Positions 1-64,000 of a DNA stretch of 64,000 bases are shown piece by piece; the stretch's first letter is position 1; each line of letters opens with the position of its first letter. This DNA comes from Deltaproteobacteria bacterium. GTDB lineage: Bacteria; Desulfobacterota; Desulfobacteria; Desulfobacterales; Desulfosarcinaceae. The notes below the pieces were generated by a model. It saw only the letters and a list, made by a program, of their open reading frames with translations, ran no database searches and had not been told where the DNA came from. Position numbers and translations under genes: made by a program. The stretch covers positions 1 through 64,000 of the forward strand of contig JAHLLR010000015.1 of assembly GCA_020444075.1 (NCBI GenBank). The letters run 5' to 3'.

Positions 1-54
1 CACGGCTTTAACGGTAACGGCACAAAGCCGCCGCGAGTCAATCAGGCGTTAGAG
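1..54 (+). other. possible attC-like recombination site (integron cassette end)
   Basis: The segment begins with CTTTAACGG (about 6-14) and ends with GCGTTAGAG (about 46-54). These are near inverse complements, as in the outer arms of an integron attC site, and a single small ORF follows immediately. A second GGCGTTAG lies at 511-518, after that ORF. The conserved GTTRRRY right end is only partly matched (GTTAGAG), and the site touches the window edge. The call is an inference from layout. Confidence 0.25.
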
Positions 55-78
55 TAAACAGAAAATGAATGGATAGAG

Positions 79-435
79 ATGGACACTCGTCAATTGATCG
101 AGACTTATCACAATGCATGGACAGCGGGTGACTTTCCTACTGCGCGCCGCTGCCTCGCCGACAATCTGGACTTCAAAGGCAGCATCGACATGTTTCGGAA
201 AGCCGACGACTTCATCACGGCGCTCAAGGGTTTCCAGAGCATGCTGCGGGGCGTAAGGCTGCTCAAGAGTTACTTTGATCAAAATGGAGCTGCCTTACTG
301 TATGACTGTGACACCCTTACTCCAGCCGGAGTGATACGAACCTCCGAATTCTTTTCCACCGACAATGGAAAGATCACCGAAATTCGGCTGGTGTTTGATG
401 CCTCGGAACTTAGGAAACTTATGGGGCCAAAGTAG
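79..435 (+). CDS. NTF2-like / SnoaL-like small protein
   Basis: This 118-residue protein has the size and pattern of the NTF2/SnoaL-like cone fold: an N-terminal helix beginning DTRQLIETYHNAWTAGD, a central acidic stretch, and C-terminal strands with DNGKITEIRLVFD. Family members bind small hydrophobic ligands or act as isomerases and cyclases; no catalytic residue set can be assigned here, so the substrate is unknown. It stands alone between two GGCGTTAG motifs, with only a weak GAGAT-like ribosome site before the ATG. That one-ORF, short-spacer arrangement resembles a mobile gene cassette. The fold call is fairly sure; the function is not. Confidence 0.7.
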   Translation: MDTRQLIETYHNAWTAGDFPTARRCLADNLDFKGSIDMFRKADDFITALKGFQSMLRGVRLLKSYFDQNGAALLYDCDTLTPAGVIRTSEFFSTDNGKITEIRLVFDASELRKLMGPK

Positions 436-565
436 TTGAGATCCAATAGCCCCTAAAAGAGCCCCGGCATCGGCTTTCAGGCCGACTCACTTTGCTCGCG
501 GCTGAAGCCTGGCGTTAGTCGTGATTTTCTAAACCAACGTAACCCAAGCCTTAAATGGAGCAAAC
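436..565 (+). other. intergenic hairpin region with second GGCGTTAG motif
   Basis: GGCTTTCAGGCCG pairs imperfectly with CGGCTGAAGCC, followed by GGCGTTAG at 511-518. This could be a second attC-like site, but its left arm is poor. No gene is visible. Confidence 0.25.
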
Positions 566-664
566 ATGATCTCCCGCATTTGGCATGGCTGGACCACAAC
601 CGAAAATGCAGACGCCTACGAATCACTTCTAAATGAAAAAGCGAATGAAAAGATGTCGTGTTAA
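566..664 (+). pseudogene. 5' fragment of an antibiotic-biosynthesis-monooxygenase (ABM)-like gene
   Basis: The ATG at 566 opens a 32-codon frame starting MISRIWHGWTTTENADAYE and continuing SLLNEKANEK before a stop at 662-664. The opening is typical of ABM-domain proteins (about 100 residues), where the W-H-G-W-T and ENADAYE pattern marks the first strand and helix. Only the first third is present and nothing after the stop continues the domain in any frame I could follow, so this is a truncated remnant. It sits just after a GGCGTTAG motif, like the preceding small gene. Confidence 0.55.
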
Positions 665-800
665 CGGATAGCCGGAGCCGGAAACGCTCCATCGGTGAAT
701 CATAATCGGCTGACCTGCTGCAGCCCTCACAAAAATCAGCGCGGTTGAGCAGCGTCACCAACGCCTTTTCTTTTAACCCCCCCAGGAAAGGATCGGGACC

Positions 801-1355
801 ATGCGTAGATCAAACATTTCAATAATTTTCGTCATCTTCCTGGCTTCAACCGTAGTCCAGGCAGGCGCCTTCACGCTTTCAAGCCCAACCATAAAACCGG
901 ATTCTTTTCTCACTGAAGAACAGGTATTCGATGGATTCGGATGCACCGGGAAAAATCAATCTCCCGCACTGAAATGGGAGGCGATCCCACAGGGGACAAA
1001 AAGCTTTGCGATTACGGTGTACGACCCTGATGCGCCGACGGGTTCGGGCTGGTGGCACTGGGTCGTTTACAATATCCCCGCGAATGTAACCGGGATAGCA
1101 GCCGGCGCCGGCGAGCCGACCGGCAGGCGCTTGCCTCCGGGTGCCGTTCAAGGTCGAACCGATTATGGAACCCACGCCTTCGGCGGGGCATGCCCCCCTC
1201 AGGGAGATAAACCCCATCGCTATATCTTTACGGTTTACGCGCTCAAAATTGAAAAAATGGAGGTATCACCTGACGCCAGTGCCGCCTTAATCGGCTTTAT
1301 GATCAACACGAACGCTCTGGGAAAAGCAAGCTTCACTGCCCGGTTTGGCCGTTAA
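801..1355 (+). CDS. YbhB/YbcL-type PEBP (Raf kinase inhibitor-like) exported protein
   Basis: The 184-residue product starts with a signal peptide (MRRSN, then a hydrophobic run ending VVQAGA around residue 23). The mature part is a phosphatidylethanolamine-binding-protein fold: FDGFGCTGKNQSPALKW, the ligand-pocket signature YDPDAPTGSGWWHWVVYNIP, then YGTHAFGGACPPQGDKPHRY and a C-terminal segment ending LGKASFTARFGR. Bacterial YbhB/YbcL proteins are periplasmic and of uncertain physiological role. A GGAAAGGATCGGGACC leader precedes the ATG. That leader is duplicated near 2640-2730, where no PEBP gene follows. Confidence 0.9.
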   Translation: MRRSNISIIFVIFLASTVVQAGAFTLSSPTIKPDSFLTEEQVFDGFGCTGKNQSPALKWEAIPQGTKSFAITVYDPDAPTGSGWWHWVVYNIPANVTGIAAGAGEPTGRRLPPGAVQGRTDYGTHAFGGACPPQGDKPHRYIFTVYALKIEKMEVSPDASAALIGFMINTNALGKASFTARFGR

Positions 1356-1644
1356 GGCCAGTTGAGACGGAGATCGGGGTCGCCCTTTAAAAGACGACGC
1401 CGGATGACCGAATGACTCCCCGTCGGCAGGATCCGGTGAGGATGGCAGCCCCTGAAACCCGGGAACGTGAGTTCTTTTTTTTTATCTCGCCGGACAAATT
1501 TACTATCGAAAAATAATTAAAATGCGCCTTCGTTTATTGTCCCCCACCACTGCCGCAACTGCTGCCCCGCTTGCTGTGTGATTCAGGCGCACAACGTTCG
1601 ATGATTTTTAAAAAATCAAATCATCAACCAACAGGAGGTGCATC
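1356..1644 (+). other. intergenic region, no gene seen
   Basis: This 289-base stretch becomes A/T-rich around 1478-1525, which could hold the promoter of the downstream phosphatase-like gene, but no clear -35/-10 pair or hairpin terminator was identified. Confidence 0.4.
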
Positions 1645-2505
1645 ATGGGTGTTATCAAAATCTTGTCATGGAACGTGGAACATTTCGATTCCGATAAAGA
1701 GGTGAAAATCGCCCAAATTATCAAGGGATATGACCCGGATGTATTCGGAATTTATGAGGTCGAGGCGGCCTCCGTCTATAAGTTCATGAAAGCACACTTT
1801 CCCAAATACACGGTATTTATAACCGAAGGCCAGCAAAGCCAGGAAATATTGGTTGCGTGTAAAAACAAGAATCAATTCATCGGCGTAAAATTCCAGCAGA
1901 AAAAAGAATTCAAAAGCGGCAACCCGAGTCTTCGACCCGGTGCTTTTCTGACTTTCGAATATTCCCAGAAAGGGCAGTTCAACTTCCTTTTTCTGCATAC
2001 CGATTCAGGATCGACGGCGGTTGACTTTGGCAATCGAACCGAAATGTTCGATCACGCTTACAATTTAAAAAGAAAGTTGGATTTCGATAGCAATTCGAAG
2101 GTAAACTTCATCATTCTGGGTGACTTGAACACAATGGGACTGAAATATCCTCGACCTTATCAGTCTGATAAAATCGTTGAAACGCCCGAAGAGCTTGAAT
2201 ACCTCGATTTTTATTCCAACAGGAGTGGCGGAACCAGTGGATATAAAAAAGTTAAGCCTGCCCTTAGACGCCTGACCAAGCCGGCCGGAACTCATTTTAG
2301 CAAATCCTATGGCATATCCGATCTTGACCATATAATCGCATCGGATCATTTACAGTTCGTTGGTCAGAGCAACTATGGAGAACCAAACAGCATGGATATT
2401 AAACTGGATGGCTGGAGGAAACACCTTGGCAATCAAGCTGAAATCGAAAAATACATCGAGGAAATATCTGATCATTGCCTCCTATATTGTGAATTAAAAG
2501 TTTAA
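1645..2505 (+). CDS. endonuclease/exonuclease/phosphatase (EEP) family protein
   Basis: The 286-residue protein shows the EEP order: ILSWNVEHFD at residues 5-14 with the metal-contacting Asn, a YEVEA segment around 38 supplying the catalytic Glu, LGDLNTMG around 157-164 (Asp/Asn pair), and a C-terminal SDHCLLYCEL supplying the Asp-His. The family cleaves phosphodiester or phosphate bonds in nucleic acids, inositides or sphingomyelin; the substrate cannot be read from sequence. No signal peptide is visible, so it is probably cytosolic. AACAGGAGGTGC gives a strong ribosome site. Its A/T-richer composition compared with neighbours suggests acquisition. Confidence 0.85.
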   Translation: MGVIKILSWNVEHFDSDKEVKIAQIIKGYDPDVFGIYEVEAASVYKFMKAHFPKYTVFITEGQQSQEILVACKNKNQFIGVKFQQKKEFKSGNPSLRPGAFLTFEYSQKGQFNFLFLHTDSGSTAVDFGNRTEMFDHAYNLKRKLDFDSNSKVNFIILGDLNTMGLKYPRPYQSDKIVETPEELEYLDFYSNRSGGTSGYKKVKPALRRLTKPAGTHFSKSYGISDLDHIIASDHLQFVGQSNYGEPNSMDIKLDGWRKHLGNQAEIEKYIEEISDHCLLYCELKV

Positions 2506-2638
2506 CTTGCCCGGGTATTTAGTCAACGAAACCTATTTTCGACGGGATTACAATCTCAATGGCGATCTACAAAGAAGGGTTTGGGGGGCCTGAAGAACTT
2601 GGGATCAGGTCTCCCGACATTTGACATTTTTCCTTCAG

Positions 2639-2738
2639 CTGTCACAAAAAGCAGAGCGACTGATTCGCAGTGTCCACGCCTTTTTTAACCCCCGGGAAAG
2701 GATTTTGACCATGCTAAAATCAAAAAAGGGGGGGGCAT
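2639..2738 (+). repeat. second copy of the PEBP gene leader, with broken coding start
   Basis: About 2639-2730 resembles 727-815: CACAAAAA, an AGCG-rich middle, ACGCCTTTT, a run of T then AACCCCC, GGAAAGGAT and GACCATG are shared in order. In the first copy the ATG begins the PEBP signal peptide; here ATG at 2711 reads MLKSKKGG and then stops. This looks like a duplicated leader whose coding region was lost. Confidence 0.5.
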
Positions 2739-2951
2739 ATGTCTAAATTTAAAGTAACCGCTGTACCATCGTCCCGGAAACGGAACAACACCGCGCGAAA
2801 CGCGACCTCAACGGAGAAGTTACCAGACCGCTGCAAAGCCAGGCCGGAAGCACCAACTTTCGGTACAACGCCGCCACTAAATGGTGGACCGCCGATAAAT
2901 TCCAGTCTTTTGGGCTTTGGATTTACGATTGAGGGGATTGTATCCATCTGA
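2739..2951 (+). pseudogene. unrecognised short ORF or degraded gene
   Basis: A 70-codon frame starts at an ATG behind a run of G residues that could act as a ribosome site. Its translation is rich in Arg, Pro and Ser and matches nothing I know. A second frame over the same bases (2753-2932) reads more like protein, with GSTNFRYNAATKWWTADKF before a stop, so a frameshifted remnant is as likely as a real gene. Lack of a consistent frame argues against a functional product. Confidence 0.2.
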
Positions 2952-2973
2952 AATTTCATTAGGAGCATAGCCG

Positions 2974-3924
2974 ATGTTAGGATTTGACATGCTGGATGTC
3001 CTGATTGGTCTGGTAACGGTTTATCTGACCTTCGGAATCGCTTGCACGGCATTCGTGGAGGCTATTTCGAGTATAGCCGGTCTCCGTGCCAGGAGTTTGC
3101 GGGATGGTTTGAATGAGTTTTTCTCCGGATCCATCGGCATGGAGAATGGGGAAAAAAAGAGTTTTGCCGACGCCTTCTTTAAACATCCGCTGGTCCGGAC
3201 ACTCAGTAGGGGAGAGGAAGGCCGGCCATCCTACATCCCGTCGGAAATCGTCGGGCAAGCCGTCGCGTCGTTACTGAATTATGGGGATGCGGCCGAGGCT
3301 CTCAGGGAAAAACTGGAATCGCTTCCAGGAGAAAAACCGGGCGAAAATCCGATTAAAGATCTCCTGCTGGTCTTTTATGAACAAGCCCGAGGCGATGTCG
3401 TGGCCTTCCGGGAAAAAGTCGTTGCCCATTTTGATGCATCCATGGAACGCGTGTCCGGGTGGTTCAAGCGTAGAACCCAGTATATGGCGATAGGCATATC
3501 TATGATGCTGGTATGTTTTGCCAATGTGGATTCGGTTGATATCGCGCATTCCTTGGCTTTGAATCCTGAAGCCCGGGCATCGCTGGTAAAATACGCTGAG
3601 CAGCTCCTGACGCAGCGGGAGGCAATCGAGGCGGAACTTGAAAAGACGGAAAAATCCGTGACGCCGGGTCTTGAAGCGGCAAGGAAAAAAACGGAAGCGG
3701 CCAGGGACGCATTTACCAAAGCCGTATCAAGCATTGAGAACGGCGGCTTAAAGATTGGTTGGGAAAAGTGGCCGGATGGGCTGGCTGAATGGTTCTCAAA
3801 AATAGTCGGGCTTCTTGTGAGTGCCTTGGCCGTATCATTGGGCGCACCGTTCTGGTTTCAGGTTCTTCAACGTTTTGTAAAGGTTCGCGGGACCGGCGGC
3901 ACCACTGAGAAAACGCCTAAGTGA
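2974..3924 (+). CDS. uncharacterised membrane protein with central coiled coil
   Basis: This 316-residue protein has an N-terminal hydrophobic segment (about residues 6-28, LIGLVTVYLTFGIACTAF), a second at about 168-186 (YMAIGISMMLVCFA) and a third near the C-terminus (WFSKIVGLLVSALAVSLGAP). Between the last two is a Glu/Lys-rich helix (AIEAELEKTEKSV and following) likely to form a coiled coil. The ending SLGAPFWFQVLQRFVKVRG recurs in conserved bacterial hypothetical membrane proteins. No enzymatic motif is seen. It is translated alone from a modest TTAGGAG site. I recognise the protein type, not its job. Confidence 0.7.
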   Translation: MLGFDMLDVLIGLVTVYLTFGIACTAFVEAISSIAGLRARSLRDGLNEFFSGSIGMENGEKKSFADAFFKHPLVRTLSRGEEGRPSYIPSEIVGQAVASLLNYGDAAEALREKLESLPGEKPGENPIKDLLLVFYEQARGDVVAFREKVVAHFDASMERVSGWFKRRTQYMAIGISMMLVCFANVDSVDIAHSLALNPEARASLVKYAEQLLTQREAIEAELEKTEKSVTPGLEAARKKTEAARDAFTKAVSSIENGGLKIGWEKWPDGLAEWFSKIVGLLVSALAVSLGAPFWFQVLQRFVKVRGTGGTTEKTPK

Positions 3925-4036
3925 TCCTGTTCATAAACAGTTTTTTTGTGATATTCTTGGCAGCGAAGATGTCGTGAGAGGACAACGGGGGCTCGGAACC
4001 GATTTGCCGCCTGGTGCCCGAGAAAAATATACGCTT

Positions 4037-4299
4037 ATGGAAATCAAAGCAGACGATCTGTCCGGCCCTGAAATAGCCCGGTTGTTGAAAGAACATCTCC
4101 AGCATATGTTTCAGGTCACGCCACCAGGAAGTGTCCATGCCTTGGATAGCTAAATGCTTTCAGGCCTGCGCGGAATCTCTATAAAAAATTCGGTTTCACC
4201 GATTGTGAGCCCTTTGCGGATTATTTCCCGGATGCAAACAGCGTGTTTATGACGCGCGAATTGAAAGATGAAGATGCTGCCTGCAGCGCTGGACAATAG
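4037..4299 (+). pseudogene. GNAT N-acetyltransferase with internal deletion
   Basis: The first part, from ATG 4037, reads MEIKADDLSGPEIARLLKEH and continues to a stop at 4151; DLSGPEIARLL with PPGSVHALDS is the start of a typical YsnE-like GNAT acetyltransferase. From about 4177, in another frame, the C-terminal end of the same family appears: LYKKFGFTDCEPFADYFPD, then SVFMTREL. The roughly 80 residues between, including the acetyl-CoA binding loop, are missing. The gene is therefore a deletion remnant. It sits directly upstream of the DUF1835 gene. Confidence 0.7.
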
Positions 4300-4308
4300 A
4301 GGATATTC

Positions 4309-5175
4309 ATGAGCCGGACGCTTCATATCACCAGCGGGGACCGTGCCGGGGATATTCTTGCGAAAACCGGCATTGCCGGAGAAGTGTTCGTCTGGCACGA
4401 CATCCTGTACGATGGCCCCCGGAAACCCGGCTGGCCGGACGACGACACGCTCGACGCCCGTGCCCGGTTCCTTGAACGGACCACCGCCGGGGGACTCGAC
4501 CGGAAGTTTGTGTTAAGCACCCTGGAAAACCAGTATCGGAAACTGCCAGCCGCGGCGGATTATGCGCGCATTGTCCTGTGGTTTGACGCATGCCTGTTCG
4601 ACCAGTCCATGCTCGTTCACATTCTCGGGTGCCTGCGCTGCAAGGGCATACGGAAAGCCGAGCTGCTCTGTGTCGATCATTTTCCCGAAATTGTGCCGTT
4701 CATTGGCCTCGGGCAGCTCCAGCCCGCGCAACTGGCTTCCCTGTATGACCGGCGTCGCCCGGTCACCGATGCCCAGTTCAACTTTGCCGACGTCGCGGAC
4801 CAGGCGTTTGCCGTTCAGGACCTGGCGCTGCTGGCCAAATTGTCCAGCATGACCGACGCGCCCCTGCCATGGATTCCCGCCGCCGTGAAACGGTGGCTTC
4901 AGGAGCAGCCCGATCCGCAAACCGGCCTGGGACGACTTGAATGGCTTGCCCTGGAGGCGGTCCGCAGCGGCTGTGAGACACCCGCAGAGATTTTCTCGAC
5001 CGTGGCCGCGGCCGATACGCCTCCGCAATACTGGGGAGACGTCACCTTGTGGGCCAAAATCAACGCGCTGGCCGATCGCGAGCCGCCGCTGGTGCGCATC
5101 GAGGGGCCGGGAGAAAGGCTGCCCCAATGGGAGAGCAAGGTGGATTTGAAAGATTTCAGGATTAAGCGAATGTAA
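4309..5175 (+). CDS. DUF1835 domain protein
   Basis: The 288-residue product opens with TLHITSGDRAGDILAKTGI and VFVWHDILYDGP, the conserved N-terminus of DUF1835 proteins, followed by a C-terminal region with LGRLEWLALEAV and VRIEGPGERLP. No signal peptide or membrane segment is present, so it should be cytosolic. The family has no firmly established biochemical role. Its start is 9 bases beyond the GNAT remnant, behind AGAGGATATTC, which fits a ribosome site. The family assignment is confident; the function is unknown. Confidence 0.8.
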   Translation: MSRTLHITSGDRAGDILAKTGIAGEVFVWHDILYDGPRKPGWPDDDTLDARARFLERTTAGGLDRKFVLSTLENQYRKLPAAADYARIVLWFDACLFDQSMLVHILGCLRCKGIRKAELLCVDHFPEIVPFIGLGQLQPAQLASLYDRRRPVTDAQFNFADVADQAFAVQDLALLAKLSSMTDAPLPWIPAAVKRWLQEQPDPQTGLGRLEWLALEAVRSGCETPAEIFSTVAAADTPPQYWGDVTLWAKINALADREPPLVRIEGPGERLPQWESKVDLKDFRIKRM

Positions 5176-5379
5176 CCCCGCATGGCGCCCGATGCCTGAA
5201 AATTAACAGTTGACGCAAACGGCCTGTAAATGGGAATAACCATGCAGGCTAGGTAAAAGCGCTCCCCCATCCTGGCCGGAAAAAACGATTTCCTATCCCT
5301 TTCGAATCAGGATACGGATGCAGATCTCAATGTTTCAAGGATAGAGATATCCAAAAACGATGAGCATCGTGATTGAACC

Positions 5380-5907
5380 ATGTCCATACTGACCCTTTTA
5401 TTTTACGCCATCGCCCTGCTGATCGTCGCCGCCACGGCCATGGCCGTGACCCGGCGCAACATGGTGCATGCGGTGCTGTACCTGGTGCTGTCTTTTTTCG
5501 GCACGGCCATGCTCTTCTACCTGCTGGGTGCGCCCTTTCTGGCGGCGCTGGAGATCATCATCTACGCCGGCGCGATCATGGTCCTGTTTCTGTTTTTGAT
5601 CATGATGATCCGTCTGAAAAAGCTGCCGGGCATGTTCTTTCCGGTCGGGCAGCTGCTGCCGGCCATCTTCATCTGCGCGGGCTTTCTGGCGGTCAGTTCG
5701 GTCCTGGTCGGCGGGAACCCGGAGGGATGGACCCCGATGCCGGCGGCCCAGGCGTCGCCGGCGGCCTTTGGGGTTTACCTGTTCCAGACCCACTGGCTGG
5801 CCGTGGAAATCGCCTCCATGCTGCTGCTGGTGGCCCTGGTCGGCGCCTATGTGCTGGGCCGCAGGGTTCGCGGGCCGTCGGCAGACACCCGGAAGGAGGC
5901 GCCGTGA
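5380..5907 (+). CDS. nuoJ: NADH-quinone oxidoreductase subunit J
   Basis: This 175-residue, highly hydrophobic protein has five predicted membrane helices and the subunit J pattern (TRRNMVHAVLYLVLSFFGTA, then AALEIIIYAGAIMVLFLF). NuoJ lies in the proton-pumping membrane arm of complex I next to NuoK. The frame ends inside the GTG start of nuoK (overlap at 5904-5907), so the two are translationally coupled. It is the first gene of a nuoJKLMN run; nuoA-I do not precede it, and a DUF1835 gene lies about 200 bases upstream. A TTGACG at 5210 could be a -35, but its -10 is poor. Confidence 0.93.
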   Translation: MSILTLLFYAIALLIVAATAMAVTRRNMVHAVLYLVLSFFGTAMLFYLLGAPFLAALEIIIYAGAIMVLFLFLIMMIRLKKLPGMFFPVGQLLPAIFICAGFLAVSSVLVGGNPEGWTPMPAAQASPAAFGVYLFQTHWLAVEIASMLLLVALVGAYVLGRRVRGPSADTRKEAP

Positions 5908-6224
5908 TCGTTCCGCTGAACCATATCCTGCTGCTCTCGGGGCTCCTGTTCAGCCTGGGGATGTTCTGCACCCTGGCCCGGCGCAACCTGATCATGATGC
6001 TGCTGGGCATTGAAATCATGCTCAATGCCGCCGCGGTGGCTTTTGTCGGCGCCTCCCTGCACTGGCAGCAGATGGAAGGGCAGGCCATCGTCATTTTTAT
6101 CCTGGCCGTGGCCGCCACCGAAGTATCCATCGGTCTGGCCGCCATCCTGGTGGTTTACCGGCGCACCGATTCGGTCGATCCTGCCATGGAGGCAGCGCTG
6201 TGGGAAAAAGGAGGGCGACCTTAG
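5904..6224 (+). CDS. nuoK: NADH-quinone oxidoreductase subunit K
   Basis: The 106-residue protein starts at GTG 5904, overlapping the nuoJ stop. It contains three membrane helices and the NuoK signatures LARRNLIMMLLGIEIMLNAA (with the membrane Glu used in proton transfer) and FILAVAATEVSIGLAAILVV (second conserved Glu). Length is normal for NuoK or MrpC-like subunits; linkage to nuoJ and nuoL supports NuoK. No defect is visible. Confidence 0.93.
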   Translation: MIVPLNHILLLSGLLFSLGMFCTLARRNLIMMLLGIEIMLNAAAVAFVGASLHWQQMEGQAIVIFILAVAATEVSIGLAAILVVYRRTDSVDPAMEAALWEKGGRP

Positions 6225-6226
6225 CC

Positions 6227-8128
6227 ATGCAACCGGCCACCCCGCTTCCCCTCAGCCTGATCGTCACCGCCGCCGCTCTGCTGCTGCCGCTGCTGGCCTT
6301 CGGTGTGATCATGCTGGCCACGCGATCCCGCCACCGGCTATCGGCCGCCATCTCCATCGGGGCCGCCGGCCTGTCGCTGATTGCGGCCGTCTATCTGCTG
6401 GTGCAGCACTGGCAGATGCAGGCGCCGCTGGTGTTTCAGACGGTCTGGCTGGTTTCCGGGCAGATGGCGATTCCCATCGGCATCCTGCTGGATCCGCTGA
6501 GCCTGCTGATGCTCACCGTGGTGGCCACGATCAGCTTTCTGGTACAGGTCTACTCGCTGGGCTACATGGCCGGGGATCCGGGTTTCGGCCGCTATTACGG
6601 CTGCATGTCCCTCTTCGCCTGGGCCATGCTGACCCTGACCGTTTCCAGCTCGTTGCTGCAGCTTTACATCTTCTGGGAGTTGGTGGGACTGGCCTCCTAC
6701 CTGCTCATCGGGTTCTGGTTCGACAAGTTCAGCGCCAGCGAAGCCGGTAAAAAGGCCTTTGTGATGACCCGCACCGGCGATGTGGCCTTCCTGCTGGGAC
6801 TGGTGCTGCTCTGGCTGCAGTTGGGAACCCTGGACATCCCGGTGCTGACCGACCCCGCAGCGGTGGCTGCCGCGCTGTCGCCCGGCATGATCACGCTGAC
6901 CGCCCTGCTGATTTTCGGCGGCATCATCGGCAAAAGCGCCCAGTTTCCGCTGCTCACCTGGCTGCCCGACGCCATGGAGGGCCCCACGCCGGTGAGCGCG
7001 CTGCTGCATTCGGCCACCATGGTGGCCGCCGGGGTCTACCTGTTTTCGCGGCTGTTCGGCTATTTTTCGCTCTCGCCGACGGCCATGGCGGTCTGCCTGG
7101 CCATCGGCACGATCAGCATGCTGCTGGCGTCCAGCATGGCCATGGTGGCCCGGGACATCAAACAGGTCTGGGCCTTTTCCACCATCAGCCAGCTGGGCTT
7201 CATGCTCATGGGGCTGGGTTCCGGAAGCCTGTTTGCAGGGGTTTTCCACCTGACCACCCACGCCGGGTTCAAGGCGCTCCTGTTCCTGTGCGCCGGTGTG
7301 TTGATCCACCGCTTCCACACCAACGACATGTTCGAAATCGGCCGGCTGGGCGGGCGCCGGCTCAAGGCCACGGTCGTATGCATGATCGTGGGAGCCGCGG
7401 CGCTGTCCGGTCTACCGCCGTTTTCGGGATTTTTCAGCAAGGAGATGATTCTGGGGCAATTGCTGGCCAGCGGCCATCCGACCGCCTTTCTGGCCGCATT
7501 GCTGGGAGCGTTTCTGACCACCTATTATGCCTTCCGCCTGATCTTCATCCTGTTGTTTCCCCTTGAGACAGATGACGCCGGGCACGCGGATGGCCACGGC
7601 GCCCATCACGGCGCCTGGGGCGAGCGGGCCATGATTGCCGTGCTGGTCTGCCTGGCGGGCGTGACCGTGGTGCTGGGATTCTTCGAGATGTCGCTGCACG
7701 ACTTTCTGGCCCGCGGACTGGCGCTCGACGAAGCGGCACCTGCCCATTTCACCTGGCTGCCGATGGTGGCCGGAACGCTGGCCGTGGCAGCCGTCCTCCA
7801 GGCCTGGTTCGAGTTCGGCCGCAAAAAAGCCCGGCAAATCGGCTGGGTGGAACGAATCCCGATTTTGGCCGACCTGTTCGGCCAGCGCTGGTACCTGGAC
7901 CGGCTCTACCGTTATCTGCTGGACACGCTGGTCTACCGGGGCGTGTCGCGGCTGTTTACCGCCAACGATCGGCGGGTGATTGACGGGGCCCTGGACGGAC
8001 TGGGCCGATCGACGATCGGGCTGGGCCGGGTGGTGGATTGGGTCCACGGCGGCATGATTCAATACCGGCTGATGATCATGGTCGCGGCGGTGATCTTATT
8101 GATTCTTTTCATTGGATGGGGCGGCTGA
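6227..8128 (+). CDS. nuoL: NADH-quinone oxidoreductase subunit L
   Basis: I place the start at ATG 6227, which has AGGAGGGCGACC just upstream, rather than the in-frame ATG at 6200; this gives 633 residues, normal for NuoL. The antiporter core is clear: IFWELVGLASYLLIGFWF (conserved Glu in the fifth helix), LPDAMEGPTPVSALLHSATM (Lys/His channel region), IKQVWAFSTISQLGFMLMGL and GLPPFSGFFSKEMI. The C-terminal part carries the long lateral helix region. NuoL is the distal proton-translocating subunit of complex I. The gene follows nuoK by two bases. Confidence 0.94.
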   Translation: MQPATPLPLSLIVTAAALLLPLLAFGVIMLATRSRHRLSAAISIGAAGLSLIAAVYLLVQHWQMQAPLVFQTVWLVSGQMAIPIGILLDPLSLLMLTVVATISFLVQVYSLGYMAGDPGFGRYYGCMSLFAWAMLTLTVSSSLLQLYIFWELVGLASYLLIGFWFDKFSASEAGKKAFVMTRTGDVAFLLGLVLLWLQLGTLDIPVLTDPAAVAAALSPGMITLTALLIFGGIIGKSAQFPLLTWLPDAMEGPTPVSALLHSATMVAAGVYLFSRLFGYFSLSPTAMAVCLAIGTISMLLASSMAMVARDIKQVWAFSTISQLGFMLMGLGSGSLFAGVFHLTTHAGFKALLFLCAGVLIHRFHTNDMFEIGRLGGRRLKATVVCMIVGAAALSGLPPFSGFFSKEMILGQLLASGHPTAFLAALLGAFLTTYYAFRLIFILLFPLETDDAGHADGHGAHHGAWGERAMIAVLVCLAGVTVVLGFFEMSLHDFLARGLALDEAAPAHFTWLPMVAGTLAVAAVLQAWFEFGRKKARQIGWVERIPILADLFGQRWYLDRLYRYLLDTLVYRGVSRLFTANDRRVIDGALDGLGRSTIGLGRVVDWVHGGMIQYRLMIMVAAVILLILFIGWGG

Positions 8129-8130
8129 TC

Positions 8131-9606
8131 ATGGCATATCAGCTGGCGGGTTTTCCTTTTTTAACCACGCTGCTGCTCTGCTGTGTTGCGGGCCTGCTGG
8201 CAATTTTATGCATTCCCGCCAGACATGCGCGGGCCATTAAAATCGTCAGCGCCGTCTTCAGCGGATTCACCCTGATTGTCTCGATCTATCTGTTCATCGC
8301 CTACGACCAGCAGGCGGGCGGCTTTCAGTTCGTCGAGCGGGTGGCGTGGATTCCCGCGCTGGGCATCGCCTATTTCAACGGGGTTGACGGTTTCGCCCTG
8401 CCCATGCTGCTGTTGACCGGTATCGTCTTTTTTACGGCCGTGCTGACCATGTGGGAACTTGAACTGCGCGTCAAGGAGTTCTTCTCCCTCATCTTCCTGC
8501 TCGTGACCGGTGTCTTCGGCCTGTTCATGAGCCTGGACCTGTTTTTCATCTTCGTCTGGTTCGATGTCTCCCTGTTTCCCATGTACCTGCTCATCGCCAT
8601 CTGGGGAAGCACCCGCAAGGAATACGGGGCCATGAAACTGACCCTCTATCTGCTGGCCGGCAGCGCGCTGATTCTGCCGGCCATCATCTACCTGGTGGTT
8701 CACTCGGGCAGCATGACCTTCGACCTGCTGGCCTTGATGGAAGGAACCCGCTTTACCCCGGCGCAGCAGCGCATCGCGTTTTTCATGCTCTACATCGGCT
8801 TCGGCATCCTGGCCGGCGTCTTTCCTTTTCATACCTGGTCGCCGGTGGGGCATGTGGCGGCACCCACGGCAGTGTCCATGATCCACGCCGGCGTATTGAT
8901 GAAAATCGGTGCCTTCGGCATCCTGCGGGTGGGCATCTTCCTGTGCCCGGACGGGTGGCAGTTCTGGGCGCCGCTCATGGCGGTGCTGGCCACCTGCGGA
9001 ATCGTCTACGGCGTCTTCGTGGGACTGAGTCAGACCGATCTCAAATACGTGATCGGCTACTCCAGCGTCTCGCACATGGGCATCGTCGGCCTGGGACTCT
9101 CCACCATGACCATCGACGGCCTCAACGGGGCGGTGTTCCAGATGTTTGCCCACGGCATCATGACGGCACTCTTTTTCTCGTCGGTAGGCCACATCTACGA
9201 CCGGACCCACACCAAAGCCATTGCCGAACTGGGGGGGCTGAGCCGGGTCATGCCGCGGGCATCCTCCTTTTTCATCATCGCCGCGCTGACCGGCATCGGC
9301 GTCCCCTGCCTGGCCAGCTTCTGGGGTGAACTGGCGGTATTCATGTCCTGCGTGAGCGTCTACCCGGTGGCCGGCGCGCTGGCCATCGGGGCGCTGGCAG
9401 TCGGCGCCCTTTTCATGCTGCGGGTGGTCCAGAAAACCTGCTACGGTCCGCCGCTGGAGAAATTTGCGGGCCTGAAGGACATCACGGCCGCCCTGGCAGT
9501 GCCCCGCGTCATTCTGGTGTCGGTGATCGTGCTCTTCGGCCTCTTTCCCGGCGTGCTGTTTGATATGATCCATACGGCCACGATGCATTTGATTGGATTG
9601 CGATGA
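8131..9606 (+). CDS. nuoM: NADH-quinone oxidoreductase subunit M
   Basis: The start at ATG 8131, two bases after nuoL, gives a 491-residue protein of normal NuoM length. It has about 14 membrane helices and antiporter-type motifs: FIFVWFDVSLFPMYLLIAIW, TWSPVGHVAAPTAVSMIHAG, the TDLKYVIGYSSVSHMGIVGL helix and GVPCLASFWGELAVF. The usual helix-5 Glu position (F-x-W-F-E) reads Asp here (WFDVSL), a conservative change. NuoM is one of the three antiporter-like proton-pumping subunits. Its stop overlaps the ATG of nuoN. Confidence 0.93.
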   Translation: MAYQLAGFPFLTTLLLCCVAGLLAILCIPARHARAIKIVSAVFSGFTLIVSIYLFIAYDQQAGGFQFVERVAWIPALGIAYFNGVDGFALPMLLLTGIVFFTAVLTMWELELRVKEFFSLIFLLVTGVFGLFMSLDLFFIFVWFDVSLFPMYLLIAIWGSTRKEYGAMKLTLYLLAGSALILPAIIYLVVHSGSMTFDLLALMEGTRFTPAQQRIAFFMLYIGFGILAGVFPFHTWSPVGHVAAPTAVSMIHAGVLMKIGAFGILRVGIFLCPDGWQFWAPLMAVLATCGIVYGVFVGLSQTDLKYVIGYSSVSHMGIVGLGLSTMTIDGLNGAVFQMFAHGIMTALFFSSVGHIYDRTHTKAIAELGGLSRVMPRASSFFIIAALTGIGVPCLASFWGELAVFMSCVSVYPVAGALAIGALAVGALFMLRVVQKTCYGPPLEKFAGLKDITAALAVPRVILVSVIVLFGLFPGVLFDMIHTATMHLIGLR

Positions 9607-11018
9607 ACTGGATACTGCTTACTCCCGAACTGACCCTGCTGCTGGCGGCAGCGCTGTTTCTGGTGTTGGCCTGCCTGAAACCGGATCCTCGCAGAGACTA
9701 CCAGCTTGCCGTGAGCATGGCGGCGTTGACCGTGGCGGCCGGCATTGCCTGCGCGACGATGAGCGGCGACCTGTTCAACCACGTCTACCGGGTGGACCTT
9801 TTCTCCCAGGTTTTCAAAGCCCTGCTTTCCATCGGTTTTTTCCTGGTCATTTTTCTATGCGACGACTTTCAGGGGGTGGCGCCCACCCACCATGGGGAGG
9901 GTTATTTCCTGCTGGCCGTCTGCACGCTGTCCATGATGATGCTGGCTTCCGCAGTCCACCTGCTGGCTATCGTTCTGGCCCTGGAGCTGTCCAGCTATTC
10001 GCTCTACATCCTGGTTTTCCTGCGCCGGGACAGCCGCTGGGGGATGATCACAGGACTGCGCTATTTTCTGGTGGGGGCCAGCGCGTCGGCCATCATGCTC
10101 TTCGGCCTGGCCCTGATTTACGGGGTCACCGGTGCGGTGCACGTCGATATACTGATCCAGCGGCTGCCCGCCATGCTGGACCGCCCCATGGTGGTCACGG
10201 GCCTGCTGTTGACCCTGGCCGGGTTCTTCTTCAAGCTGGCGGTCTTTCCCTTCCATTTCTGGGCACCGGAAGCCTACCAGGGCGCACCCAACCCGGTGGC
10301 GGCGTTTATCGCCGCCGTCTCCAAAGTCGCCGCCGTGGCTATTCTGCTGCGCATAATCTCCCTGGCCCAGGGCAACAGCGACCTGCTGACCAGAGGGCTG
10401 ATCGCCATGGCCGTGGTTTCCATGACCGTAGGCAACCTGGCGGCCATCGCCCAGCGGGATTTCAAGCGCCTGATGGCCTTTTCCAGCGTGGCCCATGCCG
10501 GCTACCTGCTTTTGGGCATGCTGTGCATGACACCGGCCGGCTATGCCGCCGCCATGTTCTATGGGGCGGCGGTGCTGGTCATGAAATACACCTGTTTTAT
10601 GGTCATGACCCGCGTGGCCGAAGACGGCGGCAACCTGCAGATCGATGAACTGGCCGGCCTTCACCGGCGATCCCCGCTGCTGGCCCTGGCTCTGATGATG
10701 GCCCTGTTCAGCCTTGGCGGCATACCGCCGACCATCGGTTTTTCGGGCAAACTGATCATTTTCGTGGCCGCCATGCAAAAAGGCTATCTGGTCCTGGTGA
10801 TCATCGCCATGATCAATGTCGTCATCTCCCTGTACTACTACCTGCTGGTGCTCAAGGCCGCCTACCTGGATGAACCCACCCGACCGCGTCCGGCCATCAG
10901 CCTGACCATACCCGCCCGCCTGGTGGCCGTGGTCATGATTGTCCTGATCGTGGGCCTCGGTTTTTACCCCGTCGCCCTGCTGGATCTGGTTCAGGCGGCG
11001 GTTCTGAGATTGCCATAG
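9603..11018 (+). CDS. nuoN: NADH-quinone oxidoreductase subunit N
   Basis: The 471-residue protein overlaps the end of nuoM (ATGA at 9603-9606). NuoN features are LALELSSYSLYILVFLRRDS (helix-5 Glu), FKLAVFPFHFWAPEAYQGAP, the RDFKRLMAFSSVAHAGYLLL helix and SLGGIPPTIGFSGK. It completes the antiporter trio of the complex I membrane arm. The next 320 bases contain no further nuo gene, so the module ends here. No rho-independent terminator is obvious after the stop. Confidence 0.94.
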   Translation: MNWILLTPELTLLLAAALFLVLACLKPDPRRDYQLAVSMAALTVAAGIACATMSGDLFNHVYRVDLFSQVFKALLSIGFFLVIFLCDDFQGVAPTHHGEGYFLLAVCTLSMMMLASAVHLLAIVLALELSSYSLYILVFLRRDSRWGMITGLRYFLVGASASAIMLFGLALIYGVTGAVHVDILIQRLPAMLDRPMVVTGLLLTLAGFFFKLAVFPFHFWAPEAYQGAPNPVAAFIAAVSKVAAVAILLRIISLAQGNSDLLTRGLIAMAVVSMTVGNLAAIAQRDFKRLMAFSSVAHAGYLLLGMLCMTPAGYAAAMFYGAAVLVMKYTCFMVMTRVAEDGGNLQIDELAGLHRRSPLLALALMMALFSLGGIPPTIGFSGKLIIFVAAMQKGYLVLVIIAMINVVISLYYYLLVLKAAYLDEPTRPRPAISLTIPARLVAVVMIVLIVGLGFYPVALLDLVQAAVLRLP

Positions 11019-11225
11019 GGTGTCTCCGGCCAAAACCGGCGATCCGGCGCCGCTTCATTTCATTGCCATCCTTTCCCGCACGAAAACCCCGCACGGAAAA
11101 ATCGATAAAAATTCCCGGCTCAATGGTTTGACGAGTCGCATCCAAAATTTGATTTAATCAAAATATTGAGCCCTCGCATTGGGCGAACATTTCGAAATTT
11201 AATGCATTTCCAATATTTTATCCTC

Positions 11226-11254
11226 TTGCATGCGGTCGGCACGACAATTGTAAT
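11226..11254 (+). promoter_or_regulatory. probable sigma-70-type promoter of the Cys-rich small protein gene
   Basis: TTGCAT (11226-11231) and TGTAAT (11249-11254) are separated by 17 bases, about 80 bases before the small-protein start. Both hexamers are close to consensus. The rest of the 11019-11336 intergenic region shows no gene. Confidence 0.45.
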
Positions 11255-11336
11255 ATACTTGGGTGACGAACGGGTTCGGAACCTCGGTTGCGGACCGGAT
11301 AAGTTGTCATGAAGAGAGCAATCACGGAGGTGTAAA

Positions 11337-11489
11337 ATGAACGAAGAGACCCAGGAAATCAAAAAAACCGACTCGGAAAAACCGGCCTCAACGGAGCGTG
11401 ACAGCAGCTGCTGCTACTACGTCGATCCTTGCGGGTGTTACGTCGATCCATGCTGCTGTAAGCCCCCTTATGTCTCCTGTTGCTGTTAG
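11337..11489 (+). CDS. 50-residue cysteine-rich small protein
   Basis: ATG 11337 follows a strong ribosome site (CACGGAGGTGTAAA) and opens 50 codons. The first 22 residues are charged and polar (NEETQEIKKTDSEKPASTER). The rest is almost all Cys, Tyr, Val, Asp and Pro: SSCCYYVDPCGC, YVDPCCCKPPYV, then SCCC at the very end. Ten of the last 27 residues are Cys, and YVDPC appears twice. Such spacing fits metal binding (metallothionein-like), disulfide cross-linking or lipid modification, but I recognise no named family. It has its own promoter-like sequence and no partner gene. The start and frame are well supported; the function is open. Confidence 0.65.
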   Translation: MNEETQEIKKTDSEKPASTERDSSCCYYVDPCGCYVDPCCCKPPYVSCCC

Positions 11490-11522
11490 CGCACGGCTGA
11501 CATAGGAATCGGACCGGCATTA

Positions 11523-11641
11523 TTGAATCCTCCCCGCGGCAAGCCGCGGGTAATCTTCACCGTAAGGATGAAAATCGATTTCCGGTTCACTCGCTAACCC
11601 CGCCGCAAGCGGCGGGGAATGCGCTCGCTATCGCGGTTCAA
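11523..11641 (+). repeat. dispersed GC-rich repeat, copy 1
   Basis: A 119-base element: ATTGAATCCTCCCCGCGGC opening, CCGCGGCAAGCCGCGG hairpin, CACCGTAAGGATGAAAATCG linker, CCCCGCCGCAAGCGGCGGGG hairpin and GAATGCGCTCGCTATCGCGG ending. Nearly the same sequence recurs at 55819-55938, a shortened one at 58089-58182 and a half-copy at 36972-37022. All copies are intergenic. Confidence 0.8.
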
Positions 11642-11674
11642 TCCCGCGGGGTTATGCATATAGGCTTAGGCAAA

Positions 11675-11690
11675 TGGCACGGTGCTTGAT
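11675..11690 (+). promoter_or_regulatory. sigma-54-like promoter candidate before pilZ-like gene
   Basis: TGGCACGGTGCTTGAT matches the sigma-54 consensus TGGCACG-N4-TTGCW except that the -12 GC is GA. That base is normally critical, so this is weak. It lies about 40 bases before the preferred ATG of the PilZ-like gene. Confidence 0.25.
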
Positions 11691-11729
11691 TTACGGGAGC
11701 ATCCCACGACACGCTTACAGGAATTTACA

Positions 11730-12107
11730 ATGGATCATCAAACCCCGGACAGACGAATGCAGCAGCGGTGTGCCAAAGATGTGAGCATGACGTGTTCCCA
11801 TTTGAACCAAAAAGATGAACGCATGGTAACCATTCGCAACTACAATGACAAAGGGTTGTATTTCGAATCGGATGAAGCCTTGCTGGTCGACTCGTTTATC
11901 GTGCTCAGGGCGGTGGGGGTTCACGAGATGGGGAATTTCGGGTCGCGAGCCGAACATCCATTCCTGTTCTCGATTGAAAATTCCGATCCCGGAGCCTGCC
12001 GCGGGTATCGTTCTCACACGGTTGCCCGGGTTGTCCGCTGCGAAAAAGTTAACGTCGACCCGACCCGTTTCGGAGTCGGTGCGAAATCGTTGATTCTCTC
12101 CGAATGA
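11730..12107 (+). CDS. PilZ-like domain protein
   Basis: From ATG 11730 (an earlier TTG in frame at 11682 has no ribosome site) the product is 125 residues. It carries DRRMQQRCAKDVSMTC near the N-terminus and a TIRNYNDKGLYFESDEALLVDS segment, which resembles the R-x3-R and [DN]-x-S-x2-G motifs of PilZ c-di-GMP receptors, though both motifs are degenerate. The C-terminal part GYRSHTVARVVRCEKVN followed by FGVGAKSLIL matches PilZ strand patterns. It would be a cytosolic effector if it binds c-di-GMP, but the imperfect arginine motif makes binding doubtful. Confidence 0.6.
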   Translation: MDHQTPDRRMQQRCAKDVSMTCSHLNQKDERMVTIRNYNDKGLYFESDEALLVDSFIVLRAVGVHEMGNFGSRAEHPFLFSIENSDPGACRGYRSHTVARVVRCEKVNVDPTRFGVGAKSLILSE

Positions 12108-12519
12108 TCCGGCCGGACAAGGGTCGATGACGTTTTATAAATGCGCAAGTCGAGCCGGATAAGAATGCCGGTTAACCCAGCCTGATCGTTTCACAACACG
12201 TCGGGCGGTGGAGATCGGGCAGTTATCGCTGCCGCTGAAACCAACCAGAAATAAAAAGGGAGGAAAAACCCATGAAAAAAATGCCGTCAAGAGACATAAC
12301 CGGTCGGTGTCGGGGAGAGTGTCGCGATCGGGTCCGCGAAGGCGAAACCGATCGACAAACCGAAATCAATGCTTCCGGGAAAAAGTATGATACACCCGCT
12401 GAACGATCCCCGTCCTGGACATCCAGACGCAACGATCCGCCCGGGGCCATGGGTGGCCGAATCTGACAACTGATCCATAGGCGAAAACGTTTGCCGGTGG
12501 ATCCGACGGTTCTCCGTCC
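12108..12519 (+). other. long intergenic region with one doubtful small ORF
   Basis: Within this stretch a 64-codon frame (12272-12466) begins MKKMPSRDITGRCRGECRD behind GGGAGGAAAAACCC, a good ribosome site. Its translation is low in hydrophobic residues, rich in Arg and Asp, and matches nothing I know. It may be a frameshifted remnant or a real small gene. No other feature is seen before the terminator at 12520. Confidence 0.25.
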
Positions 12520-12557
12520 GGAGCAAGCCTTGAAAGGCTTGCTCCGCTACCTTTTTT
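12520..12557 (+). terminator. rho-independent terminator
   Basis: A perfect 12-base-pair stem (GGAGCAAGCCTT / AAGGCTTGCTCC) with a two-base loop is followed by GCTACCTTTTTTG. It ends whatever is transcribed through 12272-12466. Confidence 0.8.
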
Positions 12558-12631
12558 GTTGTTCTACCGCATTAACGATTTGAACCGGAAATGGCTTTGC
12601 CGGCGTCCGGAATTCAAATCAGGTGATGCAA

Positions 12632-13972
12632 ATGACCAGTCACCGAGACAGAAAACGGGTGAAAAAGCCCCGCATCGAATTAACGGATCGGATCCTGGAG
12701 CATCTTTTCGAGATCCATGCCCCCCTTTCCGTTCCGGCGCTGGCCAAACGCACGGGCCTGTCCTACATGCAGGTCTATAATATCGTTCATGGACGGGTGA
12801 AATCCCTGTCGGATCGCCATTACCGGATGCTCTTCGGCGAAGCCCCACCCCCCATGGAACCCAAAAAGGTGGATGGCACGGCCTTCAGGGACATGGTTGG
12901 CTTGTGGCTGTTTCTCAATGAAAACATCACCAAGTCGGACCTCGGGCGTGATCTCTACGGCGAAGGACATCCCAAAAAGCCCGACCTCAGAATTTTCAAC
13001 GGACATACCCGGACGGTGGAACCCCGGCTGGAACGCATCATGCGAAAAAAGTTTTCGGATGCAGGCATCGACGGTCAACAACTCGACCAATGGCTCGACG
13101 AGCTGGACATGCTGCCCCTGGACGCCCGAGTTCCTTACCGCCGGATCAAACCGGTTCTGCAATTTATTCAGAAAGCGCTGGGCGTGCACCCCGCCTCCAT
13201 ATTGAACCAGTCCGTCGAACGATACGAAACCGGCATGCTGAAAACCGTTTCCCGGAACATTTTCAATCGGGCGATCACATTGAAACACAAGGCCGAAAAA
13301 GCGCTGGCGGCAGGACGAAAACGGGATATTGAACGGTTAAAGGAAGACCTTTCCGGGGGAAAAACCGATTACACCCTCTTTCTGGAGATTGAAGAGGAAT
13401 TAGCCTTTTTGCGTCGATACGCTAAAAAAAGCGCCAAAAGCTATCTGGGCAGAAGTTTGTGGACCTACCAGGCCGGAAGGGCCAGACGCATCGCCGACTG
13501 GAGAGCCCGGAAGATCCTGCGGGACTGTGACCGGTTTATCCGGAAAACGCCCGATCTGCCTCTGTCCGCTCTGCCGCGCTCCCGGCAGGGAGAGCGTATC
13601 CAGAGGCTGCTCGATGTCCTCGTGGCCCGCACGACGCAGTTGCTTTCCGAACAGGAAGGCCTGGCTTTCGAAAAGAGAATTCTCAGGCCCTCTCATGCGC
13701 GGGATGAATATATCAACCCGGACCATGGTTTCACGCAGTTCGATATGGCACCCGGCGTCCTGGGGATGAAAAAGAAAGCCTTCGATCTGATGGTCGCAAA
13801 AAACTGCGAAATTTTCAGGACGGTTGGAAGGTATACGAAGCGATGGTACCTGTCCGACCTGTACCTGAAAGAACTGTCCGAAAAGGAATTTTTCGATTTG
13901 ATTTCGGCGAAATATGAATCGATGGCCAAAACGCTGAACCGATCGAGGGTGAGCAGCGCATGCCCGCATTGA
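12632..13972 (+). CDS. unrecognised large protein with N-terminal helix-turn-helix
   Basis: I use ATG 12632, eight bases after AGG, although GTG 12623 and ATG 12626 are in frame. The 446-residue product is basic. Residues about 20-60 look like a helix-turn-helix (DRILEHLFEIHAPLSVPALA, then RTGLSYMQVYNIVHGR), similar to a LacI- or Cro-type DNA reader. The rest is a helical, Lys/Arg-rich region without recognisable enzyme motifs, including RRYAKKSAKSYLGRSLWTYQ and a C-terminal KRWYLSDLYLKELSEKEFFD. No membrane segment. It stands alone, downstream of a terminator, so it is probably monocistronic. I know no family with these features; DNA binding is inferred from the N-terminus only. Confidence 0.6.
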   Translation: MTSHRDRKRVKKPRIELTDRILEHLFEIHAPLSVPALAKRTGLSYMQVYNIVHGRVKSLSDRHYRMLFGEAPPPMEPKKVDGTAFRDMVGLWLFLNENITKSDLGRDLYGEGHPKKPDLRIFNGHTRTVEPRLERIMRKKFSDAGIDGQQLDQWLDELDMLPLDARVPYRRIKPVLQFIQKALGVHPASILNQSVERYETGMLKTVSRNIFNRAITLKHKAEKALAAGRKRDIERLKEDLSGGKTDYTLFLEIEEELAFLRRYAKKSAKSYLGRSLWTYQAGRARRIADWRARKILRDCDRFIRKTPDLPLSALPRSRQGERIQRLLDVLVARTTQLLSEQEGLAFEKRILRPSHARDEYINPDHGFTQFDMAPGVLGMKKKAFDLMVAKNCEIFRTVGRYTKRWYLSDLYLKELSEKEFFDLISAKYESMAKTLNRSRVSSACPH

Positions 13973-13994
13973 TATGGTTTTAATTCCGTGCCGG

Positions 13995-15062
13995 TCAGTG
14001 ATCCGGATCGAATCCGAGCCCGGGCCGGCCGGTGGGATGCAGGATGCCGTTGCGCAAAAGGACGGCCCCCGATGCCGGGTCGCCCGTCAGGTCCAGATGG
14101 CCGTCCAGGTCGGCATACTTCACATGGGGACGCGCCAGGGCAAAATGAAGACCGGCGGCAATGCCCAGCGCCGATTCGTCCATGCACCCGACCATCACGT
14201 CCAGGTCGGCGGCGCGGGAGACGGCATTGATTTTCAGCGCCTCGTCGATGCCCCCCACCTTCATCAGCTTGATATTGATCATGTCCACCAGGCCTTTCCT
14301 GGCCAGCCGGTAGGCGTCCTTCAGGCTCATCAGGCTTTCGTCGGCCATGACAGGCAGGGGAACCTGTCGGGTCACCCGTCCCAGCAGGCGGTCCTGCTCC
14401 CGCGGGGTGGGCTGCTCAATCAGTTCCAGGCCAGCCGGCCGCACCGCCTCAACGAACTGCAGGACGTCGGCCTCCGAATAGCCCTGGTTGGCATCGAAGC
14501 GCAGTTCGATTTTTTTTCCCACGGCTTCCCGGATCTTGATCAGACGCTCGATGTCAGCACCCACATCCGCACCGCCTTTGATTTTCAGGGCGAGAAACCC
14601 CTGCTGCACATGGTCGATGGCTCTGGCGACGGTTTCCTTAACGGGCAGGATCCCGATGGTAATGCTGGTGCGCATGCGGCTGCGGAATCCGCCGAGAAGG
14701 TTGTAGAGGGGGAGCCCGGCCACCTTGCCCAGAATATCGAAAAGGGCCATATCCGCCATGGCCAGGGCCGCCGGTTGATCCTTGAGGTGCGGCCGGATGC
14801 GCTCCATGAGCATCATGGCGCGCAATGGATCCGAGCCTTTGAAAGCAGGAAGGATCACGTTGCCGCAGGCGTCCATGACACCCGCCGGGATTTCGCCGGT
14901 CACTTCCAGGTCCGGCGCGGCACAGCCGTACCCGACAACCCCCGCCGACGTTTCCACACGCAGGAATACATTGGTGGTTGAGCTGACGGTCTCGTAGGCA
15001 ATGGTGTAAGGCTCGGTCAACTTCATGGTGACCGGCCAGGCGTCGATGCGGGTTATTTTCAT
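13995..15062 (-). CDS. enolase-superfamily epimerase, DgcA-like / L-Ala-D/L-Glu epimerase-like
   Basis: The 355-residue protein shows the muconate-lactonising subgroup layout: an N-terminal capping domain ([20 protein letters not shown]), the first catalytic Lys in FLALKIKGG, metal ligands in [23 protein letters not shown] and MADESLMSL, and a second catalytic Lys in [16 protein letters not shown]. Members racemise or epimerise Glu-containing dipeptides or N-acyl amino acids. Its neighbour is a DUF1611/DgcN-like gene; a DgcN-DgcA pair is known to convert D-glutamate to N-acetyl-L-glutamate, so N-acetyl-D-glutamate racemase is the favoured role. An alternative is cell-wall dipeptide recycling. 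The start is ATG 15062 (a TTG at 15068 is also in frame); no strong ribosome site is visible. Confidence 0.75.
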
Positions 15063-15069
15063 GGTCAAT

Positions 15070-15354
15070 ACTTGATTTGACTGGCTATTCTTCGACTTCT
15101 GTAAACATTAGGGACCAATCATTCTTCGATGCTTGGGAAAAATATGCAAAATTTATTGAAAGACGAGCCAATTTCAAAACTCCCCATTCCGGCAAATATC
15201 GGCGTTGGATTCACATGTTCAGTCCTCGACATACGACAGGTACGCCTCCGGTTGAAATGATCGCCCACCTTGATCTTGACCACACTGAAACGTTTTCAAA
15301 CAGGCTCCTGTTTGATGTTCTTTATCGATATTCCTTCACCTCGGAATCTGTCCG
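15070..15354. other. unexplained stretch between dgcA-like and dgcN-like genes
   Basis: These 285 bases separate two genes that are otherwise expected to be tightly linked. The plus strand holds an open frame (from 15077, running into the dgcN-like gene's 3' end) with protein-like text such as DAWEKYAKFIERRANFKTPH, but no ribosome site and no family I recognise. It may be an insertion remnant. Confidence 0.3.
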
Positions 15355-16428
15355 TTATCGTTTCTTCACGTGCGGCACCAGCACAGCCGCCAGCCCGTCC
15401 CCCTGATCCCGGAGCACATCGAACGCCGGCAATCCCACCACCTTTTCGATGGCGTCGCAGATGGTGGGAATCTGGTCTTCGATGAGATCCTCGTGATTCA
15501 CGGTGACGGCAACGACCGGCTTCCCCGAGATGGTTTCGATGGCCTGGATCTGCCGGTACAGGGGCTGGATCGGATAACCGGGGAAGCCGTCATATTCTTT
15601 CCTGGCCGGGGCGTGCTGCAGGACCACCACGTCCGGCCGCCCCGCCGCCAGAAGTTCGAACCCGCCCGGGTAGGCGGGATTCATCAGGCTGCCCTGCCCT
15701 TCAATGACGATCACATCGGGGTGCTGATCGTTCCAGGCAAGCCACACGGCATGCTCGATCTCTCCGGACACGAAATCGTTCACCAGCGAATCCATGATAA
15801 TGCTGTACCGGGCGCCCTGCATCCAGGCGGTCTGGCCGGTGCCGATCATCTGGGTCCGGTATCCCAATCGTTCGAAGGCCTGCACTGTCAGCCAGGCGGT
15901 GGTCCGCTTGCCCACGGCCGAGTCGGTGCCCAGCACGGCGATCTTCAACGCGGCCACCTCTTCGATCTTGCCGGAAAAAAAGTGCAGCCGGTCCCTGGAC
16001 GGCGGCCTGCGGACGTCCCTGATGACCACCCCGCGCATGCTCGCCCGCCGGGCAATTTCTTCATCCTCGGAAAGAAAATCATGCAGGCCGCAGTCCACAT
16101 TGAGTTTCAGATCGATGGCCCGGATCACATCCTGGCGGGCCTTTTTCCCCAGCCGCCCACCGTCGGGGGCAATGCCGATCACCAGGTGAGTGGCCGGCCT
16201 GCCGGCCGTTTCGGCGATCTGCATGGCCGTTTCGATAGATTCAACCACCGGTATGCCGCCGGCTCTGCCGTCGAGCACGTCGCCGGCATCCCGACCGGCA
16301 TATCTTGAATCCACAACGGCAGCGATAGTGTATCGGCGGCAGAACCGAACCAGGCCGTGAGCCGTTTTGCCGTTAAGCGTATTGAAAGCACCTTCACAAT
16401 AGACGATCGCATTCCCGTCGGGATTCAT
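15355..16428 (-). CDS. DUF1611 / DgcN-like P-loop protein
   Basis: This 357-residue protein has the DUF1611 arrangement: an N-terminal Rossmann-like domain (NAIVYCEGAFNTLNGKTAHG, with YAGRDAGDVLDG) and a C-terminal P-loop-type domain with AVLGTDSAVGKRTTAWLTVQ, MIGTGQTAWMQG and VIVIEGQGSLMNPAYPGG. DgcN proteins of this family acetylate D-glutamate in a described bacterial and archaeal D-glutamate catabolic route, working with the epimerase DgcA. Its ATG overlaps the stop of the upstream PLP-enzyme gene (ATGA at 16425-16428), showing translational coupling. The family is certain; the D-glutamate role is inferred from the neighbouring enolase-superfamily gene. Confidence 0.8.
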   Translation of the reverse strand: MNPDGNAIVYCEGAFNTLNGKTAHGLVRFCRRYTIAAVVDSRYAGRDAGDVLDGRAGGIPVVESIETAMQIAETAGRPATHLVIGIAPDGGRLGKKARQDVIRAIDLKLNVDCGLHDFLSEDEEIARRASMRGVVIRDVRRPPSRDRLHFFSGKIEEVAALKIAVLGTDSAVGKRTTAWLTVQAFERLGYRTQMIGTGQTAWMQGARYSIIMDSLVNDFVSGEIEHAVWLAWNDQHPDVIVIEGQGSLMNPAYPGGFELLAAGRPDVVVLQHAPARKEYDGFPGYPIQPLYRQIQAIETISGKPVVAVTVNHEDLIEDQIPTICDAIEKVVGLPAFDVLRDQGDGLAAVLVPHVKKR

Positions 16429-17522
16429 GATTTTCTCCCTGTCAATACGACCACATAAAGATCGTTGGGCAAAGGGTTGGTTTTGTGATTTTCGATGAGC
16501 GCAATCAGTCCGGCGGTGGAGGCAGGGAGCACATCCAGGCCCTCCCGCTCGCGAATCAAACGGGAATACAGGGGCAGATTCTTGTCCGATGCATCGCCGG
16601 CCCAGCCGCTGGTTTCCCGGATGGCCCTGAGGGCTAAGTTTCCGTCAATGGCATGCCAGTTGATCAGGGGTTCGTTCACCCGGGTTTCCCGGATTTTTTC
16701 GGGAATCAGGTCCTCGCAGGTGGGCCTGTTCTTCAAGGCGGCGCGGACGATCGGGTTTTTCCGAAAGGAAGAGCCGGCCACCATCCGGGGCATGCGCGAC
16801 GTCTTGCCCCGTCGATTCAGACTGGCGAAGCCCCTTCACACACCGGCGAATGTGGTCCCGTTGGACACCGGTACGGCTATCGCCGCCGGCGCATCCCCCA
16901 GTTCATCGTATATTTCGTAGGAGATACCGCCGTAGGCTCCCAGCTGCATCGTGGTATTACTGCCACCCGGGTTGGCATCGTACCACTCCTCTTTTTCCGC
17001 CTGTTCGCTGGAGGCCTTCACAGCCCCTTCGTAGTCGCCCGGGATTCGGATAATTTCCGCCCCCAGCTCCTCCATTTCCCGGGTCCGGCGGGTATGATAG
17101 TTGCCCGGGATATAGATGACGCAGCGGATGCCGGCCAGGGAAGCCGCCAGCGCCTGCGCCACGCCGAAATTGCCGCAGGTGGCCACGGTAATGGTGTCAA
17201 ACCGTCTCCGCAGGGCATCCATGGCCTGGGCAAAGGCAACGCGGTCTTTCTGGGTGCCGGTGGGGTTGCCCCCTTCGAACTTCAAAAAAATCTGGCGCAG
17301 ACCGGTTTCCCGTTCGATGTTGCGGGCACGGATGAAATCGGTATCTCCCACTTCCGAATCGATGATGTCCTCATATGCTTCCAAGCGCTCGGCCAATGGA
17401 CGGGAGGGGTCGGCGGTAATTGTCCGCTGCCGGTTCACATCCTGGTGGATCTGTTGAAATTCTCCGGAAGCACCGTCCATCAACCCGAACGGCTGGGTGA
17501 GATGGCAGTCTCCATTCGTCAT
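16425..17522 (-). pseudogene. threonine synthase-like PLP enzyme interrupted by in-frame UGA
   Basis: From ATG 17522 (GGGGGAGCAGAAG upstream) one continuous frame of 365 codons runs to 16425, broken only by a TGA at 16838-16836. The first 228 residues show a fold-type II PLP enzyme: FEGGNPTGTQKDR carries the Schiff-base Lys, VATCGNFGVAQALAASLAG the phosphate loop, and VPVSNGTTFAGV ends at the UGA. After it RGFASLNRRGKTSRMPRM continues the same domain to the overlap with the dgcN-like start. The C-terminal half has no ATG before 16793, so without read-through the enzyme is truncated. No obvious selenocysteine insertion hairpin was seen, so a nonsense mutation or sequence error is most likely. 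The substrate may be a hydroxy- or D-amino acid linked to the dgc genes. Confidence 0.7.
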
Positions 17523-17873
17523 CTTCTGCTCCCCCATGATTAGAATAAACAACCGTTCCGGACGGCCGGTGGAACAAATGGTTCCGGTTTTTGAAAAACC
17601 AGAACCCCGCTTTCATGACCAATTATAATTAATATAACAATATGTTGGATCAAGATGTGCGGCTTTACGGAATTCTGACGCGGCCAACGCGCGACGCGCG
17701 ACCGGGCCTGGTGATTCTGATTTTACACGAATACCTGAAATTATTCAAACAATATCTGATAGATATGATTATGGCCCGATCATTGCTGAATCGGATATAC
17801 CGGGTGGTCGAAACCGCCTGGCAGACATTTTCAGGGACAAGTTGTCCTTCCCAGCCCAAAAAGGAGAAAAACA
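17523..17873. other. divergent intergenic region
   Basis: A 351-base region between the leftward PLP-enzyme operon and the rightward small-protein genes. Around 17619-17645 it is strongly A/T-rich, with TATAAT readable in both directions, so both promoters probably lie here. No clear -35 partner or gene was found. Confidence 0.4.
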
Positions 17874-18164
17874 ATGAAGCGCGGAAAAATGAAGGTTTTG
17901 ATGGTGTTGTTCACGCTGGTCCTGATCTCGGCAAGCCCGTTTGCCGCCATGGCATCGGGACCGGTGACCATTCAAGGCGAGGTCAACGACAGCTACCAGA
18001 TTGTTGACAGCGATGGACAGGTATACGAGATCGCCGACACCGCAAAGGGCAACGATCTCGTCGAAAACCACATCGGTGAAAAAGCAAAGGTGGTAGGAAC
18101 GGTTCAGCAGGATCAGGATGTAAAAATCATCACGATTACCTCGTTCGAGATTCTTGCGGAATAG
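17874..18164 (+). CDS. small exported OB-fold-like protein
   Basis: The 96-residue product starts at ATG 17874 behind AAAAAGGAGAAAAAC. Residues 1-27 form a signal peptide (KVLMVLFTLVLISASPFAAMASG). The mature 69 residues alternate strands: VTIQGEVNDSYQIVDSDGQ, VYEIADTAKGNDLVEN, and KAKVVGTVQQDQDVKIITIT. This resembles the small OB-fold domains in periplasmic proteins. A 2.4-fold shorter, leaderless relative-looking protein is encoded next (18222-18485). Function unknown. It is followed by a strong terminator. Confidence 0.7.
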   Translation: MKRGKMKVLMVLFTLVLISASPFAAMASGPVTIQGEVNDSYQIVDSDGQVYEIADTAKGNDLVENHIGEKAKVVGTVQQDQDVKIITITSFEILAE

Positions 18165-18171
18165 GACACCG

Positions 18172-18207
18172 GGGACCCGGCCATGAATATGGCCGGGTCC
18201 CTTTTTA
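18172..18207 (+). terminator. rho-independent terminator
   Basis: A 13-base stem (GGGACCCGGCCAT / ATGGCCGGGTCCC, loop GAAT) is followed by TTTTTAT. It separates the exported protein gene from the next small gene. Confidence 0.85.
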
Positions 18208-18221
18208 TCACAGGAGAGATC

Positions 18222-18485
18222 ATGAACAAAAAGGTTACCGCATCCATGCAGACGCTTGTCGGCATCGTCACCCCTTACGCATGGGATGATAGCGACCGGG
18301 TTTCCGAAGTATCTCTCTCAGCCACGGATGATGAAGAATACGTCATTGAGAACAGTGGACGATTCCTCGATCTGCTTCAAAAACAGATTCGGGCCGTTGG
18401 GATGGTTAAATGCGGCAAGAAGATGCACCGGGCGATCAATATAAAAAAATTTGAACTGTTGGAAAGCGCTTCGTTAAGCGATTAG
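18222..18485 (+). CDS. small cytosolic protein, possible relative of the preceding exported protein
   Basis: ATG 18222 has CAGGAGAGATC before it; an earlier in-frame ATG at 18183 lies in the terminator stem and is rejected. The 87-residue product (TLVGIVTPYAWDDSDRVSEV, EEYVIENSGRFLDLLQKQIR, AVGMVKCGKKMHRAINIKKF) has the same strand pattern and V-G-x-V core as the preceding exported protein, but no signal peptide. It may be a cytosolic paralogue. It lies 20 bases before the DksA-like gene and may be cotranscribed with it. No function is known. Confidence 0.6.
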   Translation: MNKKVTASMQTLVGIVTPYAWDDSDRVSEVSLSATDDEEYVIENSGRFLDLLQKQIRAVGMVKCGKKMHRAINIKKFELLESASLSD

Positions 18486-18505
18486 GAAGTTACAGGGAGT
18501 CCTCC

Positions 18506-18871
18506 ATGGAAAAAAAAGAACTCGACTATTTTCGCCAACTGCTTGAAAATGAATTGAATCTTCTCATCGAAAAGGCTGGCGAGACGGTTTGGGAACTGAT
18601 GGAGGCCTCTTCCGACAACGAATCAGACCTTTTAGACCGTGCGACCCAGGAGCTTTCCCAGAACAATGTGTTTCGGATTCGCAGCCGGGAGAGCCGGCTG
18701 ATCAAGAAAATCAGGGAAAGCCTGCAAGCCATCGATGACGGCACCTATGGTATTTGCGAAGACTGTGAAGAACCGATAGCCATCGAACGCCTCATGGCCA
18801 GACCGGTTACCAGCTACTGCATTTCCTGCAAAAGCCGCCGGGAGGCTTTTGAAAAAGCCATCGGGTATTGA
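18506..18871 (+). CDS. DksA/TraR-family C4 zinc-finger protein
   Basis: The 121-residue protein has the DksA layout: an N-terminal coiled-coil pair (DYFRQLLENELNLLIEKAGE, then REIRE-type helix SRLIKKIRESLQAIDDGTYG) with an acidic tip DNESDLLDRATQE, and a C-terminal zinc finger CEDCEEPIAIERLMARP followed by YCISC (C-x2-C / C-x2-C). DksA proteins bind the RNA polymerase secondary channel and tune transcription, often with ppGpp. Length is slightly shorter than E. coli DksA. The start has CAGGGAGTCC upstream. Which promoters it regulates cannot be inferred. Confidence 0.88.
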   Translation: MEKKELDYFRQLLENELNLLIEKAGETVWELMEASSDNESDLLDRATQELSQNNVFRIRSRESRLIKKIRESLQAIDDGTYGICEDCEEPIAIERLMARPVTSYCISCKSRREAFEKAIGY

Positions 18872-19247
18872 CGCTTATCCTGTGAGGGAAAACGTAAGCG
18901 GGACGCATCATATCCGTATTTACCGGTTACCGGTGCCGGCGCAAAGCCCCCGTTTATCCGACCTTATCTCCTCAGCCGTTTCCCACCTCCACCCCATCCT
19001 TGCCCGGTTAAACCGACGGGAGCTGTTTGAGCCGTTCCGAAAATCAGCGGCGGTTTGACGAAAATGCGGTTTAGTCTTTCCATCCGGCAAAAAAGGCAAT
19101 GATTGTGGCCAGATTGGACTTGTGTTTAACCCTATTTTATGGGAAATGCGGGATTGTCAATTTTCCCTAAGCCGCCGACGATGACGGTACCCATCAATCA
19201 ATAGCCCAAATCAGGCCTCCGGCCCGGTAACGTTTTAGTGCAGCCTC
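18872..19247 (+). other. intergenic region, nothing definite
   Basis: 376 bases before the sigma-54 activator gene. TTGGAC near 19113 followed by an A/T-rich TTTTATGGG could be a weak promoter. No ORF or hairpin terminator was recognised. Confidence 0.35.
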
Positions 19248-20657
19248 ATGGATACCATTCTCATCGCAACACAAGATCCGCACACAAACACCGCCATCCG
19301 CGGAATTCTATCCCCCGACGACCACATACAACTCGTCGATTCACCGGATCAAATCTGGGAAACGATCAAAACCATCGCCTGCGATTGCCTGTTCATCGAT
19401 CTTTCCCTGATGGAGGCGTTGCCCGGCACCCTGGACCATCTGACGGATCCGAAGACGCTGGTGCAGGAACTGAAGGATTTGCGTCCATTGATGGCCATTA
19501 TCGTTATTGCCGGCAATGACGATGTCCGGGAAGCGGTACGGTACATGAAAAACGGCGCCACCAACTATATCACGGCACCCATCGATCCGGATGAAGTGCG
19601 CCTGGTCGTCGATGAAATCTCAAGGGAACGGCGCCGGCAATCGGAGCTCGCCTATCTTCGCGAACGGATATGGAAGGATGATTCCCTCGATATTGTCCAG
19701 ACTCTAAGCCCCACAATGAAAAAAGTGTATGACAACGTCAGGTCCGTGGGTCCCACAAAAACGACCGTGCTGCTGCTGGGGGAAACCGGAACGGGGAAAA
19801 GTTTTACCGCCAAGCTCATTCACCGGCAAAGCAATCGAAAAAATGGCCCTTTTATCAGCGTTCATTGCGGTGCCATTCCGGAAACGCTCATTGAAAGCGA
19901 ACTTTTCGGCCACGAGAAGGGCTCATTCACCGGCGCCCACCGGCGAAAGCTGGGCAAGTTTGAAGTGGCCTCGGGAGGCACTATTTTTCTGGACGAGATT
20001 GGCACGATTTCAAAATCGGCACAGGTCAAGCTGCTGACCGTCCTCCAGGAAGGAATCTTTCAGCGCGTGGGCGGCGAACAGGCGCTGGAGGCGAATGTTC
20101 GGGTGATCGCGGCCTCCAACGCCGATCTGAAACAGATGTGCATTGAGGGCCAGTTCAGGAAGGATCTTTATTACCGTCTCAACGTTTTCCCCATCACCAT
20201 CCCGTTGTTGTATGAACGCAAGGAGGACATCCCCCTGTTTGTCCATGCCTTTCTGCATAAATTCAACCAGTTCAACGCCAAGGACATCCGGGGGATCCAT
20301 CCCGCGGTAATGCAAGCCCTGATACAATACGACTGGCCGGGAAATATCCGTGAGCTCGAAAATCTGTTGGAACGTGCTTATATCCTCGAAACAACGTCCG
20401 AGTTGACCCCTGAAAGCTTCCCCTCGGAATTGTTCGATTCTACTGAACCGATGACCGAAATTGCCATCGATACCAGCGAAACCCTGGCAGCCGTCAGGAA
20501 AAAAGGGCTGGCGGAGATTGAACGCCGCTACCTGAAAGAAATCCTCTCCCGCAACATGGGAAAAATTAACGCGTCCGCATCGGAGGCCGGCGTGGGAACG
20601 CGGCAATTAAACAAGCTGATGCACAAGTACCAACTTGACAAGGGAATCTTTAAATAA
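19248..20657 (+). CDS. sigma-54-dependent activator with receiver-like N-terminus
   Basis: The 469-residue protein has three parts. Residues 1-125 look like a response-regulator receiver with the phosphoacceptor-like D51 in CLFIDLSL; the usual Lys near 110 is Ala (YITAPID), so phosphorylation control may be altered. Residues 150-385 are an AAA+ domain: Walker A GETGTGKS (178-185), the sigma-54 contact loop as GSFTGA (225-230) rather than GAFTGA, and FLDEIG plus YDWPGNIRELENLLERA. The end (INASASEAGVGTRQLNKLMH) is a Fis-type HTH. It activates sigma-54 promoters; candidates at 54431 and 60889 in this window make it a plausible but unproven activator. No cognate histidine kinase is adjacent. Confidence 0.9.
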   Translation: MDTILIATQDPHTNTAIRGILSPDDHIQLVDSPDQIWETIKTIACDCLFIDLSLMEALPGTLDHLTDPKTLVQELKDLRPLMAIIVIAGNDDVREAVRYMKNGATNYITAPIDPDEVRLVVDEISRERRRQSELAYLRERIWKDDSLDIVQTLSPTMKKVYDNVRSVGPTKTTVLLLGETGTGKSFTAKLIHRQSNRKNGPFISVHCGAIPETLIESELFGHEKGSFTGAHRRKLGKFEVASGGTIFLDEIGTISKSAQVKLLTVLQEGIFQRVGGEQALEANVRVIAASNADLKQMCIEGQFRKDLYYRLNVFPITIPLLYERKEDIPLFVHAFLHKFNQFNAKDIRGIHPAVMQALIQYDWPGNIRELENLLERAYILETTSELTPESFPSELFDSTEPMTEIAIDTSETLAAVRKKGLAEIERRYLKEILSRNMGKINASASEAGVGTRQLNKLMHKYQLDKGIFK

Positions 20658-21016
20658 CGCCCCTCCCCCCGCTTATTGAGAACCTATATTTCCGATTCCA
20701 CCGCAAAACGGAACTTCCTGTTCCGAACCCAACAACTATTTAATTTTAAAATAATATCTCGCGATTGCCGGCGCCCTTTCCCCGAAAAAGTCTGTGGGTC
20801 GCGCAGGTATGATCAGAATTGTCGTCGTCTCGGCGGGAGCGGCAAACAATGATATACCATTATATTTCATATAGTTATAATCTGGTATGTTTTTTGTAGG
20901 GCATAAAATAAAGCCTCCGATGATGTCGGCCGGCATGGTTTTGACCGCCCCAATCCGGGGTGGCTGGGCCAACACGATAAAATATCAGCCAGACAAGCAC
21001 GAAAGGACACCATTTG
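20658..21016 (+). other. intergenic region with possible -10 element
   Basis: A short GGAAC/GTTCC hairpin lies near 20710. TATAAT at 20876-20881 is a good -10 but its -35 is weak. A third ORF-free segment follows up to the small protein at 21017. No other feature is visible. Confidence 0.35.
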
Positions 21017-21349
21017 ATGAACTGGAAATTCTGGAAGAAAGAATCCCAAAACGAACCCTCCGCCGCTAATGGTCCCAAACTTGCCAAACCGAAGGAGCTT
21101 CCAGAGCCGGTCGGTCGGAAAATGGTCACGGTCATGAAGTTGGATCCGGATCTGGTGTGGTCGCTCAAATATGTGAGCCGACCCATGGGAGATCGCCGAA
21201 ACGCCAGCGAATTCAGGATATTCAACCCCGAAACCGCACACATGAAAGGGGTTACCGTCAAGAACTGGACTTCCCTTGACGACCTGCCGGACCTGATTCT
21301 GTATTCAGGGTCTTACGATAAAAGTGCCAACAGCATCGAAATCCATTAA
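21017..21349 (+). CDS. hypothetical small protein (MNWKFWKK start)
   Basis: The 110-residue product begins MNWKFWKKESQ, with AAGGACACC about ten bases upstream. A Pro/Lys-rich linker leads into a compact domain: VTVMKLDPDLVWSLKYVSRP, then RRNASEFRIFNPETAHMKGV and WTSLDDLPDLILYSGSYDK. No signal peptide or membrane helix. The pattern suggests a conserved deltaproteobacterial hypothetical protein, but I cannot name a domain. It is followed by a terminator and is probably a single-gene unit. Confidence 0.6.
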   Translation: MNWKFWKKESQNEPSAANGPKLAKPKELPEPVGRKMVTVMKLDPDLVWSLKYVSRPMGDRRNASEFRIFNPETAHMKGVTVKNWTSLDDLPDLILYSGSYDKSANSIEIH

Positions 21350-21430
21350 CCGTGAATGATCCGATGCCTGTGATGGAGCGTTGCTGCATACCCATCCCGT
21401 GCATCTATATCGCAACAGTGGAACAGATAA

Positions 21431-21466
21431 AAAATGCCTGCCTGAAAACAGGGCGGGCATTTTCTT
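21431..21466 (+). terminator. rho-independent terminator
   Basis: AATGCCTGCCTG and CAGGGCGGGCATT form a stem with an AAAA loop, followed by TTCTTTC. It ends the unit containing the small protein at 21017. Confidence 0.65.
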
Positions 21467-21507
21467 TCAGGACGCATATTTGATGAACGCGCAAAAAGTT
21501 GATTTCC

Positions 21508-21631
21508 GACGGCTTTGTAAAAGGTTCGAGATCAAGGCTTGCGAATTCCGAGGAATGAGGCGTACTGAGCGTACGCCGCAGTGACGAGGGCTGAAGCGCA
21601 ACGCAGATATCGGACCTTTTACGTAGCCGTC
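21508..21631. repeat. 124-base inverted-repeat element
   Basis: The ends are near inverse complements: GACGGCTTTGTAAAAGGTTC on the left and GACCTTTTACGTAGCCGTC on the right. Inside is a perfect hairpin GGCGTAC-TGAGC-GTACGCC. There is no coding capacity. It has the build of a small non-autonomous mobile element or a REP-type structure, and sits between a terminator and groES. Confidence 0.6.
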
Positions 21632-21742
21632 ACAGCTTGATTCCGGCATGATTTTGCGAGCAAGCCGCCCCTGCAGTACCGGCTGAGGATGACTTTTTTC
21701 AACCATTTGTTTTTACAAAAAATAAAATTGTCCCGGCAAAGC

Positions 21743-21769
21743 TTGACAACGCCCATTTCCGCTTTAGTT
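21743..21769 (+). promoter_or_regulatory. possible groESL promoter
   Basis: TTGACA at 21743-21748 is a perfect -35; the region about 15-17 bases downstream is A/T-rich (TTTAGTTTTG) but only a poor -10. No CIRCE operator was found between here and groES. Confidence 0.3.
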
Positions 21770-21923
21770 TTGCCCTATCTCAAACAGGCAACGCCCTGAT
21801 TTCGTCCATTACAATCTGATGAGCGCCTGCGTCGGCGGTTGCCGTTGACAACGGAACCGGTGCGTGTGGGTTGCGCTCCCATAGGGAAATTTTTAAAAGG
21901 GTTAAAATGAAAAGGAGAAGAAA

Positions 21924-23851
<1,928 letters not shown>

Positions 23852-23880
23852 TCCATATTGTTCCGAAGAAAATTAAAACG

Positions 23881-23922
23881 ATACCTGCCCGATGATCCCA
23901 TCATCGGGCAGGTATTTTTTTG
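23881..23922 (+). terminator. rho-independent terminator of groESL
   Basis: A 15-base perfect stem (ATACCTGCCCGATGA / TCATCGGGCAGGTAT, loop TCCCA) is followed by six or more T. It also separates groEL from the convergent molybdopterin oxidoreductase gene. Confidence 0.92.
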
Positions 23923-23942
23923 GGGACTTACTTCAACCCGCG

Positions 23943-25958
23943 CTACACCCTTTGCTTCTCTTTTATTGTCCTTGAATGACCAGATGGGTCACTTTCGGAC
24001 AACCTGCCTGCCGCCTCGATTTTGACCCTTACGGAATTGAATATGGGACCATCGCCTATTTTTTGAGCAAGGCCGGGAACCAGGGCGTTCAAGGGGACGC
24101 CGTTCAAACCGATCAGCGGACGCGGCGCCCACAGGGTGCCGGCGGGAACCTTGGCCGTCACCTTGGCATGCAGGGTGACCGTGCCCAGTTCGTTGAAAAC
24201 CGCCACCCGATCATTCTCTTCGATAGACCGATTGGCGGCATCCTCCGGGTTCACCCAGACCACCTGGGGGATCGGTCCGTACACGTCCGTGAACTGGCTG
24301 TGCGTGTATTTGGCAGTGGAACTGTTGAGCAGGATAAGCCTGGAATCCGCGGGTGGCAAAGGTTGTTGGACCGGCAAGGGTGTGGCCCCGGCTGGCGATA
24401 CCGACGCTGCAAACTCGATCTTTCCCGAGGGCGTTTGGTATACGTCGTTAGGCCTCAGTTTTACTTCAAGGACTTCTCCGGAAAGAATATTTTCCAGGCC
24501 GCCTTTTCGGTAAGTCTGCGCAAGCGTCTTCTCCAGGGCTGCCCACGGATCTTCGTAGAGCCAGTCGGCGGTCAGGCCCAGCTGTCTGGCGAGCTGCTGC
24601 ATCACCCAGATCTCATGCCGGCTGTCGCCCAGCGGTTCAATGGCTTTTTCCGACAGGCGGCTGAAGGGATGATGGTCGGAAATCGTGACGTCCCGCTTCT
24701 CAAGATAGGTGGGGGCGGGCAGCACCACATCGGCGCGGAGGGCGGTCTCCGACCAGTGGGGGTCATGGACGACCACGAACACATCCTTACGATCCAGGCC
24801 GCACCGCACGGCAGACTGGTCGGGCAGCGTCATGGCCGGGTTTGACCCGAGAACGTAAACGAACTTGAATCCACCCGCTGCCAGGCGTTCACCGATGGCC
24901 ACCTGGCTGACCACCTTGCCCGGATGTCCGGACAACCCGCCGCCGTTGAGCGTCGGATAGTCAATCGTTTGCCCTCTTGAGTTGCTGTATTGAAACCCCC
25001 GGTGAAGCCCCAGCAATGCCGGCAGCAAAGCCACGGCCCTGGCAGCCTCGGCGCCCTGCATGGACTTTTGAAGACCGAGTCCGATCATGAATGCCGCCGG
25101 CCGATGGGTCATCAACAACTCGCCGATTTGAGTGACGCGGTGCCCGGGGACGCCGGATACCTGTTCGACTCGTTCCGGTGTCCATTCCATGGCCTTTTCG
25201 GCATATACCGGAAAACCGGTGGTCCATCTGCCGATGAACCCCTGGTCGACGCCGCCCTTCTCGATCAGGTATCGGGCGATGCCGTAACACAGGGCCACGT
25301 CACTGCCGGGCCGGGGCTGGATCCAGATGTCCGCCGCCTCTGCCGTAGGGCTTTTGCGTGGATCGACACAGACAAGGATGGCCTTCCGGTTTTTCCGGGC
25401 ATGGCGGGCCATCGCCCATATGTGGGACGCACTCACCCGGGCATTGTTGCCCCAGAACAGGATGACCCTCGACGCGGCCATGTCCTCCAGTTGCAGACCG
25501 TAACTCAGCCCGTAATGCAGACCGATGCCGGCATGGCCGGAGCTGCTGCACAGGGTATAATCGGAAGTCGTCGCCCCCAGGGCGGACCAGAGCCGTTTGG
25601 CGAAATGCCAGGCCAGAAACCCGGTGTTTCCCGGATAGTCGTAAAGCAAAAGGGATTCTTTGCCGTGGGTGTCGAGGGTCGCCTGAATCCGATCTGAGAC
25701 CGTGGACAGGGCGACATCCCAGGACACGCGGGAAAAGGGTTCCGATGCACCGAATCCCGCTTTCACATGAGGATCAAGCACCCGGTTTTGACTGTACACC
25801 CGCTGGGGATCACCGTTTCCCCTCGGACAGAGGAACCCCCCGGTTACCGGGTTTTCGGTGCTCCCCCGGGTTGCAATGATTTTCCCCTGGTCCACGGTGA
25901 CATCCATGAAACAGGTATCCGGGCAATCCCGATGGCAGACGGTTTTGATTATTTTCAT
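23943..25958 (-). CDS. molybdopterin-dependent oxidoreductase (DMSO reductase family)
   Basis: This 671-residue protein starts with a 4Fe-4S domain: TVCHRDCPDTCFMDV and, at about residue 45, FLCPRG. The core binds the molybdopterin guanine dinucleotide: WDVALSTVSDRI, LCSSSGHAGIGLHYG, RVILFWGNNARVS, CVDPRKSPTAEAADIWIQPR, and the C-terminal MopB domain with LILLNSSTAKYTHSQF and VWVNPEDAANRS. There is no twin-arginine signal, so it is cytosolic, unlike many respiratory relatives. No small electron-transfer subunit gene is next to it. Formate dehydrogenase-like, thiosulfate-type or polysulfide-type substrates cannot be distinguished. A CAGAAAGGCAAATCCT site precedes the ATG. Confidence 0.88.
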   Translation of the reverse strand: MKIIKTVCHRDCPDTCFMDVTVDQGKIIATRGSTENPVTGGFLCPRGNGDPQRVYSQNRVLDPHVKAGFGASEPFSRVSWDVALSTVSDRIQATLDTHGKESLLLYDYPGNTGFLAWHFAKRLWSALGATTSDYTLCSSSGHAGIGLHYGLSYGLQLEDMAASRVILFWGNNARVSASHIWAMARHARKNRKAILVCVDPRKSPTAEAADIWIQPRPGSDVALCYGIARYLIEKGGVDQGFIGRWTTGFPVYAEKAMEWTPERVEQVSGVPGHRVTQIGELLMTHRPAAFMIGLGLQKSMQGAEAARAVALLPALLGLHRGFQYSNSRGQTIDYPTLNGGGLSGHPGKVVSQVAIGERLAAGGFKFVYVLGSNPAMTLPDQSAVRCGLDRKDVFVVVHDPHWSETALRADVVLPAPTYLEKRDVTISDHHPFSRLSEKAIEPLGDSRHEIWVMQQLARQLGLTADWLYEDPWAALEKTLAQTYRKGGLENILSGEVLEVKLRPNDVYQTPSGKIEFAASVSPAGATPLPVQQPLPPADSRLILLNSSTAKYTHSQFTDVYGPIPQVVWVNPEDAANRSIEENDRVAVFNELGTVTLHAKVTAKVPAGTLWAPRPLIGLNGVPLNALVPGLAQKIGDGPIFNSVRVKIEAAGRLSESDPSGHSRTIKEKQRV

Positions 25959-26018
25959 AGGATTTGCCTTTCTGCTGGAGGATTCAGATTCAGTGATCTG
26001 CGCAGCACGTTTCCCGTA

Positions 26019-26990
26019 TCAGCCTTTTTGCCGCCTGAATCCCTTGATCAAGCGGCCGTCAATGGCAATCAGCCCCATGAATATCAATGCCATTCCGGCG
26101 AAGGCATTCCACCCGGGACGCTCTCCCAGCAGCATGACCCCTAAAAAGATGGCACTGGCAGGAATCAGGAAGGTGACCAGCAGGATGTTCGTGGCCCCGG
26201 CAACGGCGAGTACACGGAAATAGATGATGTAGGCCAACGAGGTGCTGACCGCGGAAAGTCCGAGCAGTGCCGCCCAGCTGGCCGCACCAGGCGACAGGTG
26301 CCACGGCTGCTCGATGATCAGCGCCACGGGCAGCATCATGACCGTCGATCCGCACAGCATGCCGGCGGACACGACCACCGGATCCATGGACTTGAAACGG
26401 CGTCCGTAAATGGCGGCGCATGCATAGGAGAGCGAGGCGCCGACGACAGCCAGTTGGCCCAGCACCTGGATGCCGAACCCGCCCAGGGACTCGATGCCGA
26501 TCAACACCGCCACACCGATCCAGCCGACCAGCACCCCGGCCATGCGGTTGGCGGTGAGCCGCTCCTCGCGCGTCAGCAGGTGGGCGAGAATCACGCTGAA
26601 AATGGGGGTGGTGGCATTCAGGATAGCGGCCAGGCTGCTGTCGATATGGGTCTGCCCCCAGACGATCAGGCTGAAGGGTATCAGGTTGTTCAGCGCCCCC
26701 AGAACGAAAAAGGCTCCCCACATGCCGGGAGACATCGGGATCTTCTTTCCGGTCAGCCGCACGACGGCCAGGAGAATCATCGACGCGAAACCCACGCGGC
26801 ACAGTACAATGGTCAGCGGCGTCATCTCCTTCACGGCGACGCCCACAAAAAAGAAGGACCCGCCCCAGATAACGGACAGAATCAGGATCAGCCCCCACTC
26901 ACGAAGGCCCATGACAGCGTTCACATGCGGGGAACCGGACGGGCGCGTCGGGATAGGGCCGGTATGGATGGTTGCATTTTTTGGACGCAT
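26019..26990 (-). CDS. DMT-superfamily transporter (EamA domains)
   Basis: The ATG at 26990 has GGGAGG ten bases upstream; a TTG at 27008 is rejected. The 323-residue protein has ten predicted membrane helices in two EamA halves: ILILSVIWGGSFFFVGVAVK with VLCRVGFASMILLAVVRL, and the second beginning LGQLAVVGASLSYACAAIYG, ending ASAIFLGVMLLGERPGWNAF. Such transporters export amino acids, metabolites or drugs across the inner membrane; the substrate is unknown. It is downstream of the molybdopterin gene's start and transcribed in the same direction, but with its own ribosome site and a 60-base gap. Confidence 0.88.
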   Translation of the reverse strand: MRPKNATIHTGPIPTRPSGSPHVNAVMGLREWGLILILSVIWGGSFFFVGVAVKEMTPLTIVLCRVGFASMILLAVVRLTGKKIPMSPGMWGAFFVLGALNNLIPFSLIVWGQTHIDSSLAAILNATTPIFSVILAHLLTREERLTANRMAGVLVGWIGVAVLIGIESLGGFGIQVLGQLAVVGASLSYACAAIYGRRFKSMDPVVVSAGMLCGSTVMMLPVALIIEQPWHLSPGAASWAALLGLSAVSTSLAYIIYFRVLAVAGATNILLVTFLIPASAIFLGVMLLGERPGWNAFAGMALIFMGLIAIDGRLIKGFRRQKG

Positions 26991-27339
26991 GGTTCGGGAG
27001 CCTCCCAATGATCACGGGTGAACGGTTTCATTCCTCTTATAACCCTTTCATCATCGGTTGGCGACCCGAATGTTGCTCAAATGGAAAGCAAGATTCGGGT
27101 GGCTATCAGGGGGTGGCTCGAATAAGATGGATCCATCACGCCGACGGAGGGGGAAATGAACCCATGGTCGGGTGGGAGGCTGCCGGGGCCAGGTAGCGAT
27201 ATAAATGGCAATTACGAAGCAACCCGTTCAGTTAAGATTAATTAAACCTTAACCGTTGGACAAATGATCTTGGCACGTTTAAGTTACCTGTCGAAAGCAA
27301 ATTAATCCGGGAAACACAGAAAAAGAATACGGAGAAATC
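26991..27339 (+). other. intergenic region
   Basis: 349 bases between the leftward DMT gene and the rightward SDR gene. It becomes A/T-rich near 27230-27265 (GATTAATTAAACCTTAACC), where a promoter may lie. TGGCACG at 27271 lacks a -12 partner. No gene was recognised. Confidence 0.35.
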
Positions 27340-27948
27340 ATGAAAATTCTAATAATCGGTGGAAATGGCACCATCGGCAAAAAAGTCAGCACCCATTTGT
27401 CCAGGAAGCACGACGTCCTGATCGCCGGAAGAACGTCCGGGGATGTTGCGGTAGATATTGCCGACAGACAATCCATTGAAGCCATGTTTGCAGCTGTTGG
27501 ACGCGTCGATGCAGTGGTCTGCATCGCCGGCGAAGCCAAATGGGCCGCCTTTGATTCCATGACCGAGGAAGATTTCTACATCGGACTGAAAAGCAAGTTG
27601 ATGGGGCAGGTCAATCTGGTAAGCATCGGACAGAAATATTTGAATGCCGGCGGTTCTTTTACGTTGACCACCGGAATCCTGGCCGATCATCCGGTGGTAC
27701 TTACCACAAGCGCCGCGATGGTCAATGGCGGCATTCACAGCTTTGTCAAGGCGGCATCCCTGGAGTTGCCCCATGGAATCAGAATCAATGTCGTATCCTC
27801 GGGGTTGGTTGAAGATGCGGTGGAAAAATACGAGGCCTATTTTCCGGGCCACAATCCCATACCGATGAAGAAAGTGATCAATGGCTATGTAAAAAGTATT
27901 GAGGGAAAGGGAACGGGCGAGATAATAAGAATGTATGACAATTGTTGA
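27340..27948 (+). CDS. short-chain dehydrogenase/reductase
   Basis: The 202-residue SDR begins KILIIGGNGTIGKKVSTHLS, the NAD(P) dinucleotide fold (GGNGTIG as the T-G-x3-G-x-G variant). Residues AGRTSG follow the second strand, suggesting an NADP preference. VCIAGEAKWAAF replaces the usual NNAG, and the active-site Tyr-x3-Lys is not clearly present (SSAAMVNGGIHSFVKAASLE has a Lys but no Tyr at the normal spacing), a feature of a known group of short atypical SDRs. Length fits that group. Substrate unknown. Another SDR fragment follows within 20 bases. Confidence 0.75.
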   Translation: MKILIIGGNGTIGKKVSTHLSRKHDVLIAGRTSGDVAVDIADRQSIEAMFAAVGRVDAVVCIAGEAKWAAFDSMTEEDFYIGLKSKLMGQVNLVSIGQKYLNAGGSFTLTTGILADHPVVLTTSAAMVNGGIHSFVKAASLELPHGIRINVVSSGLVEDAVEKYEAYFPGHNPIPMKKVINGYVKSIEGKGTGEIIRMYDNC

Positions 27949-27966
27949 GGCAGTCGCAAGGGAGAC

Positions 27967-28491
27967 GTGACCCATGGATTAAATTTGAAAGTCGCCGTAG
28001 TGACCGGGGCCGGATCCGGTATCGGCAGGCGGACGGCGCTGGCCTTTCTTGAGGAAGGGTATGCGGTCACCCTGGTCGGGCGACGGCGGGAGCCGTTGGA
28101 AACCACCGCGGCGGACGCTTGTGCGGCGGCTTCGCGGGCGCTGGTGGTCCCCGCGGATGTCGGCGATCCCGGCGCGGTGCGCAGCCTGTTCTCAAAAACC
28201 CGGGAAAACTTCGGCCGCGTCGACGTTCTGTTCAACAACGCAGGAATTTTCGGTCCGTCCGGCCCCTTTGAAGATATCCCTATCGGCAACACCGCGACCG
28301 ATATGGTCAAGGCCATCCTGCAGGACGGCGCCGGGGCCACCCAGGCGGATGGCTCAAGGGCTGTCGAACCGACCCTGGATCTGGATCATGTGGCCAGGGC
28401 CGTCATCCATATGGCGAGCCTGCCGTTGGAGGCCAACATCCAGTTTATGACCATCATGGCTACCACCATGCCTTTTATCGGTCGCGGTTGA
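27967..28491 (+). pseudogene. SDR oxidoreductase with internal deletion
   Basis: The frame is open for 174 codons, but only both ends of an SDR are present. Residues 8-28 show VAVVTGAGSGIGRRTALAFL and residues up to 100 the NNAGIFGPSGPFEDI region. The text then jumps to IGNTATDMVKAILQDGAG, which normally follows 80 or so residues later. The missing part holds the catalytic Ser and Tyr-x3-Lys, so the enzyme cannot work as a dehydrogenase. The breakpoint is close to 28278-28290 and is in frame, so a stable non-catalytic product is possible. Confidence 0.7.
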
Positions 28492-28609
28492 CCGGCGCCA
28501 TCGCCAAGGCCGGTCACAACGGGGTGCTGAGGAGGTTTTTGCCGGGGTTGCGGCTTCCCCCGAGGAAGGTGGAGGCCAACTGATTTTGTCACCCTGATCG
28601 ATCGTAAAT

Positions 28610-29251
28610 TCAGCTTAACAGTCCCTTCAACAGATATTCGACGCATTCCTGGTAATAGACCGTATAGTCAACCTTCAGATGCTTAAACTCCGGGTATGCC
28701 AATACTTCTTTCTGCGCCGCCGACAGGTTGGTCATCCGGTAGAGCCCGATGGAGGCTGCCAGCTGCATGTTTAAAAACCTGACCGCTTTCTGTGGGCTCA
28801 ATGCTGAAAACAAGTTGCACAACAGGCCGGTTACGATCGTATATTCATCGTTGGCCAGGCGTTTGAACGCGACCATCCGATCGATGGACGCATTCTTTTC
28901 CAAAAAATCGTATAAAATCGAAATCAGGTCCTGCATCCGTTCATGCCGGCGATGCACATCCAGCCAGGCCGCGGCAAACTGGGGGACCGTGTATCTTTTT
29001 TTCTTGCCCAGTGTTGTAACCAGGTCTTTCCGCCAGCGAATCACATCCTGTTTGAGAAATTCAAAAAATATTTCCTCTTTTGAGTTGAAATATTTGTACA
29101 GGTTCGACCGGGTAAACTTCGCCGCTTTGGCGATGGACACCAAGGTTATTTTTTCAAAAGGCCGCGTTGCGTACAGCCGGGCGGTCGCATCGAGGATTGC
29201 AGCGATGCGCTGCTCTTTTTGTTCTTCGGTTCTTGCGCGTTCCCACCCCAT
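28610..29251 (-). CDS. TetR/AcrR-family transcriptional regulator
   Basis: The 213-residue protein has the TetR N-terminal DNA-binding domain: RIAAILDATARLYATRPFEK, ITLVSIAKAAKFTRSNLYKY, FNSKEEIFFEFLKQDVI. The C-terminal part is a helical ligand-binding domain of the TetR_C type seen in fatty-acid and aromatic regulators. It is transcribed leftward and lies next to a divergently oriented pseudogene and the leftward reductase gene at 29336. Two related imperfect palindromes at the reductase promoter (30427-30469) are good candidate operators. The ligand is unknown. Confidence 0.85.
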   Translation of the reverse strand: MGWERARTEEQKEQRIAAILDATARLYATRPFEKITLVSIAKAAKFTRSNLYKYFNSKEEIFFEFLKQDVIRWRKDLVTTLGKKKRYTVPQFAAAWLDVHRRHERMQDLISILYDFLEKNASIDRMVAFKRLANDEYTIVTGLLCNLFSALSPQKAVRFLNMQLAASIGLYRMTNLSAAQKEVLAYPEFKHLKVDYTVYYQECVEYLLKGLLS

Positions 29252-29335
29252 GTGATCAACCTCGCATTGCCGTCAAAATCAACTTTAAGCCGACCGCATA
29301 GAGTATTCCGCTGCCTGCTGCGCCGGCATACCCGT

Positions 29336-30406
29336 TCATTTTTTTCCCGGGGCAACAGTACCCGCATCGATCATCTGTTGAAAGAAATCGACCATGGATG
29401 CTTCGAGCGGGCGGTACTGCACGCCCAACTCCCGGATGCTCTTGGAATTGTCCGCCCGCCAGGGATGGTTGACGTTTCGGGCGACCATTTTGCGGGTCAT
29501 GCCGGCATTGACCATGGGTGCCACCAGCCAGACCAGCCATTTGGGCAGGGTCTTTTTCGGAAACGGATAAGCGGAGCCGAAGTGTGCGATCAGCGGTTTG
29601 GCCATGCTCGGGAAATCCGTATTATGGCCGGAAATGATGTGGCGCCCCTTGGCAGACGGAGTGAAAGCCGCTCTGAAGTGGGCGTCGGCCAGGTCACGGA
29701 CATCCACGACACCCATGCCCCAGTTGGGCGCACCGCTTTTCATGGAACCGTCGCCGAACTGCCTGATCAGGTTGAAGCTCTCGGATGTGCCTTTGGGGTT
29801 GATGCCCGGGCCGATCACCAGTGACGGGTTGATCACTACCAGGTCCCAGCGACGCTGCTCCCCGCAGATTTTCCAGGCCTCTTTCTCCGCCAGCGTTTTG
29901 GAGTAGGAATAGGGGTGGTGCGCGAGCGACGAGGTCACATTCCAGTCATCTTCCGTAAACACGCCGTTGGCGGTCTTTTCCAGGTCGGCGTTGTCTCCAT
30001 AGATGGCTGCGCAGCTGCTGGTCAACACCACCCGTTTGACCGATTCCGTGCGGTTGGCCTGCTCGAGCACATTGCGTGTGCCCAACCGGGCCGGTTCGAT
30101 CAGCTCTTTTTGCGGGTCCTTGACATTCAGACAAAATGGCGATGCCGTGTGAAAAACGACCTCGCAGCCGTCCATGGCCTTCGCATAAGACCCGTCGTCC
30201 AGCAGGTCCGCCTTGAAATAGGCAATGCTGCCGGGTGCATGCTCGGCCAGGGAACTGAGGTACTTCAGCTTCTCCCTGTTCTCCGGATCGCGCACAGCCG
30301 CGTGAACCGTAAATCCTTCATCCAGCAGTTTTTTCACAATCCACCCGGCCACATAGCCGGTAGCGCCGGAAACCATGACCGGCTTATTTTTCGCGATTTC
30401 ATTCAT
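29336..30406 (-). CDS. NAD(P)-dependent epimerase/reductase, dihydroflavonol-4-reductase-like (extended SDR)
   Basis: ATG 30406 has GGGAGGATGCC directly upstream; the longer frame to 30475 covers the promoter and is rejected. The 356-residue enzyme starts PVMVSGATGYVAGWIVKKLL (GATGYVAG nucleotide motif), has VFHTASPF, the catalytic VVLTSSCAAIYGDN with PYSYSKTLAEKEAW (Tyr-x3-Lys as YSYSK), and a substrate-domain end. Members reduce aldehydes, ketones or flavonoid-type substrates with NADPH. It is regulated by a strong sigma-70-type promoter, probably with an adjacent TetR protein. The substrate cannot be read from sequence. Confidence 0.85.
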   Translation of the reverse strand: MNEIAKNKPVMVSGATGYVAGWIVKKLLDEGFTVHAAVRDPENREKLKYLSSLAEHAPGSIAYFKADLLDDGSYAKAMDGCEVVFHTASPFCLNVKDPQKELIEPARLGTRNVLEQANRTESVKRVVLTSSCAAIYGDNADLEKTANGVFTEDDWNVTSSLAHHPYSYSKTLAEKEAWKICGEQRRWDLVVINPSLVIGPGINPKGTSESFNLIRQFGDGSMKSGAPNWGMGVVDVRDLADAHFRAAFTPSAKGRHIISGHNTDFPSMAKPLIAHFGSAYPFPKKTLPKWLVWLVAPMVNAGMTRKMVARNVNHPWRADNSKSIRELGVQYRPLEASMVDFFQQMIDAGTVAPGKK

Positions 30407-30426
30407 TGGCATCCTCCCATGGTGGT

Positions 30427-30475
30427 TTAAGAGACAACGTGTCACCAAAATAAGAGTCAGCCTGTCTCCTGTCAA
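30427..30475 (-). promoter_or_regulatory. promoter with candidate TetR operators
   Basis: Reading the minus strand, TTGACA (30475-30470) and TATTTT (30452-30447) are 17 bases apart. The spacer contains GAGACAGGCTGACTC and the bases after the -10 contain GTGACACGTTGTCTC, whose reverse complement matches the first at 10 of 15 positions. Two related imperfect palindromes flanking the -10 are typical of a TetR-repressed promoter; the nearby regulator at 28610 is the likely owner. Confidence 0.6.
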
Positions 30476-30542
30476 GGATTCTTCGATATCTTTTTAAATG
30501 GGACCCGAAAGCGGTGAGAAGGTCAAGGGACCGCGTCTGCTG

Positions 30543-31313
30543 TCATGCAATGCCAGCAGCGATCAGCGCGGCGCCGATGGCGCCGTTGACCTGTGCATTG
30601 GCGGAAACACGGATGGATTTGCCGGATTTTTTCTCCAGCGCCCGGACTACACCGATGTTCTTGGCCACCCCGCCGGTCATCATCACCGGTTCGGTGATGC
30701 CCACCCGGTTGGCCATGGCGATCACCCGGGAACCGATGGATTCGTGGATGCCGGCAATGATGTTCTCCCGGCGTTCGCCCCTGGCGATGAGGGAAATCAC
30801 TTCAGACTCGGCGAAGACGGTGCACAGGCTGCTGATGGCGGCCGGCTGGTCCGCCTGGAGGGACATTTCGCCGAAGGCATCCAGATCCACTTCCAGGGCA
30901 CGGGCCATCACCTCCAGAAACCGGCCGGTACCGGCGGCGCATTTATCGTTCATGGCAAAGTCGGTGACGCGTCCGGTGGTATCCATGGCAATGACCTTGC
31001 TGTCCTGGCCGCCGATATCGATGACGCAGCGCACCGCCGGGTCCTGAAAATGGGCGCCGGCCGCGTGGCAGGTGATTTCGGTTACGGCCTTGTCGGCAAC
31101 CTCCACGCTGTTGCGACCGTAGCCGGTAGCCACGATGCGACCCACCGCGTCCCGTTGAACGTCCAGCCCGGCCAGCAGATCCAAGAATATTCGTTCACCG
31201 GCGTTTCTGGCGTTGTACCCGGTAAGCATCACTTTCGATCCGATCAGTTCGCCGTCTTTCATCATGGCGGCCTTGGCGCTGATGGAGCCCACATCGATTC
31301 CAACCGAAATCAT
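30543..31313 (-). CDS. 2-hydroxyacyl-CoA dehydratase activating ATPase (activase)
   Basis: The 256-residue protein is an ASKHA ATPase of the HgdC/BcrA/BadF type: ISVGIDVGSISAKAAMM (phosphate-1), the conserved VATGYGRNSVEVADK, RCVIDIGGQDSKVI (adenosine-side Asp), NDKCAAGTGRFLEVMARAL and SSLCTVFAESEVISLIARGE. The two cysteines in the last segments are the ligands of the bridging [4Fe-4S] cluster in the dimer. It uses ATP to push a low-potential electron onto the dehydratase. It overlaps the end of the upstream dehydratase gene by four bases (ATGA), so it is translated with it. Confidence 0.92.
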   Translation of the reverse strand: MISVGIDVGSISAKAAMMKDGELIGSKVMLTGYNARNAGERIFLDLLAGLDVQRDAVGRIVATGYGRNSVEVADKAVTEITCHAAGAHFQDPAVRCVIDIGGQDSKVIAMDTTGRVTDFAMNDKCAAGTGRFLEVMARALEVDLDAFGEMSLQADQPAAISSLCTVFAESEVISLIARGERRENIIAGIHESIGSRVIAMANRVGITEPVMMTGGVAKNIGVVRALEKKSGKSIRVSANAQVNGAIGAALIAAGIA

Positions 31314-32548
31314 TTCAACACCTCCATGAAGGCATCGATCCGGGTATCGATCTGGCTTTCGGAAAAACTGCGGGAATCGGTCATATCCGCCTCGATTATT
31401 AGGGAGGGAATGCCCCTTTTTTCCTGAACGATGCGCTGAATGTCGTATTGACCCAGGCTGTAGGGTTTACAGCTGCGGTTGGAGTGGATCACCAGGCCGT
31501 CGGCGCTGTATTTGTCCACCATGTCCACCACCATGTCGGCCATCTGATCCGTACCGATGTTGATATAAACGCGCGAGTACCCCTGGGCCATGGATCCGAG
31601 AAAATCTTTTTCGTCCAGGTACTTCAGTGTACCGCACCACGACGAGGTATAGGTGTCCGCCACCAGGCAGGCGCTGTGGGCGGCGAACTTATCCGACAGC
31701 CAGCGGGTGCGGTACCACACCGGCAGGTTGTCCCACAGCAGCCGGTAGCGTTCGCCGGGCACGGCGGCGATTCCTGTGGCCACCCGGGTTTTCATCTCAT
31801 CGAGCAGTTCCGTGTAGTAGTCGACCACGGTCCGGGTGCCGCGCAGGGTTACGATCAGGGCCAGGTGGAAAAAGGCATCGAAGGCGCTCATGGGTGCCGG
31901 CCGGTGAACCGTGGTATCCAGCACCTGCTGCCAGAGGCGCTGGCCGGCCATGGAGAGCCGGCCCACCTCGGCCAGACGGTCGTGGTCGAACGTTTTCTTG
32001 CAGTGGGTTTCCAGAAAGACGATGTACTCATCCAGTTGGGAGCGGACATAGGCGTGGGCTTCCGGGGTGTATTCCGTGTGGTTGAAGGGGGTGTCCAGGA
32101 TGAACAGGGGCACCTTGAAATAGCGGGCCTGCACCTCGTACCACTTGAGCACCGTGCCGCAGATGTTGTTGCAGCACACCAACATGTCCGGCCGGGGCAA
32201 CCCGCCGATGGGGCCGCCGTTGACGGTGGCGCAGGCGATATCGGCCCGGGCGTAGGAGCACAGGTCGCCGGCATAGCCCATCTCCTCGGCCTTTTCACAC
32301 AGATCCACGCCCATCTTGGCGGCGCCGATCATGGCCCCGTGGTTTTCCGGGTATACCGGGATCACATCCATGGCGATCAGCGGCTCCACCGGTCCTCCGC
32401 TGGTGACCCAGGCCACCTTTTTACCGGTCTGGTCGGCGGTCTTGGCGTCGATATAGTAGTGGGTCATGATATCCTTCATGCGCTTGACCGACTTGATTTT
32501 GCGCTTTTCCTTTTCAGGATCGATCGGCGGTTTTTCCGAACCGTTCAT
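31310..32548 (-). CDS. 2-hydroxyacyl-CoA dehydratase subunit (HgdB/BcrB-like)
   Basis: ATG 32548 follows CACAGGAGATATGC, making a 412-residue subunit. It has the 2-hydroxyacyl-CoA dehydratase domain: VAWVTSGGPVEPLIAMDVIP, DLCSYARADIACATVNGGP, CCNNICGTVLKWYEVQA, and VIHSNRSCKPYSLGQYDIQ near the C-terminus. The cysteines of LCSYARAD, CNNICGT and SNRSCKP match the cluster ligand positions. Together with the next subunit it should bind [4Fe-4S] clusters and catalyse radical dehydration or reduction of a CoA thioester. It lies between the second subunit (37 bases upstream) and the activase. Confidence 0.9.
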   Translation of the reverse strand: MNGSEKPPIDPEKEKRKIKSVKRMKDIMTHYYIDAKTADQTGKKVAWVTSGGPVEPLIAMDVIPVYPENHGAMIGAAKMGVDLCEKAEEMGYAGDLCSYARADIACATVNGGPIGGLPRPDMLVCCNNICGTVLKWYEVQARYFKVPLFILDTPFNHTEYTPEAHAYVRSQLDEYIVFLETHCKKTFDHDRLAEVGRLSMAGQRLWQQVLDTTVHRPAPMSAFDAFFHLALIVTLRGTRTVVDYYTELLDEMKTRVATGIAAVPGERYRLLWDNLPVWYRTRWLSDKFAAHSACLVADTYTSSWCGTLKYLDEKDFLGSMAQGYSRVYINIGTDQMADMVVDMVDKYSADGLVIHSNRSCKPYSLGQYDIQRIVQEKRGIPSLIIEADMTDSRSFSESQIDTRIDAFMEVLK

Positions 32549-32585
32549 GCATATCTCCTGTGACTCGACAAGGGTTGGATGCATA

Positions 32586-33704
32586 CTACAGCATTTCCAT
32601 AAATGCCTCACACCGCGTCCTGAACTGCCCCTGGGAGGCGGTCTGCTCTTCCAGCTCCACCAGCAGGCTGGGAATGCCTTCGGCGTCCAGCATGGATTTC
32701 AGATAGGGGTAGTCAAAGGCGTGCGGATCGCAGAATTTCAGAAAAAGGATGATCACCCCCTGGGCACGGGTTGTCCTGACCATGCGAACCAGGTCGTCGC
32801 CCCGGCTGGTAATGCCCGCATGCTTGGCCGGGCAGATGGCCCGCCGGGCATAGCGGCCGGCAATGGCGTCCAGGGGATCACCATCCGTGTCGACCAGGCC
32901 GGTCAATCCCCGGGAGCCGGTGCAAAGGTCGTCACCCACCACGGTACCGCCGGCCGATTCGATGATGCCGTATACGTCGGGCAAGTTGCAGACCCCGCCG
33001 GAGAGAAAGATGCGTTTATTATCCACAGATTCAGGTTCGGACTGCCGCTCCAGCGTGTCTACTAGCCGGGTCAGCCGGTTGAGAAAATCGTTGCGGTCCA
33101 TGACCATGGATGCCCGGACAATAGCGTGAACGTCGCTGCCGGCAATCCCGCCGGGGCGGTCTTGGCGGATGATATAAAGCCGCTGCATGGCGGAACGGAT
33201 CCCGTTATAGATGCCGATGGCCTTGTGCAGGTCGTCATCGGTGATGGTTTTCCCCAGCACCGATTCCAGTTCGGTTCCGGCTTTTCTCATGACCGCCGTC
33301 ATATAGTCCCGGGCGCTTGTCGTATTCAGTTTGACCGGCAGCACCACGTCCAGATGGAAACCGGTTTGGGCGTTCATCCGCCAGATGTCGGACAACCGCT
33401 GGATCGAATCGCAGGTGTGGGGGAAGATGGCGCCGTCGAGGAAATCAAATTCTCCATTCAACGCATCATCGAGGGCGCCGCGGACCAGGCTGCAGCTGTA
33501 AGTCTGAAGGTGGGCATCGGCTCTGGATATGCCCCCGCTGCCGCCGACGATGCGAAATGCCAGGGCGCCCCCGGCAAGAATCAGCTCTTCCGGGGCGTAG
33601 GAACACAAGGTGCCGATCACCTTGCCGCCGGTCTTTTCCTTCCAGCGCCGGGCGTAGGCTTTCGGGTCCGCACAAATCTCTTTAAACCGCTCAATGGCTT
33701 CCAT
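32586..33704 (-). CDS. 2-hydroxyacyl-CoA dehydratase subunit, second (HgdA/BcrC-like)
   Basis: ATG 33704 has CAGGGAGAACGTCG upstream, so the longer open frame to 33854 is not needed. The 372-residue protein is a second, distinct dehydratase/benzoyl-CoA-reductase-type subunit: KVIGTLCSYAPEELILAGGA, IFPHTCDSIQRLSDIWR, VRASMVMDRNDFLNRLTRLV, and LKFCDPHAFDYPYLKSML. Three cysteines fit [4Fe-4S] ligands. It pairs with the product of 31310. A class I benzoyl-CoA reductase would need two ATPase subunits, but only one is here, so a 2-hydroxyacyl-CoA dehydratase is preferred. Confidence 0.88.
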   Translation of the reverse strand: MEAIERFKEICADPKAYARRWKEKTGGKVIGTLCSYAPEELILAGGALAFRIVGGSGGISRADAHLQTYSCSLVRGALDDALNGEFDFLDGAIFPHTCDSIQRLSDIWRMNAQTGFHLDVVLPVKLNTTSARDYMTAVMRKAGTELESVLGKTITDDDLHKAIGIYNGIRSAMQRLYIIRQDRPGGIAGSDVHAIVRASMVMDRNDFLNRLTRLVDTLERQSEPESVDNKRIFLSGGVCNLPDVYGIIESAGGTVVGDDLCTGSRGLTGLVDTDGDPLDAIAGRYARRAICPAKHAGITSRGDDLVRMVRTTRAQGVIILFLKFCDPHAFDYPYLKSMLDAEGIPSLLVELEEQTASQGQFRTRCEAFMEML

Positions 33705-33771
33705 CGACGTTCTCCCTGTATCGTCAAGTCGGGGTATGCGTATTGATTGATCGGTAGTGGCGCAACGCCCG

Positions 33772-35490
33772 TTATTCCCTGCAGACATCCGCCGCATCGC
33801 CCATTTTTTCACGCTCTTCGGCGGCCAGTTGGGCAAAGGCGACCTTGCCCACAAGGGTCAGGGGCAGTTCGGTCCTGAATTCGATCTCGCGGGGACAGCT
33901 CCAGAGGATCAGGTCCCTGCGGCAGAAATCGATCAAGGTTTTTTCCAGCTCCGGCCCGGCCTTGTCCGGATCTTTCAGTACCACGAAAGCCTTGACCCGT
34001 TCCACCTGCTTGGCATCCGGGACACCGATGACGCAGGCGTCCAACACCTCCGGATGTTTGTAAAGCTGTTCTTCCACCTGAGCCGGGTAAACGTTCATGC
34101 CCGAGGATTTGATCATGCGCTTTTCCCTCAGCCGGAAGTAAAAAAAGCCGTCGGCATCCATGGTGCCGATGTCGCCGGTGTGCAACCACACCCTGCCGTC
34201 CGGGTGGGTCTGGAGGGTTTTGGCCGTCTCCTCGGGCTGGTCCAGATAGCCCATCATCACCGCCGGTCCGTTGAGGCAGATCTCGCCCTCTTCGCCGGCA
34301 AGAAGCGTCTCGGTAGTGCCGGATCGCACAATCTTGGCCGACATGTCCGGAAAGGGAATTCCAACGCTGTTTTCGCGGTACTCGGTCATTGGCATGGCCA
34401 TGATGGCGGTGACGGCCTCGGTCAGTCCATACCCTTCGCGCAGCTGGGATCGGCTTCCCCGCTGATGCACGACGGCCTCAAAGCGGTCCTTCACGCATCG
34501 GGGAAGGGTGTCGGCCCCGGAAAAGGCCGCCTTGATGCAGCTCAGGTCGGTTTTCTGGAACAGCGGGTCGCGGTTGAGCGCTTCGAACAGCGTCGGTACG
34601 CCGACGATGAAGTTCGGCCGTTTGGCGCGGATCAGTTTGGCCACCGTCTCCGGCGTAAACTGGGGCACCAGGATGCTTCTGGCGCCGCCCATGAAAGCGG
34701 CATTGATACAGACGCCGAGTCCGAATCCGTGAAAAACCGGCAGGATCGCCAGAATCGAATCCCCTTCGGTCAGTTTGCCCCAGGCTGACACCTGCATGCC
34801 CTCGCAGATGAAATTGCGGTTGGAGAGCATGATGCCCTTGGGTTTTCCGGTCGTTCCGCCGCTGTAAAGAATCACCGCCAGGTCTTCGAAGCCGGCGCTG
34901 CCCTTCCCGGCCGGTGCATGGGACGCCGCCATCATCGCCTTCCACCAGACCACCATGGGATCCTCCGGAACCGCAGGAATCTTTCTTCCTTTGGTGAGGT
35001 TGAACCCCAGCCGTTTGAGCCACCCGAGGTAGTCGGGAATTCTGGCCAGAATCAATTTTTCCAACCCTGTGTTCCCCCGGATCTGCCTGAACTTGCCGTA
35101 AAACGCATCCAGGGTCAGGGCAAACCGGCTGCGGCTGAGGGTGAGGTAAAATTCGATCTCCGTAGCCGTGGACAGGGGGTGAATCATGCTGGCCACACCG
35201 CCCAGCTTGTTTACGGCGTAAAAGCAGATCACAGCCTGGGGGCAGGTGGGCATGGCGATGGTCATCCGGTCGCCCTGATTCAACCCCATCGCGGCCAGGG
35301 CATCGGCGCAGCCGTCGATGGCATCGGCAAACTGCCGGTAGGTGGCGGTGGTGCCGAAGAAATCGAAGGCCGGCGCATCCGGGCAGCGGGCCACCGTACG
35401 CATCAGCGCCTCGTACATGGTGACGTGGGGGTAGTCGATGGTGGTCGGAACGTCGCCGTAGAACTTTAGCCAGGGCTTGTCTGGGGCCAT
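33772..35490 (-). CDS. AMP-forming acyl-CoA synthetase (long-chain fatty acid-CoA ligase type)
   Basis: ATG 35490 has CAGGAGGCTCACCG upstream. The 572-residue enzyme shows the adenylate-forming motifs: LYSGGTTGKPKGIMLSNRNF (P-loop), VFHGFGLGVC, REGYGLTEAVTAIM (A5), VWLHTGDIGTMDADGFFYF (A7), KRMIKSSGMNVYPAQVEEQL (A8) and the final A10 Lys in ELPLTLVGKVAFAQL. It activates a carboxylic acid to its CoA thioester. It is the first gene of the operon leading to the dehydratase subunits, so it probably supplies their CoA substrate. The exact acid (fatty, aromatic or hydroxy) is not evident. Confidence 0.9.
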   Translation of the reverse strand: MAPDKPWLKFYGDVPTTIDYPHVTMYEALMRTVARCPDAPAFDFFGTTATYRQFADAIDGCADALAAMGLNQGDRMTIAMPTCPQAVICFYAVNKLGGVASMIHPLSTATEIEFYLTLSRSRFALTLDAFYGKFRQIRGNTGLEKLILARIPDYLGWLKRLGFNLTKGRKIPAVPEDPMVVWWKAMMAASHAPAGKGSAGFEDLAVILYSGGTTGKPKGIMLSNRNFICEGMQVSAWGKLTEGDSILAILPVFHGFGLGVCINAAFMGGARSILVPQFTPETVAKLIRAKRPNFIVGVPTLFEALNRDPLFQKTDLSCIKAAFSGADTLPRCVKDRFEAVVHQRGSRSQLREGYGLTEAVTAIMAMPMTEYRENSVGIPFPDMSAKIVRSGTTETLLAGEEGEICLNGPAVMMGYLDQPEETAKTLQTHPDGRVWLHTGDIGTMDADGFFYFRLREKRMIKSSGMNVYPAQVEEQLYKHPEVLDACVIGVPDAKQVERVKAFVVLKDPDKAGPELEKTLIDFCRRDLILWSCPREIEFRTELPLTLVGKVAFAQLAAEEREKMGDAADVCRE

Positions 35491-35548
35491 CGGTGAGCCT
35501 CCTGTAAAAAAGAAGATTGAGCAAAGGTCGTCGGGAAGTCTGTCGTTC

Positions 35549-35577
35549 CTAATATCGAACGGCGGTCGGGATGTCAA
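35549..35577 (-). promoter_or_regulatory. promoter of the CoA ligase-dehydratase operon
   Basis: On the minus strand TTGACA (35577-35572) and TATTAG (35554-35549) are 17 bases apart, close to ideal. The divergent tetR gene starts 92 bases further right, so its product is the likely regulator; a TTCCaaaacCGGAA imperfect palindrome near 35625 is a possible operator. Confidence 0.6.
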
Positions 35578-35668
35578 CCGAGAGTTGTTTTTCTCGGCTG
35601 AAGATGGTACAGAAACCTGTGCATTCCAAAACCGGAATTTTTTAGGGTCGTCAATAAAGGCTGAATTC

Positions 35669-36298
35669 ATGGCCGGCAGAGATACGCTGAACAAATTGAA
35701 GCAGCAGGAGCGGGAAATCCGCGAGAACCTGATCATTGATGCTGCCCGCACGGTATTCGGGTCCAAGACCTACGACCAGGTCAGCATGAATGAAATCGCC
35801 AAGGCGGCCGGCATCGCCAAATCCTCCATCTACACTTATTTCCCTAACCAGGAGGCGCTGTTTGTGGAAACCGCCTTCAGGGATACCGGGGAATTTATTG
35901 CTGCCCTGAGAAAGCGCGTTCAGGCGGAGCGGGACCTCTCACTGGAAACGTTCATCAATGACTATCTGGATTACCACATCGAACATGATGCCCACTGGCG
36001 CATGATCACCCATTTTGCCCTTCACGGGAATATCGGTGAGGCATCGGCGGAAAAACTCAACCAGATATCCAGGCAGGTGATGGATCTTCTGGAGACGGTG
36101 TTGAAAAAATTCGATTACCGGGGCGACACCCGCCTGCTCTCCCACACCCTGTTTGCCGCCTTGAGCGGCATCATGATCAGTTTCCGGAAGTATCCGGGAC
36201 GAACTGAGCCGTCACGCATCGCGCACATGAAACGTATCGCCAAAATGGTGGAACGGATGCTGGTGGGTTTCATTCAGCAGGACGTGCCATCGGAATAA
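35669..36298 (+). CDS. TetR/AcrR-family transcriptional regulator
   Basis: ATG 35669 follows AATAAAGGCTGAATTC; an upstream GTG at 35477 would overlap the ligase start and is rejected. The 209-residue protein has a TetR DNA-binding head (REIRENLIIDAARTVFGSKT, VSMNEIAKAAGIAKSSIYTY, FPNQEALFVETAF) and a C-terminal ligand domain. It is divergent from the CoA-ligase operon and precedes lysE by ten bases. The likely task is repression of that ligase operon, released by a CoA thioester or acid. Ligand identity is inference. Confidence 0.88.
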   Translation: MAGRDTLNKLKQQEREIRENLIIDAARTVFGSKTYDQVSMNEIAKAAGIAKSSIYTYFPNQEALFVETAFRDTGEFIAALRKRVQAERDLSLETFINDYLDYHIEHDAHWRMITHFALHGNIGEASAEKLNQISRQVMDLLETVLKKFDYRGDTRLLSHTLFAALSGIMISFRKYPGRTEPSRIAHMKRIAKMVERMLVGFIQQDVPSE

Positions 36299-36308
36299 AG
36301 GAGGTCGC

Positions 36309-36944
36309 ATGCTTGGCATCCACGATTTTCCGCTGTTTGTGCTCTCGTGCATCCTGCTCAATATCACCCCCGGTCAGGATACCATGTACATCATCGGCCG
36401 CAGCGTGGCCCAGGGTCGCCAGGCGGGAATCATGTCCGTATGGGGCATTATGACCGGGGTGCTGGTCCATACCCTGCTGGCAGCCCTGGGACTGTCTTTG
36501 ATCCTGGCCACCTCGTCCCTTGCCTTTTCCATCATCAAGTATGCCGGAGCCGGTTATCTGGTCTGGATGGGTATCGGATTTATCATGAACCGCAAGGACC
36601 GTTCAGCGCTGCCTGATGCCCCCTCCTCGGCTCCCGACCCCTGGAAAATTTTCCAGCAGGGTGTGCTCACCAATGTGCTCAATCCCAAGGTGGCGCTTTT
36701 TTTTCTCTCATTTCTCCCCCAGTTCGTCTCCTCCCGGTCGGACCAGGTATTTCTTCCGTTCATGGTCCTGGGCCTGGTCTTTTTTACCACCGGCAGCATC
36801 TGGTGCCTGTTCCTCGTCTACGGAGCGGATTGGCTGTCGGCGCGTTTCCGCGGCCGCCCATCGGCCGGCGGCGTTCTGAAAAAAGTCACCGGCGCACTGT
36901 TTATCGGCCTGGGCATTCGGCTGGCCTTGTCCCAGGCCCGATAG
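36309..36944 (+). CDS. LysE/RhtB-family amino acid or metabolite exporter
   Basis: The 211-residue membrane protein has six predicted helices and the LysE signature LLNITPGQDTMYIIGRSVAQ, then GIMTGVLVHTLLAALGL, YLVWMGIGF, and QGVLTNVLNPKVALFFLSFL, the second conserved motif. Such proteins export amino acids, homoserine lactones or related small molecules. It follows tetR by ten bases behind AAGGAGGTCGC, so the pair is cotranscribed. The stop is followed by a dispersed repeat half-copy. Export of the acid handled by the adjacent operon is possible but not shown. Confidence 0.88.
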   Translation: MLGIHDFPLFVLSCILLNITPGQDTMYIIGRSVAQGRQAGIMSVWGIMTGVLVHTLLAALGLSLILATSSLAFSIIKYAGAGYLVWMGIGFIMNRKDRSALPDAPSSAPDPWKIFQQGVLTNVLNPKVALFFLSFLPQFVSSRSDQVFLPFMVLGLVFFTTGSIWCLFLVYGADWLSARFRGRPSAGGVLKKVTGALFIGLGIRLALSQAR

Positions 36945-36971
36945 CCGGTCGGTCAATTTATACCCATTTGA

Positions 36972-37022
36972 AGATTCCCCCGCGGCAAGCCGCTGGGGAA
37001 TGCGCTCGCTACCGTGGTTCGA
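36972..37022 (+). repeat. dispersed GC-rich repeat, copy 2 (partial)
   Basis: GATTCCCCCGCGGCAAGCCG and GGGGAATGCGCTCGCTACCG are retained; the middle third and one hairpin of the full element at 11523 are missing. It lies between lysE and the SAM riboswitch promoter. Confidence 0.7.
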
Positions 37023-37037
37023 TGCCCGCCTCCGCGC

Positions 37038-37065
37038 TTGACAGAACCGGATGATGCCTTAAAGT
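37038..37065 (+). promoter_or_regulatory. promoter of the SAM-riboswitch operon
   Basis: TTGACA (37038-37043) and TAAAGT (37060-37065) are 16 bases apart. The expected start point, near 37072, is about ten bases before the conserved core of the aptamer, which supports the call. Confidence 0.55.
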
Positions 37066-37080
37066 AATTTCTAATGATAA

Positions 37081-37225
37081 TTTTTCATGGAGAGTGGCGT
37101 GAGGGAACTGGCCCTGTAATCGCCCGGCAACCTTTTTTCCGCAAGGTGCCAATTCCAGCCCGAAAGGGGAACATGTGGTCTTGATGACAAGGGGAAACCC
37201 ACCTCTCCAACTGGAGAAGCTTTTC
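37081..37225 (+). promoter_or_regulatory. SAM riboswitch (SAM-I family, perhaps SAM-I/IV variant)
   Basis: The sequence follows the conserved S-box core in order: TGGAGAGTGGCGTGAGGGAA (37088-37107) with AGGGA, then CTGGCCCTGTAATCG, CCCGGCAACC (37123-37132), a T-rich loop and AAGGTGCCAATTCCAGCCCG (37143-37162), then GAAAGGGGAACATG closing the helix. This is the SAM-binding aptamer; in known cases SAM binding switches off downstream methionine or sulfur genes. A CTCTCCA at 37203-37209 is exactly complementary to TGGAGAG in the aptamer and precedes a small hairpin with TTTTC, giving a possible expression platform. The next long gene is the PKS at 37578, about 350 bases away, so the controlled operon is that of the PKS and MetE-like genes. 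A covariance search is needed to fix the subclass. Confidence 0.85.
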
Positions 37226-37577
37226 ACTTCACCATGACCCGCCTTAACGTTTAAATCATCGACGGGAAAAAAGCGTTTAAAGCGATTGAATAGATAGCCT
37301 GTAGTCAGAAAAATCGATAATTGACCAGGAAGCTGAACGTTGCATTGCGTCGATCGCGAGCACCCGGTTTGAATCGAAAACCGTCATAGATATAGGCACT
37401 GGATTCAGATGTTCGCCGAAAAGGCCTCCGGTTATTTTCCGGAGTGATGAATCAGATGCCGGCACCTGTGGTTTCGTGTGGTTCATGACGCCTGGATACC
37501 ACCAAGGAATGCGTTGGATGACCCGAAGCATATCATCTGCCATCGGCCGGTTTGACAACGACCAAGAGGAAGACCAA
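37226..37577 (+). other. leader between riboswitch and PKS gene
   Basis: A 352-base untranslated stretch. It has no ORF of note. CTCCGG and CCGGAG near 37420-37440 can form a hairpin with no U-run, so termination here is not supported. Confidence 0.4.
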
Positions 37578-40376
37578 ATGAAAAAGACTGTTTTTATATT
37601 TTCGGGAGAAGGTACGCATGACAAAGATACCCCCTTCCGACTGTTGAAGCATTCACCATCCTGGACGAAAGTAGAGCATATTCTCCATTCAAAACTGAAC
37701 CTGGATTTGGAACAGCTCTGGAATAGTGAAATCGGTCGGCATCGATGCCCATCCAGTCCATTGCTTACCGTAATATCCCAGATCTGCCTGTCAGAAATAT
37801 GGTGCAAATGGGGGTATGCCCCGGATGTCGTGATCGGCCACAGCACCGGAGAATTGTCGGCCGCCTACCAAGCCGGTTTATATTCGCTGGAAGATATTCT
37901 CGTGTTGGCTTATCGGATCGGGGAAGTCGCTTCCCGACTGGATGGGGTAATGCTGCATGGCAGATTGTCCGATTCGGAGATAGGTCAATTGCCGGTCAAC
38001 CTATCGTCGCTCAATTTCGAAGACGAAGCGGGTAAGCATGTCACTGTGAGCGCTTTCGCCGGAGAGATGGAAGCGTTTCTCGAGAATTATCCCGATTTTA
38101 TAATAATGAAATTGCCCCATCCGTGGCACCATCCTGATTATGGACGTTTTTCCGAGCAATTGGCGTATGCCAAATCGGGCCGGGTCGATGACGGCACCTT
38201 TGTGTCAGGCGTCACCACGGGGTTTGAAACCCGCCTCGATGATCGTCACTGGCACCAGTGGCTGGTCAAACCCATCGATTTTATTCGATCGATGCGGACC
38301 ATCGAAGAGCGATATCGTGATCACCACCTGGACATCATCGAAATCGGTTTTCATCCGGTATTGGAAAATTGCTGCAAACCTTTTCGCAATTACACGTATG
38401 TGTCCTCCATGTTCCGCGGCGAAGATGATATCGAATGGATTATGTATCAGCGAAGCAAACTCGAACAGGGCGTTTTTTTGAAGAAGCTGAAGCAGTCCAT
38501 CGACCCATTCAGGCCGCGGTTGAATTTTGGGATGTCACTGGCGTACCAGGGTTTTGACTCTTTGGCTTTTGCCGAGTTGTCGGACTTGCTGCGACCTTTT
38601 TTCCCATCTCTCGCCCCTCAGGATTTCTATCGCTATAAAACAATCAATCAATTGATCGGACAGTTCGGAATCAAAGCGTCGGTTGAACGGCAGGACTACC
38701 GAACGGTTCAGAGAAACGGCGTCGTGATTTCCGGGATGAGTTGCCGGTTCCCCTCTTCCGTGGAAACCGTGACTCAATTCTGGGAGACGTTGGTGAGCGG
38801 TGTCGATCAGGTGAACCTGGAAGCGACACGAGGTGGATCCGAAGCCGGTTTTTTAAATCATGCCATTACCCGGTTCGATCATCAGTATTTCAATATTTCC
38901 GTGGCCGAAGCCCGGACCATGGATCCGCAACAAATCCTGGCCCTGGAACTGGCCGAAATGTTGTGGAGAGATGCCGGTATTGATCCAGATGCCCTGGACA
39001 AGAAACGGGTCGGCGTCTACATCGGTGCATGGAACCAGGAATATCGGGGAGACCGGACGTCGGTTTACTATCCCACCGGGGTCAATCCGAGCATCATCGC
39101 CGCCAGAATCAGCTATCACTATGATCTGAGGGGACCCAGCTGGGTGTCCAACACCGCCTGTTCCTCTTCGCTGTTGGCCGTTCATTACGCAGCCAAGGAT
39201 ATCGAAGCCGGCCGGGTAGACTACGCGATCGCCGGTGGCATCAACATGCTGCTGGATGAAGAATTTACCATCACCATGAGAAAATCCGGATTCCTCTCCG
39301 GTGATAACCGATGCAAATCGTTTGATGACTCGGCCAATGGATATGTCCGTGCCGAGGGAGGCGGGCTGGTCCTTTTAGTCAACAAATCACTGGCAGCCGA
39401 GTATTATGCCGAGTTGACAGGCTCCGCCATCAACCAGAACGGTGGTCGATCCCAGGTGATCACCGCACCGCATCCTGAAGCCCAGGAGGAATTGATTATG
39501 GCTGCCTGCCAGGATGCAGGAATTGCCCCGCAGGAAATCGCCTACATCGAAACGCATGGTACGGGAACGAAAATCGGCGATCCTATTGAGATGGCTGCGA
39601 TTCAGAACACGATTGCCAAAGACAGGACGGACACGTGCTATATCGGCTCCGTGAAATCCAACATCGGACATCTGGAATCCGCCGCCGGTATTGCCGGTTT
39701 GCTCAAGTCCGTGGCGGTTTTGAATCATGGGATCATTCCACCCAATCTGCACTTTCAACGACCGAACCAGTATATCGATTTTCAATCGCATCCTATCCAG
39801 GTGGTCACCCAAGAAACCCGGATCGATCATCAAGCCAATATCGGTGTCAGCAGTTTCGGATTCGGTGGCTCAAATGCACATATCATTGTCAAGGGGGCAC
39901 AGGCGTCTGTCCGAAAGGAGATCAGGCCCATGGAGATCCCGTTTGACCGGCAACGGGCCGCCCTTCTCAGCGCATACCTTCACGTTCAGGAACCGAAACC
40001 CTTCGAATCACCCAATGAGCCGACGGTTAAGCAAACCGGTTCGGATGTCCGGCGGATCATCCAGACCCTGTTTACCCATGTGACCGGAGTCTCAGAGATC
40101 CATCCCGATATAGAGCTGTTGGAACAAGGGCTGGACTCTATTAGTGCAACCGAGATGATCCATCGCCTCGGGGAGGAATTCAATATTGAAATCGAACCGG
40201 ACGTACTTTTCGACAATCCGCTTTTCGATCAATTTGCAGAGGCCATCGAGGGCCGGATAGCACAGCAAAAAGAAAATGGCGCCGCAACGGTCGTCACCAG
40301 GGAAAAAATTGACAAATTGGTGACCGAACTCTTCTTCCAGTTAACCAGTATCGAAGAAATTGATCCGGAAATATAG
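37578..40376 (+). CDS. iterative-type polyketide synthase protein, AT-ACP-KS-ACP, C-terminal ACP cut by amber codon
   Basis: ATG 37578 lies behind CCAAGAGGAAGACCAA; the 932-residue protein has an unusual order. Residues 1-290 are an acyltransferase: KTVFIFSGEGTH, the active site GHSTGE (87-92, S89) and EIGFHPVLENCC. Residues 310-370 resemble an ACP (GFDSLAFAELSDLL, S328). Residues 380-770 are a ketosynthase: NTACSSS with the active Cys at 528, ETHGTGTKIGDPIE and KSNIGHLESAAGIAG give the Cys-His-His triad. Residues 822-895 are an ACP (LEQGLDSISATEM, S854). A third ACP begins but stops at TAG 40374. No KR, DH, ER or thioesterase is present. It is the first gene after the SAM riboswitch and is followed by a MetE-like gene. 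The product is unknown. Confidence 0.85.
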   Translation: MKKTVFIFSGEGTHDKDTPFRLLKHSPSWTKVEHILHSKLNLDLEQLWNSEIGRHRCPSSPLLTVISQICLSEIWCKWGYAPDVVIGHSTGELSAAYQAGLYSLEDILVLAYRIGEVASRLDGVMLHGRLSDSEIGQLPVNLSSLNFEDEAGKHVTVSAFAGEMEAFLENYPDFIIMKLPHPWHHPDYGRFSEQLAYAKSGRVDDGTFVSGVTTGFETRLDDRHWHQWLVKPIDFIRSMRTIEERYRDHHLDIIEIGFHPVLENCCKPFRNYTYVSSMFRGEDDIEWIMYQRSKLEQGVFLKKLKQSIDPFRPRLNFGMSLAYQGFDSLAFAELSDLLRPFFPSLAPQDFYRYKTINQLIGQFGIKASVERQDYRTVQRNGVVISGMSCRFPSSVETVTQFWETLVSGVDQVNLEATRGGSEAGFLNHAITRFDHQYFNISVAEARTMDPQQILALELAEMLWRDAGIDPDALDKKRVGVYIGAWNQEYRGDRTSVYYPTGVNPSIIAARISYHYDLRGPSWVSNTACSSSLLAVHYAAKDIEAGRVDYAIAGGINMLLDEEFTITMRKSGFLSGDNRCKSFDDSANGYVRAEGGGLVLLVNKSLAAEYYAELTGSAINQNGGRSQVITAPHPEAQEELIMAACQDAGIAPQEIAYIETHGTGTKIGDPIEMAAIQNTIAKDRTDTCYIGSVKSNIGHLESAAGIAGLLKSVAVLNHGIIPPNLHFQRPNQYIDFQSHPIQVVTQETRIDHQANIGVSSFGFGGSNAHIIVKGAQASVRKEIRPMEIPFDRQRAALLSAYLHVQEPKPFESPNEPTVKQTGSDVRRIIQTLFTHVTGVSEIHPDIELLEQGLDSISATEMIHRLGEEFNIEIEPDVLFDNPLFDQFAEAIEGRIAQQKENGAATVVTREKIDKLVTELFFQLTSIEEIDPEI

Positions 40377-40538
40377 TTGACGGAGCAGGGTCTGGACTCC
40401 ATGAGTGGTTCGGAGCTGATCTCTCGATTAGAAATATCTTTAAATATTGAAATCGGGCCGGAAATCCTTTTCGAATACCCCCTGCCAGACCAGTTTGTCG
40501 ATGAAGTGTCGGCATTGGCCGGCAGGGTCCGGAATTGA
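40374..40538 (+). pseudogene. 3' half of a third ACP, read after an in-frame TAG
   Basis: After the TAG at 40374-40376 the same frame continues without a break to a TGA at 40536: LTEQGLDSMSGSELISRLEI and NIEIGPEILFEYPLPDQF, a complete second half of an ACP with the phosphopantetheine Ser in GLDSMSG. In the neighbouring ACP the corresponding position is Glu (DIELLEQGLDS); a single GAG to TAG change explains the stop. No start codon with a ribosome site is present here, so without read-through this half is not made. Confidence 0.75.
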
Positions 40539-40702
40539 AAGGCACGTCGGTAAGGGTACCGAAGAACATCACCGGCGCAGGCGGGATTCGGCAAAAAAAA
40601 GACGCTGCTGGGGGATAAATGTGCTTTTTCAACCTGACTTTTAGGCGGTGCAACCAAACCCAATCGTTTTTCAACAGCTTGCAATGCGAAAGGTGAGCCC
40701 AT

Positions 40703-41848
40703 ATGGCAGACTTTAAAACCACCCATGTTGGATCGTTGCCCCGCCCTCAGGAGATGATGGGGAAGTCGTTGCACAAGCAGGAGATCACCCGGGATGATCT
40801 GAAGCGCTATCTGGCCGACATTTTGGACAAGCAATTGTCTTTGGGACTCACCTATATCAACAACGGCGAGTTGCCCAGACCGGATTACGTAAATTCGACC
40901 GTCAGTCGAATTTCGGGTTTCGGCGGCACCGGCATCGCGCCGATACCACGGGATCTGGAGGAATTGCCCGATTTTTCAAGACGGTTTAGCGGTCGGAATG
41001 GATTGATTACGCTGAATCCGAAAGCGCCGATCAAACTGCCGGCATGTTCGGCGCCGCTTTCATATATCGGTGAAGCCTCGCTGCGTGAGGAACTGGAGAT
41101 GATGGCCGGGGTCTTCAGGGAGTTGGAGCAAAGATATCCGGACGTCCATACCGGTCTTTTTTTCACCTCACCATCTCCGGGAACCGTTGCCCTTTTTATG
41201 GAGAACCAATACTTCCCCAATTATGAAGCCTACCTTGAAAATATCGCGGCGGTCTTGAAAAAGGAGTATGACATTATCGCCAGCTACGGTTTTCAATTGC
41301 AGATCGATTGCCCTGATCTGGCCATGGGCCGACACACCCGATTCAGCCGTCAGACCGATACGGAATTTCTTGCCATCACCGACACCCATGTCCACGCCCT
41401 GAATCAGGCACTGACCTCTGTCGATGCGGACAAGTGCCGGGCCCATATTTGTTGGGGGAACTATGCCGGCACCCATCATTGCGATATGGATTTCAAGAAG
41501 ATTTTTCACCAGGTCATGAATGTCAACGCCAGGTTCATTTCCATAGAAGCCAGCAACCACCGCCATGCTCATGAATGGACCGTGTTCGAAGAATTCCGAT
41601 TGCCGGAAGATAAAGTCTTGATGCCCGGTGTCATCGACACCTCCTCCACCATTGTAGAACATCCCGATCTGGTGGCCCAGCGACTCACCGCATTTGCGAA
41701 CCTTCTGGGCCCGGACCGGGTGATCGGATCGACGGATTGTGGTTTTGCCACAACCGCTTCTGCCGCCAACGTACCCGGTGAAGTAGCATGGTTGAAGCTG
41801 GCCTCCCTCGTTGAGGGTGCCAGACGGGCAGGCAGGCGATTCGATTAA
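40703..41848 (+). CDS. MetE-like zinc methyltransferase / thiol alkyltransferase family protein
   Basis: The 381-residue protein is about half the size of MetE and corresponds to its C-terminal barrel. It starts TTHVGSLPRPQEMM, carries YINNGELPRPDYV, and all four zinc ligands of MetE are in place: HICW (about H248 and C250), ISIEASN (about E281) and GSTDCGFAT (about C345), with EASNHRHAHEWTVFEEF as in epoxyalkane:coenzyme M transferase-like proteins. So thiol activation by zinc is well supported. The donor could be a methyl-corrinoid or another alkyl group; the acceptor may be homocysteine or another thiol. It follows the PKS by 165 bases with AAAGGTGAGCCCAT, in the operon downstream of the SAM riboswitch, which fits a methionine or thiol function. 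Confidence 0.85.
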   Translation: MADFKTTHVGSLPRPQEMMGKSLHKQEITRDDLKRYLADILDKQLSLGLTYINNGELPRPDYVNSTVSRISGFGGTGIAPIPRDLEELPDFSRRFSGRNGLITLNPKAPIKLPACSAPLSYIGEASLREELEMMAGVFRELEQRYPDVHTGLFFTSPSPGTVALFMENQYFPNYEAYLENIAAVLKKEYDIIASYGFQLQIDCPDLAMGRHTRFSRQTDTEFLAITDTHVHALNQALTSVDADKCRAHICWGNYAGTHHCDMDFKKIFHQVMNVNARFISIEASNHRHAHEWTVFEEFRLPEDKVLMPGVIDTSSTIVEHPDLVAQRLTAFANLLGPDRVIGSTDCGFATTASAANVPGEVAWLKLASLVEGARRAGRRFD

Positions 41849-41894
41849 GGATCGATGGAAGTCAACATAACCAGAGAATAACCGAGGAAATATC

Positions 41895-43721
41895 ATGAGT
41901 CATTCAAACCATTATGCCCACGGCGTGCGAATCGCCAATTTTTCAACTATTGATTTGCCGGCCGACGATCTGCTGAACTTCGGGTCCGAAGCGAGCGCCT
42001 CCATAGTGAAGCAGATAAGAAGATATGCAGATCTACCCTATGTATACGTCGTAGGAAACGAGCAGGCCAAACAGGTTGATGAAGTACTATCGGCACTCAA
42101 GGCCATACGGTCCCCTTGCTATCCCTATGCGATCTTTGCGGTTGAAGATGCGAATCTGGTGATCGAGGGTCCTGACCTGGATGTCATTAAGATCAACACC
42201 ACCGATCCGGATAGCCTGCACAGCCGGATCACTGAATATGCGGCTGGTCGATTTCACATTGATGATAGCCAATTACGTTCAGCCAGTTCCGGTCCACCGC
42301 CGGCAACGGCCGATGTGGCCATAGTGGGTGCCGGGGTGACCGGTCTGTATGCGGCCAATCGGTTGAGGGAAAGTGGCATCTCTTTTTGCATCCTGGATAA
42401 AAGGGACAAGGTCGGCGGTATCTGGTCCATGTATGCCAATGCCACTTCCCGGGTCAATACCTCCGAGGGTGCCTACCGGCTGATTGAGAACACCACCAGA
42501 TCCAATCGCGACCACTCCGCGACACGGGAAATCCTGGACGATGTTGCCCAATTGTCCAAGAATGTGTCGAATGATCTTTACCTGGGAACCGAGGTCCTCG
42601 GCATTGAAAAAACGGCAAATGGGTATCAGATCCGGTATAACAGGGAGGGCGACATAGCCGTAATAAAAAGCAAGGGCGTCATCTTGGCGATCAACGATCG
42701 GGTCGGGACGCCAAGAGAACTTGAATGGCCGGATCAATCAAGGTTTCAGGGAGCGATCATCAGCGGAATTTCCGACAAAACCAAGGAACTGGATTGGCGC
42801 GATAAAAAGGTGGTCGTTGTGGGAATGGGCGCCTTCGCTGTTGAAAACGCCAGGACGGCGCTGGAAGGTGGAGCGCGCCATGTGACCGTGATCTGCCGGC
42901 GCCATGGCACCATCTGCCCGAAGATCATCGACTATCTGAACTTTGCCACCCCTTACGACGACGACTTTAAACATGACAAGAAAAGCAATATTCGTAACAT
43001 GATGTACTGGAAAAAACTGTATCAACTAAGCGGTGCGACGCAGCCCGAGTGCTGGATGGGAAAGATCAAGCATGCAGGGCATACCATCAGTGTTTCCGAT
43101 ATTTGGTTTATTGCGCATTTTTTAAAGAAGATCGACACCATCACCGGTGAAGTCAACGATTTGTATCCGAATGGGGTCGTCGTCAACGGTCAACAGCGCA
43201 TCGATGCGGATATCATCGTGAATTGTATCGGATTTGAGCGCAATACCTCGGCGGCCAAAGCCATCTGCGGCCACCCTGAAATTTACAACACCAATTACGT
43301 AGACAAAGATTTCATGTATCTGGCAGATGCCTACATCGACGATGACGCATTCAACTCCTTTTTCGGTTCCAGCGTCATAGAGATGGTGAAGTTCTATATG
43401 AAAGTATATGTTAACTATTTCGACAATCCTGAATATGAAAAAATGGCTGACATCGACGGAATAGAAAAAATTCCCATTGAAGACCGCAAGTGGTCCCACT
43501 ATATAAAAGGGGCCGCTGCCCTTATCCAAAACGATCGCGAACTTAATGAAAGCGCCAGGTCGCAGGTTGCTCAAAGAACAAAAAATTTTCTTGAGAGTCA
43601 TGACCTGGAAACCTATATCGCAGAAAATAAAAGAGAGTGGATCGATACGCATTCGATGCTGGCCGGCAAGCCGATGCGGGAAGAGGATTGTCTGCCGTTT
43701 GTCTTTGATAAATTACTTTAG
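41895..43721 (+). CDS. FAD-dependent monooxygenase-like protein with N-terminal extension
   Basis: This 608-residue protein starts at ATG 41895 (ACCGAGGAAATATC upstream), 47 bases after the MetE-like gene. Residues 1-140 are an extra domain without an obvious family. Then come ADVAIVGAGVTGLYAANRLR (about 145, FAD-binding GxGxxG), LDKRDKVGGIWSMY as in flavin-containing and Baeyer-Villiger monooxygenases, and VVVVGMGAFAVENARTALEG (about 310), the second, NADPH-binding Rossmann motif. The later DADIIVNCIGFERNTSAAKA resembles the conserved G-F region. It probably oxygenates the product, or a thiol, of the preceding genes. Its stop abuts the insertion element at 43725. Substrate unknown. Confidence 0.8.
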   Translation: MSHSNHYAHGVRIANFSTIDLPADDLLNFGSEASASIVKQIRRYADLPYVYVVGNEQAKQVDEVLSALKAIRSPCYPYAIFAVEDANLVIEGPDLDVIKINTTDPDSLHSRITEYAAGRFHIDDSQLRSASSGPPPATADVAIVGAGVTGLYAANRLRESGISFCILDKRDKVGGIWSMYANATSRVNTSEGAYRLIENTTRSNRDHSATREILDDVAQLSKNVSNDLYLGTEVLGIEKTANGYQIRYNREGDIAVIKSKGVILAINDRVGTPRELEWPDQSRFQGAIISGISDKTKELDWRDKKVVVVGMGAFAVENARTALEGGARHVTVICRRHGTICPKIIDYLNFATPYDDDFKHDKKSNIRNMMYWKKLYQLSGATQPECWMGKIKHAGHTISVSDIWFIAHFLKKIDTITGEVNDLYPNGVVVNGQQRIDADIIVNCIGFERNTSAAKAICGHPEIYNTNYVDKDFMYLADAYIDDDAFNSFFGSSVIEMVKFYMKVYVNYFDNPEYEKMADIDGIEKIPIEDRKWSHYIKGAAALIQNDRELNESARSQVAQRTKNFLESHDLETYIAENKREWIDTHSMLAGKPMREEDCLPFVFDKLL

Positions 43722-43724
43722 AAA

Positions 43725-45193
43725 AGTCGACTCTGAAAAAGCATTTATCTATCAGAAAACATTGGTAAAATAACACATTTTGTGCTATGTTATTTGCAAG
43801 ATTTCAACCTTTTACCTACTCATTTCTTGCAAATTTCAGCCATGAAACCCAAGCAATCTGCACACAAAAACAGGCAAAGGGATCTGTTCCGACCTGAGCT
43901 CACGAAAATCATCGATCCCGGGCATGGGCTAGTAAAACTAGCCAAAGCGGTCAATTGGGATCGCATGGATGAGTTGTTCGGACAAACGTACTGCCCGGAC
44001 AACGGTCGGCCAGGCGTCAGCACCCGGTTGATGGTATCGTTGCACTACCTGAAGTTTTCATTCAACCTCAGTGACGACGATGTCGTTTCCGGATGGGTGG
44101 AAAACCCCTACTGGCAGTATCTTAGCGGAATGCAGTTTTTCGAGCACGATCCGCCGATCAATCCGTCGAGCATGTCCCGATGGCGCAAACGCATCGGCGA
44201 GGGCGGAGCCGAGGAACTGCTCAAAGAAACCATTGCCGCCGGGTTAACGATCAAAGCGGTCAAGCCCCACCAGCTCAAACGGGTCAACGTGGACACGACC
44301 GTACAGGAAAAAGACATTCGCTTTCCCACCGACGCCCGCTTGTATGATCGCGCCAGACGAAAATTGGTTGATGCCGCCAAACAGCATGGCATTGCGCTGC
44401 GCCAGAACTACAACCGCAACGCCAAACATCTTTTAGCCCAGCAAAGTCGCTATGCGCATGCCCGCCAGATGAAACGGGCCAGACGGTGTACCCGGAAACT
44501 GAAAACCTATTTGGGCCGGGTGATCCGAGACATTGAAAGAAAATTCCCGCATCCGGACGAAGCGCTAAAATCACTTCTTGATATTGGCACCCGCATTTTC
44601 CATCAACAGCGCAAAGACAAGAACAAGATCTACAGTGTTCACGAGCCGGCGGTAGAATGCATCAGCAAGGGTAAAGCGCACAAGCGTTACGAGTTCGGCT
44701 GCAAAGTCAGTGTAGCGGCCACCAGCCGTGGCGGTTGGTTCGTCGGTGCCAAGGCGGTTCACGGTAACCCTTATGACGGCCATACGTTAGAAGCGGCCCT
44801 CAAGCAGGTCGAACGAATTGGCCGTCCCCCCGAGCATGTGTTTGTGGACATGGGCTACCGCGGTCACGGATACACAGGCAAGGTTGATGTGCATGTCGAC
44901 AAACGACGACGCGGAAGAACAGCCAAGAGCTTGTGGCGCTGGATGAAGCGTCGGGCAGCCGTTGAGCCGGGCATCGGGCACCTGAAACAAGAACATCGAA
45001 TGGATCGTTGTCGCCTCAAAGGAACCCTTGGCGACTGCATCAATGCCATCTTCAGTGCTGCCGGAATGAACTTCCGGAAGCTGCTGCGCTGGGCAGCAGA
45101 TTTTTTGTTTCAGTTTTACTTCCGGCTCCTATTTTATCAAAGATCAGGGATCTTAACTGGCGTAGTCATAAAATGACTTTTTCAGGATCGACT
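43725..45193 (+). mobile_element. IS5-family insertion sequence
   Basis: The ends are inverted: AGTCGACTCTGAAAAAGCAT on the left (from 43725) and, read as reverse complement, AGTCGATCCTGAAAAAGTCA on the right (to 45193). The element holds one transposase gene. It starts four bases after the monooxygenase stop and ends 15 bases before the thioesterase-like gene, splitting what may have been one operon. A clean target duplication could not be fixed by eye. Confidence 0.75.
43842..45176 (+). CDS. IS5-family transposase
   Basis: ATG 43842 gives 444 residues; a longer in-frame start at 43782 is possible. The N-terminal DUF772-like part (RPGVSTRLMVSLHYLKFSFN, SSMSRWRKRIGEGGAEELL) precedes a DDE domain: D in LKRVNVDTTVQEKD, D in PEHVFVDMGYRGHGYTG and E in VEPGIGHLKQEHRMDRCRL. 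A Arg/Lys-rich stretch occupies the middle. The frame is intact, so the element may still be active. It belongs to the IS unit at 43725-45193. Confidence 0.9.
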   Translation: MKPKQSAHKNRQRDLFRPELTKIIDPGHGLVKLAKAVNWDRMDELFGQTYCPDNGRPGVSTRLMVSLHYLKFSFNLSDDDVVSGWVENPYWQYLSGMQFFEHDPPINPSSMSRWRKRIGEGGAEELLKETIAAGLTIKAVKPHQLKRVNVDTTVQEKDIRFPTDARLYDRARRKLVDAAKQHGIALRQNYNRNAKHLLAQQSRYAHARQMKRARRCTRKLKTYLGRVIRDIERKFPHPDEALKSLLDIGTRIFHQQRKDKNKIYSVHEPAVECISKGKAHKRYEFGCKVSVAATSRGGWFVGAKAVHGNPYDGHTLEAALKQVERIGRPPEHVFVDMGYRGHGYTGKVDVHVDKRRRGRTAKSLWRWMKRRAAVEPGIGHLKQEHRMDRCRLKGTLGDCINAIFSAAGMNFRKLLRWAADFLFQFYFRLLFYQRSGILTGVVIK

Positions 45194-45208
45194 AGAAAAG
45201 AGCATACG

Positions 45209-46018
45209 ATGATGCCAGACACCTCATTTTCAACAATGCTTGCCATGGTTGGCGATGCCTCCAAAGGAATCCGCCTTCAACTGCCGGAAGACTGGATGCA
45301 GGGACGGGCCGGATTCGGCGGACTGGTGGGTGCGCTGGCTTTGACGTCCATGAGAAGCCATGTCCCGCCGGCGCGAAAGGTGCGGAGCCTGCTGATCTCA
45401 TTCGTAGGGCCGGTCGGACCGGGGGATTTTTCGATCCATGCCCGAGTGCTGCGATCAGGCAAGGCCGTCACCCATGTGGAAGCCAGGCTGGTTCAGCAGG
45501 AGGCGGTAAGGTGCGTGGTGATGGGCAGCTTTGGCGGCGACCGGGACTCCGCCATCCGGATCGACCCGGCGCCGCGGCCGGAGATGGTAGGTCCGGCGGA
45601 GTCCCTCGAATTACCCTACCTTGATGGTCTGACACCGGCCTTCACGCGCCATTTTGCCTATCGGTGGGCACTGGGCGAATTGCCTTTTTCCGGCACGGGC
45701 GGTCGTGAAATCGGCGGGTGGATCCAGTTCCGCGAACGAACCGATTGCCTGACCGAAGAGTGGCTGGTGGCCCTGGCCGATGCCTGGCCCACGCCGGTGC
45801 TCGCCATGCTCACGGCCCCGGCGGCAGCCAGCACGTTGACCTGGGAGATGGGGTTCGTTCATCTGGACCGCCGGACCTGTGTGGAAGATGACTGGTGGTG
45901 CTACCGTTCGGTGGTGGACAGTGCAGAAAACGGCTATGTTCACGAACGGGGTGCCATCTGGGATCCTGAAGGAAGGCTGGCGGTCTACAGCCGTCAGACA
46001 TCGACGGTATTTGCATAG
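45209..46018 (+). CDS. acyl-CoA thioesterase-like protein (TesB-like hotdog)
   Basis: The ATG at 45209 follows AGAAAAGAGCATACG; the open frame extending into the insertion sequence is not coding for this protein. The 269-residue protein has the double-hotdog layout: GRAGFGGLVGALALTSMRSH, LLISFVGPVGPGDFSIHARV, GKAVTHVEARLVQQ in the first half; IQFRERTDCLTEEWLVALAD, TWEMGFVHLD and WYRS-like YRSVVDSAENGYVHERGAIW in the second. It should hydrolyse a CoA or ACP thioester. It may be the release enzyme of the PKS operon upstream, since the PKS lacks a thioesterase domain, but an insertion sequence now separates it from the other genes. Confidence 0.78.
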   Translation: MMPDTSFSTMLAMVGDASKGIRLQLPEDWMQGRAGFGGLVGALALTSMRSHVPPARKVRSLLISFVGPVGPGDFSIHARVLRSGKAVTHVEARLVQQEAVRCVVMGSFGGDRDSAIRIDPAPRPEMVGPAESLELPYLDGLTPAFTRHFAYRWALGELPFSGTGGREIGGWIQFRERTDCLTEEWLVALADAWPTPVLAMLTAPAAASTLTWEMGFVHLDRRTCVEDDWWCYRSVVDSAENGYVHERGAIWDPEGRLAVYSRQTSTVFA

Positions 46019-46074
46019 ATCGGGCTCATCCCCAAATAACCCACTCCCCCTTTTCGGACCTCCGTCATCCGGCT

Positions 46075-46887
46075 TCAGACTTCTGAAAACCCATGCCGGA
46101 GAGCTAATTTTTGAAACATCTGGGTAAGCCCCGCACCCAATGAGAATATGGATCCGATGTCCAGGTTCTGGTCGGCGGTTGCATCGAAAAAGATATTCAG
46201 GGTGGATCCAAGGCCTTCGTCCGGACGCCAGTAGCAGATCATGAGGGGCACCTTGGGCAGTGGGTGGAGCACCACGGAGATATCCGATTGGAACTGCCGC
46301 GCCACCTGTCGGCCGCTGAACAGGTGCACCACGTCGTCGAACAGATCGGTGTAGCTGTCCGCCACCTGCTGCATGGCTTCTTCGCACCGCTTTTGAAACA
46401 ACGGGTAACGGTCCTTGCCGTTTTTCAGTTCCCGGAAGGAGACCCATTGACCGGAGGGATCAACGCCTTTCCCGTTGAGCACGTAATCGAAGAAGGGCGC
46501 CGCCACCCACGGGTTGACGTGGATATCCGAAGAAAGGTTGCCTTGCCCGTCGACGCTGAAATCCTTGCCCAGGATCTTCAGGGTCAGCCGGCCGTTTTGG
46601 CATCGTCCCCCGGTTCTTTCGGCAGCTGACATCAGATCGACGCCGGAGATCTTTTGCTTCATTGCCGCCAGGAATTCGTCCCGGTTCGCTTCGAGGGTGT
46701 TCAATTCAGTGGGATCTCCGGAAAAGCGCTCGATAATGGAAGGGTCCAGTTTCGGACACGCATCGATTTTCCGGTGGCCCTGAAACACCGCACCGGCAAA
46801 AGCCAGACAGGTTTTTTCACCGCACTCCCTGCAGTTGGATTTGTCCAAGCGTTTAAATATTTCCATGGCATTTTTTGGTGCCGGCAT
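46075..46887 (-). CDS. DUF3786 protein with 4Fe-4S domain
   Basis: The 270-residue protein starts with a cluster-binding region NCRECGEKTCLAFAGAVFQG and KIDACPKL (C-x2-C, then two more Cys), the same pattern as the acetyl-CoA synthase corrinoid protein Fe-S domain. The rest is the DUF3786 domain, with VNPWVAAPFFDYVLNGKGVD, WVSFRELKNGKDRYPLFQKR and LNIFFDATADQNLDIGSIFS. Family members occur in anaerobes with corrinoid and CO-metabolism genes; no reaction is assigned. It is convergent with the thioesterase gene. Cytosolic location is inferred from the lack of a signal peptide. Confidence 0.82.
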   Translation of the reverse strand: MPAPKNAMEIFKRLDKSNCRECGEKTCLAFAGAVFQGHRKIDACPKLDPSIIERFSGDPTELNTLEANRDEFLAAMKQKISGVDLMSAAERTGGRCQNGRLTLKILGKDFSVDGQGNLSSDIHVNPWVAAPFFDYVLNGKGVDPSGQWVSFRELKNGKDRYPLFQKRCEEAMQQVADSYTDLFDDVVHLFSGRQVARQFQSDISVVLHPLPKVPLMICYWRPDEGLGSTLNIFFDATADQNLDIGSIFSLGAGLTQMFQKLALRHGFSEV

Positions 46888-47099
46888 GCGCGACCTCCCC
46901 GATGGCAGTTACAAATCGTCCTGGTTTTCAGGATCGCACTATAGCGACAACGGTGGAATTTGTCACCCCTTGACGAAAGGGTGGGGTCGCCGGGAAACGA
47001 AATGCGTGACAGGTGCCGCCAAAACGGCTAAAATAAAGGATGCAATCTGCTCTTGTTTTGCCTGTTGACCGCCGTACCATCCATATCGGGAGGACCATC

Positions 47100-47990
47100 A
47101 TGAGTGTCTGTGTCGAGGGAAATGTGCTTGAAGAACTGCTGAAGCTGCTGAAGCTGGAAAAGATCGAAGAGAACATTTTCCGCGGCCAGAGTCAGGATCT
47201 GGGTTTCGGCAACGTCTTCGGCGGTCAGGTGCTGGGCCAGGCGCTGTCCGCCGCTTCCCAGACCGTTCCCGACGGGCGGCAAGCCCACAGCCTGCACGGG
47301 TATTTCATGCGAGCCGGTGATGCCAGAAAGCCCATCGCCTATACCGTGGACTGCATCCGGGACGGAAAAAGCTTCACCACACGGCGGGTGGTGGCGGTTC
47401 AGAAAGGTCGGGCAATTTTCTCCATGGCGGCTTCGTTCCAGATCGACGAACCGGGTTTCGACCACCAGGACGACATGCCTGATGTCCGGGGGCCGGACGG
47501 GCTTGAACCGGAAATGGAAACCGCCCGCAAACTGGCCGACCACATTCCCCCGGGTATCCGTGAGAAGATCTTGTGTGAGAAACCCATCGAGATTCGCCAC
47601 GTCAACCCGATCAATCCGTTCAAGCCGGAGAAAAGGGCCCCCCTCAAATATGTCTGGTTCCGGGCTATCGGCCCGCTGCCCGATGATATGGCTGTCCACC
47701 ACTACCTTCTGGCTTACGCATCGGATTTCAATCTGGTGGGCACCTCCCTGTATCCCCACGGACACACCTTCTGGGAACCGGAAATGCAGATGGCCAGCCT
47801 GGATCATGCCATGTGGTTTCACCGGGATTTTCGCATGGACGACTGGCTGCTCTACGCGATGGAGAGCCCCAGCGCATCCCGTGCCAGAGGGCTCTCCATC
47901 GGCCGCATCTTCACGCAGGCCGGCCGGCTGGTGGCCACCGTGTCCCAGGAAGGGCTGATTCGCCACCGGCCGCAAAAAGATAGCCATTGA
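47100..47990 (+). CDS. tesB: acyl-CoA thioesterase II
   Basis: ATG 47100 has ATCGGGAGGACCATC before it; the frame to 47040 is rejected. The 296-residue enzyme is normal TesB length with two hotdog halves: LGFGNVFGGQVLGQALSAAS, HSLHGYFMRAGDARKPIAYT, DGKSFTTRRVVAVQKGRAIF, and the catalytic C-terminal half including VHHYLLAYASDFNLVGTSLY (catalytic Asp-x-x-Leu type) and SLDHAMWFHRDFRMDDWLLY. It hydrolyses medium- and long-chain acyl-CoA in the cytoplasm. No neighbouring operon is evident. Confidence 0.93.
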   Translation: MSVCVEGNVLEELLKLLKLEKIEENIFRGQSQDLGFGNVFGGQVLGQALSAASQTVPDGRQAHSLHGYFMRAGDARKPIAYTVDCIRDGKSFTTRRVVAVQKGRAIFSMAASFQIDEPGFDHQDDMPDVRGPDGLEPEMETARKLADHIPPGIREKILCEKPIEIRHVNPINPFKPEKRAPLKYVWFRAIGPLPDDMAVHHYLLAYASDFNLVGTSLYPHGHTFWEPEMQMASLDHAMWFHRDFRMDDWLLYAMESPSASRARGLSIGRIFTQAGRLVATVSQEGLIRHRPQKDSH

Positions 47991-48146
47991 CATAAGCGGT
48001 GGCGGTTTATGAGTTCAGAGAGATCGTGCTCTATCGGACAAAGGCCCATCCGGACGGACCGGGAGATCGTCCGGATTATTACATTTTCGATTAACTACTC
48101 CCTCCAGGGATAGGGCTGGGCGCCCGTCTCTGGAGGGTATATCGGC

Positions 48147-48977
48147 TTATTGGGCGGCTGCCGTGGCTTCCGGTATGGGCGGCACCAGCAGTGACGGATC
48201 CAGGCGGGTCTCAAACCAGTTCATTCCCCAGTGCAGGTGGGGGCCGGTGACGCGGCCGGTGGCGCCGACCTGGGCGATGACATCCCCCTGTCTGACCCGT
48301 TGCCCCTCTTCCACCAGTATCTTATGCAGGTGCATAAAGACGGTGGAAAGACCATGGCCATGGTCGACGATCAGGGTGCCACCGGAGTAAAACATGTCGT
48401 CATGGGCCAGGCTGACCACGCCGTCAGCCGGCGCTTTGACCGGTGTACCGGTGGGAGCGGCAATATCCACCCCGTAATGGGGCCTTTTGGGCTTGCCGTT
48501 CAGGATCCGCTGGCTGCCGTAAACACCACTGATCCTTCCGGATACCGGCCAGATGAACGGCTGCAAAAAATCGGTCCTGGGGTCGTCCTTTTTGCGGACT
48601 GCTTTTACCAGCGCGATGTCTTTGCGGATTCGCTTAAGGTCTTCGGCCGAAGGACTGACTTTACGCGGCGGCAATCCATCGATGCGCTGGATTTTATAGG
48701 ACCGTTTTTCGATGCGCACCGGATGTTTTTCAACCGTGCCGGAGGGGAGACGAAGCTCGATCACCGCTTCCGGTTCCGCATCTCTAGAAAATCCGATAAC
48801 AAATAAGCCTTCTGGTGAAACCCGCACGGCTTTTCCATGGAAAAAGACGGTAGTTGCAGGCTCGACCTTGCCGATGGCCATGCCGCCTTGAACGAGATGC
48901 CCCTCCAGTGTGAATGCCTGGGCTGAAAAGGGCAGGCAAAGCACGGCCAGGAATGCCCCGATAATCATGCGCTGCAT
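48147..48977 (-). CDS. M23-family (lysostaphin-type) peptidase, exported
   Basis: The 276-residue protein has a signal peptide (residues 1-21, IIGAFLAVLCLPFSAQA). A beta-rich N-terminal region (TTVFFHGKAVRVSPEG) precedes an M23 domain: KRPHYGVDIAAPTGTPVKAP carries the H-x3-D zinc ligands (H167, D171), TLIVDHGHGLSTVFMHLHKI and GATGRVTGPHLHWGMNWFE (H247-L-H249). So the zinc site is intact. The enzyme should cut peptidoglycan cross-bridges in the periplasm. It is convergent with tesB, and divergent from the aldo/keto reductase. Confidence 0.9.
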   Translation of the reverse strand: MQRMIIGAFLAVLCLPFSAQAFTLEGHLVQGGMAIGKVEPATTVFFHGKAVRVSPEGLFVIGFSRDAEPEAVIELRLPSGTVEKHPVRIEKRSYKIQRIDGLPPRKVSPSAEDLKRIRKDIALVKAVRKKDDPRTDFLQPFIWPVSGRISGVYGSQRILNGKPKRPHYGVDIAAPTGTPVKAPADGVVSLAHDDMFYSGGTLIVDHGHGLSTVFMHLHKILVEEGQRVRQGDVIAQVGATGRVTGPHLHWGMNWFETRLDPSLLVPPIPEATAAAQ

Positions 48978-49120
48978 AAGCTGCCTGTGTTACCTCCAAC
49001 AAAAAAGTTTACTTTTTATGAGCCGACGGTCGCTATCATACACGGGTTGTGGATAAGATGGAAGGCCTGACCCAAAACGGGAAGTGCCGATTGACTGAAC
49101 CGCGATATCGGAGAGAATTG

Positions 49121-50107
49121 ATGCAAAAACGCCGGTTGGGGAAAAATCATCTTGAGGTGTCCGCCATCGGCCTGGGGTGCTGGGGCATGTCCCACGCCTA
49201 TGGGCCGGCCGATGAAAAAGAGTCGCTGGCCACGTTGGAAAGTGCCCTGGATCTGGGGATCACCTTTATCGACACCGCCGATGTATATGGCGACGGACAC
49301 AATGAAAACCTGATTGCCGGCGTACTGAAAAACCGTCGCAGGGAAGTGGTAATCGCCACCAAGTTTGGATTTGTAGGAGACGAACACGGTGCGGTGGGCG
49401 TCTGTGGCCGACCCGAATATGTTGCCGCAGCTTGTGAAAAAAGTCTGCAACGGTTAGGTATCGATGTCATCGATCTGTACTACTTGCACCGCCTGGATCC
49501 CCTGGTGCCCATCGAAGAGACGGTGGGGGCCATGGCCGATCTGGTGGCCAGAGGAAAAATCCGTTTCATCGGCCTTTCGGAAGTCTCTGCAGGCACGCTG
49601 CGCCGGGCCCACGCCGTTCATCCGGTCACTGCCCTGCAGTCTGAATACAGCCTCTGGCACCGGGATGTGGAAAAAACAATCCTGCCGGCCTGCCGGGATT
49701 TGGGGATCTCCCTGGTCCCCTATTGCCCCTTGGGCCGGGGATATCTCACCGGCACGGTAAACCCTGAGAAGACGTTTGCAAAAGAAGATTATCGCCGGAA
49801 TATCCCCCGCTTCGACGCCGAATCCATGAATCTCAACCAGCACCTGATAGACCGGTTGATCCACCTGTCGCGGACCAGCGGCCATACGCCGGCACAACTG
49901 GCCCTGGCCTGGCTGCTGGAAAGGGATTTGTCCATCGTCCCCATTCCGGGCATGAAGCGCAGAAGACACCTCAGGGAAAATGTAACGGCCACGTCAATCC
50001 GGCTTTCACCGGAAATGATCAAGACCTTGGATGCGCTGGGAGAGCAGGTGGCCGGCGCACGGCACAATGCGGACAACCTGCAGTTTGTGGACAAGGAAAA
50101 TGGCTAA
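49121..50107 (+). CDS. aldo/keto reductase
   Basis: ATG 49121 follows TATCGGAGAGAATTG; the GTG-started extension to 49049 has no ribosome site. The 328-residue enzyme has the AKR catalytic set: FIDTADVYGDGHNENL (Asp and Tyr), VVIATKFG (Lys), DLYYLHRLDPLVPIEETVGA (His), then LQSEYSLWHRDVEKTILPAC and IPIPGMKRRRHL-type NADPH-binding end (SIVPIPGMKRRRHLRENV). Length and pattern match the YakC/Tas-like group. It reduces aldehydes or ketones with NADPH; the substrate is not evident. The intergenic repeat follows after 21 bases. Confidence 0.92.
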   Translation: MQKRRLGKNHLEVSAIGLGCWGMSHAYGPADEKESLATLESALDLGITFIDTADVYGDGHNENLIAGVLKNRRREVVIATKFGFVGDEHGAVGVCGRPEYVAAACEKSLQRLGIDVIDLYYLHRLDPLVPIEETVGAMADLVARGKIRFIGLSEVSAGTLRRAHAVHPVTALQSEYSLWHRDVEKTILPACRDLGISLVPYCPLGRGYLTGTVNPEKTFAKEDYRRNIPRFDAESMNLNQHLIDRLIHLSRTSGHTPAQLALAWLLERDLSIVPIPGMKRRRHLRENVTATSIRLSPEMIKTLDALGEQVAGARHNADNLQFVDKENG

Positions 50108-50128
50108 GGTTGAAATTAACCAATAACA

Positions 50129-50243
50129 AGAATTCAGAAGTCAGGAGTCAGAATTCAGAATGGCGCTGTTGTCGCTTCGCTCCCGCGTATTTTAAATATA
50201 ACGCAGCCGAAGGCAACCTCCTGACTCCTTGCTCCTGACTCCC
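50129..50243. repeat. intergenic inverted-repeat element (GTCAGGAGTCAG type)
   Basis: AGTCAGGAGTCAGAATTCAG on the left and CTGACTCCTTGCTCCTGACT on the right are inverted relatives around a 56-base centre. The type, an outer GGAGTCAG/CTGACTCC pair, is seen as a dispersed element in genomes of related bacteria, but no second copy was seen in this window. Confidence 0.5.
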
Positions 50244-50258
50244 TCAACCCCTTCAACC

Positions 50259-51173
50259 TCAGTTTGCTTGTTCAAGCCGTTTCTCCCGTTTCATCGTATT
50301 GGCCTTGAAACGGTTCAGAGCCACCGCGCTGCCCAGGATCAAAAACCCGCCGACCCAGAAGCGCCAGGATGCCGGATCTCCCAGAAAGGCGATACCCACA
50401 ATGGCGGTGAAGATCACCTCGCTGGACATGAATACGCCCCCCTCCCACCCCCGGCAGTAGAAAAAGCCCTGGTTCATCAAAAGCTGCGCGGTCACCGAGA
50501 CAAAAACGATGCCCAATACCATGGCCCACTCCGTTCCCGTTGATGGAATCAGCGGAGCCATGGCAAACTGGGGAAGGGTCACCAGCATGCCCATGGTGCA
50601 AAAGTAGAGATAGATGATCACCGGGCCGTTTTTTTCACGAAGGGTCCTGATCAGCGTCACGGTGAGACCGGCGAAGGCGGCGCCGGACAGGGCCATAAAC
50701 TGGCCGAATAAATTCCCGTCCAGGCTGAAGTCGAAAAGCACGGCAATGCCGATGACCACGACGGCGATGCAGGCGATTTCCGCCCTGGAAATGCGTTCGC
50801 CGTAAATCAGGTAGGAGAAGACGGCGGAAAAGGCCGGATAGGCGTAGAAGATCACCAGGGCGGTTGATACCGGAAGCAGGCGGATGGCGGTGACGATGGA
50901 AAGAAACGCCGCTGAACCGGTCAGTCCCCTGATGATCAGCAGCCGGATATTATGACCCCGATAGGGGTTGCCCTGCCGACCGAAAACCAGGAGCAGCACC
51001 GCGGCCCCACCAAAAAACCGATACCATCCGATGTGCCAGATGGTGAAAGCCGGACCAATCAGTTTAACCAGCAGGTTAAGCATGGTGAACAATAATGCGG
51101 CGGCAAGCATAAACAGCGGCCCGGCAACGGCGGCATCCAGGTTGACCTGCTGCGGGTTGTTGGGTTGCGGCAT
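50259..51173 (-). CDS. DMT-superfamily transporter (EamA domains)
   Basis: The 304-residue protein has ten membrane helices in two EamA repeats: PLFMLAAALLFTMLNLLVKL and VIFYAYPAFSAVFSYLIYGE in the first half, and SGAAFAGLTVTLIRTLREKN with SSEVIFTAIVGIAFLGDPAS in the second. It may export a metabolite across the inner membrane. The C-terminal tail is Lys/Arg-rich. It is not closely similar to the DMT gene at 26019. Its start is ATG 51173 preceded by CCTTCCGATG with a weak ribosome site. Confidence 0.85.
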   Translation of the reverse strand: MPQPNNPQQVNLDAAVAGPLFMLAAALLFTMLNLLVKLIGPAFTIWHIGWYRFFGGAAVLLLVFGRQGNPYRGHNIRLLIIRGLTGSAAFLSIVTAIRLLPVSTALVIFYAYPAFSAVFSYLIYGERISRAEIACIAVVVIGIAVLFDFSLDGNLFGQFMALSGAAFAGLTVTLIRTLREKNGPVIIYLYFCTMGMLVTLPQFAMAPLIPSTGTEWAMVLGIVFVSVTAQLLMNQGFFYCRGWEGGVFMSSEVIFTAIVGIAFLGDPASWRFWVGGFLILGSAVALNRFKANTMKREKRLEQAN

Positions 51174-51302
51174 CGGAAGGCCTTTTTTGTGCGGATTGAC
51201 TTTACACGGGTCTATTATGGCAGTTCGGAAAAAGTCTCAACACCAAACATAAAAGGATCGGCAAATTAAGGGAGTGAGGAATTCGAAATGATGGAATCCC
51301 CG

Positions 51303-52145
51303 TTATGGATGATTCTCCGGTTTTCCTCTGGAACCGGTCGTCAACGGCTTCAGGCTGGTGGGCAGCAGCATGGGTACCGTTTTCTGGTATGACCGGTAGG
51401 CCTCACCGAAACAGCCGACCAGATCCCGCTCCTCCATGGTGGCGCCGATGACAATCCAGATGGTCCAGAGTCCATTGTGCAGCAGCCGGTCCATCGTGAA
51501 TATCGGACACGACCAGATAATCATCAGGCTGAACAGGTAGAGGGGATGACGCACCCAGCGGTAAGGGCCGCGAATGGTAAAAGGCGTGCTGGCCGGCTTT
51601 TCCCTGTCGAACGCCCGCAAAGCCGGTTTAACCCCCAGGGCGTCGAAATCACCTAAGGATCGTGAGCCCCACCAGGCGCCGGTGCCGGCTGCCAGAAGGA
51701 CCATCAGCATCGCCCATCGGACGGGTCCTGTCGGAGTCCACAGCGCCGATCCCACCGGTTGCCACAGAACGGTCAGCAGCAGGAGGAAGGTGCCGGAAGC
51801 CGCCGCGTACAGGGCGCCGTGAAAATCCGCGCGAACAGTCCGTGTCAGCCACAGACGAAATCCGCGCCGGACCATGATGCTGTGCTGGATGAAGAAAAGC
51901 AGGCACAATTGCGTGTCCAGCAGCAGGCGGCCGGCCAGGCCGAGTCCAACGTTAAATGAAAGCAGTGGTCCCATCACCAGAAAGGCCAGCCAGGCCAGCA
52001 TACCGCCGCCGCCGAGAACATAGGCTGCCGCCACCAGGAGGAAAGCGCCCGGTTTTTGGGATATCATCTGCCCGCGGGGACCATGCATGGCCTGGGCGCT
52101 GTCGACGTCCGCCAGTTTACAGGTGGTTTTGTCATCCTGTGGCAT
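51303..52145 (-). CDS. isoprenylcysteine methyltransferase-like membrane protein (NnrU/ICMT type)
   Basis: ATG 52145 has GAGGAACGCCAAC before it; the frame to 52175 is not needed. The 280-residue protein has about six membrane helices and the C-terminal ICMT signature RGPYRWVRHPLYLFSLMIIW with ATMEERDLVGCFGEAYRSYQ, the SAM-binding region of this membrane methyltransferase family. Bacterial members are found in very different contexts and usually have no proven substrate. An N-terminal hydrophilic tail with Met/Gln-rich content precedes the first helix. Confidence 0.78.
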   Translation of the reverse strand: MPQDDKTTCKLADVDSAQAMHGPRGQMISQKPGAFLLVAAAYVLGGGGMLAWLAFLVMGPLLSFNVGLGLAGRLLLDTQLCLLFFIQHSIMVRRGFRLWLTRTVRADFHGALYAAASGTFLLLLTVLWQPVGSALWTPTGPVRWAMLMVLLAAGTGAWWGSRSLGDFDALGVKPALRAFDREKPASTPFTIRGPYRWVRHPLYLFSLMIIWSCPIFTMDRLLHNGLWTIWIVIGATMEERDLVGCFGEAYRSYQKTVPMLLPTSLKPLTTGSRGKPENHP

Positions 52146-52231
52146 GTTGGCGTTCCTCGGTTCGCGTGCATCCATAAATAGCCTTGATCTGAGTCACCGT
52201 CCACCAGTTCTAATGGACAATTGTTGATGGT

Positions 52232-52298
52232 GTAGGAGCGGCTTCCAGCCGCGATAGGTGCAACCCATCCTAAAATCGCGGCTGGAAGCCGCTCCTAC
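52232..52298. repeat. 24-base perfect inverted repeat (REP-like hairpin)
   Basis: Two perfect 24-base arms starting GTAGGAGCGGCTTCCAGCCG (52232-52255 and 52275-52298 reversed) enclose a 19-base loop. This is the well-known GTAGGAGCGGCTT type REP hairpin found in many bacteria. It sits between the leftward methyltransferase-like gene and the rightward MFS gene. The remaining part of 52299-52644 is A/T-rich and contains no gene. Confidence 0.8.
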
Positions 52299-52644
52299 GA
52301 AGTTGGAATCCCTCAATCTATATTACTCAGATAATAAGGCCGGAAGAACCGACCATCAAATTAAAAATGATTCATCCAGATCTTTTCATGGCCGATATCT
52401 TGTGGCATGATAGTTAGTGCCCATCCAAAAAGGGTTATTTTGCCGGATCTCTGTGTTATGCTCAAAATTTTATCCTCGGAATATCAACTATATGCCTGTG
52501 GTAAAATTTTTCGCAGGCCTTGATCTCAAGCAAAATTCTACCTTTCTGGAAAGACACTATTTAGATTCATCACTCATGGCCAACCATTACCATTTCGACA
52601 GAACAACCCGGCACCAAATCAATGACCCGCAAAGGAGCGCTGCA

Positions 52645-53940
52645 ATGGCCGACACATCCGCACACCCCCTTTTCAGGTTTCGCTGGCTGATTTTTTCCAT
52701 CCTGGCCCTGGCCTATTTCTTCGTTTATTTTCACCGGCTCTCCCTTTCGGTGGTGGCCGACAGCCTGGTTAAGGATTTCAACACCTCCGCCGGCACCATG
52801 GGCTTATTGGGCTCCATCTATTTTTACTGCTATGCGGCCATGCAATTGCCGGCAGGCCTGCTCTCCGATTCCGTGGGGCCGCGACGGACGGTAACCTGGT
52901 TTCTGATTGCCGCGTCGGCAGGCAGCATTCTTTTCGGATTGGCGCCCAACATCGAAACCGCCTTCGTGGGCCGCATCCTGGTTGGATTCGGGGTCTCCAT
53001 GGTCTTCATCCCCACCATGAAGATTCTCTCCCAGTGGTACTACCCCCATGAATTCGCCTCCATGGCCGGCATCCTCAACGCTATCGGCGGAGCCGGCGTC
53101 ATGGCTGCGACCTGGCTGCTGGCCATGATGACGGTGGCTTTCGGCTGGCGGCTCTCCTTTGAATTGATCGGCGGTTGCACTTTCGTCATCGCGCTCATGG
53201 CATGGCTGATCATCCGGGATCGACCCCAGGACAAAGGCTGGCCGACAATTGGCGCCCTGGCCGAGAAATCCAGCACTCCTCCCGCGGCGGCCCGGACCAT
53301 TCCCTTGCTGGCGGGGATGCGGCAGGTTGTCGGCAATCCGCATTTCTGGCCCCTGGCCCTGTGGTTCTTTTTCGATTGCGGTATTTTCTTCGGATTCGGC
53401 GGACTGTGGGGTGGACCGTTCCTGATGCACGTATATGGGCTTTCCCGCGAATCGGCAGGCGCCGTTCTGAGCATGATCGCCTGGGGCATGATCATCGGTA
53501 GTCCGCTGCTGGGCTTTGTCTCCGACCGCGTGCTGAAGAGCCGGAAAAAGCCTTTTGTCATCTGCACGGCGATTCTTGTATGTGAAATGGGAACGCTTTA
53601 CTTTTTTCCCGACCGCCTCTCGCTGCCCATGCTTTACGTGGCGTTTTTCGTCTTCGCCGTGTGCGCGTCATCCATCGTGGTGATCGGTTTTACGGCTACC
53701 AAGGAGCTGTTTCCGGTGGAGATCGCCGGCACCTCGGTGGGCACGGTCAACCTGTTCCCGTTTTTAGGCGGTGCCGTGTTCATGCCCTTTCTGGGGAGAG
53801 TGCTGGATGCATACCCCCGAAATGCCTCCGGTGCCTATGCGCTGGAAGGCTACACCACCATGCTGCTGGTGCTGTTGATTTCCGCGGTGGTTGCCCTGAT
53901 CTGCACGCTGATGATGAAAGAGACATTTCAAAGGCATTAA
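52645..53940 (+). CDS. MFS transporter
   Basis: ATG 52645 follows CGCAAAGGAGCGCTGCA; the long extension to 52417 is rejected because it has no ribosome site and unusual composition. The 431-residue protein has twelve membrane helices and the major-facilitator motif GLLSDSVGPRRTVTWFLIAA (motif A, about residues 85-105), and a second copy GFVSDRVLKSRKKPFVICTA. It may be a nitrate/sugar-phosphate or anion carrier; the N-terminal HRLSLSVVADSLVKDFNTSA pattern is often seen in MFS antiporters of the glycerol-phosphate/ACS-like groups. Substrate unknown. Confidence 0.9.
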   Translation: MADTSAHPLFRFRWLIFSILALAYFFVYFHRLSLSVVADSLVKDFNTSAGTMGLLGSIYFYCYAAMQLPAGLLSDSVGPRRTVTWFLIAASAGSILFGLAPNIETAFVGRILVGFGVSMVFIPTMKILSQWYYPHEFASMAGILNAIGGAGVMAATWLLAMMTVAFGWRLSFELIGGCTFVIALMAWLIIRDRPQDKGWPTIGALAEKSSTPPAAARTIPLLAGMRQVVGNPHFWPLALWFFFDCGIFFGFGGLWGGPFLMHVYGLSRESAGAVLSMIAWGMIIGSPLLGFVSDRVLKSRKKPFVICTAILVCEMGTLYFFPDRLSLPMLYVAFFVFAVCASSIVVIGFTATKELFPVEIAGTSVGTVNLFPFLGGAVFMPFLGRVLDAYPRNASGAYALEGYTTMLLVLLISAVVALICTLMMKETFQRH

Positions 53941-54002
53941 ATTGAAACGGCGGTAGGCTGAAGAATGACAGGATTTTTGCTATCTTTACGATAAAATCGT
54001 CA

Positions 54003-54038
54003 AAAAAAATAGGCAGGGTCACGAATGACCCTGCCTAT
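54003..54038 (-). terminator. rho-independent terminator (leftward gene)
   Basis: ATAGGCAGGGTC and GACCCTGCCTAT form a 12-base stem with the loop ACGAAT. On the minus strand it is followed by TTTTTTTTG, so it ends the leftward PEP-CTERM gene; it may also stop the rightward MFS gene. Confidence 0.85.
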
Positions 54039-54068
54039 CATCATCTGGAATTTTTTTGTTGGTTCTTC

Positions 54069-54374
54069 TTAAGTTTTCTTTCTTCCCAATCCTGCCAGAC
54101 CGATCAGGCCACTGCCCAGTAAAAGCATGGTAACCGGATCGAAAAGTTGACCACGTGTCATTGAAGACGTATCGCCACTATTTTGTGAATTGACTATCTG
54201 CTTGAAGCCGAATCCGAAATTTGAAATCAAGTCATCATCATTGACCGAAGCAAGTGTGTCCGTAGCAATAATACCGCTTCTATCTTGGGATGCGCTCGGA
54301 GGAGCTTCGAAATAAAATAAGTCAAAAATGAATATCGCCACTATTGCGATTAAGAAGGAAAATATTTTATTCAT
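54069..54374 (-). CDS. PEP-CTERM sorted exported protein
   Basis: ATG 54374 (AAAGGGGCTAATG upstream) gives 101 residues. The N-terminus is a signal peptide (KIFSFLIAIVAIFIFDLFYF). A polar stretch follows, then the C-terminal sorting signal: FDPVTMLLLGSGLIGLAGLG and the basic end RKKT. This matches the PEP-CTERM/exosortase pattern (D-P-x-x-M-L-L-L-G-S-G-L), with DP in place of EP. Such proteins are anchored or exported in a cell-surface/exopolysaccharide system; no exosortase is in this window. The gene is A/T-richer than its neighbours. A sigma-54 promoter lies 57 bases upstream. Confidence 0.75.
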   Translation of the reverse strand: MNKIFSFLIAIVAIFIFDLFYFEAPPSASQDRSGIIATDTLASVNDDDLISNFGFGFKQIVNSQNSGDTSSMTRGQLFDPVTMLLLGSGLIGLAGLGRKKT

Positions 54375-54430
54375 CATTAGCCCCTTTCTTTGAAGCTAAT
54401 AGTTATGCATTATCTGTTGGCATAAGTATA

Positions 54431-54446
54431 AGCAAAAGGGGTGCCG
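54431..54446 (-). promoter_or_regulatory. sigma-54 promoter of the PEP-CTERM gene
   Basis: On the minus strand CGGCACCCCTTTTGCT fits GGCAC-N5-TTGC with the invariant GG and GC spaced by ten bases; only the first T of TGGCAC differs. It lies 57 bases before the start of the PEP-CTERM gene, so transcription should begin around 54419. The surrounding 54380-54600 region is A/T-rich and has no gene. Confidence 0.7.
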
Positions 54447-54610
54447 AAAGCATAAATAAGTAAAAAAGTAAAAAAATCAATGACTTAAAAATTTGAAAGT
54501 AATGAAAGTAAAAAAATAAGAATAAATTTACATAGTATCATATGTAATTTGATTCCCACTAAGAAATTCATTACCCAATAAGTAAGAGAGGCGAAATTAG
54601 GTTTCTGACG

Positions 54611-54997
54611 CTATCGAACGGTATGTCCGAAGGCGCTTAAAGCAGAAACAGCTTGTTTCAGATCATTCTTTTTCACCAGCACATAGTCCGTATCATAAGT
54701 GGAAACGGCGAATATGGAAATACCGGCATCGGCCAGCGGCCCGATAACGGCCAGCAGAATGCCGGTAAGAGAGAAATCAAAAGGGCCTTCGATCTTTAAC
54801 GCGCGAAAGTCGCGCTCAGTCCGGACGGTCTCCGGCACCGCGCCGCTCAGGCAGACGATGGACAGTTCGTCCGCGGTGCGGGTAACTGAAACGAAGCCTT
54901 CCGCAGGCACCCAATGCGGGATCTCGGCGTCCGGTGCCAGGCGGCACACCGAAAATAAATCCTCCATAACCGACAAACTCAGCTGGGCGCTGCTCAT
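54611..54997 (-). CDS. ACT-domain protein
   Basis: The 128-residue protein contains two ACT-like halves of the CASTOR/ACT_7 type: LFSVCRLAPDAEIPHWVPAE with FVSVTRTADELSIVCLSGAV, then FDFSLTGILLAVIGPLADAG with ISIFAVSTYDTDYVLVKKND. Such domains bind amino acids and regulate or sense metabolism. The start overlaps the stop of the methyltransferase gene by four bases (ATGA), so the two are cotranslated. No enzymatic domain is present, so it is probably a ligand-binding regulator. Confidence 0.85.
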   Translation of the reverse strand: MSSAQLSLSVMEDLFSVCRLAPDAEIPHWVPAEGFVSVTRTADELSIVCLSGAVPETVRTERDFRALKIEGPFDFSLTGILLAVIGPLADAGISIFAVSTYDTDYVLVKKNDLKQAVSALSAFGHTVR

Positions 54998-55797
54998 GGT
55001 CGAATCCCAAATCCTTTGAAAAAGGTATAGCAGAAAGTGCCGTCCGCCCGGGTGGTGCGATAAAGATCGGCGATCCCCTGGTTCCAGGTCTGCTCGTCGA
55101 TCAGCCCCATGGCCAGGGCCTGATCCCTTACCCCTTCCACCATGGCGGTGAAGGTCTTGCGGGTAAACCCGTCGACGAGGGCCGGCCGGGATGCATCCAC
55201 GTACACCATGCGCGGGGAAACCGCAACACCGCTATATCCGGCTTCGGAAAGCAGCGGGAAAAGCCGTCTGCCGATCAGGGCATCGCCGCCGGCGTCGGAT
55301 TGAATCTTCACCAGGCAGCGGACCGTCAGATCCGCCGCCCGGCTTCGGGGATGGCAGTAGTAGGAGCCGTGGTCTCCCTCGATGACGGTCAGGGTCCCAC
55401 CGGGTTTAAGCACCCGCCGGAACCCGGCCAGCGCCTTGGGGGGATCGGAAAGATGCTCGAGGACGAAGCAGACGAACACGTGGTCAAAGCTGCCTGTGCG
55501 GTAGGGTAGATGGTAGATGTCGCCCTGTCGGAAAGTCACGTTGGCCAACTGCTGGCTGGCGGCCATCTGTCGTGCCGCATTGAGGGAAACGTCCGAAATG
55601 TCCATGCATTCGAAGCGGGCATCGGGGCTCGATCGTGACAAGGTGAGGGTCTGGGCGCCAACGCCGCAACCGGCTTCCAGCACCCGGCTGCCGGCCGGAT
55701 AGGCGGTATCGCCATGCAGCAGTTCGGTAAGAGTGCCGGCCTGGTCAGCCAACCGGCAGGATTCTTTTTTGGAATAGCCGTGGACATATTGATTCAT
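54994..55797 (-). CDS. class I SAM-dependent methyltransferase
   Basis: ATG 55797 follows CAATGAAGGCTTATCA; the longer frame overlaps a dispersed repeat and is rejected. The 267-residue protein has motif I VLEAGCGVGAQTLTLSRSSP, motif II ARFECMDISDVSLNAARQM, VTFRQGDIYHLPYRTGSFDH (with FVCFVLEHLSDP) and the post-motif FRRVLKPGGTLTVIEGDHGS. It transfers methyl from SAM to a small molecule, unknown. It is coupled to the ACT-domain gene downstream. Confidence 0.88.
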   Translation of the reverse strand: MNQYVHGYSKKESCRLADQAGTLTELLHGDTAYPAGSRVLEAGCGVGAQTLTLSRSSPDARFECMDISDVSLNAARQMAASQQLANVTFRQGDIYHLPYRTGSFDHVFVCFVLEHLSDPPKALAGFRRVLKPGGTLTVIEGDHGSYYCHPRSRAADLTVRCLVKIQSDAGGDALIGRRLFPLLSEAGYSGVAVSPRMVYVDASRPALVDGFTRKTFTAMVEGVRDQALAMGLIDEQTWNQGIADLYRTTRADGTFCYTFFKGFGIRP

Positions 55798-55818
55798 TGA
55801 TAAGCCTTCATTGTTTTG

Positions 55819-55938
55819 ATTGAATCCTCCCCGCGGCAAGCCGCGGGGAGGATTCACCGTAAGGATGAAAATCGATTACCGGTTCGCTCGCTAACCCCGC
55901 CGCAAGCAGCGGGGAATGCGCTCGCTATCGCGGTTCAA
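55819..55938 (+). repeat. dispersed GC-rich repeat, copy 3
   Basis: A full-length copy, closest to copy 1 at 11523: ATTGAATCCTCCCCGCGGC, CCGCGGCAAGCCGCGG, TTCACCGTAAGGATGAAAAT, CCCCGCCGCAAGCAGCGGGG and GAATGCGCTCGCTATCGCGG in the same order. It lies just upstream of the methyltransferase gene start. Confidence 0.85.
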
Positions 55939-56064
55939 CAACGCACGGAAAGGCATCTTGTGGTTCACGCCAAGGCCGCAGGGTTTTTTCAACCACAGGC
56001 GTAGCAGCACTACGTCGAGGATTGCGAAAATGTGAGAACGCGGGCCTGGACCGCAAGATACCTT

Positions 56065-56931
56065 TCAAGAGGTAGAACGGTCTTGTACAGAATTGCGGTA
56101 TCGACCGGGAGTAGTGCCCACGATTCGCTTGAAGTGGCGGGTCAGGTGGCTCTGGTCGAAAAAACCAACGGAAACGGCTGCCTGCACAGGGGGTTCCCCG
56201 GACAGCAGCAGGCGCTGCGCCTGCTTTACCCGAACCTGAGTGAGGTAGGCGTGCGGCGTGAGCCCGACCTGTCCATTGAACACCCGAATAAAATAATACG
56301 GACTCAGGCCGGTGGCAGAGGCAAGCTCCCGCACGGAAATATCGCGGTCATGATGGGCATGAATGAAGTCCCTGGCAGTTTTCACGGCCGCCGGTTCCCG
56401 GCCGGTTTCAAAAGCGGCCGGGCGGGTCGCGCCATATTGCCGGATCATCCGGGTCAGCACCGCCAGCAGCCCCGTTTCCTTCTCCAAAGCCGTTGTTCGC
56501 GGGTCTTCCATGCGCCGGTGAAGGCGATAAATCATTTCGGCCAGAGAGGGATCGATGAGAACACCGGCCCGAATAAACGGCAGGGGTGCGGTCTTCCCGG
56601 TCATCTGGGAAGCCACGGAGACCAGCAGATCGGCGTCCAGATAGAACATCCGGTATGTCCAGCCCGCTTCATCGGCTGCCTGGCCGGTATGCACCTCCCC
56701 GGGGACGGCCAGGTTGACGGCACCGGCGGGAGCCACCACGTTCTCTCCCATATAGCGAAACCCTAACGCTCCCTTTTCGATGACTCCCAGGCAATAGCCC
56801 TCGTGGAAATGCGGTGCAAAAGTCTGGGTCACATAACGGGCGTGCATCAGGTTCACTGGCCCCAGTCCGGTGCGCACCCGGCACATGCGGGTTTTTTCCA
56901 GGCGGCTCAACCGCTGTTTTGGACTGACCAT
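56065..56931 (-). CDS. AraC-family transcriptional regulator
   Basis: The 288-residue protein has an N-terminal cupin-type ligand domain (AFPHFHEGYCLGVIEKGALG pattern as FAPHFHEGYCLGVIEKGALG) and a C-terminal two-HTH AraC domain: FIHAHHDRDISVRELASATG, LSPYYFIRVFNGQVGLTPHA, then QAAVSVGFFDQSHLTRHFKR and TPGRYR. It should bind DNA as a regulator responsive to a small ligand. It overlaps the MerR gene by 25 bases, so its expression is coupled to that gene. Targets unknown. Confidence 0.88.
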   Translation of the reverse strand: MVSPKQRLSRLEKTRMCRVRTGLGPVNLMHARYVTQTFAPHFHEGYCLGVIEKGALGFRYMGENVVAPAGAVNLAVPGEVHTGQAADEAGWTYRMFYLDADLLVSVASQMTGKTAPLPFIRAGVLIDPSLAEMIYRLHRRMEDPRTTALEKETGLLAVLTRMIRQYGATRPAAFETGREPAAVKTARDFIHAHHDRDISVRELASATGLSPYYFIRVFNGQVGLTPHAYLTQVRVKQAQRLLLSGEPPVQAAVSVGFFDQSHLTRHFKRIVGTTPGRYRNSVQDRSTS

Positions 56932-57464
56932 GACCGAATCTCGGCGATTTCCGCGGCGTCGATGCCCAGGGATTCCAGAAAGTCCTGGTGCGCCTCGGGA
57001 GACATGCGTTCAAAGGCCACGTGCCATTGCCCCATGGCCGCATCGTCCAGTCCGGCGGCGCGGAGGACGGCCACCCATCGCTGCTTGTCCATCACACGGG
57101 TACCGGCTATAACCGATTTATCCTTCAAGAGCTCGACGATGGTCTGCTGCTGGGAGCGAAGGTCGTGGATCTCTCGGTTCAATGCCTCCAACCGTCGCTC
57201 CAGGGCCTTGACCGTCTTTTGCCGGGGAGCAGCCAGAACCGACTCGATCGTTTCCAGGGACATGCCCGTGCGTCGATAACGGCAGATCTGCTCCAGTCGC
57301 ATTCGATCGGCGTCACTATATTCCCGGTAGTTGGCCCCGGTCCTCCCCGACGGCCGCAGCAGGCCGATGCGGTCGTAGTACAACAGGGTACTTCGGGACA
57401 GCCGAAACAGCCGCGCCAGCTGAGAGATGCGGTAAACGGACTCAATGGCTTTCTTTTTCGCCAT
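56907..57464 (-). CDS. MerR-family transcriptional regulator
   Basis: The 185-residue protein starts with a MerR winged helix: YRISQLARLFRLSRSTLLYY, DRIGLLRPSGRTGANYREYS, DADRMRLEQICRYRRTGMSL. A long dimerisation helix follows (ALERRLEALNREIHDLRSQQ). The C-terminal part has WHVAFERMSPEAHQDFLESL, a pattern of effector domains. There is no cysteine-based metal site. It overlaps SRPBCC by 23 bases upstream and AraC by 25 bases downstream, an unusual three-gene overlap. Confidence 0.88.
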   Translation of the reverse strand: MAKKKAIESVYRISQLARLFRLSRSTLLYYDRIGLLRPSGRTGANYREYSDADRMRLEQICRYRRTGMSLETIESVLAAPRQKTVKALERRLEALNREIHDLRSQQQTIVELLKDKSVIAGTRVMDKQRWVAVLRAAGLDDAAMGQWHVAFERMSPEAHQDFLESLGIDAAEIAEIRSWSVQNSG

Positions 57465-57963
57465 AGGGATGGGTCTCGAGGTGAAGGTCGGCCATTTTAA
57501 GCATGGCTCCGGTTTTCAAATAGTGACCGAGCATTTTTTCGATCGCCGCTTTTTCCGACTGGAACGCATCGTCGGTCAGCCCCCTGATCCACTGGTTGCC
57601 CGGTTCGCTCAGGCCGGTATAGGTATGGGTCCAGGTGACGATGGAGGTCCCTCCCGCCGGGGTCAAGGCCACATCCAGCCGGTTGACTTTAAAATCGGGC
57701 ACCACACGGATGAATTCAATGGCCCGATCTTTTTCATACCGGCACACGATCCAGGTTTCCCGACCGCCCTGGGCGGGGAAATTCGTCGTGAAGACTGCAT
57801 TCTTTTCCGCCACGCCGCTTGCGGAAAAAACCATATCACAGGACCAGGGCTCGATCCACTCGTATTCCCGTATGGGGCATAGCAACGGGAACACAACGGC
57901 GGGCTCGGCATACAGGTTCATGGTATATCTTTTTACCACGCGTTCTGCTTTGAATGCTGCCAT
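57442..57963 (-). CDS. SRPBCC / polyketide-cyclase-like protein
   Basis: ATG 57963 follows AGGGAGGCCTGCA; the frame to 58026 is rejected. The 173-residue protein has a START-like helix-grip fold: VFPLLCPIREYEWIEPWSCD, FTTNFPAQGGRETWIVCRYE, and the C-terminal helix FQSEKAAIEKMLGHYLKTGA. Such proteins bind hydrophobic ligands; some modify polyketides or sense small molecules. It is the first gene of an overlapping SRPBCC-MerR-AraC unit, suggesting it works with one of the two regulators. Confidence 0.78.
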   Translation of the reverse strand: MAAFKAERVVKRYTMNLYAEPAVVFPLLCPIREYEWIEPWSCDMVFSASGVAEKNAVFTTNFPAQGGRETWIVCRYEKDRAIEFIRVVPDFKVNRLDVALTPAGGTSIVTWTHTYTGLSEPGNQWIRGLTDDAFQSEKAAIEKMLGHYLKTGAMLKMADLHLETHPYGEKESH

Positions 57964-58088
57964 TGCAGGCCTCCCTTGTATTGAGTTATTTGAAGATGAA
58001 TCAAGGTTGATAAATTTGTGAATCATGCTTGACCATTTTCTTATTCAACATTAGGGTAAACCGTTAAGCGGTAGACGGGTCAAGGATG

Positions 58089-58182
58089 GATTGAAGCCTC
58101 CCCGCAAGGAAAAAAATCGATTTTCAGTGCGCTCGCTAACCCCGCCGCAAGCCGCGGGGAATGCGCTCGCTGTTACGGTTCA
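58089..58182 (+). repeat. dispersed GC-rich repeat, copy 4 (shortened)
   Basis: ATTGAAGCCTCCCCGCAAGG, AAAAAATCGATTTTCAGTGC, CTAACCCCGCCGCAAGCCGC and GGGGAATGCGCTCGCTGTTA show the same element as copies 1 and 3, but the first hairpin is lost. The remaining part of 57964-58398 has no gene. Confidence 0.75.
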
Positions 58183-58398
58183 GCATACTTAAAAATCTCC
58201 ATCACGACGCCCGAAACATCCACCGTCTCTTTCGGTACGAAATTCAGCCAACCGGAAATAGAAATCATTCTACCGATACTGGCATTCCACAATGTACCGC
58301 GGATATCTGTACCGCGGAAATCTTTCAATGCTTGCCGGAGCGGTGTATACTCGACTGAGCGACCACCTCCCTTTCGCTAAAAAATATAGGAGCTCACT

Positions 58399-58950
58399 AT
58401 GAATAAAACCGTATTGGTACCCGTGGCCGACGGCACCGAAGAGTTGGAAGCGGTGGCCATCATCGACGTGCTTCGCCGAGCCGGCGCAACCGTAACGGTG
58501 GCGTCGGTATCCGGCGCTCGCCAGATCACGGCTTCCCGCGGTGTGGTCATCGTGGCCGACACCCTGATCGAAGCCTGCACCAAAAAAGACTATGATCTGG
58601 TCGTGCTGCCCGGTGGTATTCCCGGCGCTGAGCACCTGCGAGATTCTGCGGACCTGACTTGCATCTTAAAGCGTCAACAAGAAGAAAAGCGCCTGTATGG
58701 GGCGATATGCGCCAGCCCGGCCGTAGTTCTGGAACATCATGGGCTACTGAAGGGTCGCCAGGCCACCTGCCATCCTGGCTTTGTCGACCGGCTTGCGACG
58801 AGGGACCGGGTCAATGCCCGCGTCGTGGTAGACGGCAACTGCCTGACCAGCCGTGGGCCGGGAACCGCCGTCGAGTTTGCCCTAACGTTGGTAGAGCGGC
58901 TCTACGGCAAGCACAAACGTGAGGAAGTGGCGGCCCCCATGGTGATATAG
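58399..58950 (+). CDS. DJ-1/PfpI-family protein (YajL/ThiJ-like)
   Basis: The 183-residue protein begins NKTVLVPVADGTEELEAVAI, with the conserved Glu in GTEELEA, and contains LVVLPGGIPGAEHLRDSADL and the nucleophile elbow YGAICASPAVVLEHHGLLKG with Cys in AICASP. The Glu/Cys pair matches the YajL (DJ-1) group, not the PfpI protease group. These proteins handle glyoxals or oxidised cysteine, or act as chaperones. It is alone, preceded by TAGGAGCTCACT; TATACT at 58346-58351 is a good -10 with a weak -35. Confidence 0.9.
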   Translation: MNKTVLVPVADGTEELEAVAIIDVLRRAGATVTVASVSGARQITASRGVVIVADTLIEACTKKDYDLVVLPGGIPGAEHLRDSADLTCILKRQQEEKRLYGAICASPAVVLEHHGLLKGRQATCHPGFVDRLATRDRVNARVVVDGNCLTSRGPGTAVEFALTLVERLYGKHKREEVAAPMVI

Positions 58951-59060
58951 CAAAAAGGCGCCATTCGTAAAGATTGTGTTTTTCGATAAAGGAGGTTGTG
59001 GCAAAAACATCGGTACCAAGATCAGGAAAAACCCTTGATCTTGCAAAGCCTAAAAACACG

Positions 59061-59084
59061 AAACCCCGACAACCGCCGGGGTTT
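59061..59084 (+). terminator. short rho-independent terminator
   Basis: AAACCCCG and CGGGGTTT form an 8-base stem with an eight-base loop, followed by TTGTTG on the plus strand. On the minus strand the corresponding run is AAACCCCG with CGTGTTTTTA after it, so it may serve the leftward FN3 gene too. Confidence 0.55.
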
Positions 59085-59127
59085 TGTTGACTACTTTCTT
59101 TTGCCGTTCAGGTCAGACACTCACACA

Positions 59128-60807
59128 CTATTTTCCATAGACAACCATATAATTGCTGCGGGTTTCGTTAGATGCCCCCGGTCCGTAGTTACCACCTAAA
59201 TCGACACACGCTCCGGCATTAAACATCTTTCGGTACAACTTCAGATACGGCTGTGTACTCAGCGATGTTGTAATTTTATCAGCCGAGCGCAATTCCCAAC
59301 TGCTTAGCCAATTTGGTATCGAAGATGACCGGCTGTCAAAGAGCACATACACCCAATAACTGACCGGATTGGTGAAGCGCATATATCCGCTGGCTGCGCT
59401 GTTTTTAAGCTCATCATTGGGCGTTTGAATTAACGTGCGCCCGAGCATCCAGTCTGGAACACCACCCATGATAAAGTAGTTTCGGTCAGTGTAGGTATAT
59501 GCCCCAACAGCCATCGTGGATTCTTCAAACTTGCCTTCCAATCCACAGCTGGTCGTTGTCGTTCCACCGCTGCTGCCATTGCTGTAAAAAACAATGTAAT
59601 TACTGACGGTACCCCCAACAAACCCGGCTGCTTTGTTGGCGCCAAAGTTCACAATCGCCCCTTTAGCATAATTTCGACTGTAAATCTTCAGGGATGGCTG
59701 CGAAGACAGGGATGTTTTGAGAACGTCGCCGGTATCGAGAAAACCGCTCATCCAATTCGGCAGACGGGTTGCCCGACTGTCATAAGCTACGTAAACCTTG
59801 CCGTCATAGGGCATGGTAAAGGTCAGATATCCACTGGCATCGGTGCGGTTCAGGTCGTCATTGGGCGTTATTATCGCTTCCATACCGTCATACGAGGAGG
59901 GCACACTAGTTAGCCGATAGTCCCTGTCCGTATAGTACTCAAGGCCACCGGTAAGGCTGGTTTCGGTAAACCGTGAGCTTAAAACGCCGTTGGCGGGTCC
60001 AGGAGCAGGGCTGCCCGATACAGTTGTTCCAACGGCTCCATTGCTGTAAAAAACAATGTAATTACTGACGGTACCCCCAACAAACCCGGCTGCTTTGTTG
60101 GCGCCAAAGTTCACAATCGCCCCTTTAGCATAATTTCGACTGTAAATCTTCAGGGATGGCTGCGAAGACAGGGATGTTTTGAGAACGTCGCCGGTATCGA
60201 GAAAACCGCTCATCCAATTCGGCAGACGGGTTGCCCGACTGTCATAAGCTACGTAAACCTTGCCGTCATAGGGCATGGTAAAGGTCAGATATCCACTGGC
60301 ATCGGTGCGGTTCAGGTCGTCATTGGGCGTTATTATCGCTTCCATACCGTCATACAAGGAGGGCACACTATTTAGCTGATAGCTTCTATCCATATAGTAT
60401 TCGACGCCACCGGTAAGTGTGGTTTGCGCAAACTTTGAGCTTAAAGCGCCGTTGGCAGCAGGAGGCGCGGGGTTGTTGGTCACGGGGGGAATATAGTGGA
60501 CTTCATTGGAATTGGCACTTATTATGCTGCCATCGAAGGCCCGTACCACAAAATAGTATTCGGTCTGATCTTGAAGATTGTTAAGGCTGCAGGTAACCGA
60601 GGTTCCCTGCCAGGCGGCCTGGCTGTAATTGTAAACCTGACCACTTTTTCGTGCGAATATCCGGTACCCTTCGGGGGCGGAACCATTGGGTTCCCATCGA
60701 AGGGTCACACTGGCCGCCACAGAGACGGAGGTGGTCAATAAGATGAAGAGGGGAAAAAGGATGAAAACGATACGGGTGGTTTTATAGAGCACGGGTATAT
60801 TTTTCAT
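59128..60807 (-). CDS. exported FN3 protein with three tandem repeats
   Basis: ATG 60807 gives 559 residues; a nearby upstream ATG at 60813 is in frame too. A signal peptide (residues 10-33, RIVFILFPLFILLTTSVSVA) leads into a fibronectin-type-III domain (VTLRWEPNGSAPEGYRIFAR, then TEYYFVVRAFDGSIISANSN). Three repeats of about 154 residues follow; each has a strand pattern with SYDGMEAIITPNDDLNRTDA, YLTFTMPYDGKVYVAYDSRA and PNWMSGFLDTGDVLKTSLSS. The first two are nearly identical, the third diverged. Function likely adhesive or surface-located; no sorting signal is seen at the C-terminus. A sigma-54 promoter lies about 80 bases upstream. Confidence 0.75.
   Translation of the reverse strand: MKNIPVLYKTTRIVFILFPLFILLTTSVSVAASVTLRWEPNGSAPEGYRIFARKSGQVYNYSQAAWQGTSVTCSLNNLQDQTEYYFVVRAFDGSIISANSNEVHYIPPVTNNPAPPAANGALSSKFAQTTLTGGVEYYMDRSYQLNSVPSLYDGMEAIITPNDDLNRTDASGYLTFTMPYDGKVYVAYDSRATRLPNWMSGFLDTGDVLKTSLSSQPSLKIYSRNYAKGAIVNFGANKAAGFVGGTVSNYIVFYSNGAVGTTVSGSPAPGPANGVLSSRFTETSLTGGLEYYTDRDYRLTSVPSSYDGMEAIITPNDDLNRTDASGYLTFTMPYDGKVYVAYDSRATRLPNWMSGFLDTGDVLKTSLSSQPSLKIYSRNYAKGAIVNFGANKAAGFVGGTVSNYIVFYSNGSSGGTTTTSCGLEGKFEESTMAVGAYTYTDRNYFIMGGVPDWMLGRTLIQTPNDELKNSAASGYMRFTNPVSYWVYVLFDSRSSSIPNWLSSWELRSADKITTSLSTQPYLKLYRKMFNAGACVDLGGNYGPGASNETRSNYMVVYGK
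59576..59893 (-). repeat. repeat copy A of a 318-base near-identical pair in the FN3 gene
   Basis: This stretch and 60038-60355 show no difference by eye over 318 bases, including codon third positions. The start-to-start spacing is 462 bases, i.e. 154 codons, and keeps the frame. Confidence 0.85.
60038..60355 (-). repeat. repeat copy B of the 318-base pair
   Basis: Second member of the direct repeat at 59576-59893. Bases outside the pair have diverged, so the identity reflects recent duplication or gene conversion. Confidence 0.85.
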
Positions 60808-60888
60808 GAACAAGGGTAACTCTCCAATATCAATTTCTATGTTAGCTAACGTGCCGTTCCAAGTCTGACAGGCATTTCTCTGCTTTAA

Positions 60889-60904
60889 AGCAATTGGCTT
60901 GCCA
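60889..60904 (-). promoter_or_regulatory. sigma-54 promoter of the FN3 repeat gene
   Basis: On the minus strand TGGCAAGCCAATTGCT matches TGGCACG-N4-TTGCW with one change (C to A at position six). The GG-N10-GC spacing is exact. It lies about 82 bases before the ATG. The rest of 60905-61262 is A/T-rich without a gene. Confidence 0.7.
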
Positions 60905-61262
60905 GACGACCATCGATGATTGCTTTTTTGGTTAGGCTTTTGTTTTTGTTAATAAATTATTTTTTCAATCGCATTGGCCATCCACGGGGTTCGGGTGGGA
61001 ACGAACCGGACGGGAAAAATTGGTAATTATGGAGTGCAAAAATCGTAATTCATTTCAATTTGGAATTAAACGCGGGGCATGCTTGGACACGGCTTCATAT
61101 TCAGGCTAAAGTTCAACAGTTAACATTTGAAAATCGCCGCAAACCCGCATAAAAAAAACGTAAGTTACTGAAATCACCTGGGCGTGTCCGAAATAGGTAG
61201 TACCACAAAAAATCTGATTTTCCATTGAAAGCGCTGATTTATTACCCCTAAATTGGGAGTGT

Positions 61263-62504
61263 GAGACCTTTGCATAACCTGCTAAAAATCGCTAATTCCA
61301 GCCGCGGTTATTTAATTCGTTTTCAAAACATCCACAAAAAAATGACCGGAATTTAATATATATCACTGAAAATACTTGCAAAAGTGAATGTTGTGTGCCA
61401 TACTTCCTCCATCATTTCAACCACTTGGAAGATCTTATGGGATTCAAAAAAATTGACCACGCCCCCACCTTTGCCGATTTTGTTCTCAAAGATTCCATGG
61501 ACAAAAACCGATGTCTAACTCGCCTTACCGACATTGACGCATCCATTGACTGGATGAACGTAAACTCCATTTTGATGGGGCACTATCAGGTCGGTACCAG
61601 TAATCAGGGCGCCGATGCATACCCGCCATTGTTGCTGTTCAAATGCCTGCTCCTGCAAAAATGGTTTCATATCGATTCAGACCCTGAACTGGAAAGCCAG
61701 ATTAACGATAGAATATCCTTTAAAAAATTCCTGGGCCTGTCCTTTGGCGATCCTGCCCCTGACCATTCAACCTTCTCACGCTTCGGAAAGCGGTTGTCCA
61801 AAAATGCCATGGATCAAATTAACTCCGCTATCCTGCGGCAGTTCGAACAAAAAGGACTCAATATCAATGAAGGTATCGCCGTCGATGCCAGACTGGTCAA
61901 ATCGGCAAGCAGGCCGGTCAGCAACAAGGAAATCGATGAACTCAGGGATATACATAACACCCCACAGGGAAAACTCGACAAAAACGGAAAACCAAAAAAG
62001 TTCACCCGCGACCTGGAATCAAACTGGACGGTCAAAAATGATATCCCTCACTATGGAATTAAGGAACATGCTGCCGTTGACGTCAATCATGGGTTTGTCC
62101 TGACCACCACCATCACCCCGGCGTCGGTCAACGACACCAACTTTCGTCCCTATTGCACCGCCTATAGCCGGCATACCAGCCAACCCATCGAAAAAGTGTT
62201 TGCCGATAAGGGATATGCCGGTAAACCCAATCGAGACTTTCTGGCTGAAAATAAAATCGCTGACGGTATCATGCGTAAGGATTCAACCACGGCCAAGCTC
62301 ACCGAATTCGAAATCGAGCGCAACAAAGAAATCTCCAAAGTCAGATACATCGTCGAACAGTATTTTGGGATCAGTCATCTTCATGACGGGGCCAAAAGAG
62401 CCCGGCTTACTACCATTGCTAAAAATACAATGGATTGCTGGTGCCGCCAGGCGGCTTTCAATATATCGCGGGGACTGAAGATCCTCCAATTGGCCACCTT
62501 ATAG
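61263..62504 (+). mobile_element. IS5-family insertion sequence, right end not found
   Basis: GAGACCTTTGCATAACC at 61263 is typical of the left terminal repeat of many IS5-family elements. The transposase frame follows. No inverted match (GGTTATGCAAAGGTCTC) was found downstream of 62504, so the right end is missing, diverged or lies beyond the next element. Outer limits are approximate. Confidence 0.5.
61437..62504 (+). CDS. IS5-family transposase
   Basis: ATG 61437 (CTTGGAAGATCTT upstream) gives 355 residues. The N-terminus has DUF772-like HYQVGTSNQGADAYPPLLLF and SQINDRISFKKFLGLSFGDP, with APDHSTFSRFGKRL. The DDE domain shows D in NEGIAVDARLVKSAS, D in EKVFADKGYAGKPN, and E in VRYIVEQYFGISHLHDGAKR. 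The frame is intact, so the enzyme may be active. It differs clearly from the IS5 transposase at 43842. Confidence 0.9.
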   Translation: MGFKKIDHAPTFADFVLKDSMDKNRCLTRLTDIDASIDWMNVNSILMGHYQVGTSNQGADAYPPLLLFKCLLLQKWFHIDSDPELESQINDRISFKKFLGLSFGDPAPDHSTFSRFGKRLSKNAMDQINSAILRQFEQKGLNINEGIAVDARLVKSASRPVSNKEIDELRDIHNTPQGKLDKNGKPKKFTRDLESNWTVKNDIPHYGIKEHAAVDVNHGFVLTTTITPASVNDTNFRPYCTAYSRHTSQPIEKVFADKGYAGKPNRDFLAENKIADGIMRKDSTTAKLTEFEIERNKEISKVRYIVEQYFGISHLHDGAKRARLTTIAKNTMDCWCRQAAFNISRGLKILQLATL

Positions 62505-62725
62505 GTGGATAGGTGCGCCCGGAGTTCTTTTTCCGGGGCGGACACCTTAACATGAGCCTCCAGAAGGCTGATTTGCCTCCGAACAATGGCCGGAATCCTG
62601 ATTTTTGAAGCGAATTGGTTGAAAATATCTCCGTAGTTTAAAGAAAAATTTGATGCCCTGCTTAAAATGAGAGGGAAATGCTAATATTCAAACCTCTCAG
62701 TGTCCTTAAAGTAAAGGAGGCTTCC

Positions 62726-64000
62726 ATGTTTGCCAGGGTCAAAAAGTCCGGCAAATATCAGTATCTGCAAATCGTCGAGAACCGGAAAGAGGACGGCAAA
62801 GTAAAGCAACGCGTCATCACGACCTTGGGGCGCATGGATCAGCTCAAGGAGAAAGATAGGATCGAAACGCTGATTCGTTCGCTTTCCAGGTTCTCGGAAA
62901 AAGCCTTGCTGATCATCTCAGGCAAAAGCGATGTCTCCGCTGAGGCGAAAAAGATTGGGCCGGTAATGATATTTGAACGCTTGTGGCAGGAGACGGGGAT
63001 TAAAAAGGCCATACAGCAGCTTTTGACCGGACGCAAATATGAGTTCGATGTGGAAGCGGGCTATTTTCATGACGGTCTTGCATCGCCTGATGGTCTCGGG
63101 ATCGGATCGAAACTGCGATCGCTGGCACCGCGACTATCTTATCGACGGGGTCAATGAATTGAAACTTCATCACCTCTATCATGCCATGGCCTTTTGGGGC
63201 GAGGCTACTGAGGATCAAAAAGGGGCCACCCCGTTTACCCCCCGCTGCAACAAAGACCTGATCGAAGAGTCGCTCTTTTTCTATCGTCGGGTCCTGCTTT
63301 CCCAGTTGGATATCGTCTTTTTCGATACGACCAGCATTTACTTCGAAGGTCGCGGCGGCGACACCATTGGCCATCGCAGGTTCAGCAAAGACCACCGGCC
63401 GGATTTGAAGCAGATGGTCGTGGGCGCAGTGATCAACAATCAAGGCCAACCGATCTGTTGCGAAATGTGGCCCGGCAACACCACCGACGTCAAAACCCTG
63501 CTACCGGTCATCGACAGATTACAAGCCCGCTTTCCCATTGGACGGGTTTGCATCGTGGCCGACCGGGGATGATCAATGCCAAGACCCTTGAAACCCTTGA
63601 GGTGCCGGACAACCCGATTCCCTATTTTCTGGGCACCCGTATGCGCAAAGTAAAAGATATTCGAGACAAAGTTCTTTGGCATCCGGGCCGTTACCGACAG
63701 GTTCGCCCGGAAGGAATCGACGCGAAGGATCCGGCCGCATTGAAAGTCAAGCAGGTGGTGCTCAACGACCGTCGCTACATTGTCTGTCTGAACCCTGGCC
63801 AGGCTGGCAAAGAGGCCCGGGATAGAGACAAGCTCGTCATGGCCCTTGACGCCCAATTGAAAAAAGGAGCAAAAAGCTTGCTAGGCAACAAAGGCTTTCG
63901 TAAGTATCTGACGATTGAAAAAGACAGCGCTCGTATCGATACAGCCAAAATCAAGTCCGAAGCCCGCTTTGACGGCAAGTGGATGTTGACCACCAACACG
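62726..64000 (+). pseudogene. IS1634-family transposase, frameshifted and cut by window edge
   Basis: ATG 62726 follows AAAGGAGGCTTCC. The frame reads FARVKKSGKYQYLQIVENRK up to about 63055, where an extra base in GGAAGCGGGC shifts it; text resumes in another frame as AIFMTVLHRLMVSGSDRNCD and later FFDTTSIYFEGRGGD and VVGAVINNQGQPICCEMWPG. A second single-base loss near 63570 (VADRG then MINAKTLETLEVPDN) shifts it again. The final part AKSLLGNKGFRKYLTIEKDS runs off the window. The enzyme is therefore inactive unless frameshifting occurs; no slippery sequence is apparent. Confidence 0.8.

What the first reader, a model, noticed from the sequence alone, without database searches (positions are those of the whole stretch)
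37038..46018. SAM riboswitch controlling a small polyketide synthase operon with a MetE-like and a flavin monooxygenase gene
A clear S-box aptamer with its own promoter (TTGACA-N16-TAAAGT) is followed by a PKS gene, a MetE-like zinc protein, an FMO-like protein and, past an insertion sequence, a thioesterase-like gene. SAM riboswitches are known for methionine and SAM genes; I know of none placed ahead of a PKS. The set suggests a methyl- or thiol-containing polyketide made under SAM limitation, or a link between acyl and sulfur metabolism. Co-transcription and product are inference.
Basis: partly seen in the sequence, partly recalled or inferred. Interest (0 to 1): 0.85.

Follow-up and report, generated by a model that had tools for sequence, protein, structure and literature searches.

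The report
SAM riboswitch before a polyketide-synthase cassette
A genuine RNA switch of the kind that senses the methyl donor SAM sits in front of a compact three-gene set (a small polyketide synthase, a methionine-synthase-like zinc enzyme and a flavin enzyme) that recurs in related sulfate-reducer-type bacteria, which suggests that these microbes make an unknown small molecule when SAM runs short.

Summary
A SAM-I (S-box) aptamer lies at 37082-37179 (RF00162, 56.5 bits, threshold 44.4), followed by a PKS (AT-ACP-KS-ACP), a MetE-core-like protein and an FMO-superfamily flavoprotein. The set is conserved: the three genes are neighbours in all 11 loci whose contigs cover them, and an S-box over threshold precedes the PKS in 8 of 11. 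PKS and flavoprotein occur in the same 10 of 389 genomes of the order. Four of the eight leaders have strong terminators; those of the window and its three closest relatives are weak. MetE is inverted in 4 of 11 loci. A 7-bp target duplication shows that an IS separated a thioesterase gene that had followed the flavoprotein directly; that gene was not found in the other ten loci. The MetE-like protein keeps the zinc and homocysteine residues; the AT lacks the extender-binding Arg. Product and chemistry are unknown. My paper searches found no SAM riboswitch before a PKS. New variant of a known kind.

The parts
37038..37065 (+). sigma-70-like promoter TTGACA-N16-TAAAGT
   Evidence: 10/12 consensus matches, not beyond chance alone; TTGACA upstream of 7 of 8 S-boxes of the family, window included
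37082..37179 (+). SAM-I (S-box) riboswitch aptamer
   Evidence: RF00162 56.5 bits, gathering score 44.4
37175..37226 (+). putative expression platform: GUGG (37175-37178, 3' P1 strand) can pair with CCAC (37199-37202); then hairpin TCTCCAACTGGAGA (37204-37217) with a short U-run (weak terminator)
   Evidence: -5.6 kcal/mol, 4 U in 9 nt; partner strands by eye; stretch up to the hairpin shared with L021-L023
37578..40376 (+). type I PKS, 932 aa: AT (GHSTGE), ACP, KS (TACSSS, ETHGTGT, NIGHLE), ACP; ends at an in-frame TAG
   Evidence: Pfam, alignment A3
40374..40538 (+). in-frame TAG, then an intact second C-terminal ACP up to TGA; L023, L027 and L029 have a sense codon (E, E, A) here
   Evidence: tRNA-Pyl and PylS in the same genome
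40703..41848 (+). MetE-core-like protein (Meth_synt_2), 381 aa, zinc and homocysteine residues conserved
   Evidence: PF01717 52.8 bits, cut-off 21; A2 and A7; model Z 33.1 to 3rpd
41895..43721 (+). FMO-superfamily flavoprotein, 608 aa, with a ~130-aa N-terminal extension
43726..45192 (+). insertion sequence (DUF772/DDE transposase), 7-bp target duplication TAGAAAA, inverted ends 15 of 20
45209..46018 (+). 4HBT_3 acyl-CoA thioesterase-like gene; its ATG lay 13 nt after the flavoprotein stop before the IS inserted; apparently lineage-specific
   Evidence: no match at E 1e-6 in the other ten covering loci, two of which end within 0.6 kb of the flavoprotein gene

Best explanation
A SAM-I riboswitch controls a self-contained biosynthetic cassette. 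Shown by sequence and comparison: aptamer, its recurring place upstream of the PKS, conserved trio, conserved catalytic residues. Inferred: when SAM is plentiful the aptamer folds and the leader is terminated; when SAM is short the 3' strand of P1 pairs with the 5' strand of the terminator and the cassette is expressed. The PKS would load a non-carboxylated acyl starter with its AT onto ACP1, and its KS would do one condensation onto the C-terminal ACP(s), giving a beta-ketoacyl thioester with no reduction. The MetE-like enzyme would activate homocysteine (or a related thiol) as a zinc thiolate and join it to, or exchange an alkyl group with, the polyketide intermediate. The NADPH/FAD protein would then do a redox step. 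The product would be a small sulfur- or homocysteine-linked acyl metabolite made under SAM or methionine shortage. My own odds are about 0.85 for the regulated cassette as a family trait and about 0.25 for the chemistry; the figure below is for the whole with the chemistry left open.
For: S-box over threshold in the window, upstream of the PKS in 7 of 9 further loci and in 0 of 1 other complete locus (L039): 8 of 11. Trio adjacent in 11 of 11. PKS profile (strict limit 1e-200) and flavoprotein hit the same 10 of 389 genomes. Flanks differ (with a crude ORF caller). U-tailed terminators in L024, L025, L026, L028. P1/terminator partner strands change together: GAGG/CCUC in L024 and L026, GUGG/CCAC in the window and L021 (by eye). 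The other S-boxes found precede methionine genes: metY in the own genome (L002) and in 7 of 9 in the 14 genomes searched, metK 1, a core MetE-like gene 1. Zinc (H248, C250, E282, C346) and homocysteine (S11, E56, D202) positions are invariant in all 8 rows of A7. KS C528/H660/H698, AT S89/H181 and the ACP1 serine S328 are invariant in 10 of 10 rows. The position matching the FabD extender Arg is I or L in 10 of 10.
Against: No S-box over threshold in L027, L029, L039. The window's hairpin is weak, it is not among the terminator-like sites, and the leader does not fold better than shuffles (z -0.23). MetE is on the opposite strand in 4 of 11 loci (L025, L027, L029, L039), so it is not always on the S-box transcript. 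No expression data. No domain or enzyme that defines the product. The flavoprotein lacks the FMO His motif in 10 of 10, and bacteria of this order are largely anaerobes (recalled), so an oxygenase step is doubtful. The homocysteine substrate is inferred from residues only, and one pairwise alignment (to 1u1h) set another H-x-C (H258, C260) against the zinc ligands; 1ypx and A7 favour H248 and C250.
Confidence: 0.68

Rival explanations
1. The cassette is an unusual methionine-supply route: the PKS and flavoprotein make or free a methyl donor, and the MetE-like core passes the methyl to homocysteine, as MesX is thought to do for MesD. The S-box is then ordinary methionine regulation.
For: Core MetE fold with intact zinc and homocysteine residues and no folate half; S-box control; a core MetE-like gene follows an S-box in G587 (L053); MesD needs MesX, predicted to be a flavoprotein (PMC7857596, passages).
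Against: The genome has a separate core methionine synthase over NCBIfam's cut-off (L071, PRK09121, 504 against 392 bits), while the cassette protein's best is 69 against 406. A PKS is an odd methyl source. No DUF1852/MesX among the ten window proteins scanned. MesD is reported only from aerobes.
Confidence: 0.15
2. In the window the riboswitch is a decaying relic: the aptamer persists, but the expression platform no longer terminates, so the cassette is constitutive or otherwise regulated.
For: Weak hairpin with 4 U in the window and no good U-tailed hairpin at that place in L021-L023; long leader; IS next door and a TAG before the second C-terminal ACP; no S-box in L027, L029, L039.
Against: The aptamer core and the post-aptamer stretch CATGTGGTCTTGAYGACAAGGG are nearly invariant across the window and L021-L023, not expected of a relic; Rho-dependent or translational readout remains possible.
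Confidence: 0.17

Closest known systems
SAM-I / S-box riboswitch (RF00162)
   Same: Aptamer over the gathering score, full model length; in four relatives a U-tailed terminator follows
   Different: Precedes a PKS cassette and not a methionine or SAM gene; weak terminator in the window's clade
Core (folate-independent) methionine synthases MesA-MesD (PMC7857596, passages seen)
   Same: Single MetE-type barrel, no folate half, same zinc and homocysteine residues; MesD likewise needs a partner predicted to be a flavoprotein
   Different: Far below methionine-synthase cut-offs; tied to a PKS and an FMO-superfamily protein; the genome has another core synthase
'Cobalamin-independent methionine synthase II family' proteins of Ruegeria, Rhodococcus and Halorussus plasmids
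   Same: 37-40% identity over full length in A7, with the CPDLAMGRH, HICWGNY and NHRHAHEW regions largely shared (38 plasmid records match)
   Different: No PKS or FMO annotated within 8 kb in the three records opened (that gene table is incomplete); function unknown to me
Sulfonium-acid polyketides (DMSP/gonyol to malleicyprol; PMC7496086, search listing with abstract start only)
   Same: Precedent for an assembly line loaded with sulfur compounds
   Different: Not compared by sequence; no SAM riboswitch or MetE-like protein known to me there

Membership tests
SAM-I riboswitch (RF00162) | Aptamer scores over the curated threshold | tested here: met
   56.5 vs 44.4 bits
SAM-I riboswitch (RF00162) | Expression platform with mutually exclusive terminator and antiterminator | tested here: inconclusive
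   U-tailed in L024, L025, L026, L028; weak in the window and L021-L023
SAM-I riboswitch (RF00162) | Binds SAM and changes expression | not testable with these tools
   needs in-line probing or a reporter
Type I PKS | KS, AT and ACP domains with catalytic residues | tested here: met
   Pfam; invariant residues in A3 (roles recalled)
Malonyl/methylmalonyl-specific AT | Arg that binds the extender carboxylate (FabD R117, recalled) | tested here: not met
   I/L at residue 114 in 10 of 10 rows, register
MetE catalytic domain (PF01717) | Family score over cut-off and MetE barrel fold | tested here: met
   52.8 vs 21 bits, best stretch residues 176-353 only; Z 33.1 to 3rpd, 31.9 to 1t7l
MetE catalytic domain (PF01717) | His-x-Cys, Glu, Cys zinc ligands and Ser/Glu/Asp homocysteine contacts | tested here: met
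   invariant in the 8 rows of A7; residue roles from PMC7857596, carried over by me; the 1u1h alignment sets H258/C260 there instead of H248/C250
Methionine synthase (NCBIfam equivalogs) | Score over curated cut-off | tested here: not met
   best 69.3 vs 406 bits
MesD/MesX system | MesX (DUF1852) beside the core enzyme | tested here: not met
   none among ten window proteins scanned; rest of the genome not tested
Class B flavin monooxygenase | Two dinucleotide-binding motifs and FMO/BVMO-like fold | tested here: met
   GxGxxG at 145-150 and GMGAFA at 310-315; Foldseek best rows DiatB and BVMOs, VIA-align best rows YpdA, TrxR and FMOs at Z 17-19; model pLDDT only 68.8
Class B flavin monooxygenase | FxGxxxH fingerprint (recalled) | tested here: not met
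   His position (290) is S, A, P or N in 10 of 10 rows

The most novel reading that the evidence does not exclude
A SAM riboswitch has been recruited to a dedicated natural-product pathway: under SAM starvation these bacteria make a homocysteine-derived acyl metabolite (sink, signal or metal ligand) by a mini-PKS working with a zinc-homocysteine enzyme. It would be the first natural-product PKS under a SAM-sensing RNA, as far as my searches reach.
Probability: 0.35. Interest if true: 0.85.

Novelty: new variant of a known kind. Interest (0 to 1): 0.7.

Why it matters
SAM riboswitches are known mainly as switches of methionine and SAM genes (recalled; also what the other S-boxes found here precede). 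A conserved S-box before a PKS would tie a specialised metabolite to the methyl/sulfur budget and give a direct handle (methionine limitation) to switch on a cryptic pathway in anaerobes whose products are little known. It also gives a concrete context for a group of MetE-like proteins whose function is unknown to me.

Tried and rejected
Chance S-box or chance neighbourhood: rejected; two S-boxes were found in the 5.6-Mb own genome (150 of 568 first-look candidates were scored), and S-box plus PKS recurs in 7 other loci.

Thioesterase as core member: not supported for the family (no match at E 1e-6 in the other ten covering loci; L024 and L025 end within 0.6 kb of the flavoprotein gene, so eight are informative), kept as a former neighbour here.

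Longer PKS start (GTG 37476): rejected; similarity begins at the MKK/MRK start, and in 5 of 9 relatives the open frame itself starts there.

TAG at 40374 as pyrrolysine: left open. The genome has PylS over its cut-off and tRNA-Pyl, and nearby frames look like PylB, PylC, PylD and MttB (named by me from the translations), but TAG is also the stop of the LysE, flavoprotein and thioesterase genes, and three relatives have Glu or Ala there; a nonsense mutation is at least as likely.

Other SAM riboswitch class or relic in L027 and L029: a permissive scan gave nothing of the SAM clan; L039 was scanned at gathering score only.

Formal pair statistics on terminator and antiterminator: not done, the alignment is out of register there; the pairing is read by eye. 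My hairpin scan allows perfect stems only, and missed or underrated 3 of the 10 metY/metK/MetE leaders.

Concatenated tree: IQ-TREE did not run (thread setting); only FastTree gene trees, in which the window and L021-L023 form a clade (support 0.945 to 1.000) and the three loci without S-box do not.

Papers: PMC8079986 holds 'SAM riboswitch' and 'polyketide synthase' in unrelated passages; its S. lividans S-box is placed before genes labelled threonine biosynthesis. PMC8742066 and PMC5481532 mention MetE only as an expressed or flanking gene (passages). PMC12366255 outline and abstract only. The gonyol papers only as a search listing with abstract starts. The N-terminal extension of the flavoprotein was not searched alone.
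Full report
Observation. The covariance search finds exactly one RNA family over threshold in the window: the SAM-I aptamer at 37082-37179, 56.5 bits against 44.4, full model length. By itself it is not beyond chance (10 promoter-like sites in the 9.2-kb scan, 8.0 expected), but TTGACA stands upstream of the aptamer in 7 of 8 leaders of the family, window included, L023 being the exception (sequences printed). Downstream lie a PKS (37578-40376), a Meth_synt_2 protein (40703-41848), an FMO-superfamily flavoprotein (41895-43721), an IS and a 4HBT_3 thioesterase.

Distribution. With the flavoprotein as query, 1 of 297 genomes of the phylum sample (the own genome, E <= 1e-40) and 10 of 389 of the order sample (own included, E <= 1e-25) have a relative; the nine others are 57-65% identical. 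A profile of the PKS, with a strict limit (1e-200), hits the same 10 of 389. The MetE-like protein was searched in the phylum sample only: 7 of 297, the six others 36-43% identical. I fetched the nine other neighbourhoods (L021-L029): PKS, MetE-like and flavoprotein are neighbours in 9 of 9. A scan of genome contigs (84,980 species by the tool's description) with the flavoprotein alignment used two peptide patterns, so distant members can be missed; it returned 11 loci. The record names are Desulfobacteraceae, Desulfobacterales, Desulfosarcina, Desulfobulbaceae and Desulfofustis, one Olavius-associated Delta 1 symbiont, one Deltaproteobacteria and one Proteobacteria bacterium. So the trio is adjacent in 11 of 11 covering loci, window included.

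Flanks. Among open frames of the window and L021-L029, no family beyond the trio is shared by more than two loci; two are shared by two each, one an alpha/beta hydrolase just upstream of the S-box in L026 and L028. The ORF picker is crude: it missed the window's thioesterase and the MetE-like gene of L022, and some contigs end close to the trio.

Riboswitch conservation. An S-box over threshold precedes the PKS in 7 of the 9 other loci (L021-L026, L028) and in the window, not in L027 and L029 (also not at permissive threshold), nor in L039 (gathering score only): 8 of 11. In 14 related genomes (the nine carriers and five others) 16 S-boxes were found, in 12 of 14 (part of the first-look candidates were scored). 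Seven are those of the PKS cassette, and the other 9 precede metY (7), metK (1) and a core MetE-like gene (1). The other S-box found in the own genome precedes metY. This looks like an ordinary methionine regulon to which the PKS cassette has been added.

How the switch may work. In L024, L025, L026 and L028 a hairpin of -8.0 to -13.5 kcal/mol followed by 5-8 U in 9 nt lies some 20 nt beyond the aptamer. Of the ten metY/metK/MetE leaders in the same call, 7 show a hairpin of -11 kcal/mol or better with 5-8 U; the other three score poorly in my perfect-stem scan. The end of P1 (GAGG or GUGG) can pair with the 5' side of the terminator: GAGG/CCUC in L024 and L026, GUGG/CCAC in the window and L021, with wobbles or one mismatch in L022, L023, L025 and L028 (read by eye). 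In the window the hairpin is weak (-5.6 kcal/mol, 4 U), L021-L023 have no good U-tailed hairpin at that place, and the window's leader does not fold better than shuffles (z -0.23). These four form one clade in three gene trees (support 0.945-1.000) and share a nearly invariant post-aptamer stretch, so they may use another readout. This is the main weakness of the claim for the window itself.

Proteins. PKS: KS C528, H660, H698, AT S89 and H181, and the ACP1 serine S328 are invariant in 10 of 10 (roles recalled). The residue matching the Arg that holds the carboxylate of malonyl-CoA in FabD (role recalled; register) is Ile or Leu in 10 of 10, so a non-carboxylated starter is likelier for this AT. 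MetE-like: zinc ligands H248, C250, E282, C346 and homocysteine contacts S11, E56, D202 (roles from PMC7857596, passages; carried over by me) are invariant in all 8 rows of an alignment that includes a core MetE-like protein, L053. One pairwise alignment, to 1u1h, sets H258 and C260 against the His and Cys ligands instead; the one to 1ypx agrees with A7. The AlphaFold2 model (pLDDT 80) matches B12-independent methionine synthases at Z 27-33, ahead of uroporphyrinogen decarboxylases at about 22. Methionine-synthase cut-offs are far from met (69 against 406 bits), and the genome has another core synthase over cut-off (L071). Flavoprotein: FMO/BVMO/TrxR-type fold by a middling model, no FMO His motif in 10 of 10.

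Thioesterase and IS. The IS is bounded by a 7-bp duplication (TAGAAAA) and inverted ends alike at 15 of 20; the empty site puts the thioesterase start 13 nt after the flavoprotein stop.

Against a single operon. MetE is on the opposite strand in 4 of 11 loci (L025, L027, L029, L039). L025 has the S-box none the less, so there at most PKS and flavoprotein could follow it. Co-transcription in the window is plausible (same strand; MetE-flavoprotein gap 46 nt; PKS-MetE gap 164 or 326 nt, depending on the TAG) but not shown. In the pattern scan one plus-strand terminator-like site lies between 37579 and 43721, inside the PKS gene (39141); that scan does not list the weak hairpin at 37204.

Verdict. 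Real and conserved, and not reported in what I could search: 'SAM riboswitch' with 'polyketide synthase' (one unrelated paper); 'riboswitch', 'biosynthetic gene cluster', 'SAM-I', 'polyketide' (two papers, one seen in passages, the other as listing only); 'S-box', 'SAM riboswitch', 'Deltaproteobacteria' (none); 'SAM riboswitch', 'natural product', 'biosynthetic gene cluster' (one paper, listing only); 'S-adenosylmethionine riboswitch' with 'secondary metabolite' (one paper, listing only). The library holds open-licence papers only. The switch is of a known kind, its regulon is new, and the chemistry is open.

Noticed in passing
window 40374-40538: In-frame TAG in front of an otherwise intact second C-terminal ACP of the PKS; the same genome carries tRNA-Pyl and PylS (L070), so pyrrolysine read-through is possible, as is a recent nonsense mutation.
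   Followed up: partly
window 43726-45192: IS with 7-bp target duplication inserted right at the flavoprotein stop codon, splitting off a thioesterase gene.
   Followed up: yes
window 37176-37260; L021, L022, L023: The clade of the window keeps a nearly invariant post-aptamer stretch (CATGTGGTCTTGAYGACAAGGG) and a loosely conserved segment near CACCATGACCC after the hairpin, but no strong U-tract; the readout may differ from termination.
   Followed up: partly
L026:11119-11889, L028:7514-8314: An alpha/beta hydrolase gene lies just upstream of the S-box on the same strand in these two loci.
   Followed up: partly
L005 and L011 (G284:C26): Two tandem relatives (43% identity) of the MetE-like protein in another genome of the phylum sample, in which only the own genome had a flavoprotein match.
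   Followed up: no
L025:4213-6922: PKS frame is broken between KS and ACP (frameshift or assembly error).
   Followed up: no
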